A DNA stretch of 41,594 bases, from positions 1 through 41,594 of the forward strand of contig PTKH01000011.1 in the NCBI GenBank assembly GCA_002937655.1. The letters run 5' to 3'. Below are positions 1 to 41,594 of the stretch, one piece after another. The notes under the pieces were generated by a model that saw nothing but the letters and a program-made list of their open reading frames with translations, made no database searches and was not told the DNA's origin. Each line of letters opens with the position of its first letter. Position 1 is the first letter of the stretch. The translations under genes and the position numbers were made by a program. This DNA comes from Alphaproteobacteria bacterium MarineAlpha9_Bin3 (GTDB taxonomy: Bacteria; Pseudomonadota; Alphaproteobacteria; TMED109).

Positions 1-882
1 TTAGATAATGCATTAGCAAAATATTTAGATGAATTGGAGAAACCTCAGGAAATAGATGCACCGCAAGTCTCAGAATCTGATGATCCAGGCGATAGAGGAG
101 GAGAAAATGGAGCTCAGTCTAATGAAAGAGAAAATTTAGAAGAAAAATTAGAAGATATTGCAGAGTTAACAGCTTCTGGTTCTTTAGATGAGGCGCAGGA
201 TCAGCTTGATCAAATGCAAGATATGTCAGAAGGAGTGGATAGAGATGCATTAGGTGAAGCAATGGGAGAACAAGAAACGGATAGCCAACCTATGGCAATG
301 CAACAAATATCTGAAATGATGCAAGAACAAGAAGCTTTAATGGAAGATTCCTTTGAACAGTCTTTGAATGCTGCTCAAGCTGATCAAAAAACACCTGGTT
401 CCGGCCCAGCAAATGCAGGACAAAAACAAGAAACTTTAAGACAGCAGTTAGAAGATGTAATGCATGAGATTAGTGAATCAGATAATCCTGTTCCTGAGGA
501 GTTAGGTAGAGCTGAAAGGTCTATGAGACAAGCACAAAAAGAACTGCAGAGAGGCAGACCAGATAGAGCGCAGGTAGCTCAAGGACGTGCGATAGAGCAA
601 CTTAAGAAAGCAGCTGAAAAAATGGATAAAATGCATTCTGGAAACGGCCCTAGTCAAATGGCAGGAGATAGTAATGGAAATAGTGATAGAGATTCAAGGG
701 ATCCATTAGGAAGAGTTCCTCCAGGGCAAGGTAATTCTCCCGGAGGTGACGTAGGGATTATAATGGAGTCTGATAATACAAAAGCAAAAAAAATTGTGAA
801 ACAACTCTATAAAAAAGCTGAAAATTCTATTAAAGGTTCTATCGAGAGAAATTATGTAGATAGTTTATTAGATTGGTATTAG
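1..882 (+). CDS. DUF4175/TIGR02302 family protein, C-terminal part (5' truncated by window edge)
   Basis: The reading frame is open from base 1, so the gene begins outside the window; the in-frame TTG at 34 is not a likely start. The visible 293 residues are hydrophilic, rich in Gln, Glu, Asp and Met, and largely helical or coiled. They contain a Gly/Pro-rich linker (about codons 235-250) and end in a short basic helix closing with DSLLDWY. This matches the C-terminal half of alphaproteobacterial TIGR02302 (DUF4175) proteins, which as I remember them have N-terminal membrane helices, a long Gln/Glu-rich region and an end like 'DRLLRRF'. The biochemical role of the family is not known to me. 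The next gene is convergent, five bases away. The family call rests on composition and the C-terminal signature, since the membrane part lies outside. Confidence 0.72.
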   Translation, partial: LDNALAKYLDELEKPQEIDAPQVSESDDPGDRGGENGAQSNERENLEEKLEDIAELTASGSLDEAQDQLDQMQDMSEGVDRDALGEAMGEQETDSQPMAMQQISEMMQEQEALMEDSFEQSLNAAQADQKTPGSGPANAGQKQETLRQQLEDVMHEISESDNPVPEELGRAERSMRQAQKELQRGRPDRAQVAQGRAIEQLKKAAEKMDKMHSGNGPSQMAGDSNGNSDRDSRDPLGRVPPGQGNSPGGDVGIIMESDNTKAKKIVKQLYKKAENSIKGSIERNYVDSLLDWY

Positions 883-887
883 TTTAA

Positions 888-1205
888 TTATCTATCAAAT
901 TCCCTTCCAAATAAATTTCCACCTTCAATAGGTATACCAAAACTAATTAAAAGGTCTGATAAAAATTTAGGTATGGGTATTGTATTTCCGTATACGATAA
1001 TGAGGCCTAAATACAAAATTGAAAATGTTATACATAAAGTAATAATCCAAAATACACATAATCCTAAATTAGTAGATAATTCTGCTACATTATCTTGCCT
1101 CCATTTTGCATTACAATAGGAACATTGAACCATTTTTCCTTCAGGAGGTATAAGATTATCTAGTACTTTAAATTTAGTTTCACATTTATTACATATTATA
1201 ATCAA
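888..1205 (-). CDS. MJ0042-type zinc-ribbon membrane protein
   Basis: This is a small protein of 105 residues. The N-terminus carries a zinc ribbon with two CxxC knuckles (CNKC at residues 5-8 and CSYC at 28-31), the arrangement of the MJ0042 finger-like family. A single hydrophobic transmembrane segment follows at about residues 49-72, then a short tail. The start is a TTG at 1205-1203; it places the first knuckle right after MIII, as in relatives, and I see no better ATG. In many alphaproteobacteria a protein of this type sits beside ftsE and ftsX; here the neighbour on the far side is a ydcF-like gene. The function of the family is unknown. A zinc-sensing or redox role would be a guess. 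Confidence 0.8.
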   Translation of the reverse strand: MIIICNKCETKFKVLDNLIPPEGKMVQCSYCNAKWRQDNVAELSTNLGLCVFWIITLCITFSILYLGLIIVYGNTIPIPKFLSDLLISFGIPIEGGNLFGREFDR

Positions 1206-1335
1206 ATTATTTCTCTATACAGTATAAATAATATTTATTTTAATATAGTTTTTCTAATTAATATATTAATCTCTTTAATATTTTATTATGATTCTGATAT
1301 TTTTTTTTATAGATTTAAACTTGTAGAGTATAAAA

Positions 1336-1884
1336 TTGATTAGTAAGAAATTTATAATTTTTATATTTATAGTGATTCTGGCTTATATTATGTCTTTTAT
1401 AAACTTTATTAAGAATTTAGAGAAAGAAAATAGTAATTACACTAAATCTAATAACATTGTTGTAATTACAGGAAACGCGGGTAGATTAAAAGCTGCCGTT
1501 AATTTAATGACTTTAAATAAAGAAGCCAGTTTACTAATCAGCGGTGTTGCTAAAGGCGTTAAATATTCAGAAATAATTAAAAATAATATAATAAATAAAG
1601 AAAAAGTTAAACTTGGGTATAATGCCCAAAGTACTCTTGGTAATGCAGTTGAGACAAAAATTTGGATAAATAAAAATAATATAAAAGACTTTATTTTAAT
1701 AACTGATGATTGGCATATGAAAAGAACATTATTACTTTTTAGAAATTCTATGCCAAATATTAAGATTTTTCCTTATAAATTAAAATCTAGTTCTGAAGAG
1801 TTAAAAGAACGTTTTCTTTTTGAAGAACATTTGAAATATTTAGTATCCCACTTTCAAGTGATTTATTTATGGGCTCTAAATTGA
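1336..1884 (+). CDS. YdcF-like protein (DUF218), membrane anchored
   Basis: The protein has 182 residues, with one N-terminal membrane anchor (about residues 5-25) followed by a DUF218/YdcF-type domain. Visible family features are the early strand VVITGNAGR, a region LLISGVAKG, the segment NAQSTLGNAVETK, and ITDDWHMKRTLLLF, which corresponds to the usual 'vTs.yHm.Ra...f' motif. DUF218 proteins (SanA/ElyC/YdcF group) are linked to envelope integrity or polyisoprenoid metabolism, but the substrate is not settled. The start is a TTG at 1336 with a purine-rich AGAG about eight bases upstream. The stop overlaps the next gene by 16 bases, so the two are almost certainly co-transcribed. It resembles the YdcF protein found downstream of ftsX in many alphaproteobacteria. 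Confidence 0.8.
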   Translation: MISKKFIIFIFIVILAYIMSFINFIKNLEKENSNYTKSNNIVVITGNAGRLKAAVNLMTLNKEASLLISGVAKGVKYSEIIKNNIINKEKVKLGYNAQSTLGNAVETKIWINKNNIKDFILITDDWHMKRTLLLFRNSMPNIKIFPYKLKSSSEELKERFLFEEHLKYLVSHFQVIYLWALN

Positions 1885-2573
1885 TCTTTCTTCGCTCAGT
1901 AATATTTAATTTATTATTTTTGATCATAAGTGCAATTGTAGGTTTAATATTTTTACCTTGCATAATATCAAAATCATTAACTACAAATGTTTCACATAAG
2001 TGGGCAATAATAACTATTTATTTACTAAATAAAATTTGTAAAATTGAAATTGATATAGATAAAACAGAATTAAAAAAATATAATAACAAACAAGTATTAT
2101 TCGCTATTCGCCATGAATCGGTATTAGAAACAATATTGTTTTTAGCATATTTTCCTAATATAAAATATGTGGTGAAAAAGGAACTTTTATATGTTCCTTT
2201 TTATGGCCTATTTGTATGGCGTTCTGGTCATATATTGATTAATAGAAAAGCAAGATCTAAAACTATATTTTTTATGCTAAGGAAAATCAAATTATGTTTG
2301 TCTAAAAAAGAAAGTGTGGTTTTATTTCCCCATGGGACAAGAGTTAAACCTAATACAAATATTGATATTAAATCAGGTATTTATGCAATTTATAAGCATT
2401 TAAATATTCCTATAGTTCCAGTATATATTAATTCAGGTTATGTATGGGACAGAAAAGGTTTAATAAAAAGGCCTGGAAAGGTAAGAATTACACTTTTTGA
2501 TACAATAAAAAGAGGGCATGGTAAGAAAGAGTTCTTAAAAATATTAAATATAAAGTTAAATAAATATATTTAG
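1869..2573 (+). CDS. 1-acyl-sn-glycerol-3-phosphate acyltransferase-like protein (PlsC family)
   Basis: The protein has 234 residues and an N-terminal transmembrane segment (about 10-33). It carries the acyltransferase motifs in order: RHESVLET (residues 81-88, the H-x4-E variant of motif I common in this subgroup), INRKARSK (about 124-131) and FPHGTR (153-158, the variant of FPEGTR). Enzymes of this family transfer an acyl group from acyl-ACP or acyl-CoA to lysophosphatidate at the inner membrane, giving phosphatidate. The start is taken as ATG 1869, inside the end of the ydcF-like gene; a TTG at 1881 is a possible alternative. More than one PlsC paralogue is common in alphaproteobacteria, so this may be an accessory acyltransferase and not the housekeeping one. 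Confidence 0.85.
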   Translation: MGSKLIFLRSVIFNLLFLIISAIVGLIFLPCIISKSLTTNVSHKWAIITIYLLNKICKIEIDIDKTELKKYNNKQVLFAIRHESVLETILFLAYFPNIKYVVKKELLYVPFYGLFVWRSGHILINRKARSKTIFFMLRKIKLCLSKKESVVLFPHGTRVKPNTNIDIKSGIYAIYKHLNIPIVPVYINSGYVWDRKGLIKRPGKVRITLFDTIKRGHGKKEFLKILNIKLNKYI

Positions 2574-2638
2574 TATATACTAATCTTATTTTTATATAAT
2601 TTAGTACAATATTTGTATTAGTTAGAATTGGGTACAAT

Positions 2639-3880
2639 ATGAAAAATATTTTTAAAAACGTTCTAATCTGCTTGGCTGTAATTTTTGCTGGTATATTAAT
2701 TTTCTATATATTTGTTAATTCTCGCCCAATAGCAATGGCTAAAAAAGAAACTACTGATTTACCAATAGTAAATACTTATATGTTATCTTCTATAAAATAT
2801 TTATCTAATATTAAAACTTACGGAGAGATTGTTAGTGAGAGGATATTGAATATTAAATATAGAGATAAAGGTAAGGTCGCTAAAGTTGGTGAAAATATAA
2901 ATAATGGAGCGTATATAAAAGAAGGTGATTTAATATTTAAAATTGATTCTTTTTATATTGAGAATGAAATTAAAGAAAAATTGGCTTCTCAAAAGATTTT
3001 ATATCTCAAGTTAAAAAAAACAAACTTACAGATTGAGGCTTCTGAGTTGAAAAATAAAGAGATAGTTATTCAAAGAGATATAATAAAAAATCAGTTGAAT
3101 AGGAGGACTGCTGTAAAATCAAAAGTGTTTTCAGATAACTCGATAGATGAGCTTAGGTTATCGCTTAGCATTAAAGAGCAAAGTTTAATAGATAACATTG
3201 AATTATTAAAGCTTTTAAATATTGAGTTAGAAACACTTAATTTAGAAATTGATAGATTGCAAACTATAGTCAATAAATTAAAAAATGATCTTTTAGAGAC
3301 TACTGTTATTGCGCCATTTTCTGGGCATTTATCCAATTTAAATATAGAAGTTGGAAAAGAAATATCTAGTAATGATCAATTAGGTATTTTAAGCGATACA
3401 GATAATTTAGAAGTAAAGTTTTTTATAGGAGGAAGTGATTATTATAAACTTAGACAGTTTCAAGATAATGGTTTGAATAATATAGTTGAAATAAAATGGT
3501 TGATAGGTAATAAATTTTATGAGACTAGGGGAAAAATTGTTAGAATAGATGGTGAAGTTAATAAAGAAATTGCGGGCATTAATGTGTATGCTAAGATTCA
3601 AAAATCTTTACCTAAATTACCATTAGGAGCTTTTGTAGAAATTAATTTAAATAGTGATCTTCCCCAAAAAGCTATAAAGGTACCTAGTTCATCTATATTT
3701 AACAATAAATATATTTATCTAGTAAAAGATAGCAGATTAATTCAAGAAGAAATAGTTATCATAAGTGAGGAGCAAGATGGTGTTTTAATTGAGGATAAAA
3801 ATTTATCTGGAAATTATATCACTACAACTCGCTTGAGTAACATGCAAGATAATTTACGAGTTAGCGTAATAAATAAATAA
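2639..3880 (+). CDS. RND efflux system periplasmic adaptor subunit (HlyD/AcrA family)
   Basis: The protein has 413 residues and an N-terminal signal anchor (about residues 7-27). The layout is that of a membrane fusion protein: a first half of the barrel-sandwich/lipoyl domain (GKVAKVGENINNG and IKEGDLIFKID, about residues 80-105), a long alpha-helical hairpin (about 115-220), the returning lipoyl half (TVIAPFSGHLSNLNIEVGKE), a beta-barrel domain, and a membrane-proximal domain near the C-terminus. It would bridge the inner-membrane pump encoded 31 bases downstream to an outer-membrane channel. No channel gene is visible here, so the system probably uses a TolC-type protein from elsewhere. 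The substrate cannot be told from the sequence. Confidence 0.9.
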   Translation: MKNIFKNVLICLAVIFAGILIFYIFVNSRPIAMAKKETTDLPIVNTYMLSSIKYLSNIKTYGEIVSERILNIKYRDKGKVAKVGENINNGAYIKEGDLIFKIDSFYIENEIKEKLASQKILYLKLKKTNLQIEASELKNKEIVIQRDIIKNQLNRRTAVKSKVFSDNSIDELRLSLSIKEQSLIDNIELLKLLNIELETLNLEIDRLQTIVNKLKNDLLETTVIAPFSGHLSNLNIEVGKEISSNDQLGILSDTDNLEVKFFIGGSDYYKLRQFQDNGLNNIVEIKWLIGNKFYETRGKIVRIDGEVNKEIAGINVYAKIQKSLPKLPLGAFVEINLNSDLPQKAIKVPSSSIFNNKYIYLVKDSRLIQEEIVIISEEQDGVLIEDKNLSGNYITTTRLSNMQDNLRVSVINK

Positions 3881-3911
3881 TTTTATAAATATTATATGAA
3901 AGTTACTTAAT

Positions 3912-6900
3912 TTGAATATATTAAATCTTTTTGCAACTCATAAAACTGCTTCTAATGTACTGATGGTAATAATATTATTATTTGGATTGTTAGGGTTACT
4001 AAAAATAAATGTACAGTCTTTACCTGATTTTGGTTTTGACTTAATTACTGTAAGTGTAGATTGGAAAAGTGCTAGCCCGCGAGATGTAGAAAACCAAATT
4101 ATTAAATCTATTGAACCAGAAGTAAGAACAATAGATGGAGTTAGAAAAGTCAACTCTACAGCTAGAGAAGGAGTTGGACAGTTAAGTATTGAATTTGTAA
4201 AAAATACTGATATGCAGAGAGCTTTATCAGATGTTAATTCAGCTATTAGTAGAATTCAAAGTTTACCTGAAGATTCTGAAAAACCTAAAGTAAGAAGAAT
4301 AATTAGATATGAGACCGTTGGAAGAATTCTCTTATATGGAGATATATCTGAGGATCAACTTCGAGATAATGCAAAAAAAGTTCGTGATGATTTACTAAAT
4401 TTAGGAATAGATAAAATCAATATATTAGGAATGAGAGATAAAGAGATCATAATTGCTTTAGAACCTTTATCATTAATGACTTTTAAAAAATCTATGCAAG
4501 ATTTTGCAGATAATATTTTTGCTTTTTCAAAAGATTTTCCAGCAGGTACTATTGAAGATCTAGATACTAGAAAGATAAAATTAACTGGAAATAAAAATAC
4601 AATTGAAGAGTTAAAAGATATATCAATAATTAGCGGAGAATTTGGCGAACAAGTGTATTTGAAAGATATAGCTAATATATATACAAATTATGATAGTGAA
4701 GGACAATATGGGTTAGTAAATAACAAACAAGCTATAAGTCTTGATATAAAAAGAGCAGCTGGTAGAAACTCTTTAAAGATGGCTAAAATATTAGAAAATT
4801 ATGTACGTGATTTTCAACAAAATTCACCAACTAATTTAAATATAAAAATCTATGATTTAAGCGTTCAATCGGTAAGAGACAGAATTAATCTCTTAATAAA
4901 GAATGGCTTAGGAGGTCTAGTCTTAGTAGTAATAATCTTATTTTTATTTTTATCAGGAAGAGTAGCATTTTGGGTAGCATTTGGAATTCCTATTGCTTTA
5001 GCAGGTACTTTAGGAGTGATGTTAGTATCTGGACAGACTATAAATATGGTGAGTTTATTTGCATTAATTATGATGCTTGGTATTATTGTAGATGATGCAA
5101 TTGTGGTCGCCGAATATGCACAAACATGTCACGAAGATGGCGATGATGCATTTATAGCCGCAAAAAAAGGTGCTAGTAAAATGTTTCTGCCTGTTTTTAC
5201 TGCAGCTATAACTACTGTTGCTGCGTTTATACCTATTTTTTTAATTTCGGGTATAATAGGTCAAGTTATTGAAGCTATTCCTTTGGTAGCAATTGCCGTT
5301 TTAATAGCCTCTCTTATAGAATGTTTTCTGATATTACCTGGTCATCTATCACTAGCTTTAAACAAAAAAATAATTAATATTTCAAGCTTTAGAAGTAAGT
5401 TTAATAAACATTTTTTTTATATTAGACAAAAATATTTTCGTAATTGGGTAGGATATGCAACAAAATATAGATATGTTACTTTATCATCTACTCTTTCTAT
5501 TTTAGTAATAGTATTAGGGTTGATGTCTGGAGGAAGAGTATCTTTTGTATTTTTTCCTTCTCCAGAGCCAGATATTATTTATGTTAATTTTAACTTTTCT
5601 CCTGGTTCTTCAAGAGAAAATTCCATATTTATGATTAATGAACTAGAAAGATCATTAAAAATATCTGATTATAACAAAGAGGTAAAAACATATTTTTCTG
5701 TTATTGGAAAATCTCTGGGACTTCCAGGTAGTGTTCAACAGATTCAAGGTCAACATTTAGGTGCAATGGTTGTAGAACTTATAAGTTCAGACAAAAGAGA
5801 TACAGAAATTAGTACTTTGATAAGTTTATGGAAAAAAAATATATTAAAACCAGCGGGTTTAGAAACTATTGCTATATCTTCAAAGAGACAAGGGCCTCCA
5901 GGCAAAGATATAGATATAAGAATTATTCCTAATACTAAAGAGAATGATATTAGACAAACTAAAGAAATTGCAAATGAGGTAAAAAACTTACTAGCTAAAT
6001 ATGAAGGCGTTAGCGATATCTATGATGATTTGCCTTGGGGAAAGGAGGAATTAGTTTTAAAACTTAGGCCACTTGGAAAATCTCTAGGCTTTACTACTGT
6101 TGAAGTTGCAAATCAAATACGTGCTGCTTTTAGGGGAATTATAGTACAAAGGTTTTCTGATGGATCTGAAGAAATAAAAATAAGAATTAGATATGACAAT
6201 AATAGGCTTAAAGAGATTGATTTAAAAAATATGTATATTATGACATCTGCAAAGAACTTTATACCACTAAGTCAAATTATAGAATTAGAATATGAAAAAG
6301 GTTTTTCTATTATTAGAAGAGAAAATGGAAAATCTGAGGTTTCTGTTACTGCTGAACTTGATGAAAAAATTACTGCTCCTTCAACCATATTAAATGCCTT
6401 ATCTAAAGGTCCTTTAGATGAAATTATTACTGATAAAAATCATAGTTGGAGGTTAGCGGGAAGATCAGAGGAGCAAAATGAAACTCTAACAGATATGAAA
6501 ATAGGTACAATTATTGGTTTAATATTAATATTTATAATCTTATCTGGAGTATTTTCTTCATATTTAAGACCTTTGATAGTAATGAGTATAATTCCTTTTG
6601 CTGCATTAGGGTCAATTATAGGTCATTGGCTTACAGGCTTTAATATAACTATTTTATCCTTAGTTGCGCTTCTAGGATTAGCCGGTATTGTTATTAATGA
6701 CTCGATAATTATGGTTTCTACAATTGATAATAAAATAAAAAAAGGAATTGATATAGTTAATGCCGCAATAGAAGGTGCATGTGAAAGGTTTAGAGCAGTA
6801 ATTTTGACTTCTTTGACAACAATATCAGGTTTAATTCCTCTTTTATTTGAGGGCAGTACTCAAGCACAATTTCTTAAACCTATGGCCATTACAATTGTTT

Positions 6901-7013
6901 TTGGTTTAATTGCTACTACTTTTTTAGTATTATTTTTAGTTCCTGCATTAATATTAGTTCAAAATGATTTTACAAAAATTTTTATAAAAATTAAAACTAA
7001 AATATATGAGTAA
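3912..7013 (+). CDS. RND efflux transporter permease (AcrB/MexB superfamily)
   Basis: The protein has 1033 residues, the usual length for an RND pump. It has the duplicated architecture: one N-terminal membrane helix, a large periplasmic domain, a bundle of helices, then the same again. The fourth helix carries the charged pair in GIIVDDAIVVAE (about residue 395), which relays protons in this family. The second half has the matching segment GIVINDSIIMVS, without the Asp pair, as is normal. It forms a trimer in the inner membrane and works with the adaptor encoded upstream. The start is TTG 3912, which gives MNILNLFATHKTASN, the expected beginning just before helix 1. It looks closer to the broad 'efflux RND transporter permease' group than to AcrB itself. 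The substrate is unknown. Confidence 0.93.
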   Translation: MNILNLFATHKTASNVLMVIILLFGLLGLLKINVQSLPDFGFDLITVSVDWKSASPRDVENQIIKSIEPEVRTIDGVRKVNSTAREGVGQLSIEFVKNTDMQRALSDVNSAISRIQSLPEDSEKPKVRRIIRYETVGRILLYGDISEDQLRDNAKKVRDDLLNLGIDKINILGMRDKEIIIALEPLSLMTFKKSMQDFADNIFAFSKDFPAGTIEDLDTRKIKLTGNKNTIEELKDISIISGEFGEQVYLKDIANIYTNYDSEGQYGLVNNKQAISLDIKRAAGRNSLKMAKILENYVRDFQQNSPTNLNIKIYDLSVQSVRDRINLLIKNGLGGLVLVVIILFLFLSGRVAFWVAFGIPIALAGTLGVMLVSGQTINMVSLFALIMMLGIIVDDAIVVAEYAQTCHEDGDDAFIAAKKGASKMFLPVFTAAITTVAAFIPIFLISGIIGQVIEAIPLVAIAVLIASLIECFLILPGHLSLALNKKIINISSFRSKFNKHFFYIRQKYFRNWVGYATKYRYVTLSSTLSILVIVLGLMSGGRVSFVFFPSPEPDIIYVNFNFSPGSSRENSIFMINELERSLKISDYNKEVKTYFSVIGKSLGLPGSVQQIQGQHLGAMVVELISSDKRDTEISTLISLWKKNILKPAGLETIAISSKRQGPPGKDIDIRIIPNTKENDIRQTKEIANEVKNLLAKYEGVSDIYDDLPWGKEELVLKLRPLGKSLGFTTVEVANQIRAAFRGIIVQRFSDGSEEIKIRIRYDNNRLKEIDLKNMYIMTSAKNFIPLSQIIELEYEKGFSIIRRENGKSEVSVTAELDEKITAPSTILNALSKGPLDEIITDKNHSWRLAGRSEEQNETLTDMKIGTIIGLILIFIILSGVFSSYLRPLIVMSIIPFAALGSIIGHWLTGFNITILSLVALLGLAGIVINDSIIMVSTIDNKIKKGIDIVNAAIEGACERFRAVILTSLTTISGLIPLLFEGSTQAQFLKPMAITIVFGLIATTFLVLFLVPALILVQNDFTKIFIKIKTKIYE

Positions 7014-7033
7014 TATTTTAAGGAGATTTAAAA

Positions 7034-7342
7034 TTGTTTATCGTTATAGTAAAATTTAAGATTCCTAAAGGTAAAAATATTTATGATATAAAAGAAAAGT
7101 TTATAGAAACAGCACCTATGTATCAAAATACAAATGGTTTAATTAGAAAAAATTACTTATTAAATGAGGATGAAAATATTGCTGGTGGTGTTTATATTTT
7201 TAATAATTCTAACAATGCTTATACATGGTTTGATGAAGACAGAATTCAGTGGTTAACTGAAAGGTATTCTAATCCTGAAATTTATTATTTTGACTCTCCG
7301 GTGGAAGTTGATAATGAATCAAAAAATATTCATATAAAATAA
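7034..7342 (+). CDS. YdhR-like dimeric alpha/beta-barrel protein (putative monooxygenase family)
   Basis: The product is a cytosolic protein of 102 residues with no signal or membrane segment. The pattern is a beta strand (FIVIVKFKIP), a helix, a strand with GLIRKNYLL, the segment GGVYIFNNSNNAYTWF, and a final helix and strand ending in YFDSPVEV. This resembles E. coli YdhR, which has a similar GGIYLF segment, and the wider antibiotic-biosynthesis-monooxygenase fold. Members form dimers, and for most of them the substrate is unproven. The start is TTG 7034, set by a good AGGAG-type ribosome site at 7020-7025. It follows the RND pump gene by 20 bases on the same strand and is probably read from the same transcript. 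The enzyme activity is not established. Confidence 0.6.
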   Translation: MFIVIVKFKIPKGKNIYDIKEKFIETAPMYQNTNGLIRKNYLLNEDENIAGGVYIFNNSNNAYTWFDEDRIQWLTERYSNPEIYYFDSPVEVDNESKNIHIK

Positions 7343-7360
7343 TAGATTAAAAAGTATTTA

Positions 7361-8803
7361 TTATTTTTTCCAAAAAGAAGGCATTATTAATATTAAAACA
7401 GCTAAGAATTCTAATCTACCAATAATCATGGAGAAAGATAATAACCATTTAGCTTGATCTGGTAAATTGCTAAAGTTACCTAGTGGACCGATTTCATTAC
7501 TTAAACCTGGTCCAACAACAGCAATAGAAGTAGCAGCAGCAGAAAAAGCAGTTAGCATATCTAGTCCCATCCAATATAATAAGCCGGCAATAATAATAAC
7601 TGATAAAATAAATAAAAATATTATAGCTAATATTGATAAAGTCGTTTTGTCATCAATAATTGCTTTAGAGTATGTTACTTTTAGTATTTGGTGAGGTCGA
7701 ATTACTTTTTGTATTTGTTGAAGTATTACTTTAAAAAGAATTTGTATTCTAAATATCTTTATTCCGCCAGTTGTTGAACCTGTACAACCTCCTATAAGCA
7801 TAAATATAAAAAGTAAACTGATCGCAAAACTTCCCCATTCAGAAAAATCTTCTGTAGAGTAACCTGTTCCTGTGATTATAGAAATTACATTAAAGGAAGA
7901 AACACGCAAGGATTCTATAAAATTATAATTCAATTTAAGATTAAGCCAAATCGCTACAATTAGTATAGAAATTAATATGGTTATAAAAAAGCCTCTTACT
8001 TGTTTATCACTAAAAATTAATTTTATATTATGTAAAGATTTAGCGTATATAATAAACGGCAAGCTTGCAGCAATCATTCCTAGAATTATTACTATTTCAA
8101 TTAATAAGCTATCAAAGTGTCCTATAGAATTATTTTTAGTAGAATATCCTCCAGTTGCTATAGTTGTCATAGAATGGCAAATAGAGTCAAATATATCCAT
8201 TCCTGCAAAAGATAATAATGACGCACAAACAAAAGTGAAAATTGTATAAATTATTATTATAGATTTAGCTAAATTGTTAACTCTTTCCTTAAGTTTGTCA
8301 TTTGGTTCTATTTGTTCTGAGAAAAAAAGTTGTAATCCAGTTATATGAAGCAGAGGTAAAGCAGCGACGGCCATAACTATAATCCCTACTCCTCCTAACC
8401 ATTGTAATATTGATCTCCATAATAGGATTCCGTTAGAAGAATTTTCTATATTAACTAATATAGTAGAGCCTGCAGTAGTTATTCCACTTGTAGCCTCAAA
8501 AAAAGCATCAGTATAGCTTAAATTAAGGTTAGATAAATAAATTGGTAGGGCTGAAATTCCAGCTAAAAATATCCATGACATAACACTTAGTAGGAAAGTT
8601 TCCCTGCTTCCTATTTTAGTATTTTTATTCTTAAAAGCTAAAATTATGGTAAAACCCATTAAAAAACTAATTATTCCAGTTGAAGCAAATATACTCCAAT
8701 TTTTATGGTTATTAAATAAGTCAAAAAGAGCGGGAATAATCATCATACACCCGAGAGTGGAAATTAAAAATCCTATAATATATAAAACAGATCTAAAATT
8801 CAT
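7361..8803 (-). CDS. trkH: Trk-type potassium uptake protein TrkH
   Basis: The protein has 480 residues and is polytopic, with about ten to twelve hydrophobic segments. It has the fourfold repeated pore design of the TrkH/KtrB family: selectivity-filter-like segments TSGITTAGST, TIATGGYSTK, ITGTGYSTED and SIAVVGPGLS occur in order along the chain. It should form the membrane channel of a potassium uptake system, gated by the cytosolic NAD-binding subunit TrkA, whose gene is not in this window. The ATG at 8803 begins MNFRSVLYIIG, a sensible first helix. The gene converges on the YdhR-like gene with 18 bases between the two stops. The 70-base gap before apaG suggests either its own promoter or read-through from apaG. 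Confidence 0.93.
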   Translation of the reverse strand: MNFRSVLYIIGFLISTLGCMMIIPALFDLFNNHKNWSIFASTGIISFLMGFTIILAFKNKNTKIGSRETFLLSVMSWIFLAGISALPIYLSNLNLSYTDAFFEATSGITTAGSTILVNIENSSNGILLWRSILQWLGGVGIIVMAVAALPLLHITGLQLFFSEQIEPNDKLKERVNNLAKSIIIIYTIFTFVCASLLSFAGMDIFDSICHSMTTIATGGYSTKNNSIGHFDSLLIEIVIILGMIAASLPFIIYAKSLHNIKLIFSDKQVRGFFITILISILIVAIWLNLKLNYNFIESLRVSSFNVISIITGTGYSTEDFSEWGSFAISLLFIFMLIGGCTGSTTGGIKIFRIQILFKVILQQIQKVIRPHQILKVTYSKAIIDDKTTLSILAIIFLFILSVIIIAGLLYWMGLDMLTAFSAAATSIAVVGPGLSNEIGPLGNFSNLPDQAKWLLSFSMIIGRLEFLAVLILIMPSFWKK

Positions 8804-8873
8804 ATTTAACTCTTATTATTATGATAATTTATAATAAACCTTTTTGAATTTTTAATCAGGTATACTTTTCAAA

Positions 8874-9299
8874 TTAATTTAAAATCACTTTTTTAAATGG
8901 ACTATCTAAAGAAAAAGTTGGAATTATTATTTTTAAAGATTTATTTTGTCCGCAAATCATATTGTATTCTCCTTTCATAAATCCAGAAGGTTTTGATAAA
9001 GGTGTTCCGCTAGAATATTGAAAAGATTTTTTGGGTTCTATGATTGGTTGTAATCCTATTACACCGGAGCCTTTTACTTCTTGTATATGACCAGTTTCAT
9101 CAGTTATTTCCCAATATCTATCAATTAACTGTATAGCTTCATTCCTATTATTTTCAATTAAAATATGATAAGCCCAAACCCATAAATTTTGATTTGTATC
9201 AGATTGTTCATCTAAAAAATTAGTTTTGACACTAACCCTAATATTATCAGTTAAAAGTGAATATGGGTATTTTGTATTGCCTTTAATATATGTTTCCAT
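8874..9299 (-). CDS. apaG: ApaG family protein
   Basis: The protein has 141 residues, in the size range of the family. It has the all-beta ApaG/DUF525 layout: an initial strand with VSVKTNFLDEQS, then VWAYHILIENN, then the conserved DRYWEITDETGHIQEVKGSGVIG stretch (shown here only as DRYWEITDE and VKGSGVIG), then QPIIEPKKSFQYSSG and FMKGEYNM. ApaG folds like a fibronectin type III domain. Mutants in enterobacteria are linked to Co/Mg resistance and to diadenosine tetraphosphate metabolism, but the molecular role is unclear. It is the last gene of a three-gene minus-strand operon (maoC-like, radical SAM, apaG), 11 bases after the radical SAM stop. The start at ATG 9299 is clear. Confidence 0.92.
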   Translation of the reverse strand: METYIKGNTKYPYSLLTDNIRVSVKTNFLDEQSDTNQNLWVWAYHILIENNRNEAIQLIDRYWEITDETGHIQEVKGSGVIGLQPIIEPKKSFQYSSGTPLSKPSGFMKGEYNMICGQNKSLKIIIPTFSLDSPFKKVILN

Positions 9300-9310
9300 C
9301 TAATTATACC

Positions 9311-10237
9311 CTATGGTTTATTGCTACAACTAGCGCCGCCCAAAACACAAAACTTAGAGCAAAATGGATGATTTAAATAAACTCTTTTAAATGAATTCTT
9401 TAGATTACTACCATAACTAAAATTATTTTCATATGGTATTAAAGTACAAGACACTACATGAGTTTTTGAATCTTCTTTACGTTTTACTATCATTCTGGAA
9501 TTAGCACACATCATATCTTTAGGATTACTATCTAATATTTCCCAACAACTTTTTGTAATTTCTGGAGTATTATCTTGTAAATTCATTTCAGGAAATAATA
9601 CTAAATGATCATTATTATAAGCATTAATATCTAGATTGTTCTCTTTAAATAATTTTGCAAAGCCATCTCTTACAATTTTTTCGTCTTTATTTATTATTCT
9701 TGAAGCAATATTAATTCTAAAATTATTATTTACAAGCCATCTAATCCCTTTAATGGCTTTATCCCATGTATTAATACCTCTAATCTTCTCGTGCTCTTCT
9801 TTATTAAAATGATCAAGCGAAATTCTTAAGGTTAGTTTGGAGTAATTTGAAAATTTTATTAATTCTTTAATTTTATTCAGCATAGGTTGCATAGCATTAG
9901 TTAGAACTAAGATATTATAATTCTCTTTTATAAATAAACTTAATATTGATATTATTTCTTTATTCATAAAAGGTTCTCCACCAGTAATACCTATTGTATT
10001 ACAAGATAAATTATATTTCTTTATTTGCTTTAAATATTTTTCTACATCTTTTTGGGTTAAATATAATAATTTATTATTAGTCGGGCTTGATTCTATATAA
10101 CAACCTTCACAAGAGATATTACATAAAGTTCCGGTATTAAACCATAAGGTGTTCAAGCCATTAAATTTCACATAAGCTCTTTCATCGCCTAATGCAGTTA
10201 TATACTTATGATTAAATTTTTTTTCTATTTTACTCAT
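9311..10237 (-). CDS. Radical SAM protein with extra C-terminal cysteines, function unknown
   Basis: The protein has 308 residues. The radical SAM [4Fe-4S] motif is CxxxCxxC at Cys39, Cys43 and Cys46 (in TLCNISCEGCY). GGEP at residues 86-89 is the AdoMet-contact motif. LRISLDHFNKEEHEKIRG (about 137-154) fits the next strand and helix of the barrel. After the core come six further cysteines: 231, 244, 264, 293, 297 and 304, the last three as CSKFCVLGGASC. That pattern suggests a SPASM- or twitch-like domain holding an auxiliary Fe-S cluster, although the spacing is not a textbook SPASM match. I do not recognise the substrate. Its operon partners are a MaoC-like hydratase 16 bases upstream and apaG 11 bases downstream. 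The superfamily is certain and the function is open. Confidence 0.88.
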   Translation of the reverse strand: MSKIEKKFNHKYITALGDERAYVKFNGLNTLWFNTGTLCNISCEGCYIESSPTNNKLLYLTQKDVEKYLKQIKKYNLSCNTIGITGGEPFMNKEIISILSLFIKENYNILVLTNAMQPMLNKIKELIKFSNYSKLTLRISLDHFNKEEHEKIRGINTWDKAIKGIRWLVNNNFRINIASRIINKDEKIVRDGFAKLFKENNLDINAYNNDHLVLFPEMNLQDNTPEITKSCWEILDSNPKDMMCANSRMIVKRKEDSKTHVVSCTLIPYENNFSYGSNLKNSFKRVYLNHPFCSKFCVLGGASCSNKP

Positions 10238-10253
10238 AATAAATCTTTATGAT

Positions 10254-10703
10254 TTAATTTTTTCTTCTTACTATACTTATACTTTGTAAGGTCATAATCA
10301 ACTCATTATTACTATTAAATACTTTAGAATCTATGATCATACTGCCTATATTAGGTTTTGATTTACTTGGTGTTTTACTAATAATTTCTAGTTCTCCTTT
10401 AATAGTTTCATTAGGAAATAGAGGTTTTAGCCATCTTATCTGATTCATACCTGGAGAGCCTAGTGAGGCTAAATCAATTAATAAACCATCATATAGCATT
10501 CTCATGTATAGAGAACAGGTATGCCAACCAGAAGCACATAAGCCTCCAAAGAGAGAATCTTTAGCTTTTTCTTTATCAATATGAAATGGTTGTGGATCAA
10601 ATTTTTTTGCAAATTCAATTATTTCTTTTTCTGAAATTGATATAGGGCCAATTTCAATTTTTTGACCTACAGATAGATCTTCATAATATATCATTTTTTT
10701 CAT
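10254..10703 (-). CDS. MaoC family dehydratase / hotdog-fold protein
   Basis: The protein has 149 residues and the single hotdog domain of MaoC-like (R)-specific enoyl-CoA hydratases. It starts with YYEDLSVGQKIEIG, then has EIIEFAKKFDPQPFHID, the hydratase signature region in which Asp and His are the catalytic pair, then LFGGLCASGWHTCSL and GSPGMNQIRWLKPLFPNETI. Enzymes of this type hydrate trans-2-enoyl-CoA to 3-hydroxyacyl-CoA, but many MaoC paralogues have unknown substrates. The start is ATG 10703, with a second in-frame ATG three codons on. It is the first gene of the minus-strand operon with the radical SAM gene and apaG, and is divergent from gltB across 245 bases. The family is sure; the precise substrate is not. 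Confidence 0.88.
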   Translation of the reverse strand: MKKMIYYEDLSVGQKIEIGPISISEKEIIEFAKKFDPQPFHIDKEKAKDSLFGGLCASGWHTCSLYMRMLYDGLLIDLASLGSPGMNQIRWLKPLFPNETIKGELEIISKTPSKSKPNIGSMIIDSKVFNSNNELIMTLQSISIVRRKN

Positions 10704-10734
10704 TATTTACCTTTAAATTTATTAAATCTAAACT

Positions 10735-10753
10735 ATGTTGTTATTAACAGCAT
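10735..10753. promoter_or_regulatory. 19-base near-perfect dyad in the maoC/gltB intergenic region
   Basis: The sequence ATGTTGTTATTAACAGCAT reads the same on both strands except for one mismatched pair and the central base; its core TGTTATTAACA is a perfect palindrome apart from the central base. It lies 32 bases upstream of the maoC-like start and about 145 bases before the gltB promoter candidate, so it could be an operator for the minus-strand operon. No regulator can be named from the sequence. In such AT-rich DNA a chance dyad is possible. Confidence 0.3.
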
Positions 10754-10770
10754 AATATACTATATTGGGC

Positions 10771-10794
10771 ATCATATAACTGCTATAATATGAT
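10771..10794. repeat. Inverted repeat (7-base arms, 10-base loop)
   Basis: The arms ATCATAT (10771-10777) and ATATGAT (10788-10794) are perfectly complementary and separated by ten bases. It lies 18 bases from the dyad at 10735-10753, in the region between the divergent maoC-like and gltB genes. It could be a second regulator site. It lacks a GC-rich stem and a following T-run, so it is not convincing as a terminator. Confidence 0.25.
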
Positions 10795-10898
10795 CCTACA
10801 AATATTACATATTTAGGTGCTTTTATAGTTAAAAATAATGAATTAAGATACATAAATGCATTTATTTTAATTCTAGCAATTAATTTTATTATTTATGT

Positions 10899-10927
10899 TT
10901 GCTTGTAGGTTAAATTTTGTTTAATCT
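10899..10927 (+). promoter_or_regulatory. Candidate sigma-70 promoter of gltBD
   Basis: TTGCTT (10899-10904) and TAATCT (10922-10927) are separated by exactly 17 bases, each matching four of the six consensus positions. Transcription would start near 10934. That leaves about 15 bases before ATG 10949 and about 45 before ATG 10979. It is the best-placed hexamer pair I saw upstream of gltB, but AT-rich DNA gives many chance matches. Confidence 0.4.
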
Positions 10928-10948
10928 CCGCATCTTTAGAATTGATAT

Positions 10949-13900
10949 ATGTATGAATGTGAGAATGAAGAAATAAGAATGAGAAATAAAAATAAAAATA
11001 TTAGTTTTAGTAAAAGACCTAGTAACCAAGGCTTGTATGACTCTAACTTCGAGCATGATGCATGTGGAATAGGGTTTGTAGCTAATATTAAAGGTAATAA
11101 AGAGCATTCAATCATATTGGATGGTTTAAAAATTTTAGATAATTTAACTCATAGGGGTGCTGTGGGTGCAGACCCAACATTAGGTGATGGTGCAGGATTA
11201 CTTCTTCAGATTCCTGATCAATTTTTAAGGGAAGAATGTAAAAAAGAAGGTATAATACTTCCTAACGAGGGTAGTTACGCTGTTGCGCAGGTATTTTTTC
11301 CGAATGATAATTCTTCAATAAAATATACAAAAGAAATATTTACAAAAGTTCTAGAAGAAAATAATACTGAGATAATTTTTTGGAGAAAAGTGCCAGTAAA
11401 TGAAAAAGCAATATCTAAGTCACTGAATTCTACTGCACCTGTAATAATGCAAGCATTTGTAATACCTAAAGATAAAAATATTAATCAGGATGAGTTAGAA
11501 AGAAAAATATTCATAGTTAGAAAAATTTTATCAAATCAGTTTAGGACGGATAAAATTTTAATCAAAAAGAATCAAAATATTTATATATGTTCTTTTTCTA
11601 GCAGAACTTTAAACTATAAAGGCATGCTTTTATCTGATACCGTTGGCGCATATTTTACTGATTTAGAGGACAAAAGAGTAGTTAGCGCATTAGCTCTTGT
11701 GCATCAAAGATTTTCTACTAATACTTTTCCATCTTGGGATTTAGCTCAACCTTTTAGAATGATATGTCATAATGGAGAAATTAACACACTTCGTGGGAAC
11801 GTTAATTGGATGAATGCTAGAAAGCATATGATGTCATCAAAAGTTTTAGGAGATGATTTAAAAAAAATATGGCCCATAATTGCTGAGGGCCAGTCTGATT
11901 CAGCATGTTTTGATAATGCTTTAGAATTATTAATTATGGGAGGATATAGCTTATCTCACGCGATGATGTTGTTAATTCCAGAGGCCTGGCAAAATAATAA
12001 CTTAATGGACAAAAGTAGAAAAGCATTTTACGAATATAACTCCTCTGTAATGGAACCTTGGGATGGTCCTGCAGCAGTAGCATTTACGGATGGAAAGCAA
12101 ATAGGTGCAACTCTAGATAGAAATGGCCTAAGACCAGCAAGATATTTCATTACTGATAAAGACAAAATAGTTTTATCTTCTGAAATGGGAGTATTGCCTC
12201 ACCCTGAAGAGAAAATTAAGGAAAAATGGAGATTGCAACCAGGAAAAATGCTTTTAATAGATTTGGAGAAAGGGGCAATAATTACAGACCAAGAACTAAA
12301 AGAAGATATTGCAAATCAATTCCCTTATCAGGAAATATTACGAAAAAGTAATCTCGTTATTGACAATTTAAAATCTATAAATATAGATCAAGAAAAATAT
12401 GACTCAGAGTTAAAATTGGATCTACAACAAGCATTTGGTTATACTCAAGAAGATATAAAATTTTTAATGTCGCCTATGGTTGAGAATGGGCAAGAAGCTA
12501 CGGGGTCTATGGGTACGGATACGCCAATAGCAGTTCTATCATCAAAGCATAAACCTTTATATAATTTTTTTAAGCAGTTATTTGCACAAGTGACAAATCC
12601 TGCAATTGACCCCATCAGAGAAAAAATGGTTATGAGCCTTATGAGTATTTTAGGTCCTAGAAAAAATCTTTTATCTTTGAAGCCGTCAGATGATAAGTGC
12701 TTAAAGCTCAAGCAACCAATATTAACAAATAATAACATGTTAAAAATAAAGAACATTGATAAATATCCTGATAGTGGCCATAAAACTATTGTTTTAGATG
12801 CTACCTGTGATTTTAAAGACGGTATAATCGGCATGCATAATTCTTTAGAACAATTAAAATTAAATGCTGAAAAAGCTATTAAAAATGGTGCAAATATTTT
12901 AATTATATCAGACAAAAAAATATCTTCTAATAGGATAGCCTTGCCAGCTTTACTAGCAACAAGTATTGTTCATCAATATTTAGTTAAAGTTGGTTTAAGA
13001 ACTGAAGTAGGCTTAGCAGTAGAAACAGGGGAAGCAAGAGAAATTCATCATTTTTGTGTATTGGGTGGATATGGAGCTGATGCCATCAATCCTTACTTAG
13101 CCTTTTCTACTATAGAGGATATAATTTCAAACATATCAATATCATATGAAGTAGCTTGCGATAATTATATTAATGCTATTGGTAAGGGAATGTTAAAGGT
13201 TATGTCTAAGATGGGTATTTCTACATTTCAATCTTATAATGGAGCTCAAATATTTGACGCTGTCGGCCTATCTTCAGATTTTGTAAAAATATATTTTCCT
13301 GGAACACCTAGTAAGATAGAAGGTCTTTCTTTAAATGATATTTTAGAATCATCTTATGACTGCCATAAAAAAGCTTTTGGGTTGGAACAAGTACTGCAAA
13401 ATAATTTAGAAGTTGGAGGAGATTATGCATATAGAATTAGAGGTGAAGATCATGTTTGGACTCCAGACACAATTAAAGACCTGCAACATGCAGTAAGAGG
13501 AAACTATCCAGAAAAATATCAGTCTTATGCGAGCATTATTAATGAACAATCAGAGCAAAAGATGACTCCAAGAGGTTTATTTAAATTAAATGTTAATAAG
13601 AATCCACTTGATTTAAAGGCAGTAGAGTCTGCAGATAAGATAGTAAAAAGATTTGCTACTGGAGCGATGTCTTTTGGTTCGATATCCAGAGAGGCTCATA
13701 CTACACTCGCCTTAGCTATGAATAAAATTGGAGGTAAATCTAATACTGGTGAAGGTGGAGAAGAAGTAGATAGATTTGTTGTTAATGAAGATGGTTCTTC
13801 CATGCGATCTGCAATAAAACAAGTTGCCTCTGGTAGATTTGGAGTGACCGCGGAGTATTTAATTAATGCAGATGATATTCAAATTAAGATATCGCAGGGT

Positions 13901-15595
13901 GCTAAGCCAGGAGAAGGCGGACAGTTGCCTGGACATAAAGTAGATCCTGTCATTGCCAAAGTTAGGCATTCTACTCCTGGTGTTGGACTAATATCTCCGC
14001 CACCACATCATGATATTTATTCTATTGAAGATTTAGCACAATTAATTTTTGACTTAAAAAATGTTAATCCAGATGCAAGAATTAGCGTAAAATTAGTGTC
14101 CGAAATTGGAGTAGGTACTGTGGCAGCTGGTGTGGCAAAAGCCAGGGCTGATCACATAACTATTGCCGGTTATGAAGGGGGAACCGGTGCCAGTCCTTTA
14201 ACATCTATTAAACATGCGGGTTCTCCCTGGGAAATTGGTTTAGCAGAAACACAACAGACACTTGTTCTTAATGGATTAAGAGGCAGGACATCACTTCAAG
14301 TAGATGGAGGGTTTAGAACAGGAAGAGATGTTGTAATTGGAGCTTTATTAGGGGCAGATGAATTCGGTTTTGCAACCGCGCCTTTGATTGCATCTGGATG
14401 CATAATGATGAGAAAATGTCATTTAAATACTTGTCCTGTTGGAATTGCTACCCAAAATCCGGATTTAAGAAAAAAATTTACTGGTACTCCGGAACATGTG
14501 ATTAACTATTTCTTTTTTGTGGCTGAGGAAGTTAGAAACTTGATGGCTCAATTAGGGTTTAAAACATTTAATGAGATGATAGGACGAGTTGATAAGATAG
14601 ATACTAATCATGCGGTTAGTCACTGGAAAACAAAAAGCTTAGACTTTTCTAAATTATTTTATAAACCTGAAGTAGGTGATGATATCGCAATATATAATAC
14701 TGAGAAACAGGAACATCCCATTGATAATATTTTAGATAAAAAATTAATTCCTTTATTTGAGAAATATTTGGTAAATAAACAAAATCAAGTTATTGAATTG
14801 GACATTAAGAATACTGATAGAACCACAGGTGCTATGTTATCAGGGAAGATAGCTGCAATAAAAGGACATTCTGGCCTAAAAGAAAATTCGTTAAAAATTA
14901 ATTTTACTGGTACTGCTGGTCAATCATTTGGGGCTTTCTTAGCAAGAGGCGTAACCTTTAATCTTCATGGTGAAGCAAATGATTATGTAGGAAAAGGTTT
15001 GTCAGGAGGTAAATTAATAATAAGGCCAGTAAAAAATTCTAAGATAATTTCTGAAAATTCTATGGTCATAGGTAATACAGTATTATACGGAGCCATCTCG
15101 GGAGAATGTTTTTTTAATGGAATTGCTGGTGAACGTTATTGTGTAAGAAATTCAGGAGCTATATCTGTTATTGAAGGTTTAGGTGATCACGGATGTGAAT
15201 ATATGACAGGAGGTATAGTTCTTTGCTTAGGAGCTATTGGAAGAAATTTTGCTGCTGGTATGAGTGGAGGAATTGCTTATGTATTTGATCCTGACGATAA
15301 AATAAAAGGTTATTTGAATACAGAAATGGTTAATTTAGAAGATTTAGATATTAGTGGTAATCATAACTCAGAATATGATAATAATTTTAATATTTCTGAA
15401 AATCTTTTAATTGATGATGATTTGCGAATTAGGTTTTTAATAGATAAACATATAAAATATACAGACAGTAATTTGGCAAAAAATATTGTTAATAATTGGA
15501 AGAATAATATTAAATATTTCAAAAAAATAATGCCTATAGATTATAAAAAGGTATTAATTGAGAATGAAAAAAATAATACAAAAATTGTTGCATAA
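10949..15595 (+). CDS. gltB: Glutamate synthase (NADPH) large subunit
   Basis: The protein has 1548 residues, close to the usual 1500 or so. It makes glutamate from 2-oxoglutarate and the amide of glutamine. The class II amidotransferase domain is first: the catalytic Cys is in HDACGIGF (Cys39), exposed in the mature enzyme after removal of a propeptide. The FMN-binding synthase domain follows in the middle, with QISQGAKPGEGG-like and GGTGASP segments. The 3Fe-4S cysteines are in CIMMRKCHLNTC (Cys1151, 1157, 1162). The C-terminal GXGXG beta-helix domain is present. ATG 10949 gives a 38-residue leader with no ribosome site. ATG 10979 gives 28 residues, nearer the usual leader length, with a purine-rich GAAGAAATAAGA before it, and may be the true start. 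gltD follows by 14 bases. Confidence 0.96.
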   Translation: MYECENEEIRMRNKNKNISFSKRPSNQGLYDSNFEHDACGIGFVANIKGNKEHSIILDGLKILDNLTHRGAVGADPTLGDGAGLLLQIPDQFLREECKKEGIILPNEGSYAVAQVFFPNDNSSIKYTKEIFTKVLEENNTEIIFWRKVPVNEKAISKSLNSTAPVIMQAFVIPKDKNINQDELERKIFIVRKILSNQFRTDKILIKKNQNIYICSFSSRTLNYKGMLLSDTVGAYFTDLEDKRVVSALALVHQRFSTNTFPSWDLAQPFRMICHNGEINTLRGNVNWMNARKHMMSSKVLGDDLKKIWPIIAEGQSDSACFDNALELLIMGGYSLSHAMMLLIPEAWQNNNLMDKSRKAFYEYNSSVMEPWDGPAAVAFTDGKQIGATLDRNGLRPARYFITDKDKIVLSSEMGVLPHPEEKIKEKWRLQPGKMLLIDLEKGAIITDQELKEDIANQFPYQEILRKSNLVIDNLKSINIDQEKYDSELKLDLQQAFGYTQEDIKFLMSPMVENGQEATGSMGTDTPIAVLSSKHKPLYNFFKQLFAQVTNPAIDPIREKMVMSLMSILGPRKNLLSLKPSDDKCLKLKQPILTNNNMLKIKNIDKYPDSGHKTIVLDATCDFKDGIIGMHNSLEQLKLNAEKAIKNGANILIISDKKISSNRIALPALLATSIVHQYLVKVGLRTEVGLAVETGEAREIHHFCVLGGYGADAINPYLAFSTIEDIISNISISYEVACDNYINAIGKGMLKVMSKMGISTFQSYNGAQIFDAVGLSSDFVKIYFPGTPSKIEGLSLNDILESSYDCHKKAFGLEQVLQNNLEVGGDYAYRIRGEDHVWTPDTIKDLQHAVRGNYPEKYQSYASIINEQSEQKMTPRGLFKLNVNKNPLDLKAVESADKIVKRFATGAMSFGSISREAHTTLALAMNKIGGKSNTGEGGEEVDRFVVNEDGSSMRSAIKQVASGRFGVTAEYLINADDIQIKISQGAKPGEGGQLPGHKVDPVIAKVRHSTPGVGLISPPPHHDIYSIEDLAQLIFDLKNVNPDARISVKLVSEIGVGTVAAGVAKARADHITIAGYEGGTGASPLTSIKHAGSPWEIGLAETQQTLVLNGLRGRTSLQVDGGFRTGRDVVIGALLGADEFGFATAPLIASGCIMMRKCHLNTCPVGIATQNPDLRKKFTGTPEHVINYFFFVAEEVRNLMAQLGFKTFNEMIGRVDKIDTNHAVSHWKTKSLDFSKLFYKPEVGDDIAIYNTEKQEHPIDNILDKKLIPLFEKYLVNKQNQVIELDIKNTDRTTGAMLSGKIAAIKGHSGLKENSLKINFTGTAGQSFGAFLARGVTFNLHGEANDYVGKGLSGGKLIIRPVKNSKIISENSMVIGNTVLYGAISGECFFNGIAGERYCVRNSGAISVIEGLGDHGCEYMTGGIVLCLGAIGRNFAAGMSGGIAYVFDPDDKIKGYLNTEMVNLEDLDISGNHNSEYDNNFNISENLLIDDDLRIRFLIDKHIKYTDSNLAKNIVNNWKNNIKYFKKIMPIDYKKVLIENEKNNTKIVA

Positions 15596-15609
15596 ATAGA
15601 GGTAAGCAG

Positions 15610-17025
15610 ATGGGAAAAGTAACGGGGTTTTTAGAAATAGATAGAATTGATAAGTCTTATAAGCCAGTAGAAGAAAGACTTAAGAATTTTAATGAATTTA
15701 CAGAAGATCTTGATAAAAAAGTCATATCTGATCAAGGCTCACGCTGCATGGACTGTGGTATTCCTTATTGCCACTCGGGATGCCCTGTAAATAATATAAT
15801 ACCAGACTGGAACGATTTAGTTTATAATAATAAGTGGGAAGAAGCTATAGAGGTTCTTCATTCTACTAACAATTTCCCTGAATTTACTGGCAGAATTTGT
15901 CCTGCCCCATGTGAAGCAGCCTGTACATTAAATATAGACGATATTCCAGTAACCATTAAGAATATTGAGTGTGCAATTGTTGATAATGCATGGAATAAGG
16001 GCCTAATTAAGCCTCAGTTGTCAAATTTTAAAACAAACAAAAGTATAGCAATTATAGGTTCAGGTCCGGCTGGAATGGCAGCTTCACAGCAACTTATAAG
16101 GGTAGGCCATAATGTAACTCTTTTTGAAAAGAACAGTAAGATTGGCGGATTGTTGAGATATGGTATTCCAGATTTTAAAATGGAAAAACATTTAATTGAT
16201 AGAAGACAAAAACAGATGGAAGAAGAAGGCCTTATAGTGAAAACCAATGTAAATATTGGTGAAGATATTCGCTTAGATGAGTTAAAAAATGAATTTGATG
16301 CAATATTACTAAGCGGAGGTGCAGAGATACCAAGAGATCTTAAAATTCCTGGAAGAGAGTTAAGCGGAGTAATGTTTGCTATGGACTTTTTGCCCTATCA
16401 AAATAGAAGGGTTTCTGGGGAAGATTTTAATGATGTATTTAATATATCAGCAAAAGATAAAGATGTTGTTGTTATAGGTGGAGGAGATACAGGGTCAGAC
16501 TGTATAGGTACTTCTTTTAGGCAAGGTGCTAAAAGTGTGACACAAATAGAAATAATGCCTATACCTCCTGAAAAAGAAAATAAAGCTCTTACATGGCCAG
16601 ATTGGCCAATTAAAATGAGGGTATCTAGTTCACAGGCGGAGGGGGCTATAAGAGACTTTTCAGTATTAACAGATAGTTTTTATGGAGAAAATGGTACACT
16701 TAAGGGTTTAAAATGTCATAAAGTAGACGATAATATGAAAGTAATTCCAAATACTGAATTTAATATAAAAGCAGATCTTTCTTTATTAGCAATGGGTTTT
16801 ACAGGACCAGTTTTAAAAAATATAAATGATGGCTCATTTAAATTAGATAACAGAGGTAACATAAGTGCAAACACTAATGACTATAAGACTTCACAGAAAG
16901 GTATTTTTTCTGCAGGCGATATGAGAAGAGGGCAATCCCTTGTTGTATGGGCTATAAGAGAAGGAAGACAAGCAGCTAGATCAATAGACCAATATTTAAT
17001 GGGGTCTTCAGATTTACCTAAATAA
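15610..17025 (+). CDS. gltD: Glutamate synthase small subunit
   Basis: The protein has 471 residues, typical of GltD. It passes electrons from NADPH through FAD and Fe-S clusters to GltB. The N-terminal cysteine region holds CMDCGIPYCHSGC (Cys46, 49, 54, 58) and CPAPCEAAC (Cys97, 101, 105), which ligate two [4Fe-4S] clusters. The FAD-binding motif GSGPAG is at about 150-155 and the NADPH-binding motif VIGGGDTGSDC at about 288-298. The C-terminal AGD motif (FSAGDMRRG) contacts FAD. The start is ATG 15610, with GAGGTAAG just upstream. It is co-transcribed with gltB. The suf operon begins 76 bases downstream with its own promoter. Confidence 0.96.
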   Translation: MGKVTGFLEIDRIDKSYKPVEERLKNFNEFTEDLDKKVISDQGSRCMDCGIPYCHSGCPVNNIIPDWNDLVYNNKWEEAIEVLHSTNNFPEFTGRICPAPCEAACTLNIDDIPVTIKNIECAIVDNAWNKGLIKPQLSNFKTNKSIAIIGSGPAGMAASQQLIRVGHNVTLFEKNSKIGGLLRYGIPDFKMEKHLIDRRQKQMEEEGLIVKTNVNIGEDIRLDELKNEFDAILLSGGAEIPRDLKIPGRELSGVMFAMDFLPYQNRRVSGEDFNDVFNISAKDKDVVVIGGGDTGSDCIGTSFRQGAKSVTQIEIMPIPPEKENKALTWPDWPIKMRVSSSQAEGAIRDFSVLTDSFYGENGTLKGLKCHKVDDNMKVIPNTEFNIKADLSLLAMGFTGPVLKNINDGSFKLDNRGNISANTNDYKTSQKGIFSAGDMRRGQSLVVWAIREGRQAARSIDQYLMGSSDLPK

Positions 17026-17030
17026 ATAAT

Positions 17031-17055
17031 ATACTTGACCAATTTAGTCTAGAAT
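17031..17055 (+). promoter_or_regulatory. IscR type-1-like operator upstream of the suf operon
   Basis: The 25 bases start ATACTTGACC and end TTAGTCTAGAAT. Against the E. coli IscR type-1 consensus as I remember it (ATASYYGAC-T-RWWWY-AGTC-RRSTAT), 22 of 25 positions agree, including both GAC/GTC cores with the correct spacing. The site covers the -35 box of the promoter at 17035-17063, so a bound regulator would block RNA polymerase. The likely ligand is the Rrf2-family product of the gene starting at 17102. The match is seen directly; the regulation is inferred. Confidence 0.72.
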
Positions 17056-17063
17056 ACTATATA
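17035..17063 (+). promoter_or_regulatory. Sigma-70-type promoter of the suf operon
   Basis: TTGACC (17035-17040) and TATATA (17058-17063) are separated by 17 bases. The -35 hexamer matches five of six consensus positions and the -10 four of six. Transcription would begin near 17070, about 32 bases before the ATG of the Rrf2 regulator. The -35 box lies inside the IscR-like operator. Confidence 0.65.
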
Positions 17064-17101
17064 TCGCTATATATAACGATCTAATTTTGGGAAAATTTAT
17101 A

Positions 17102-17572
17102 ATGATAAAGGTATCTAGGATGGCAGATTATGCCATTCTTATAGTTTGTAAAATGTCTAGAGATGAGAATAAAGTTTATAGCGCTCATGATATTTCTTTA
17201 AACACATCATTAAAAATAACTACTATAAGTAAGATTTTAACAAAGCTTACTAAAGCTAATATTACTAGTTCTATTAGAGGGGTTAGTGGGGGATATAAGT
17301 TAGTAACGCAAGCAAAAGATATTTCTGTAGGAAATATAATAGATATAATTGATGGAAAAGTAGCATTAACTGTATGTGTTGAAGAAGGCGACCACAATAA
17401 TTGTGATTTAGTATCAATGTGCCCTTCTCAAAGTAACTGGCAAATAATAAATAATAAGATTCAGGAAGCATTAAATTCAGTAAATATTGAGGAAATGGCT
17501 AATCCATTTATTGCTAATTTAAAGTATAAAGAGAGTAATAAAGATTCTTTCAAAAACAATATAGTGGAATAA
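17102..17572 (+). CDS. Rrf2-family SUF regulator (IscR-like)
   Basis: Read from ATG 17102 the protein has 156 residues: a winged-helix DNA-binding domain ([12 protein letters not shown] to GGYKL), a linker helix, and three cysteines at 92, 101 and 107 in the region [17 protein letters not shown], the place where IscR holds its [2Fe-2S] cluster. A TTG at 17087 is in frame, but the ATG has a GGGAAA ribosome site and gives the usual N-terminus. Members leading alphaproteobacterial suf operons are known as the 'SUF system Fe-S assembly regulator' group. It is the first gene of the suf operon, 4 bases before sufB, and sits behind a site that looks like an IscR type-1 box, so it probably represses its own operon when loaded with a cluster. 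Confidence 0.9.
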
Positions 17573-17576
17573 TATT

Positions 17577-19055
17577 ATGGCAGTTAGTTCAGATACAATA
17601 AGTGCAGTGGAGAAAGCTACTAAAAAATATAAATATGGCTTTATAACAGATATTGAAACAGAGTTTGCTCCTAAAGGGTTAAATGAGGATATAGTTAAAT
17701 TTATATCTAAAAAAAATGATGAACCCTCATGGTTACTTGAATGGAGATTAAAAGCATACAGGCAATGGTTAAAGATGGAAAAAGAAGAGCCTAAATGGGC
17801 TAACATTCATTTTCCAGAAATAGATTTTCAGGAAGCATATTATTATGCGGCTCCTAAGTCTGATGAAGATAAACCTAAAAGCTTAGATGAAATAGATCCA
17901 GAAATTTTGAATACATATAATAAATTGGGTATTCCAATTAAAGAACAGGAGATGCTTGCCGGTATTGTTGGTTCTGGAAATGTGGCTGTAGATGCTGTAT
18001 TTGATTCAGTTTCTGTTGCTACTACTTTTAAGTCTAAATTATCTGAATTAGGTATAATATTTTGTCCTATCTCAGAAGCGGTTAAAAAACATCCAGATTT
18101 AATAAAAAAATATTTAGGCTCTGTAATCCCACAAACAGATAATTTTTATTCTGCTTTAAATTCTGCTGTATATTCTGATGGCTCTTTTGTTTATATTCCA
18201 GAAGGTGTGAAATGTCCTATGGATTTGAGTACATATTTTAGAATAAATGCTGCAGAGACAGGACAATTTGAAAGAACATTAATTGTTGCTGATAAAGGAT
18301 CCTATGTATCTTATTTAGAAGGTTGTACAGCTCCTATGCGTGATGAAAATCAATTACATGCTGCAGTTGTTGAATTAGTTGCTTTAGAAGATGCAGAAAT
18401 AAAGTATTCTACTGTTCAAAATTGGTACCCTGGTGATGAAAATGGTAAAGGAGGTATTTATAATTTTGTTACAAAGCGGGGTGCTTGTAGAGGCAATAAT
18501 TCAAAAATTTCATGGACTCAAGTTGAAACAGGTTCTGCTATAACATGGAAATATCCTTCTGTAATATTACAAGGAGATAATTCAATTGGAGAATTTTATT
18601 CAGTAGCAATTTCAAATAAAAAACAACAAGCTGATACTGGTACTAAAATGGTACATATAGGAAAAAATACCAAATCTACTATTATTTCCAAAGGCATTTC
18701 TGCAGGATATGGACAACAAACTTATAGAGGATTAGTGCGAATGCAAGCAGGTGCGGAGAATGCAACAAATTTCTCTCAATGTGATTCTTTATTAATAGGA
18801 AAAAATTGTGGAGGGCATACTGTACCTTATATTGATTCTAGAAATCCTACTGCAGAAGTAGCACATGAAGCTACTACTTCAAAAATAAGTGATGAACAAC
18901 TATTTTATGTTCAGCAAAGAGGTTTGGATCCAGAGGAAGCAGTTGCGTTAATTGTAAATGGATTTGCAAAAGAAGTTTTAAAAAAGCTACCAATGGAATT
19001 TGCCGTAGAAGCTCAAAAACTTTTAGGAGTTAGTCTTGAGGGTTCTGTTGGATAA
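17577..19055 (+). CDS. sufB: Fe-S cluster assembly protein SufB
   Basis: The protein has 492 residues, the usual SufB size. It is the core of the SufBCD scaffold on which Fe-S clusters form before transfer to carriers. The N-terminal region has [15 protein letters not shown]. The middle is the right-handed beta-helix domain with [36 protein letters not shown] and [17 protein letters not shown]. The C-terminal part has [20 protein letters not shown], the SufC-binding helical region. Several conserved cysteines are present, for example in EGCTAP and in the C-terminal [13 protein letters not shown] 17577 lies four bases after the regulator gene. It is the second gene of a seven-gene suf operon. 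Confidence 0.97.
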
Positions 19056-19082
19056 TAATGAAAAAAATAAGAGGTAATTAAA

Positions 19083-19838
19083 TTGGGAACTGCATTACAA
19101 ATAAAAAATTTGCACGTTGAAGTAAATAATAAACTAATCCTTAAGGGTTTGTCTTTAAATATAGAACATGGAGAGATGGCAGCTATAATGGGTCCAAATG
19201 GATCTGGTAAATCTACGTTGGCATCTGTTTTAGCTGGTAAAGAAGGGTATAACGTTACCAAAGGGTATATAAAATATTTAGGGAATGATTTATTAAAAAT
19301 GCCCCCTGAAGATAGAGCTGCTGCAGGTGTATTTTTAGCATTTCAATATCCTGTGGAGATACCCGGAGTTGCTACTTCTACTTTTGTGAGAACTTCTTTA
19401 AATGCACAAAAAAGGAATAGAGGAGAAGCTGAACTAGATGCTATGCAATTTCTTAAATTAGCTAGAGAAAAAGCAAAACAATTAGAAATGAGTGAAGATT
19501 TCTTTCAAAGAGCTGTTAATGTTGGTTTTTCAGGTGGAGAAAAAAAGCGTGCAGAGGTGTTTCAAATGTCAATGTTAGAACCGACTCTAGCTATACTTGA
19601 TGAAACCGATTCTGGTTTAGATATAGACGCTTTAAAGATTGTTGCTGAGGGAGTAAATAGACTCCGCGATGATAAATTGAGTGGTATCGTTATTACTCAT
19701 TATCAAAGGCTTTTAGACTATCTTCAACCAGATACTATCCATATTTTAGCAGAAGGAAAAATTGTTAAAACAGGTGATAAATCTTTAGCATTACTTTTAG
19801 AAGAAAAGGGCTATCAGGGGATTGATGGGGCAAATTAG
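19083..19838 (+). CDS. sufC: Fe-S cluster assembly ATPase SufC
   Basis: The protein has 251 residues and is an ABC-type ATPase that drives conformational change of the SufB/SufD scaffold. The Walker A motif GPNGSGKST is at residues 37-45. The SufC-type signature FSGGEKKR follows, then Walker B LAILDETDSGLD and the switch histidine in GIVITHYQRLL. The LDETDSGLDIDAL segment is diagnostic of SufC. The start is TTG 19083, with GAGGT about eight bases upstream; it gives the expected short N-terminus before the first strand, and no nearby ATG does. The gap after sufB is 27 bases, and sufD begins two bases after the stop. Confidence 0.97.
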   Translation: MGTALQIKNLHVEVNNKLILKGLSLNIEHGEMAAIMGPNGSGKSTLASVLAGKEGYNVTKGYIKYLGNDLLKMPPEDRAAAGVFLAFQYPVEIPGVATSTFVRTSLNAQKRNRGEAELDAMQFLKLAREKAKQLEMSEDFFQRAVNVGFSGGEKKRAEVFQMSMLEPTLAILDETDSGLDIDALKIVAEGVNRLRDDKLSGIVITHYQRLLDYLQPDTIHILAEGKIVKTGDKSLALLLEEKGYQGIDGAN

Positions 19839-19840
19839 TT

Positions 19841-21169
19841 TTGAAAAATCTACAACATAAATATTATGAATATTATAATAGTAATAAAGGTTTTTTTCCT
19901 GGTATAGATATTAATTGGCTTAATGACCTAAGAGAAAAAGCAATTGATCAATTTCAAAAAGATGGATTTCCTGATAAAAGTGTAGAGGAGTGGAATAATT
20001 TCCCTTATAAAGACTTAACTAATAATTATTTCGAACCCTTATCTGACAATCAAGCCGAAATCGATCTTAATTTAATAGAAGAAAAAGATCCTAACTGTAC
20101 TATAAGATTAATATTTTTTAATGGTCAAATAGTTAATATAGAATATAATCAGTTACCTAAAGGTGTAGAAGTAAATTCTTTAACTTATTTTTTGAAAAAT
20201 AATCCTAATTTTCTTAAAGATAAGATTAGTTCTGCTAACAAATATGCTGAAGAAAGACTATCAAATATTATCGATAGTAGACCACAAAGTATAGTTGCTG
20301 TAAATACAGCATTTCATAAAGAAGGCGCAGTTATTCATATTAAAAAAAATGTTAAAATGCCTGGTTATATAGAATTAATGCATATAGGAGAGTATAATAA
20401 AAATACAATGCAACATATGCGTTCAGTAGTATACTTAGAAGAGGGTGCTGATTGTGAAATTTTAGAAAATATTGTACATGATAATGTAAGCGATTTAGTG
20501 TTTACATCTAATGTTACGGATGTGCATGTGTCTGATGATGCTTCATTATCACTTCACCGGTTTATTAGAGGTTCAACTAATCAAATTCATATTAATAATA
20601 TCCATGGTTCACTACATGAAAATTCTAATTTTTTGAGCACTTCTATAATTAACTCTTTAGGACAAGTTAGAGCAGAAAATAGAGTCAATCTTTTAGGAGA
20701 AAATTCGTCTTCTACAATAGATATATTAATACTAGGCTCTCAAAATGCAGTTATTGAAGGTTTAACAAGAGTAGAACATTCAAAGAAAAATACTAAAAGT
20801 GATCAGAAGGCTAGAATAGTCTTAGGAGAAAATTCTAAAGCTTCTTTTCAAGGTAAAATCAGAGTAAATCAAAATTCTGATGGAACCTTGGCAAATATGT
20901 CTAGTAAAAGTCTATTATTAAGTGATAAAGCGAGAGTAAATTCAAAACCCGAATTAGAAATATTAGCAGATGATGTGAGGTGTTCTCATGGTGTGACTGT
21001 AGGTAATTTAAGTGAAGAACAACTATTTTATTTACGTTCTAGGGGGATTTCTGAAGTTGAAGCAAAAAAAATTTTAGTAAATTCTTTTGGAAATATTATT
21101 TTGGATAAGCTAAGTGATAATTTGATAGAAAGAGCCAAAAAAATAATGTTAGGTTATTATAATGAATAA
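19841..21169 (+). CDS. sufD: Fe-S cluster assembly protein SufD
   Basis: The protein has 442 residues. It is the SufB paralogue that pairs with it in the SufBC2D complex and is involved in iron entry. The N-terminal helical part includes WLNDLREKAIDQFQKDGFPDKSVEEWNNF (shown in pieces: FPDKSVEEWNNFPYKDL). The central beta-helix includes VYLEEGADCEILEN and TRVEHSKKNTKSDQKARIVL. The C-terminal part has ADDVRCSHGVTVGNLSEEQLFYLRSRG, the SufC-docking region, including the conserved CSHG with its His. The start is TTG 19841, directly after the sufC stop. The last 8 bases overlap sufS, which shows tight translational coupling. Confidence 0.95.
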   Translation: MKNLQHKYYEYYNSNKGFFPGIDINWLNDLREKAIDQFQKDGFPDKSVEEWNNFPYKDLTNNYFEPLSDNQAEIDLNLIEEKDPNCTIRLIFFNGQIVNIEYNQLPKGVEVNSLTYFLKNNPNFLKDKISSANKYAEERLSNIIDSRPQSIVAVNTAFHKEGAVIHIKKNVKMPGYIELMHIGEYNKNTMQHMRSVVYLEEGADCEILENIVHDNVSDLVFTSNVTDVHVSDDASLSLHRFIRGSTNQIHINNIHGSLHENSNFLSTSIINSLGQVRAENRVNLLGENSSSTIDILILGSQNAVIEGLTRVEHSKKNTKSDQKARIVLGENSKASFQGKIRVNQNSDGTLANMSSKSLLLSDKARVNSKPELEILADDVRCSHGVTVGNLSEEQLFYLRSRGISEVEAKKILVNSFGNIILDKLSDNLIERAKKIMLGYYNE

Positions 21170-22394
21170 ATTTAAAAATACATTTTATTCTCATGATGTA
21201 GTTAAATCACAATTTCCAATTTTTGATAAAAATGATATTATTTACTTAGATAGCGCTGCTAGCTCACAAAAGCCTCGCTCTGTATTAAGTTCTATAAATG
21301 AAGTATACTCAAATAACTATGCAAATATTCATAGGGGTGTATATAAGCTTAGCCAAACAGCAACAGATATGTATGAAGATGCTAGAGAGATTGTAAGAAA
21401 ATTTGTCAATGCAGAGTCAGTTAAAGAAATAATATTTGTAAGAGGTGCAACAGAAGCCATAAATTTAGTTGCTTCAACAGTTGCAGAAATAAATATTTCT
21501 GAAGGAGATGAAATAATTTTATCAAGACTGGAGCATCATTCAAATATTGTTCCATGGCAGATTATGGCAAAAAAAAATAAGGCGATTATCAAAGTTGCAG
21601 AATCAGATGAAAATGGAGACGTCTCTTTTGAGTCTATCTTTAAAATGGTTACTCCCAAAACTAAATTCATCAGTGTTACTCATATTTCTAATGCGATTGG
21701 ATCAATTCTTCCAGTAAAAGATATATGTAAGGAAGCTAAATCTAGAGGAATTTTAACTCTTATAGATGGTTGTCAGGCAGCTCCACTATTAGAAGTAGAT
21801 GTGCAAGATATTGGCTGTGACTTTTACGTATTCTCTGGACATAAAACATATGGTCCAACTGGTATAGGAGTATTATATGGTAGAGAAGACGTTTTAAATG
21901 AAGCTCCTCCTTATCAAGGTGGTGGAGATATGATAGATAAAGTTACTTTTAAAGAAACAACTTATGCAGGATTACCTAGCAAGTTTGAGGCTGGAACCCC
22001 CAATATAGTAGGAGCTATAGGACTTGGAAGTGCGTTAACTTGGATGCAAAATATAGGAATTAATAATATTAATGAGCATTCAAGAAAAGTAGTTAACGAA
22101 GGACTAAATATTTTAGAAAGTATTAATGGAATCAAAATCATTGGTAAACCAATTAATAGAGGAGGAGTTATATCTTTTATTTATAAAGATATTCATTCGC
22201 ACGATTTAGGAACTTTATTAAATTCATATAACATAGCCGTTAGGACCGGACATCATTGTGCTCAACCTACGATGGAAAGATATAAAGTTTCTTCAACAGT
22301 TAGAGCTTCTGTTGGTTATTATAATAATAAAGAGGATTTCGAGGCCTTAGCAGAAGGAATTTTAAAAGTTAGTAAAGTTTTTGAAAATGTTTAA
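21162..22394 (+). CDS. sufS: Cysteine desulfurase SufS
   Basis: The protein has 410 residues and is a type II (NifS/CsdA-like) PLP enzyme that takes sulfur from cysteine for cluster assembly. Visible features are the N-terminal IYLDSAASSQKP, the region FVRGATEAINLVA, the PLP-contact histidine in SRLEHHSNIVPW, the PLP-binding lysine in FSGHKTYGPTG, and the active-site cysteine in RTGHHCAQP (about residue 363). Type II enzymes usually need a sulfur acceptor such as SufE or SufU; none is encoded in this operon, so it would have to come from elsewhere. ATG 21162 overlaps sufD by eight bases. The gap to sufT is 42 bases. Confidence 0.96.
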   Translation: MNKFKNTFYSHDVVKSQFPIFDKNDIIYLDSAASSQKPRSVLSSINEVYSNNYANIHRGVYKLSQTATDMYEDAREIVRKFVNAESVKEIIFVRGATEAINLVASTVAEINISEGDEIILSRLEHHSNIVPWQIMAKKNKAIIKVAESDENGDVSFESIFKMVTPKTKFISVTHISNAIGSILPVKDICKEAKSRGILTLIDGCQAAPLLEVDVQDIGCDFYVFSGHKTYGPTGIGVLYGREDVLNEAPPYQGGGDMIDKVTFKETTYAGLPSKFEAGTPNIVGAIGLGSALTWMQNIGINNINEHSRKVVNEGLNILESINGIKIIGKPINRGGVISFIYKDIHSHDLGTLLNSYNIAVRTGHHCAQPTMERYKVSSTVRASVGYYNNKEDFEALAEGILKVSKVFENV

Positions 22395-22436
22395 AAAATT
22401 ATTTATATTTATTTTAATTAATAGCGAGCTGATAAA

Positions 22437-22766
22437 GTGAATATGGAAGAAAAAAATTGTAATATTACTCTTAAGGATTCAATTATTGAAGCTTTAGGTA
22501 CTGTATATGATCCTGAAATTCCTGTTAGTATATGGGAATTAGGCTTAGTTTATAATATAGATATTAATGAAAAAAATGATATATTAATTACAATGACATT
22601 AACTACACCTAATTGTCCGGAAGCAGAAACTATTCCTGATAGAGTAGCTGAAGCTGTTTCTAAGTGTGAAAATGTAGGAGATGTAAGAGTTGAAATAGTT
22701 TGGGAGCCTACTTGGACTCAAGATAATATGAGTGAAGCAGCTAGACTTGAATTAGGCTTTTTTTAA
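22437..22766 (+). CDS. sufT: SufT, DUF59/MIP18-type Fe-S maturation protein
   Basis: The protein has 109 residues and a single DUF59 (MIP18) domain. The signature is YDPEIPVSIWELGLVYNI, followed by ITMTLTTPNCPEAETIPDRV with a conserved Cys, and VEIVWEPTWTQDNMSEAARLELGFF at the end (given in pieces: EPTWTQDNMSEAARLELG). SufT-like proteins assist maturation of particular Fe-S proteins and are common in suf operons of alphaproteobacteria and Firmicutes. The start is either GTG 22437, about ten bases after a GCGAG motif, or ATG 22443 two codons later. It is tenuously coupled to sufS across a 42-base gap, but lies 10 bases before the carrier gene. Confidence 0.92.
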   Translation: MNMEEKNCNITLKDSIIEALGTVYDPEIPVSIWELGLVYNIDINEKNDILITMTLTTPNCPEAETIPDRVAEAVSKCENVGDVRVEIVWEPTWTQDNMSEAARLELGFF

Positions 22767-22776
22767 AGGAAATAGT

Positions 22777-23130
22777 ATGAAAAAGACATCCCAACTTAAA
22801 CCTGAAATAATAACTATTACAAATAGAGCTTTAGATAGAATTAAGTTTATTTTAAAAAATGCACCTAAAGATACATTAGGAGTTAAATTTGGTATAAAAA
22901 CAGGCGGCTGTTCAGGCATGACTTATGATGTAAGTTATGCAATAGAAGAAAAACCTACAGATGAAAAAATTGTTAAAGAAGGAGTAAATATATATATAGA
23001 TGCTGCTGCAACTTTATTTCTTATCGGTTCAGAAGTAGATTGGAAGCAAGATAAACTTCAATCAAACTTTACTTTTAATAATCCAAATGAAGCTGCAAGG
23101 TGTGGTTGTGGAGAATCGTTTACAGTTTAA
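22777..23130 (+). CDS. sufA: A-type Fe-S carrier protein SufA (HesB/IscA family)
   Basis: The protein has 117 residues. It is an A-type carrier that receives clusters from SufBCD and hands them to target proteins. The three conserved cysteines are in GGCSGM (residue about 48) and in the C-terminal CGCGESF (about residues 110-112). The rest follows the family pattern from ITITNRALDRIKFIL through IYIDAAATLFLIGSEVDW. The start is ATG 22777, with AAAGGAAAT upstream. It is the last suf gene and converges on coq7 with one base between the two stops. IscA and ErpA belong to the same family, so the 'sufA' label rests on operon position. Confidence 0.93.
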   Translation: MKKTSQLKPEIITITNRALDRIKFILKNAPKDTLGVKFGIKTGGCSGMTYDVSYAIEEKPTDEKIVKEGVNIYIDAAATLFLIGSEVDWKQDKLQSNFTFNNPNEAARCGCGESFTV

Positions 23131-23131
23131 C

Positions 23132-23668
23132 TTATATTTTTTTTGATAAAAAAATTGCCAGTTTAGTAATTTTTTTTATACTTTTGGTCATTAGTTCATA
23201 ACCTTGTGTGTCCTCAGCATCATGATCTAAAGCAGTATTTCTATGCTCAATTTCTTCATTTCTAAATTTTTCTATTATTTTTATAAGCTCTTTTTCTTTA
23301 TTATCTTTTTCTAACATATCTTGTTGTTCTTTATAGTGCTTTTCTATGACTTCTTCTACTGCTACAGTACAGGCCATGGCAGCTTTTCTTCCTACTAATG
23401 CAGTAGCAGCGCCAAGTAAATAACCACCTACACTCCATATAGGTGATAAAGCAGTTGGCCTTATACCCCTTTTAATCAAAATTTTATTAAATGTTTCTAA
23501 GTGTATCTTTTCTTGTTCTAACATTTCTCGAATAGTTTTATCATTATGTAAAACTGCTAACTGTCCTTCATATATTTTCTGAGCCCCAAACTCTCCTGCT
23601 TGATTAACTCTTATCATATCTGATATCTTATCATTTTTAGATGTAATTTTTGTAAAGGAACTTTTCAT
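23132..23668 (-). CDS. coq7: Demethoxyubiquinone hydroxylase (Coq7)
   Basis: The protein has 178 residues and a ferritin-like di-iron fold. It hydroxylates demethoxyubiquinone, the penultimate step in ubiquinone synthesis. The iron-ligand motifs are visible in order: an NQAGEFGAQKIYEGQ segment with Glu27, QEKIHLETF with ExxH, VEEVIEKHY, and NEEIEHRNTALDHDAE with ExxH. N-terminal IRVNQAGE is characteristic of Coq7. ATG 23668 overlaps the dsbB stop by four bases (minus strand), so the VTT protein, DsbB and Coq7 form one transcript. The stop lies one base from the end of the convergent sufA gene. Many bacteria use UbiF instead; Coq7 is the usual alphaproteobacterial form. Confidence 0.95.
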   Translation of the reverse strand: MKSSFTKITSKNDKISDMIRVNQAGEFGAQKIYEGQLAVLHNDKTIREMLEQEKIHLETFNKILIKRGIRPTALSPIWSVGGYLLGAATALVGRKAAMACTVAVEEVIEKHYKEQQDMLEKDNKEKELIKIIEKFRNEEIEHRNTALDHDAEDTQGYELMTKSIKKITKLAIFLSKKI

Positions 23669-24180
23669 GTTATTCTTTCTTTTTTTAAATGTTTATTTAT
23701 AATTAATATAGTTGAAAATATTAAAGAAACTAGTCCATATATGAAACTCCATTGAACTAGACTAATATATAAAAATTTAGGTGACATTTGATCACAAGAG
23801 GCATTTAATTTATTATTAATATTTTTAAGTTCTTCTTCTAAACTACCTATATTTTCAGTCATTCCTGAGCATTCAAGTGATGCTGCCCACCATTCTAATT
23901 CTACTCCTATATGCCAAAAGCTTATTGATGTAATAGTAAAAAAAGAAATTATTATTAATAGATCTATTATTTTATTTGTATGATAAAATAGACCTATAAT
24001 ACTTATCAAAATTAAAATAGTATATCCATATCTTTGAAACATACACAGACGACAAGGTTCATAACCAAATAAATATTGTAAAGTAAAAGCAAATACCAAG
24101 GCTAATATAGCTAACAATAGAGATATGAAAGAAGGATTAAATATATTATTTTGTAATTTCCTAATCAAAAGTATATCCAT
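23665..24180 (-). CDS. dsbB: Disulfide bond formation protein DsbB
   Basis: The protein has 171 residues and four membrane helices. It re-oxidises periplasmic DsbA and passes electrons to ubiquinone. The first periplasmic loop has the CxxC pair in EPCRLCMFQRYGY (Cys43 and Cys46); the second loop has Cys104 (LECSGM) and Cys129 (NASCDQ), almost the same positions as in E. coli. The Arg in CMFQR fits the quinone-contact position. ATG 24180 overlaps the upstream VTT gene by 16 bases, and the stop overlaps coq7 by four. Pairing with a ubiquinone biosynthesis gene makes functional sense because DsbB uses ubiquinone. The dsbA partner is not in this window. Confidence 0.93.
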   Translation of the reverse strand: MDILLIRKLQNNIFNPSFISLLLAILALVFAFTLQYLFGYEPCRLCMFQRYGYTILILISIIGLFYHTNKIIDLLIIISFFTITSISFWHIGVELEWWAASLECSGMTENIGSLEEELKNINNKLNASCDQMSPKFLYISLVQWSFIYGLVSLIFSTILIINKHLKKERIT

Positions 24181-24743
24181 ATTAATAAGAGTATTAAAAT
24201 TAAACCTATACCAAATGTTATTAAACTAAAATATTTATCAATAAATAATTTTGCAGTATTTCCAAAGATTCTAATGATTCCTGTTAACAAAAAAAAGCGA
24301 GCTCCTCTAGATAATATTGATGCCAGTACGAATATAATTAAATCTAAATTCATTCCACCAGACGCAATAGTAATTAATTTATAGGGTATTGGAGTAAATC
24401 CGGCGATAAATACTATTAAAGCACCCTTAGAGTTATAATTTTCTTTAAAAATATTAAACTTATCTTTCAAATGGTATATTTCAATTATATATTGTCCAAT
24501 TGTTTCCCACAAAAAAACACCAATAAAATAACCTAGTAATCCGCCTAATACAGAAAAAATAGTAGTAATTAATGCTAATCTTATCCATTTCAACGGTCTA
24601 GCTAAAGACATCGGCAGCAATAATAAGTCTGGAGGTAAGGGAAAAAAAGAACTTTCTGTAAAAGCTACCAAAGCTAAAATTTTTTCAGCTTTAGGTTTAG
24701 CTGAAATTTCTAATATTTTATCATAAAGTTTTTTTAAAATCAT
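24165..24743 (-). CDS. DedA/VTT-domain membrane protein (YqaA-like)
   Basis: The protein has 192 residues and several hydrophobic segments. The VTT/DedA domain is seen in AFTESSFFPLPPDLLLLPMSL (the early loop with E and PP), in the middle GGLLGYFIGVFLWETIGQYI and in FIAGFTPIPYKLITIASGG, where the conserved Phe-x-Pro-x-Pro and Lys fit the YqaA subgroup. DedA relatives are membrane transporters or scramblases, with recent evidence for recycling of undecaprenyl phosphate or phosphatidylethanolamine in some members; which applies here is unknown. It is the first gene of the minus-strand set with dsbB and coq7, and overlaps dsbB by 16 bases. Its start at ATG 24743 is divergent from the SoxYZ-like gene. 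Confidence 0.88.
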   Translation of the reverse strand: MILKKLYDKILEISAKPKAEKILALVAFTESSFFPLPPDLLLLPMSLARPLKWIRLALITTIFSVLGGLLGYFIGVFLWETIGQYIIEIYHLKDKFNIFKENYNSKGALIVFIAGFTPIPYKLITIASGGMNLDLIIFVLASILSRGARFFLLTGIIRIFGNTAKLFIDKYFSLITFGIGLILILLLIWIYF

Positions 24744-24774
24744 ATTTTTAGTTTTTTGCTTAATAGGTTAATAT

Positions 24775-24803
24775 TTGATATTTTTAATGCTTTTAGCTAT
24801 ATA
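24775..24803 (+). promoter_or_regulatory. Candidate sigma-70 promoter of the SoxYZ-like/MBL pair
   Basis: TTGATA (24775-24780) and TATATA (24798-24803) are separated by 17 bases. The expected start of transcription near 24810 lies downstream of the longest possible reading frame's TTG (24756), which argues for the later TTG at 24834 as the translation start. It sits in the 90-base gap from the divergent VTT gene. Confidence 0.5.
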
Positions 24804-24833
24804 CTATATATACAGAAACATTTGGGGAAATTT

Positions 24834-25724
24834 TTGATTAAATATTTTTTATTTATATTTATATATATATATTCAGGAGTTTCATTTTCTGGACCCTTTT
24901 CAGATTTTAAAGCAGGAGCTGAACTTTCAGAAGAACTTTCTTCAAGCCCTACAGCGAAAAGAAATACTCCTAATTCTGATAGTTTAGTACAGTCAATTGA
25001 TGCTTTAAACCCTGAAAATTCAAATGTTTGGCGTGATTTGCAAGACAATTTACTTGGAAACGATGCGAATGTCTTATTTGTAGATGATATTAAGCTTATT
25101 ATGCAGGATTATATTGAAGAGGCGCATAAAGTTCCATTAATAGTTACGCTTCCTAAAAGATTACATAATTTTAAAAATTTTGTATTAATCATAGAAAATA
25201 ATCCCATTCAACAAGCTATGTCAATAAGACCTTACAGATTGATTGAATCACTTGGTATGAATATTAGGTTAGAAGATGACTCGCCAGTTAGAGCAGCAGT
25301 TCAAGCTGATAATGGTATATGGTATGTTGGATCTAAAATGGCTTTTGTAGCAAGTGCAGGCGGATGTTCTACCCCTGCTTGTGATCCCTCTGTAGAGGTA
25401 TGTGAAACTGGTACGATTGGTAAAATAGCTATTAAACAATATGAAAGAGAAGCGGGAGCAGAAAGAATAAAATTAAAGATTACCCATCCTATGGAGACAG
25501 GATTTGTTACTGATTTAGAAGGTGAAATTATACCTGAGTATTTTGTAAAAAACATTCACGTAGATGATAATGAAGGGGCAATTGCAGATATTACTACTTT
25601 TGCAGCTTTATCTAGTGACCCCGTTATTTTATTAGATTTACCTAAAAAGGGCCAAAGTGTTAGAATTCATGTAAAAGATTCTTTAGGATTGGAATTTTTC
25701 TCTTACGATAATAATACAATGTAA
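24834..25724 (+). CDS. Quinoprotein dehydrogenase-associated SoxYZ-like carrier (secreted)
   Basis: The protein has 296 residues from TTG 24834, chosen because GGGGAA lies four bases upstream, a promoter lies just before it, and it gives a compact signal peptide (about residues 1-18, cleavage near SFS-GPF). The mature part has a SoxY-like domain (VWRDLQDNLLGN to AFVASAGGC) and a C-terminal SoxZ-like beta domain (IKLKITHPMETGFV to IRIHVKDSLG). At the join is AGGCSTPAC (Cys178, Cys183), then Cys190, in place of the C-terminal GGCGG arm that carries sulfur intermediates in true SoxY. The fused layout fits the TIGR04557-type carriers that occur with PQQ enzymes. It overlaps the next gene by one base. 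The family is likely; the bound substrate is unknown. Confidence 0.82.
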   Translation: MIKYFLFIFIYIYSGVSFSGPFSDFKAGAELSEELSSSPTAKRNTPNSDSLVQSIDALNPENSNVWRDLQDNLLGNDANVLFVDDIKLIMQDYIEEAHKVPLIVTLPKRLHNFKNFVLIIENNPIQQAMSIRPYRLIESLGMNIRLEDDSPVRAAVQADNGIWYVGSKMAFVASAGGCSTPACDPSVEVCETGTIGKIAIKQYEREAGAERIKLKITHPMETGFVTDLEGEIIPEYFVKNIHVDDNEGAIADITTFAALSSDPVILLDLPKKGQSVRIHVKDSLGLEFFSYDNNTM

Positions 25725-26656
25725 TGAAGTTTTTTAATATAATCCTATTTTTTATATTAAATTTTTATGCTTATCCTTCTATATCGTCAAATAATTTTAA
25801 CTTAGTTCCAATAGAAATAAGCGATAATGTTTTTGTTATTATAGGTGATAATGAGAATATTAGTATTGAAAATGGAGGAGCAATAAGTAATACAGGCTTT
25901 ATAATAGGAGATAACTATATACTTGTTATAGATGCTGGTCCAAGTTACATATACGCTTCTAATGTTATAGATATAATTAAGTCTTTTTCTGACTTACCTA
26001 TTCAATATTTAGTTGTAACTCATCATCATGCTGATCATTCATTTGGAATTTCTAGGTATTTAGAAATTGATGTTGAAATTATTATAGCGCCTGCAGAACT
26101 AAAGAGATATCTAAAGTATGGGCATCGCTCACTAAAACAAATTAAGGCTCTTATTGGGGAAGATTGGTTATTAGATACAAAAATAAATTCTTTTGAATAT
26201 AAAGTAAAAGAATATCCCATAAGTTTAAATTTAGGAAATAGAAATATTTCGATAGAATTATTCGAAAAAGGTCACTCTGATGGAGACCTGATTATAAAAG
26301 ATAAAAATAGTAATATTTTATTTGTTGGAGATTTAATATTTAATGGAAGAGCACCTACTGTGCCACACGCTAATATTAATAATTGGAAAAATTATATAGA
26401 TATTATTAGTAAAAGAGATTGGAATTATTTAATACCTGGCCATGGTAATATTATAAAAAATAAAAATGAACTTTTACCAACAAAAAACTGGATTACCTTT
26501 ATAGATAAAACCGCAAAAGAAGCATCAATAAAGGGAGTAAGCGCTTTAGAAATTTTTAACGAAGGTCTTCCAGATTTTATCAAAAAATATAAACTGGCAA
26601 AAGAGACCTGGTATAGGGATTTACCTATATTAATTGATAAGTATGAATTTGATTAA
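25724..26656 (+). CDS. Secreted metallo-beta-lactamase-fold hydrolase, quinoprotein relay (SoxH-like) type
   Basis: The protein has 310 residues and an N-terminal signal peptide (about 1-22, with a hydrophobic stretch FFNIILFFILNF). The metallo-beta-lactamase motif THHHADHSFG supplies His100, His102, Asp104 and His105. Further metal ligands are expected in EKGHSDGDLIIK (His) and VGDLIF (Asp). The last His is in IPGHGNI. The ATG overlaps the stop of the SoxYZ-like gene by one base (TAATG), so the two are translationally coupled. MBL proteins next to SoxYZ-like carriers have been called quinoprotein relay zinc metallohydrolases and resemble SoxH. The substrate is unknown, and glyoxalase II-like thioester or sulfur-adduct hydrolysis is only a guess. 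Confidence 0.82.
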   Translation: MKFFNIILFFILNFYAYPSISSNNFNLVPIEISDNVFVIIGDNENISIENGGAISNTGFIIGDNYILVIDAGPSYIYASNVIDIIKSFSDLPIQYLVVTHHHADHSFGISRYLEIDVEIIIAPAELKRYLKYGHRSLKQIKALIGEDWLLDTKINSFEYKVKEYPISLNLGNRNISIELFEKGHSDGDLIIKDKNSNILFVGDLIFNGRAPTVPHANINNWKNYIDIISKRDWNYLIPGHGNIIKNKNELLPTKNWITFIDKTAKEASIKGVSALEIFNEGLPDFIKKYKLAKETWYRDLPILIDKYEFD

Positions 26657-26706
26657 TTTTTAGTTGCTCTATCAAACATTATATATTACAGATTATTGCT
26701 TATTAA

Positions 26707-26793
26707 GCCACTGTGGCGGAACTGGTAGACGCGGTGGATTCAAAATCCGCTTGGGGTAACTCAGTGTCGGTTCGAGTCCGACCAGTGGTACCA
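26707..26793 (+). tRNA. tRNA-Leu (anticodon CAA)
   Basis: The gene is 87 bases long with CCA encoded at the 3' end (26791-26793). The acceptor arms GCCACTG and CAGTGGT pair over seven positions with one G-U. The anticodon stem GTGGA/TCCGC encloses the loop TTCAAAA, which places CAA at the anticodon and reads UUG codons. A long variable arm and the T-arm GTCGGTTCGAGTCCGAC are present, as expected of a class II tRNA. Discriminator base is A. It lies 50 bases after the MBL gene and 32 bases before speD. Confidence 0.96.
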
Positions 26794-26825
26794 TAAATTT
26801 TTTGTTTTATTAGGTATATTTATTT

Positions 26826-27248
26826 ATGGATATAGATTCTAAATATTTAAAGAATTCTGGTAGTACATTAGATCATTTTGCAGAGGATAATGGCATATTA
26901 TTTGCAGGACATCACTATCTTATTGATATGTGGGACTGTCTTTATTTAGAAGATAAAAAGAAAGTTAGAGATTTATTAATCAGAGCAGCTAAGGTTGCCG
27001 GTGCGACTGTATTACAAATAAAAGTCCATCATTTTGGGAAAGGACAGGGAGTTTCAGGTGTAGCTATACTAGCTGAGTCTCATATAAGTATTCATACTTG
27101 GCCGGAAAGAAATTTTGCAGCTTTCGATATTTTTATGTGTGGATCTACAAATCCTGAATTATCACTTAATTTTTTAAAAAAAGAATTTAATGCGAAAAAA
27201 GTAGATGTAAAGAAACTTAAAAGGGGACTTATTAATTATATAAAATGA
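26826..27248 (+). CDS. speD: S-adenosylmethionine decarboxylase proenzyme (SpeD, class 1B)
   Basis: The protein has 140 residues, the prokaryotic short form. It makes decarboxylated AdoMet, the aminopropyl donor for spermidine. The proenzyme self-cleaves before Ser85 in AESHISIHTWPE, generating the pyruvoyl cofactor; His90 and Cys105 (in FMCGSTNP) fit the catalytic processing residues. The segment FAGHHYLIDMWDC and KVHHFGKGQGVSGV are typical of the family. ATG 26826 lies 33 bases after the tRNA. The stop overlaps the decarboxylase start by four bases (ATGA), so the two are co-translated. Confidence 0.95.
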   Translation: MDIDSKYLKNSGSTLDHFAEDNGILFAGHHYLIDMWDCLYLEDKKKVRDLLIRAAKVAGATVLQIKVHHFGKGQGVSGVAILAESHISIHTWPERNFAAFDIFMCGSTNPELSLNFLKKEFNAKKVDVKKLKRGLINYIK

Positions 27249-28378
27249 CTATGAATAATATTGAAAAATTTTTAAAAAATTCTAATTTGGAATATCCACT
27301 TTTGGTCATGGATCTATCAAAGGTTTCTGATTCTTATAAAAAGCTCAAGAAAGCTTTTCCTTATTATAAAATTTATTATGCAGTTAAGGCCAATCCTGCA
27401 AAAGAAATACTTAATTGTTTAAAAAATCAAGGTTCTTACTTTGATGTTTCTAGCAAGAATGAAATTAATTTGTGCTTATCAGAATCTATTGACCCGTCAT
27501 TTCTATCTTTTGGAAATACGGTAAAAAAAGAAAAAGATATTTTATGGGCCTATAAAAAGGGCATAAAATTATTTGCTTTTGACTCTATAGAGGAACTCAA
27601 TAAGATTGAGAAAAATGCGAAAAATGCCCAAGTTTTTTGTCGACTTCAGGTTCCTAATCAAGGAGCTAATTGGCCTTTATCAAAAAAATTTGGTTGTTCC
27701 AAAGAGATGGCTAAAAAGTTGCTTATAGAGGCAAAAAAGAAAAATCTTTCTCCTGTAGGTGTATCCTTTCATGTAGGTTCTCAACAAACTAATATAAATA
27801 GATGGGTGGAATCTCTTAAATTATGTTTTGATGTATATTCTTATTTGAAAGAGAATAATATTTTTTTAGATTTCATAAATATTGGAGGAGGTATTCCAGT
27901 AAATTATTTTGATTTTAATTTCGACTTAAAAATATTTTCAAAAAAATTAAATATGGAAATTAAAAATATTTTTGGAGATGCTCCTATTAATTTTATTTTA
28001 GAACCAGGTAGATTTTTAGTTGCTGAAGCTGGCGTGATTGAGTCAGAAGTTATTTTAGTATCTAAAAAAAATAATAAAGATAAAAAAAGATGGGTTTATC
28101 TTGATATAGGGAGGTTTGGAGGATTAGCAGAAACAGAATCTGAAGCCATACGTTATAAAATTACTACTGTTAATAATAATTCTGAATGTAGTCCTGTAAA
28201 TATTGCGGGCCCATCTTGTGATGGTGCAGATATTATTTATGAAAAATATAATTATCAGCTGCCTAAAAATTTAAAGTCAGGAGATAGAGTTAGATTCCAT
28301 TCAGCAGGAGCTTATACTTCCGTTTACGTTTCGGATTTTAACGGATTACAAAGATTAAGAGAATATTTCATTGAATAA
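27245..28378 (+). CDS. Type III PLP-dependent (ornithine-type) decarboxylase
   Basis: The protein has 377 residues and the alanine racemase-like barrel plus C-terminal beta-sandwich of ornithine/diaminopimelate-type decarboxylases. The PLP-binding lysine is Lys48 in YYAVKANP. The phosphate-binding loop is in NIGGGIP, the glutamate of EPGRF (about 257) contacts PLP, and the active-site cysteine is in GPSCDGAD. Tyr in HSAGAYTSVY near the C-terminus is also conserved. The length (about 377) and CDGAD motif fit bacterial ornithine or lysine/ornithine decarboxylases and not LysA, which is longer. Context with speD and speE makes putrescine production from ornithine likely; lysine as a substrate is not excluded. 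Its first ATG overlaps speD, with another ATG two codons on. Confidence 0.87.
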   Translation: MTMNNIEKFLKNSNLEYPLLVMDLSKVSDSYKKLKKAFPYYKIYYAVKANPAKEILNCLKNQGSYFDVSSKNEINLCLSESIDPSFLSFGNTVKKEKDILWAYKKGIKLFAFDSIEELNKIEKNAKNAQVFCRLQVPNQGANWPLSKKFGCSKEMAKKLLIEAKKKNLSPVGVSFHVGSQQTNINRWVESLKLCFDVYSYLKENNIFLDFINIGGGIPVNYFDFNFDLKIFSKKLNMEIKNIFGDAPINFILEPGRFLVAEAGVIESEVILVSKKNNKDKKRWVYLDIGRFGGLAETESEAIRYKITTVNNNSECSPVNIAGPSCDGADIIYEKYNYQLPKNLKSGDRVRFHSAGAYTSVYVSDFNGLQRLREYFIE

Positions 28379-28390
28379 TTTAAATTGCAT

Positions 28391-29233
28391 TTAAATATCT
28401 TTTATCCATTGTGGCAAATTAAATGAAGATTCATGTATTTCATCAGTATAATATTTTGTATTTAGCTTTTTTATAAAATTTTGTTTTTTATCCAGATTGT
28501 GAATATTAGTAATATCTTTAGACTTTGATGCCCATGTTAATGCCATATGACCTCCAATATATGTTGGTACAACAGTTAAATATACTCCATAAAATTTAAA
28601 AATAGATTTTAAATAATTTTTAGTATCTTTAAGCTCTTTTTTTTGAAAGAATGGTACTCCGTTTTGAAATACTACTATTCCGTTGCAAGTTAAAGAGTTT
28701 CTTATATCTTTATAAAAATTTAGTTTAAATAATCTTTTTCCAGGTCCTATTGGATCAGGTCTATCCGCAATAATTAAATCAAAATAATTTCTAAATTTAT
28801 TTTTTTTTATAAATTTAGACGCATCCTCAATTATAATATTAACTTTAGAATTTTTTAAGGACCCATGATTAATTTTTTTTAAATACTTATGGCTCAAATT
28901 GATTACATCTTCGTCAATTTCACATATAAATATTTCTTTAACTGTTTTATGCTTTAACACTTCAGAAGCTATTGCTCCATCACCACCTCCAATTATTAAA
29001 ACTTTTTTTACATCACCATGGGATAATATTGGTAAGTGACTTAGCATTTCTGAGTAGAAATAATGATCAACTTCTGTTATTTGTAATACATTATCTAGTA
29101 CAAGAATTTTACCAAAATATTTAGAATCAAAAATTAAAATATCTTGAAATTTACTTTTTTCTTTAATAATAACTTTTTCAACAGAAATAGTTTGATTGTA
29201 TTTCTTATATAGATTTTCTGAAAATTTTTTCAT
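28391..29233 (-). CDS. speE: Polyamine aminopropyltransferase (spermidine synthase)
   Basis: The protein has 280 residues. It transfers an aminopropyl group from decarboxylated AdoMet to putrescine. Motifs in order: LVLDNVLQITEVDHYFYSEML (given in part as LDNVLQITEVDHYFY), the nucleotide loop IIGGGDGAIASEVLKH, the acidic end of strand 2 in ICEIDEDVI, IIEDASKF, and the catalytic segment ADRPDPIGPGKRLF. Most spermidine synthases read DSTDP where this one has DRPDP; the catalytic Asp and the second Asp are kept. The gene converges on the decarboxylase gene with 12 bases between the stops, so it uses a promoter on the minus strand, near 29240. The start at ATG 29233 is clear. Substrate preference (putrescine or a longer amine) cannot be settled. 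Confidence 0.9.
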   Translation of the reverse strand: MKKFSENLYKKYNQTISVEKVIIKEKSKFQDILIFDSKYFGKILVLDNVLQITEVDHYFYSEMLSHLPILSHGDVKKVLIIGGGDGAIASEVLKHKTVKEIFICEIDEDVINLSHKYLKKINHGSLKNSKVNIIIEDASKFIKKNKFRNYFDLIIADRPDPIGPGKRLFKLNFYKDIRNSLTCNGIVVFQNGVPFFQKKELKDTKNYLKSIFKFYGVYLTVVPTYIGGHMALTWASKSKDITNIHNLDKKQNFIKKLNTKYYTDEIHESSFNLPQWIKDI

Positions 29234-29248
29234 TATATATTAGTGTTA

Positions 29249-30007
29249 CTATTTTCTAGTAATCCATTGCTTTCCCATTTTCCAAGTGAACATAGGACGA
29301 TTATGTAACATTTTTCTAATTTTTAAAATATCTCCATTATATTCTATAAGTTCATTAATCATAAATTCTGTCACATCAGCCATTGGAAGTTTAGTAGCTT
29401 TACTAAGAGGTATCCATTTAATTTCTACTAATTCACTTGTAGTTTTTATTTTTCCAGTTAAATATTTTGCATCGGCCATAAAAAACCTTGCATGAAAACG
29501 AATAGGACTAAAAGTAGGAGTTATGGCCCTACCTAAATAAACTAGTTTAGCTAGATCAGGCACTAAACCTTTATTTGACATAATATTAATACCATTAGTT
29601 ATATCTTCGTTATTTATATGAGAGACACTTTTTACTTTTTTACCAAGTATGAGACCTGTTTCTTCAACTGTTTCTCTAATAGATGCTATTGCGAGTGCGT
29701 TAGCAGTTTTTACATTATTGGACACTACTAATTTTTTTACGATATTATTATTGAGTTTCGTTGTTTCAAAAATACTAAAGTCATTTTTATCAAGGACACC
29801 TCCGGGAAAAACCCATGCACCTGGCATAAAACGAGTTTTATTAGACCTTTTACCTAATAATACTTTTACTTCATTAGATGAAGTTTTTAATAATACTAAG
29901 CTAGCGGCATTTCTAGGCTTAGCTATTTTTGCTCCTTTTTCTTTTTTAGGTGTGAATTTAAGTTCTTTCTTAACCATACTTCTTGCTATATATTTTTTTT
30001 GCTGCAT
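29249..30007 (-). CDS. Nudix hydrolase (NUDT19/RppH-superfamily type)
   Basis: The protein has 252 residues. The opening domain has AASLVLL and MPGAWVFPGGVLDKND. The Nudix helix reads REtVEETGLILG (REXXEEXG at residues 111-118), preceded by the essential Gly pair at 69-70. About 35 residues are inserted between the GG and RE parts of the motif, as in NUDT19-like (coenzyme A diphosphatase-type) enzymes, rather than the compact 23-residue box. The C-terminal half has TPTFSPIRFHARFFMA, a strand and helix typical of that subgroup. The substrate is unknown; nucleotide or CoA-type diphosphates are usual. The N-terminus is lysine-rich (about residues 12-28). It ends 15 bases before speE on the same strand, so the two may be co-transcribed. 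Confidence 0.85.
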   Translation of the reverse strand: MQQKKYIARSMVKKELKFTPKKEKGAKIAKPRNAASLVLLKTSSNEVKVLLGKRSNKTRFMPGAWVFPGGVLDKNDFSIFETTKLNNNIVKKLVVSNNVKTANALAIASIRETVEETGLILGKKVKSVSHINNEDITNGINIMSNKGLVPDLAKLVYLGRAITPTFSPIRFHARFFMADAKYLTGKIKTTSELVEIKWIPLSKATKLPMADVTEFMINELIEYNGDILKIRKMLHNRPMFTWKMGKQWITRK

Positions 30008-30110
30008 TATTTTATGTTATTTCATATTAAGAAGGTTATAATCAATTATATTTTATATATATATATTATTCAAAGGTACACCGATTTGTAAAAAAACTTA
30101 GGAGTTTATT

Positions 30111-31007
30111 TTGGAAGGTACAAATAAAGATAAACAATCACTACAAGATTTACTATCTCATGATTTAGAATTTAAATATGCCACTTCTAAAAAGGTTTTA
30201 CCTGGTATTAGAAGAGTAGTAGCTCCTAATCCAAGCCCTTATACACTTCACGGCACTGGTACCTATATAATAGGTTCAGGAGAAGTAGCAATTATAGATC
30301 CTGGCCCAAATATTCCCTCACATATTGACGCTTTAATAAATGAAACTAAAGGAGAAAAAATTACTCATATATTAGTTACTCATACACATGCCGACCATTC
30401 TCCAGCATCTAGGCCACTAGCTAATTTAACTGGCGGAATTGTAATGGGCTATGGTCCTCATGGAAATGAAGAAGGCGAAGAAGGGGCTGATTTAAGTTTT
30501 ACCCCTGATTATTTAATTAAAGATAAGGAAATTATTAAAGGATATAACTGGGAATTGGAGTGTATACATACCCCGGGTCATACCTCAAATCATATTTGCT
30601 ATTCTGTTAAGGGATCTAAAGCGATATTAACAGGAGATCATATAATGGGATGGTCAACAACTTTAGTATCACCACCAGATGGGAATATGAAAGATTATTT
30701 TACCAGTTTAGAAAAAATGTTATTGAGAGAAGAAGAATATTATATTCCATCTCATGGTGAAATGATAAAAAATCCAAGAAGATTTGTGACCGCTTTAATA
30801 GGTCATAGGAAGATGAGAGAAAAGCAGATAAAAAAATATTTACATACTAATAAAATATCTTATATTCCTGAATTAGTATCTAAAATGTATCCTAATCTTG
30901 ATAAACGATTAATTAAAGCTGCAGGAAGATCTGTTTTAGCCCATTTATTACATATGCAAGAATTAGGTTATGTTCAATCAAGTGATAGTGGTTGGATTTT
31001 AATATAA
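30111..31007 (+). CDS. Metallo-beta-lactamase-fold hydrolase, LACTB2-like
   Basis: The protein has 298 residues with no signal peptide, so it is cytosolic, unlike the MBL protein at 25724. The metal motif THTHADHSPA gives His91, His93, Asp95 and His96; additional ligands are His in TPGHTSNH and Asp in TGDHIMGW, and the last His in PSHGEMI. The C-terminal 60 residues form a helical winged-helix-like extension (KRLIKAAGRSVLAHLLHMQELG), characteristic of the LACTB2-like group. Human LACTB2 is an RNA endonuclease, but bacterial relatives are mostly uncharacterised. The start is TTG 30111, with AGGAG six bases upstream. It is divergent from the Nudix gene and 22 bases before ribF. Confidence 0.88.
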   Translation: MEGTNKDKQSLQDLLSHDLEFKYATSKKVLPGIRRVVAPNPSPYTLHGTGTYIIGSGEVAIIDPGPNIPSHIDALINETKGEKITHILVTHTHADHSPASRPLANLTGGIVMGYGPHGNEEGEEGADLSFTPDYLIKDKEIIKGYNWELECIHTPGHTSNHICYSVKGSKAILTGDHIMGWSTTLVSPPDGNMKDYFTSLEKMLLREEEYYIPSHGEMIKNPRRFVTALIGHRKMREKQIKKYLHTNKISYIPELVSKMYPNLDKRLIKAAGRSVLAHLLHMQELGYVQSSDSGWILI

Positions 31008-31029
31008 CACATACATAAAAGAGTTTTAT

Positions 31030-31974
31030 ATGATTTCTGTTTATAGAGAATTTTCTGATTTAAAAAATATTGTAAAAAAATCAATAGTGGTAATAGGTAA
31101 TTTTGATGGAGTACATTTAGGTCATCAAGCGGTACTTAATTATGCAAAATCGCTAAAGAAAGAAGCTAATGATAATTTATTATTACTTACATTTTACCCA
31201 CATCCATTAAAAGTATTACGCCCTGAATATGCACCTAGAAATATATTATCTTTTAGAAATAAAGTTATCAAAATGAAAGAGTTAGGAGTAGATATAATCC
31301 TTGCTCAGCGTTTTAATAAAAATTTTTCCAAAATATCTGCGGATAATTTTATTAAAATTATTTTATCACAAGGGCTTAAAGCTAGACATATTGTGGTAGG
31401 TGATGATTTTCGATTTGGTAATAATAGACAAGGAAATATTGATTATTTAAAATCACAAGAACATCAAAATAATTTTAAAGTTCATATTATAAATGAAATT
31501 TCCGATAAGAAAGTTAGGTATTCCTCAAGCTTAGCAAGAGAAATGATTATTAAAGGAAAAATGTTTGAAGCTAAAAAAGTACTAGGCTATTTCCATGAAA
31601 TTGAAGGTAAGGTTGTAAAAGGAGAACAAATGGGAAGAAAACTAGGTTTCCCTACAGCTAATATTCATTATTTAAATACTATCATTCCAGATAACGGAAT
31701 ATATGCAGGTTGGGTAAAGTTCAATAACAAAACTTATATGAGTGCTATCTCAACTGGATATAGGCCTCAATTTAAGGGTAAAAAAAGATTTTTAGAGGCA
31801 TATATACTAAATTTTAGTGGAGATATTTATGGAACACGTATAAAAGTTTCATTGGTAGAAAAAATTCGTAAGGAAAAAGTTTTTTCTGATATAGATGAAT
31901 TAAAAAAACAAATGAGTTTAGATTGTATAGAAGTTGTTAAAATATTAGAAAAAGTGAAAACAAGTATTTTATAA
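31030..31974 (+). CDS. ribF: Bifunctional riboflavin kinase/FAD synthetase
   Basis: The protein has 314 residues. It phosphorylates riboflavin to FMN and adenylates FMN to FAD. The N-terminal FAD synthetase domain has VVIGNFDGVHLGHQAVL (nucleotidyltransferase HxGH-type motif), FYPHPLKVL, and GDDFRFGNNRQGN. SSSLAREMI-like RYSSSLAREMI replaces the ISSTxIR site. The C-terminal riboflavin kinase domain begins at VVKGEQMGRKLGFPTANI with the TAN motif, then PDNGIYAGWV and AISTGYRPQF. ATG 31030 has AAAAGAG upstream. It is followed by ileS after 19 bases. The ribF-ileS-lspA order is conserved in many proteobacteria. Confidence 0.95.
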   Translation: MISVYREFSDLKNIVKKSIVVIGNFDGVHLGHQAVLNYAKSLKKEANDNLLLLTFYPHPLKVLRPEYAPRNILSFRNKVIKMKELGVDIILAQRFNKNFSKISADNFIKIILSQGLKARHIVVGDDFRFGNNRQGNIDYLKSQEHQNNFKVHIINEISDKKVRYSSSLAREMIIKGKMFEAKKVLGYFHEIEGKVVKGEQMGRKLGFPTANIHYLNTIIPDNGIYAGWVKFNNKTYMSAISTGYRPQFKGKKRFLEAYILNFSGDIYGTRIKVSLVEKIRKEKVFSDIDELKKQMSLDCIEVVKILEKVKTSIL

Positions 31975-31993
31975 GTAGTATGAGGGAAAGTTG

Positions 31994-34786
31994 ATGGATT
32001 ATAAGGATACAGTATTTTTACCTAAATCAAGTTTTGGAATGCGTGGTGGTTTGCCTCAGCGTGAACCAGAAATGATTAATAGGTGGAATAAGATAAATTT
32101 ATGGGAAAAACTTAGAGAGATGTCTAAAGACAAAGAAAAGTTTATTCTTCATGATGGTCCTCCTTATGCCAATGGCCCAATTCATATTGGCACTTCTATG
32201 AATAAAATTCTAAAAGATATTATAAATAGAAGTAAGCAGATGAGTGGTTATAACTCACATTATATTCCTGGTTGGGACTGTCATGGTTTACCTATTGAAT
32301 GGCAGGTAGAGCAGACGTACAAAAAAAAGGGAATTAATAAAGAAGAGATTCCAATTGCTGATTTTAGGGCAGAATGTAGAGATTTTGCAGATAAATGGAT
32401 CGATGCCCAAATGGAAGATTTTAAAAGATTATTTGTTTTAGCAGATTGGGATAATAGATATTTAACTATGAGTTTTAACGCTGAGGCCCAAATTGTAAGA
32501 GAAATTGGTAAATTCATAGAAAATGGTAGTTTATATAAAGGCTCTAAACCTGTTATGTGGTCTCCTGTTGAAAAAACAGCTTTAGCAGAGGCAGAAGTAG
32601 AATATAAAGATATAGAATCAACTGCGATTACTGTTGGTTTTAAAGTTACAACTACAAAAGAAAAAATACTACAAGATTTATATATACCTATATGGACGAC
32701 TACGCCTTGGACTATTCCTGCTAATAGAGCAATTGCTTACGGAAGAAACCTGGATTATTTGATTATAGAAGTTAAAAATAATAATGATAATGACCAAATT
32801 TTTAAAGGACAGAAAATTTTAATAGCTGAGGAAAGATTAGATAAATTTTTAACAGACACTAATATAGAGGATATTTCTATAGTTTCTAAAATTAAAGGAA
32901 ATCTTCTTAACGGAACTGTATGTTCACATCCTTTGTATGAAGACGGTTATACTTTTGAAGTGCCTTTGTTAGAGGGAGATTTTGTATCTACAGAACAAGG
33001 AACAGGTTTTGTTCATGTTGCGCCTGGACATGGAGAAGATGATTTTGAATTAGCCCAAAAATATGGAATTCAGGTTCCTGATATAGTTGAAGATGGAGGG
33101 ACTTATTTTCATAGTGTACCTATTTTTGCAGGCATACATGTATTTAAAGCTTTAAGCCCTGTTTGTGAGGCATTAAAAAAGAATTTTTCTTTATATTCTT
33201 CAGAAAAATATTTTCATAGCTATCCTCATTCTTGGAGATCAAAAAAACCAATTATTTATAGAGCAACACAGCAGTGGTTTATTTCGATGGAAAAGAACAA
33301 TTTAAAGAAAATTGCTTTAGACTCTATTGAAAATACTGTTTGGGTCCCTTCTATTTCTAAAAATAGAATTAAATCTATGGTTAAAGATCGTCCTGATTGG
33401 TGTGTATCTAGGCAGCGAGTTTGGGGTGTTCCAATTACTGTATTTTTGAATAAAATTACTGGAGAAATTCTAAGAGATTCAGAAGTTACAGAAAGAATTG
33501 CTAAAGAAGTAGAAAAAAAAGGAGCTGATGCTTGGTTTACAGAGGACCCGCAAAATTTTTTAGGGGAAAAGTATGATGCAAATCAATATGAATGTGTCCA
33601 AGATATTCTTGATGTATGGTTTGATTCAGGCTCTACTCATTCTTTTGTGTTAAGCAGTAATAAACAAAAATGGCCGGCAGACCTATATTTAGAAGGCTCT
33701 GATCAGCATAGAGGATGGTTCCAATCGTCCTTATTAGAATCGTGTGGTACAAGAGGAAGAGCTCCATTTGACGCAGTATTAACCCATGGTTTTGTATTGG
33801 ATGGTCAAGGACGAAAAATGTCAAAAAGTATAGGTAATGTTATTTCACCTCAAGAAATTATAAAACAATCAGGCTCAGATATATTAAGACTTTGGGTAGC
33901 TATGACCGACGTTACAGAAGATGTAAGAATAAGTCCTGAGGTATTAAAAGGAGTAAGTGAGTCATACAGACGTCTAAGGAATACTATAAGGTTTACTATA
34001 GGAGCATTAAATGATTATTCTGAATCAGAGTCTATTGATATAGAATTAATGCCAGAATTAGAAAGATGGGTATTGCATAGGATAAAAGAGTTAGATGCTT
34101 TACTTAAAAAATCAGTAAGAAATTATACTTTTCAAGGATTTTATAGTGAATTGCATACTTTTTGTTCATCAGATTTGTCAGCATTTTATTTTGATATAAG
34201 AAAAGATTCATTATATTGTGATGATTTTGAAAATGAAAAAAGAAGATCTACCAGAACAGTACTATACGAAATATTTAAATGTTTAACTACTTGGTTAGCC
34301 CCAGTTATTTCTTATACAGCGGAAGAAGCTTGGTTAGCTCATATAGGAACTGATAATGAAGATAGTATTCATTTGAAACAGTTTCCTAATATTCCAGAAA
34401 CTTGGCTAGATGATAAATTAAATCAAAAATGGATTAATATAAGAAAAATAAGAAGAGTTATTAATGGTGCATTAGAACTAGCAAGACAAGATAAGATAAT
34501 AGGTTCAAGTCTAGAAGCGGAAATTAAATTATATGTTAAAGACAATGAATATATTTCGCTAATTAAGGAAATTGATATTGATGAAATTGCTATTGTTTCA
34601 AAATCTGAAATTATTGAGGGAGTTGATATTATAGGTGCATATAAAGAAGATAATTTCAAAGGTTTAGAAATAACTGTGTCTAAAGCAAAAGGAGAGAAAT
34701 GTGCAAGATGTTGGAAAATTGATGATAATATTTCTTCAGTTTCAGAGACTTCTTTGTGTGAAAGGTGTATAAAAGTAGTAGAGTAA
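31994..34786 (+). CDS. ileS: Isoleucyl-tRNA synthetase
   Basis: The protein has 930 residues from ATG 31994; a TTG directly before it (31991) would add one Met. It charges tRNA-Ile with isoleucine. The class I HIGH motif reads HIGT (His64 in GPIHIGTSMNKILKD) and the KMSKS motif is in GRKMSKSIGN near residue 608. The CP1 editing domain lies between, with WTTTPWTIPANRA and GTGFVHVAPGHGEDD. The zinc-finger at the extreme C-terminus, CARCWK followed by CERC, is that of bacterial-type IleS. The GAGGG before the start (31982-31986) is a good ribosome site. lspA begins one base after the stop codon, which indicates translational coupling. Confidence 0.97.
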   Translation: MDYKDTVFLPKSSFGMRGGLPQREPEMINRWNKINLWEKLREMSKDKEKFILHDGPPYANGPIHIGTSMNKILKDIINRSKQMSGYNSHYIPGWDCHGLPIEWQVEQTYKKKGINKEEIPIADFRAECRDFADKWIDAQMEDFKRLFVLADWDNRYLTMSFNAEAQIVREIGKFIENGSLYKGSKPVMWSPVEKTALAEAEVEYKDIESTAITVGFKVTTTKEKILQDLYIPIWTTTPWTIPANRAIAYGRNLDYLIIEVKNNNDNDQIFKGQKILIAEERLDKFLTDTNIEDISIVSKIKGNLLNGTVCSHPLYEDGYTFEVPLLEGDFVSTEQGTGFVHVAPGHGEDDFELAQKYGIQVPDIVEDGGTYFHSVPIFAGIHVFKALSPVCEALKKNFSLYSSEKYFHSYPHSWRSKKPIIYRATQQWFISMEKNNLKKIALDSIENTVWVPSISKNRIKSMVKDRPDWCVSRQRVWGVPITVFLNKITGEILRDSEVTERIAKEVEKKGADAWFTEDPQNFLGEKYDANQYECVQDILDVWFDSGSTHSFVLSSNKQKWPADLYLEGSDQHRGWFQSSLLESCGTRGRAPFDAVLTHGFVLDGQGRKMSKSIGNVISPQEIIKQSGSDILRLWVAMTDVTEDVRISPEVLKGVSESYRRLRNTIRFTIGALNDYSESESIDIELMPELERWVLHRIKELDALLKKSVRNYTFQGFYSELHTFCSSDLSAFYFDIRKDSLYCDDFENEKRRSTRTVLYEIFKCLTTWLAPVISYTAEEAWLAHIGTDNEDSIHLKQFPNIPETWLDDKLNQKWINIRKIRRVINGALELARQDKIIGSSLEAEIKLYVKDNEYISLIKEIDIDEIAIVSKSEIIEGVDIIGAYKEDNFKGLEITVSKAKGEKCARCWKIDDNISSVSETSLCERCIKVVE

Positions 34787-34787
34787 A

Positions 34788-35264
34788 ATGAAAAAGAATA
34801 TTTATTTTTTAATATTAATGTTAATAATTATTTTTCTTGATCAATATTCTAAGATTAAGGTTTTAAATTATATGTTAACCCATTCTGAGGAATTAATTTT
34901 ACTACCTTTTTTAAATTTCACCTTAGTATTTAACTCAGGTGTCGCATTTGGTATATTTAGAGATTTTGGTCAATTAGTACCTCATATATTTTCTTTTATT
35001 GGGCTAGCATTTGGTTTTGGTTTAATATTATGGGCAATAATTAATAAAAAACATTACTATGCAATGACCTTAATTTCTGCAGGTGCATTGGGAAATGCTA
35101 TTGATAGGATTAGACTAGGAGTAGTTATTGATTTTATTGATGTTTATTGGCAAAATTTGCATTGGCCAGCTTTTAATATAGCTGATATTAGTATATGCAT
35201 GGGGGCTTGCATTTTTTTATATAATGAATTTTATGAAGGTAAAAAAAGAAAGGGTTTAAAGTGA
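34788..35264 (+). CDS. lspA: Lipoprotein signal peptidase (LspA)
   Basis: The protein has 158 residues with four membrane helices. It removes the signal peptide from diacylated prolipoproteins. Motifs are in order: IIFLDQYSKI (about 14-23), NFTLVFNSGVAFGIF (about 43-57), GALGNAIDRIRLGVVIDFIDVY with Asp115 (given in part: NAIDRIRLGVVIDFIDVY), and FNIADISI with Asp133. Asp115 and Asp133 are the catalytic aspartyl pair. ATG 34788 follows ileS by one base. The stop overlaps the next gene by four bases (GTGA), so the enzyme is translated just before a lipoprotein that it is likely to process. Confidence 0.95.
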   Translation: MKKNIYFLILMLIIIFLDQYSKIKVLNYMLTHSEELILLPFLNFTLVFNSGVAFGIFRDFGQLVPHIFSFIGLAFGFGLILWAIINKKHYYAMTLISAGALGNAIDRIRLGVVIDFIDVYWQNLHWPAFNIADISICMGACIFLYNEFYEGKKRKGLK

Positions 35265-36331
35265 TTAAAATAAACATTAAATTTTATTTAAAATTTATAT
35301 TGCTACTTCAATTTTTATTTTTATTTAATTGTACTGGTGTGAAAGAAAAAGTTGGCATTATAAAAAAAGCACCTGATGAATTTCAAGTATATGAAAAAAA
35401 ACCCTTAGCTGTTCCTCCAAATTTTGAATTAAGACCACCTGTAGATAAGGATTTAGTAGAGGATGACACTGAAGATGAAATAATTTTTAAAAAAGAGGCT
35501 AATAATGATGAGTATTTAACCATAGAAGATGAAGTATTATTAATTTCTATAGGTGAGAAAGATATTGATCAAAATATTAGAGAAGTAATAAATAATGAAA
35601 ATTCTATTAGTGAAATTGAAAAACCACTTTTAGATAAAATCTTAGATTTTGAACCTATTATAGAAGTTAAAGCAGAAGAAAATAATGAGCTTGATCCTAA
35701 TGCAGAAAAGGAAAGAATAAATCAGTTAAAAGTAGAAGGAAAACTAATTGATTCTAAAAAAGAAAAAACAATAATTGAAGAATTAAAATCTGAAATTAAT
35801 AATCTAGAAATTGAATTAAAAGAAGTAGAAAATGATTCTTTAAAAGAAAATGAAAAATCCAAAAATATTACAAATGAAAATACTGCTAATTTAGAAAATG
35901 AAAAAGAAAATATAAATAGTGATGTTGCGGATGAGGATGAATCTTTTTTAGATCAAATTTTTGATTTTGATTTATTTGGAACAGATGAAAAAGAAGTAGA
36001 AAATGATTCTTTAAAAGAAAGTAAAAACTCTAAAAATATAACTACCGAAAAGACTGCTAATATAGATAATGAAAGAAAAAATATAAATAGCGATGTTGCG
36101 GATGAAGATGAATCTATTTTAGATCAAATTTTTGATTTTGATTTATTTGGAACAGAAGAAAAAGAAGTAGAAGCAGTAAATCAAAGGGATAAAACTTTCT
36201 TTAATAAAAATAGAGATGACGATAAAAATGTTAAAGAGCCTAATTCCAATAATGTTTCTAAAGAGATTTTAAGATCAGAAGATAGAAAAGTTGAAGCTGT
36301 AATTTCTGAAAAAGAAGGAAGTATAGATTAG
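35261..36331 (+). CDS. DUF3035-type (BamF-like) lipoprotein with duplicated acidic C-terminal extension
   Basis: The protein has 356 residues and starts at GTG 35261, in a GTGA overlap with lspA. Its signal peptide ends in a lipobox LFNC, with Cys24 as the lipidated residue. Residues 38-60 (PDEFQVYEKKPLAVPPNFELRPP, in part) match the conserved motif of the DUF3035 family, which I recall contains BamF, an outer-membrane assembly subunit of alphaproteobacteria. Residues 102-165, with IREVINNE, LLDKILDF and LDPNAEKERINQLKVEGKLI (in part), fit the rest of that family. From residue 188 to about 301 there are two 57-residue tandem copies, each acidic and ending in a hydrophobic DQIFDFDLFGT motif. 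The remaining tail is acidic and lysine-rich. Family members are usually much shorter, so the extension looks lineage-specific. Confidence 0.78.
   Translation: MIKINIKFYLKFILLLQFLFLFNCTGVKEKVGIIKKAPDEFQVYEKKPLAVPPNFELRPPVDKDLVEDDTEDEIIFKKEANNDEYLTIEDEVLLISIGEKDIDQNIREVINNENSISEIEKPLLDKILDFEPIIEVKAEENNELDPNAEKERINQLKVEGKLIDSKKEKTIIEELKSEINNLEIELKEVENDSLKENEKSKNITNENTANLENEKENINSDVADEDESFLDQIFDFDLFGTDEKEVENDSLKESKNSKNITTEKTANIDNERKNINSDVADEDESILDQIFDFDLFGTEEKEVEAVNQRDKTFFNKNRDDDKNVKEPNSNNVSKEILRSEDRKVEAVISEKEGSID
35822..36163 (+). repeat. Tandem duplication of a 171-base (57-codon) unit
   Basis: Two copies lie head to tail (35822-35992 and 35993-36163), inside the lipoprotein gene. The start GAAGTAGAA recurs at 35822, 35993 and 36164, exactly 171 bases apart, so the frame is kept. 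The copies differ by scattered substitutions, mostly in the middle. Both end in the codons for DQIFDFDLFGT. The high identity suggests a recent duplication. Confidence 0.9.
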
Positions 36332-36336
36332 TTAAA

Positions 36337-37578
36337 ATGGTTGATAATAAGAATAATATTTTTAGTTCTGCAAACTGGGAGATTAACAATGAGCTGCTAA
36401 AAAAAACTAAACATATTCTATCATCATTAAAAAATAATATTAATAATAATAAAATTCCATTATTTTCTTTAATTCAAACAGATGAAGATATTGATGAAAT
36501 TATAAAAAATTCTAAATATTTTACTTCTGATAAGAATTTTACTGATTTTGTATTAATTGGAACTGGTGGCTCTAGTTTGGGAGCAGATGCTTTAATTCAA
36601 GCTTATTTAAATGATAATATAGATAAAAAAATAAAATTTCATATATTAGATTCCCTAGATCCAAATTCTGTTTCTAAAATTTTAAATTCAATTAATGCCA
36701 AAAGTTCTAAATTTCTTGCGATTTCTAAATCAGGTAAAACAACAGAAACTATTGCCCTATTATTGATTATTATAGAATGGCTATTATCCAAAAATATTAA
36801 AATAAATAATTCAATTATGGTTATGTGTGAAAACCTAAATAAAAATGAAAATGACCTTATGAAAATTGTAGAAGAGTACTCTTTAAAGGTTACTCAACAT
36901 GAAAATATTGGAGGTCGTTTTTCTGTACTTTCTTCAACTGGATTATTACCTGCAACCATCATGGGAATAAATCCTTATGAGGTAAGAAATGTTGCTAGGA
37001 AAGCATTAAGAAGTATATTAGATCATGACTCTTTCATATTAAGTTCTTCAGTTTTTTCACAAACTAATACTTTAAATGGAAAATTGAATTGTATAATTCA
37101 TTATGGAGATAATTTAGAAGCTTTTGTGAATTGGTATAAGCAATTATGGAATGAGTCACTAGGAAAAGATTCTAAAGGTTCTTTCTTATTAACAGCAAAA
37201 GGAAGTATAGATCAGCATAGCCAACTACAAATGTGGTTGGACGGTCCTAATCTTGCCAATTATACTTTTATTAGATTAAATAATGAAGAAGGTTATAAGA
37301 TTCCAATAACTAACAATAATATTTTATTGTCAGGATTAACTTTAGGTAAAATACAGAGTGTTATGGCAGATTCTACATATGCAGCTTTAAAAGATAGTCA
37401 TAGATCTGTTAGAAGTTTAAGTATATCAAATATTACAGTCGAGAATGTTGTAGAATTAATGGTTAAATTTTTTATAGAAGTTTTAGTGGTTGCAGAATTA
37501 ATGGAAGTAGACCCTTATACTCAAAATGCAGTAGAAAAAATTAAAATTAACGTAGCTAAAAGATTAAAAAAGATATGA
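36337..37578 (+). CDS. pgi: Glucose-6-phosphate isomerase
   Basis: The protein has 413 residues, the short form of this enzyme. It interconverts glucose 6-phosphate and fructose 6-phosphate. The sugar-isomerase fold is seen in two SIS-like halves: VLIGTGGSSLGADALIQ, the phosphate-binding loop AISKSGKTTETIALL, then VTQHENIGGRFSVLSSTGLLPA and the active-site region WNESLGKDSKGSF and SIDQHSQLQMWLDG. Standard E. coli Pgi is about 549 residues; forms near 410-450 occur in alphaproteobacteria and other groups. ATG 36337 lies five bases after the lipoprotein stop. The stop overlaps mutL by four bases (ATGA). Confidence 0.92.
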   Translation: MVDNKNNIFSSANWEINNELLKKTKHILSSLKNNINNNKIPLFSLIQTDEDIDEIIKNSKYFTSDKNFTDFVLIGTGGSSLGADALIQAYLNDNIDKKIKFHILDSLDPNSVSKILNSINAKSSKFLAISKSGKTTETIALLLIIIEWLLSKNIKINNSIMVMCENLNKNENDLMKIVEEYSLKVTQHENIGGRFSVLSSTGLLPATIMGINPYEVRNVARKALRSILDHDSFILSSSVFSQTNTLNGKLNCIIHYGDNLEAFVNWYKQLWNESLGKDSKGSFLLTAKGSIDQHSQLQMWLDGPNLANYTFIRLNNEEGYKIPITNNNILLSGLTLGKIQSVMADSTYAALKDSHRSVRSLSISNITVENVVELMVKFFIEVLVVAELMEVDPYTQNAVEKIKINVAKRLKKI

Positions 37579-39320
37579 ATAATATAAAAAAATTACCAGA
37601 TAATTTAATAAATCAAATAGCTGCTGGGGAAGTTATAGAGAGACCCAGTTCTGCATTAAAAGAATTAGTAGAGAATTCTATTGACGCTGATGCAAGTGAA
37701 ATATCCATATATTTGACAAATGGAGGAAAAGATTTAATTGAGGTTATTGATAATGGCAAAGGTATGAATCTTCAAGATTTAAATATGTGTTTAGAGAGGC
37801 ACGCAACTTCAAAAATTAATGATGGTGATCTAATGCATATAAATTCCCTGGGTTTTAGAGGAGAAGCTTTACCTTCTATTGGATCTATAGCTAATTTATG
37901 TATTGAATCATTCGATAAATTAAAAAATGAAGCTTGGAAAATATCAATTATTGATAAAAAAAAAAATGTAGAACCCTCTATTATAAGGTTTGGTACTAAG
38001 GTAACCATTACTAATTTATTTTTAAAAGTTCCAGCTAGATTAAAATTCATGAAGACTAACGGAACGGAAATTCGTTATTGTAAAGAAGTTATCAAACATT
38101 TAGCGATGTCACATCCAAAAATAACCTTTAATCTAACAGTTGATGGAAAAAAGATATTTTATTGGGAAAAGAGTGATATTGCTAGTTTTGAAGGTACGAA
38201 AAAAAGATTAAGCCAAGTTATGGGAGAAGACTTTATTCATAGTTCTGTTTCTGTAGCAATAGAGCGAGATGGATTAATTCTAGCAGGTATGGTAGGCATG
38301 CCGACTTTAAATCGTAATACTGGAAGAGAGCAATATTTATTTGTAAATAATAGACCTGTGAGAGATAGGAATTTAATTGGGGCTTTAAGAGGAGCCTATA
38401 AAGGTTTAATAGAAAATAATCGTTTTCCCGTAGCAGTATTATTTTTAGATGTTATTTCTGATGATGTAGATATAAATGTACATCCCGCAAAAGCTGAAGT
38501 AAGATTTAGAGATTCTGCAAAAGTTAGATCAATAATTGTTTCTGGTGTGAGAAAATCTTTAGAGAGCGCTGGACTTAATACAGCAACTGAAATTTCTAAT
38601 GCGTTAATAGATAGGATGAGTTTTAATACTAAAGACATTAATGAACCTTCTAGTAACTTAAACTTAAAAAACATTAATATATCTCCCTCTTCTAGATTTA
38701 CAGATAATTTTGATAATGATAGTTTTGACCAGCAAAGAACTTATCCTTTAGGATCAGCTATAGCTCAGGCACATGGAACTTATATAATATCTGAAAATGA
38801 AAACGGTCTTTTATTAATTGATCAGCATGCAGCGCATGAAAGGATTGTATTAGAAAAAATTAGATCAGGTTTTCTAAATAGTAATATACAAAAACAAATT
38901 TTACTTATTCCTGAAGTAGTTGAGTTATCCGAAGATCATTTTGAAGTCATTATTGATCAGAAAGACAACCTTATTAAATTAGGACTTTTGATAGAAGAAT
39001 TTGATAAAAACACAATTATAATAAGAGAACATCCAGCAATTTTAGACAAGGTTGATTTTCATATTTTAGTAAAAGATATTGCAGAAGAAATTATTAATTT
39101 TGGCAGTGAGTTTATTTTATCTGAGAGACTAGATAATATTTGTGGAAATATGGCGTGTCACTCAAGTGTGAGAGCTGGTAGACTACTTTTAACTTCTGAA
39201 ATGAATGCATTACTAAGAGAAATGGAAGCCACGCCAAATTCTAGCCAATGTAATCATGGTAGGCCTACATTTATAAAATTAAGTGTCAAAGATATAGAAA
39301 AACTATTTGGGCGAACTTGA
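37575..39320 (+). CDS. mutL: DNA mismatch repair protein MutL (endonuclease type)
   Basis: The protein has 581 residues. The N-terminal GHKL ATPase domain has IAAGEVIERPSSALKELVENSIDA (in part), VIDNGKGM and GFRGEALPSI. The C-terminal domain has the metal-dependent endonuclease motif DQHA-x2-E-x4-E in LIDQHAAHERIVLEKI, with ACHSSVRAGR and CNHGRPTF, so this MutL nicks DNA itself, unlike that of E. coli, which relies on MutH. Codons 128-131 lie on an A11 run (37956-37966, DKKKNVEP), a slippage-prone tract. ATG 37575 overlaps the pgi stop. The last 18 bases overlap the 3' end of the convergent rsmD gene on the other strand. Confidence 0.95.
   Translation: MNNIKKLPDNLINQIAAGEVIERPSSALKELVENSIDADASEISIYLTNGGKDLIEVIDNGKGMNLQDLNMCLERHATSKINDGDLMHINSLGFRGEALPSIGSIANLCIESFDKLKNEAWKISIIDKKKNVEPSIIRFGTKVTITNLFLKVPARLKFMKTNGTEIRYCKEVIKHLAMSHPKITFNLTVDGKKIFYWEKSDIASFEGTKKRLSQVMGEDFIHSSVSVAIERDGLILAGMVGMPTLNRNTGREQYLFVNNRPVRDRNLIGALRGAYKGLIENNRFPVAVLFLDVISDDVDINVHPAKAEVRFRDSAKVRSIIVSGVRKSLESAGLNTATEISNALIDRMSFNTKDINEPSSNLNLKNINISPSSRFTDNFDNDSFDQQRTYPLGSAIAQAHGTYIISENENGLLLIDQHAAHERIVLEKIRSGFLNSNIQKQILLIPEVVELSEDHFEVIIDQKDNLIKLGLLIEEFDKNTIIIREHPAILDKVDFHILVKDIAEEIINFGSEFILSERLDNICGNMACHSSVRAGRLLLTSEMNALLREMEATPNSSQCNHGRPTFIKLSVKDIEKLFGRT
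37956..37966 (+). repeat. A11 homopolymer within mutL
   Basis: Eleven consecutive adenines encode Lys128-Lys130 and the start of Asn131 of MutL. It is the longest single-base run I noticed in the window; other coding runs reach about eight or nine. One-base slippage would shift the frame early in the gene and remove the C-terminal domain. The run itself is directly seen; any role is inference. Confidence 0.9.
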
Positions 39321-39875
39321 TAAGTTTTTAAAAATTATTATTTCACTGATTCCTTGTTGTTTTTTTCCAATAATATTTAATTTTTTTTCTAAATCAAAGG
39401 TATTGTTTTTATTTTTTTCATAAATATAAATTGTATTTTGTTTCATTATTTTAGAACATAACCATTTCTCTATTATATTAGAAAAATTTGTAATATCATA
39501 AGGTGGGTCAAAAAAACAAAGGTCATACTTTTTATTATTATATATGGGCTTTAAAGCATTAGCTTTTATAACAGTGCTATTTTTTTCTTCTCTTAACTTT
39601 ATAATATTTTTTTCAATAGCATCAATAGCATCTTGTGAGGAATCTATAAAAGTGCAGAATTTGCAACCTCTAGATAAAGCTTCTAATCCTAATGCGCCAC
39701 TTCCAGCAAAAATATCAATTACTTCTATATCACTAAAATTTCTAGAAAGATGTTTTGAGTGTAACAAAATATTGAATACAGATTCTCTTAGTCTAGAATT
39801 AGTTGGTCTAGTTTTAAAATGATAAGGAGTATTAATATTTATACCTTTATGTTTGCCTCCTAGTATTTTAATCAA
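39303..39875 (-). CDS. rsmD: 16S rRNA (guanine-N2) methyltransferase RsmD
   Basis: The protein has 190 residues. It methylates G966 of 16S rRNA using AdoMet. The AdoMet motif is DIFAGSGALGLEALSRG (about 54-70), then VIKANALKP, and the catalytic DPPY at 123-126 (FFDPPYD). RPTNSRLRESVFNIL at 23-37 is diagnostic of RsmD. The start is TTG 39875, which overlaps the rluB stop (TTGA); the first residues MIKILGGKHKG then match the usual RsmD start. It ends inside the 3' end of mutL on the opposite strand, an 18-base antisense overlap. rluB upstream is co-transcribed. Confidence 0.95.
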   Translation of the reverse strand: MIKILGGKHKGININTPYHFKTRPTNSRLRESVFNILLHSKHLSRNFSDIEVIDIFAGSGALGLEALSRGCKFCTFIDSSQDAIDAIEKNIIKLREEKNSTVIKANALKPIYNNKKYDLCFFDPPYDITNFSNIIEKWLCSKIMKQNTIYIYEKNKNNTFDLEKKLNIIGKKQQGISEIIIFKNLSSSPK

Positions 39876-40612
39876 AAATCACCTATGTTTTTTAGAAAAA
39901 TTTTTAGTTTTTTTTCCTCTATTTGAATAATCTTTCCTCGATCTAAATTATTTAAAGAAAAAGGTCCAAATTTTATTCTTATTAAATCATTAATAAATAA
40001 ATTATAATATTCCATAATTTTTCTTATTTCTCTATTTTTTCCTTCATAGAGTTTTAAATTTAACCATGATATTTTTTCTTTTTTTTCTAATATATCAATA
40101 TAAATTGGTCCATACTTAACATTATTAATTGTTATACCTTTTAGTAAATTATCTTTATTTAATCTTTCTAAATTACCATGGACTTTTACTTTATAAATAC
40201 GTTCAATTTTATTTATGGGTAGTTCAAAATATCTCTTTAATTTTCCATTATTAGTTAATAACAATAATCCTTCAGTATTATAGTCTAATCGACCAATGTA
40301 ATGTAATTCTTGTAAATTATGAGGTAGATAACTATAAATAGTTTTTCGATTTTGAGGATCATTTTTACTAACTATTACTCCTTTGGGTTTATGAAAAATA
40401 TATAATTCTGTATGCTTCTTATTTCTTATCAACGAACCTTCAATTGTAATTTTATCGTTTTTACTTACAAAATATGCTGGTGTTAAAATTAGCTTTTCAT
40501 TTACTCTTACTTTACCCATAGAAATCAATTTTTCGGCAGCTCTTCTAGAGCAATAACCCGTCGATGCTATACTTTTTGCTATTCTTTCTAATTTATTTTT
40601 TGTATTAGTCAT
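39872..40612 (-). CDS. rluB: 23S rRNA pseudouridine synthase (RluB/RsuA family)
   Basis: The protein has 246 residues. The N-terminal S4 RNA-binding domain has RIAKSIASTGYCSRRAAEKLI (in part: TGYCSRRAAEKLI) and KVRVN. The catalytic domain has the conserved motif IGRLDYNTEGLLLLTNNG, where the Asp forms the covalent link to the uridine, and NREIRKIMEYYNL. Members modify 23S rRNA near position 2605 (RluB), 2604 (RluF) or 2457 (RluE), or 16S rRNA 516 (RsuA); the exact target here is inferred from the typical alphaproteobacterial partner of rsmD, RluB. ATG 40612 is clear. It overlaps rsmD by four bases and starts 3 bases after the amidotransferase stop, so the three form one transcript. Confidence 0.9.
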   Translation of the reverse strand: MTNTKNKLERIAKSIASTGYCSRRAAEKLISMGKVRVNEKLILTPAYFVSKNDKITIEGSLIRNKKHTELYIFHKPKGVIVSKNDPQNRKTIYSYLPHNLQELHYIGRLDYNTEGLLLLTNNGKLKRYFELPINKIERIYKVKVHGNLERLNKDNLLKGITINNVKYGPIYIDILEKKEKISWLNLKLYEGKNREIRKIMEYYNLFINDLIRIKFGPFSLNNLDRGKIIQIEEKKLKIFLKNIGDF

Positions 40613-40615
40613 AAT

Positions 40616-41332
40616 TTAACAAGAATTTATAAAGGCCTTTAATAATCGTTTATCACTATTTTGTATAAAAAATTCAGGGTGCCACTGAACTCCAATACAG
40701 AAATTCATACTCGGGTCTTCTATACCTTCTATTACGCCATCTTTTGAAAAAGCATTAATTATTAAACCTTTACCTGGTTCTTTTACTGCCTGATGGTGAG
40801 CGCTATTAACCATAATATTACTTTTAGATATTATATTATATAATTTAGTATTTTCTTTAATGGATATACTATGGCCTGCTTGATTTCTTGGGTTAGTTTG
40901 TTCATGTTGAATCGGATTAGAAATTTCATCAGGTATATGTTGTATCAGAGTGCCTTTATATAGTACATTTATTAATTGTTCACCACCACAAATACCTAAA
41001 AGGGGTTTGTCCATTTTTAAAATAATTTCAGAAGCAAGTAATTCAAATTTTGTTCTTTGTTCTTTTAATATTACTGTTTCATGAATATTATTTTCTCCAA
41101 ATATATTTGGATTAATATCAAAATTACCTCCGGTTACTAATAAGCCATCCACTTTCTTAAGTAATAAATCAGCATCCTTCGTATTATGAGGAATTCCTAT
41201 CCCAATCCCTCCACATTCTTCAATAGCACTAAAATAATTTTCCCTTAGAGCATACCAAGGAAATTTAGAATATTCATTAGTAGTCTCATAATCTAAGGTT
41301 AATGCAATTAAAGGTTTTGACATATTACTCAT
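40616..41332 (-). CDS. Class I glutamine amidotransferase-like hydrolase (PuuD family)
   Basis: The protein has 238 residues and no signal peptide. The catalytic triad is Cys115 in GICGGEQ, His218 and Glu220 in GVQWHPEF. VTGGNFDINPNIFGE (about 67-81) and SAHHQAV (178-183) fit the gamma-glutamyl-gamma-aminobutyrate hydrolase (PuuD) group. That enzyme cleaves gamma-glutamyl-GABA in putrescine breakdown; whether it does so here is unknown, as no other puu gene is seen. Polyamine genes occur 11 kb away (26826-29233) but on a different transcript, so the link is weak. An in-frame ATG three codons on is an alternative start. It is divergent from tadA across 46 bases and leads the rluB-rsmD transcript. 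Confidence 0.85.
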   Translation of the reverse strand: MSNMSKPLIALTLDYETTNEYSKFPWYALRENYFSAIEECGGIGIGIPHNTKDADLLLKKVDGLLVTGGNFDINPNIFGENNIHETVILKEQRTKFELLASEIILKMDKPLLGICGGEQLINVLYKGTLIQHIPDEISNPIQHEQTNPRNQAGHSISIKENTKLYNIISKSNIMVNSAHHQAVKEPGKGLIINAFSKDGVIEGIEDPSMNFCIGVQWHPEFFIQNSDKRLLKAFINSC

Positions 41333-41378
41333 ATCTTTTTGTTATTATTATAATAGATATATGCTATTTTATATAATC

Positions 41379-41594
41379 ATGGAAAATAATAATAATAAAA
41401 AATTTATGCAATTAGCTATAGAAGAAGCAGAAAAAGCATCAAAAAATGGAGAAGTACCAATTGGTGCAGTTATAGTTAATAAAAATCATATAATTGCAAA
41501 ATCTGGAAACTTAATGGTTAAGTATTCTAATCCTTTACTTCATGCAGAAATGATAGTTTTAAATAAAGCTTCAGAAGTATTATCAGAAAAGGGA
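41379..41594 (+). CDS. tadA: tRNA adenosine(34) deaminase TadA, 5' part (truncated by window edge)
   Basis: Seventy-two codons are visible and the frame is open to the last base, so the gene continues beyond the window. The N-terminus has FMQLAIEEAEKASKNGEVPIGAVIV, given in part as EVPIGAVIV, and the start of the cytidine deaminase-type zinc site HAEM, in which His is a zinc ligand and Glu the proton shuttle. TadA converts A34 to inosine in tRNA-Arg. PVGAV-like GEVPIGAV is shared by TadA and related guanine deaminases, but together with HAEM and the usual position beside rluB/rsmD it points to TadA. The PCxxC zinc motif is out of view. The start ATG 41379 is divergent from the PuuD-like gene. 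Confidence 0.87.
   Translation, partial: MENNNNKKFMQLAIEEAEKASKNGEVPIGAVIVNKNHIIAKSGNLMVKYSNPLLHAEMIVLNKASEVLSEKG

Follow-up and report, generated by a model that had tools for sequence, protein, structure and literature searches.

The fused SoxYZ-like carriers and the SoxH-like hydrolases form a family already known as an accessory set of PQQ enzymes, and the proposals for their role around PQQ/lanthanide alcohol dehydrogenases span from sulfur protection to maturation. SoxY carries sulfur on an arm cysteine, and the substrates of MBL hydrolases include esters, thioesters and sulfate esters. Here, we ask what such a pair does in Alphaproteobacteria bacterium MarineAlpha9_Bin3, where it is encoded away from any dehydrogenase. 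The window analyzed is the whole contig PTKH01000011.1 (41,594 nt).

The two open reading frames that the first-pass annotation had described were recovered with their one-base overlap, formed by the carrier stop (..ATGTAATG..) and the hydrolase ATG (Table 1). The carrier start was placed at 24756 by the ORF finder. We prefer the TTG because the ribosome-binding-like site stands at a normal distance from it, the four relatives G006, G005, G003 and G007 all have TTG or ATG at the same place, and the reading frame shows no conservation further upstream. That most of the family's genera have homologues, together with low dN/dS against four same-genus relatives (about 0.04-0.13 for the carrier and 0.13-0.18 for the hydrolase, dS being partly saturated), indicates that the coding is real and that both genes are clearly under purifying selection. 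Export of both proteins is suggested by their hydrophobic N-termini. As for the candidate promoter noted earlier, a TTGATA-19-TATACT-like block at 24775-24805 is indeed partially conserved across the genus, but a promoter scan upstream of the carrier found no sigma-70-like site and fewer sites than in shuffles; with nothing beyond the partial block conservation in its support, the promoter candidate is a weak one. A second MBL-fold gene, glyoxalase II-like and below the GloB cut-off, lies 3.5 kb downstream (30111-31007) and holds the same place in relatives.

Table 1 Features of the carrier and hydrolase locus, in window positions
Feature	Position	Strand	Description
Upstream region	24775..24833	+	TAGCTATATACTATAT block, partly conserved (a weak candidate for a promoter); ribosome-binding-like GGGGAA
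Fused SoxYZ-like carrier	24834..25724	+	296 aa, TTG start, hydrophobic signal-like N-terminus; SoxY then SoxZ domain
Swinging arm	25359..25403	+	GGC178STPAC183DPSVEVC190: carrier Cys and two extra Cys
MBL-fold hydrolase, SoxH-related	25724..26656	+	310 aa, predicted secreted
HxHxDH metal-site motif	26021..26038	+	H100, H102, D104, H105
Further metal ligands	H184 26273-26275; D203 26330-26332; H240 26441-26443	+	intact

The carrier matches the Pfam SoxY and SoxZ domains and passes the NCBI model for quinoprotein-associated SoxYZ-like carriers (TIGR04557; 144.5 bits, cut-off 140, positions 1-225 of 226), while falling far below the cut-offs for true SoxY and SoxZ (TIGR04488/TIGR04490; 21.2 bits against 125, and 47.2 against 76). 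Its AF2 model (pLDDT 82) has two beta domains with an arm between them that is disordered at residues 180-192, and Foldseek retrieved SoxY and SoxZ chains and the SoxYZ of Paracoccus, with matches to 2ox5 and 4uwq. Two domains and an arm cysteine are thus common to the window carrier and the SoxYZ thiosulfate carrier of Paracoccus and Thermus, which differs in having separate chains and its cysteine at the SoxY C-terminus. TIGR04557 carriers such as PP_2677 of Pseudomonas putida, the META1p homologues and SoxYZ-S2/S4 (PMC11237559) are likewise fused and exported, the latter being a prediction for the window carrier; they share with it the invariant GGC arm, the company of a SoxH-like hydrolase and, probably, co-occurrence with PQQ synthesis. 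Identity between the window carrier and xoxF-linked members is about 20-25%, and its three arm cysteines are a further difference. The AGGCSTPAC site reported earlier is present, and two further cysteines, C183 and C190, had gone unremarked. In the carrier alignment, G176, G177 and C178 are invariant and the GGC arm lies between the SoxY and SoxZ domains. Dehydrogenase-linked carriers have a single cysteine in an arm that reads GGCSAP, GGCTA or similar. The DNA pattern of the tri-Cys arm occurred in one of 398 genomes of a phylum sample, which was the genome under study. Plasmid matches (24-32% identity) were of the usual dehydrogenase-associated type. No relatives of the carrier came up in IMG/VR, which leaves a viral origin of this copy unsupported.

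The hydrolase matches PF00753 and has the complete bi-metal ligand set (HxHxDH, H, D, H), so that the intact motif noted earlier is extended by three ligands. It resembles the quinoprotein relay zinc metallohydrolases 1 and 2 (PP_2678; SoxH-like) in fold, metal ligands and carrier adjacency, but scores under both curated cut-offs (TIGR04558, relay hydrolase 1, 213.2 bits against 300; TIGR04559, 165 against 280). By these scores we regard it as a relative, not a member, of TIGR04558. The nearest folds to its AF2 model (pLDDT 93) are 8d2z, an uncharacterised Burkholderia protein, chlorothalonil dehalogenase, BcII of the B1 lactamases, and alkylsulfatases. The likeness to the alkylsulfatases SdsA1/Pisa1 and to class B1 beta-lactamases, at about 14-20% identity, is at fold level only. 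The catalytic residues are conserved within the window clade and are degenerate in another, dehydrogenase-adjacent subgroup. There (L094 8610-9575, L162 7680-8657, L163 6229-8013), the motif reads NxHxDY with D to G, the genes stand beside carriers and PQQ dehydrogenases, and the products are likely pseudoenzymes.

Where the pair sits was resolved in a tree of 55 carriers with a SoxYZ outgroup. The window carrier falls into a clade of 20 carriers (support 98/84), none of which is adjacent to a dehydrogenase (G235 is at a contig edge); this is a difference from the known TIGR04557 carriers. Of the two results that the first-pass annotation had named as refuting, adjacency to a dehydrogenase in all relatives and a lack of conservation in the catalytic residues, neither occurred in this clade. 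Within it, a subclade of 15 (100/96) has the three-cysteine arm GGCSxPxCDxxxExC or, more loosely, GGC-S-x-P-x-C-D-x-x-x-x-x-C. In genera g1, g2 and g4 the pair occupies one site, between a suf/coq7/dsbB-like block and tRNA/speD/decarboxylase (ODC) genes. In g8, the hydrolase is still at the suf-coq7-dsbB/speD-ODC site and the carrier has moved beside flagellar genes; the retention of both genes in g8 despite this split speaks for a continued joint function. The SDR and flagellar genes adjoining the solo carriers of g3 and g8 gave no functional lead. The window pair is a distinct, vertically kept version of the family, whose new features are the orphan locus and the three-cysteine arm. One MAG contains the locus twice in nearly identical form (L080 and L079, on G005 contigs C33 and C35), probably through strain redundancy in the assembly.

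The genomes that carry a fused carrier were compared with others in a sample of 387 Alphaproteobacteria. The co-occurrence analysis proposed in the first-pass annotation linked the carrier to PQQ synthesis: pqqE was found in 34 of the 36 fused-carrier genomes and in 38 of the 351 others (Fisher p about 3e-26, kinship ignored), the exceptions being the genome under study and G371, and the co-occurrence is spread over many families. Outside the family, 31 genomes encode a fused carrier; in 20 of them a PQQ dehydrogenase lies no more than 10 kb from it, in seven the two are clearly unlinked, and in four the locus is cut by a contig end. The association with unfused SoxYZ is much weaker (17/36 vs 71/351). 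This bears on the suggestion that the pair is a spare SoxYZ and SoxH feeding the soxXYZA system on contig C4 of the same genome, an accessory to thiosulfate oxidation. The presence of soxX, soxY, soxZ and soxA on C4 and the alkylsulfatase-like fold matches of the hydrolase speak for it, as does SoxH reported in place of SoxB in Sulfurimonas (cited in PMC11237559). However, 19 of the 36 fused-carrier genomes lack SoxYZ while nearly all have pqqE, the GGCST arm differs from the canonical SoxY arm, and the pair is unlinked to sox genes, which makes this explanation improbable in our estimate. The sox genes themselves (L116, C4 8548-10747) lie beside cysteine synthase-like and cystathionine lyase-like genes, and the organism is likely a thiosulfate user.

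No PQQ dehydrogenase was found on the window contig over its whole 41,594 nt, which extends to the full contig the earlier remark that none is nearby. A search of the rest of the genome, as had been proposed, was successful for the dehydrogenase and not for pqq genes. A PQQ alcohol dehydrogenase gene starts at C25:15792 and is truncated by the contig end (L077 15792-16505); a same-genus genome has the gene in full, with genes for a pseudoazurin and a MoxJ-like protein after it. This dehydrogenase type, intact in L121 (6597-8261), has FF in place of the adjacent-cysteine pair, and the aspartate pattern seen in its intact relatives is that of the lanthanide type. The pseudoazurin is possibly its copper-protein electron acceptor. 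Neither pqqE nor pqqC was found in the assembly under study. Contig C32, however, tracks the sequence of a sister genome and ends at base 12,220, 2.5 kb short of the sister's pqqE; since C32 ends where the operon is expected and same-genus genomes have pqq genes, the missing operon is most simply an assembly gap. Across the family, 24 of 28 genomes have pqqE, and each of the eight genera has a PQQ dehydrogenase. A PQQ_2 match on contig C1 (L001) was set aside as a BamB-like lipoprotein instead of a dehydrogenase because its N-terminus resembles that of a lipoprotein and it precedes a Der-like GTPase.

The first-pass annotation had left two readings side by side, in which the pair may serve a dehydrogenase encoded elsewhere or may act alone on a thiol-bound intermediate. 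As the genome encodes a dehydrogenase elsewhere and relatives have both dehydrogenase and pqq operon, we consider service in trans to be the best reading, and a probable one, with action alone less likely; the C25 fragment, the sister pqq operons and the pqqE counts all agree with it. An orphan-pair system of this kind is further supported by the passed TIGR04557 cut-off, the retention of both genes in g8 and the links to rhodanese and NosR-like genes.

These links come from G368, a member of another family, in which a tandem rhodanese on the opposite strand and a NosR-like membrane iron-sulfur protein come after the tri-Cys carrier. The former shares 44% identity with a rhodanese adjoining pqqBCDE in the sister genome G006, and the latter 33% with a NosR-like protein next to the adjacent-cysteine PQQ dehydrogenase of G006. 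Neighbourhoods in different genomes thereby connect the orphan carrier, rhodanese, NosR-like protein, PQQ synthesis and dehydrogenase in a chain. The xox-type locus L096 also contains a PQQ-associated CXXCW rhodanese. This neighbour evidence favours a sulfur chemistry that may guard or tune quinoproteins. The first-pass annotation had envisaged a cycle in which a reactive product would be bound on Cys178 and released by hydrolysis; the rhodanese neighbours point to a sulfur group on that residue at least as much as to a product of alcohol oxidation.

The latter possibility corresponds to a carbon relay, in which Cys178 would capture an aldehyde product of the dehydrogenase as a hemithioacetal, to be oxidised to a thioester and hydrolyzed by the MBL enzyme, a periplasmic analogue of glutathione-dependent formaldehyde oxidation. 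Such a relay would fit the strong link to PQQ dehydrogenases beside the much weaker one to Sox, and MBL-fold enzymes such as glyoxalase II are established to cleave thioesters. Fused SoxYZ have also been suggested to act in carbon metabolism (PMC11237559). Yet the relay leaves the rhodanese neighbours without a role, the PQQ dehydrogenases of g5 work without the pair, and no gene for a thioester-oxidising partner was seen; we hold it to be unlikely.

The explanation that we favour is the following sulfur-based mechanism for service in trans. The pair would work for PQQ alcohol dehydrogenases, predicted to be of the lanthanide type, at other loci. Both proteins would be exported, and the flexible arm of the carrier would present Cys178. 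The small group that this residue might take up would most likely derive from sulfur (sulfane, sulfite or thiosulfonate). A rhodanese could deliver or remove this sulfur group, and the bi-metal hydrolase could clear it and free the Cys178 thiol. PQQ and the dehydrogenase would in this way be shielded from reactive sulfur, or from another electrophile or nucleophile. On this whole model, in which in-trans quinoprotein service is combined with loading and clearing of sulfur on Cys178, we consider the balance to be even. Sulfur protection of PQQ and a role in maturation have both been put forward as hypotheses in the literature (PMC12997753, PMC11237559).

Maturation could take the form of thiol-disulfide exchange, with the tri-Cys arm forming or protecting disulfides of the dehydrogenase or of a cytochrome partner. 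The two extra arm cysteines conserved in 15 carriers and the dsbB-like gene two genes from the carrier (23665-24180) would suit such a function, which has been proposed for adjacent-cysteine dehydrogenases (PMC12997753). It is hard to reconcile with the single arm cysteine in most of the family, with the only dehydrogenase found in this genome, which has no cysteine pair, and with a hydrolase that is left without a role, and we give it little credence.

Several observations weigh against the sulfur-based in-trans model. The one dehydrogenase seen in the genome departs from the published associations, which involve the adjacent-cysteine pair, and TnSeq in Pseudomonas putida yielded minimal phenotypes (PMC12997753). 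Genus g5 (G010, 97% complete) encodes a PQQ dehydrogenase and pqqE but neither carrier nor hydrolase, and the pair is therefore not required. The small genome G155 encodes the pair (L137 7090-9282) and pqqE, yet gave no strong match to the methanol/ethanol PQQ dehydrogenase family. The degenerate metal site of one dehydrogenase-adjacent hydrolase subgroup also counts against the model.

Alternatively, the unlinked three-cysteine clade might have split from quinoprotein service altogether, so that its arm would bind, through three thiols, either a metal or a chain of polysulfur and would form, with the hydrolase, an independent periplasmic module for handling sulfur or metal, a scenario that we judge very doubtful. 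Returning to service in trans, a clade in which the pair lies outside dehydrogenase operons and is sometimes split, and which is marked by a particular arm signature and a link to rhodanese and NosR-like genes, amounts to a natural experiment, and C178, C183 and C190 provide a clear set of residues for testing. Genes for NosR-like and related polyferredoxin/cytochrome membrane proteins lie at L120 8764-12701, adjoined by genes for a lanthanide-type PQQ dehydrogenase, a MoxJ-like protein and cytochrome c, and a homologue adjoins the carrier in L136.
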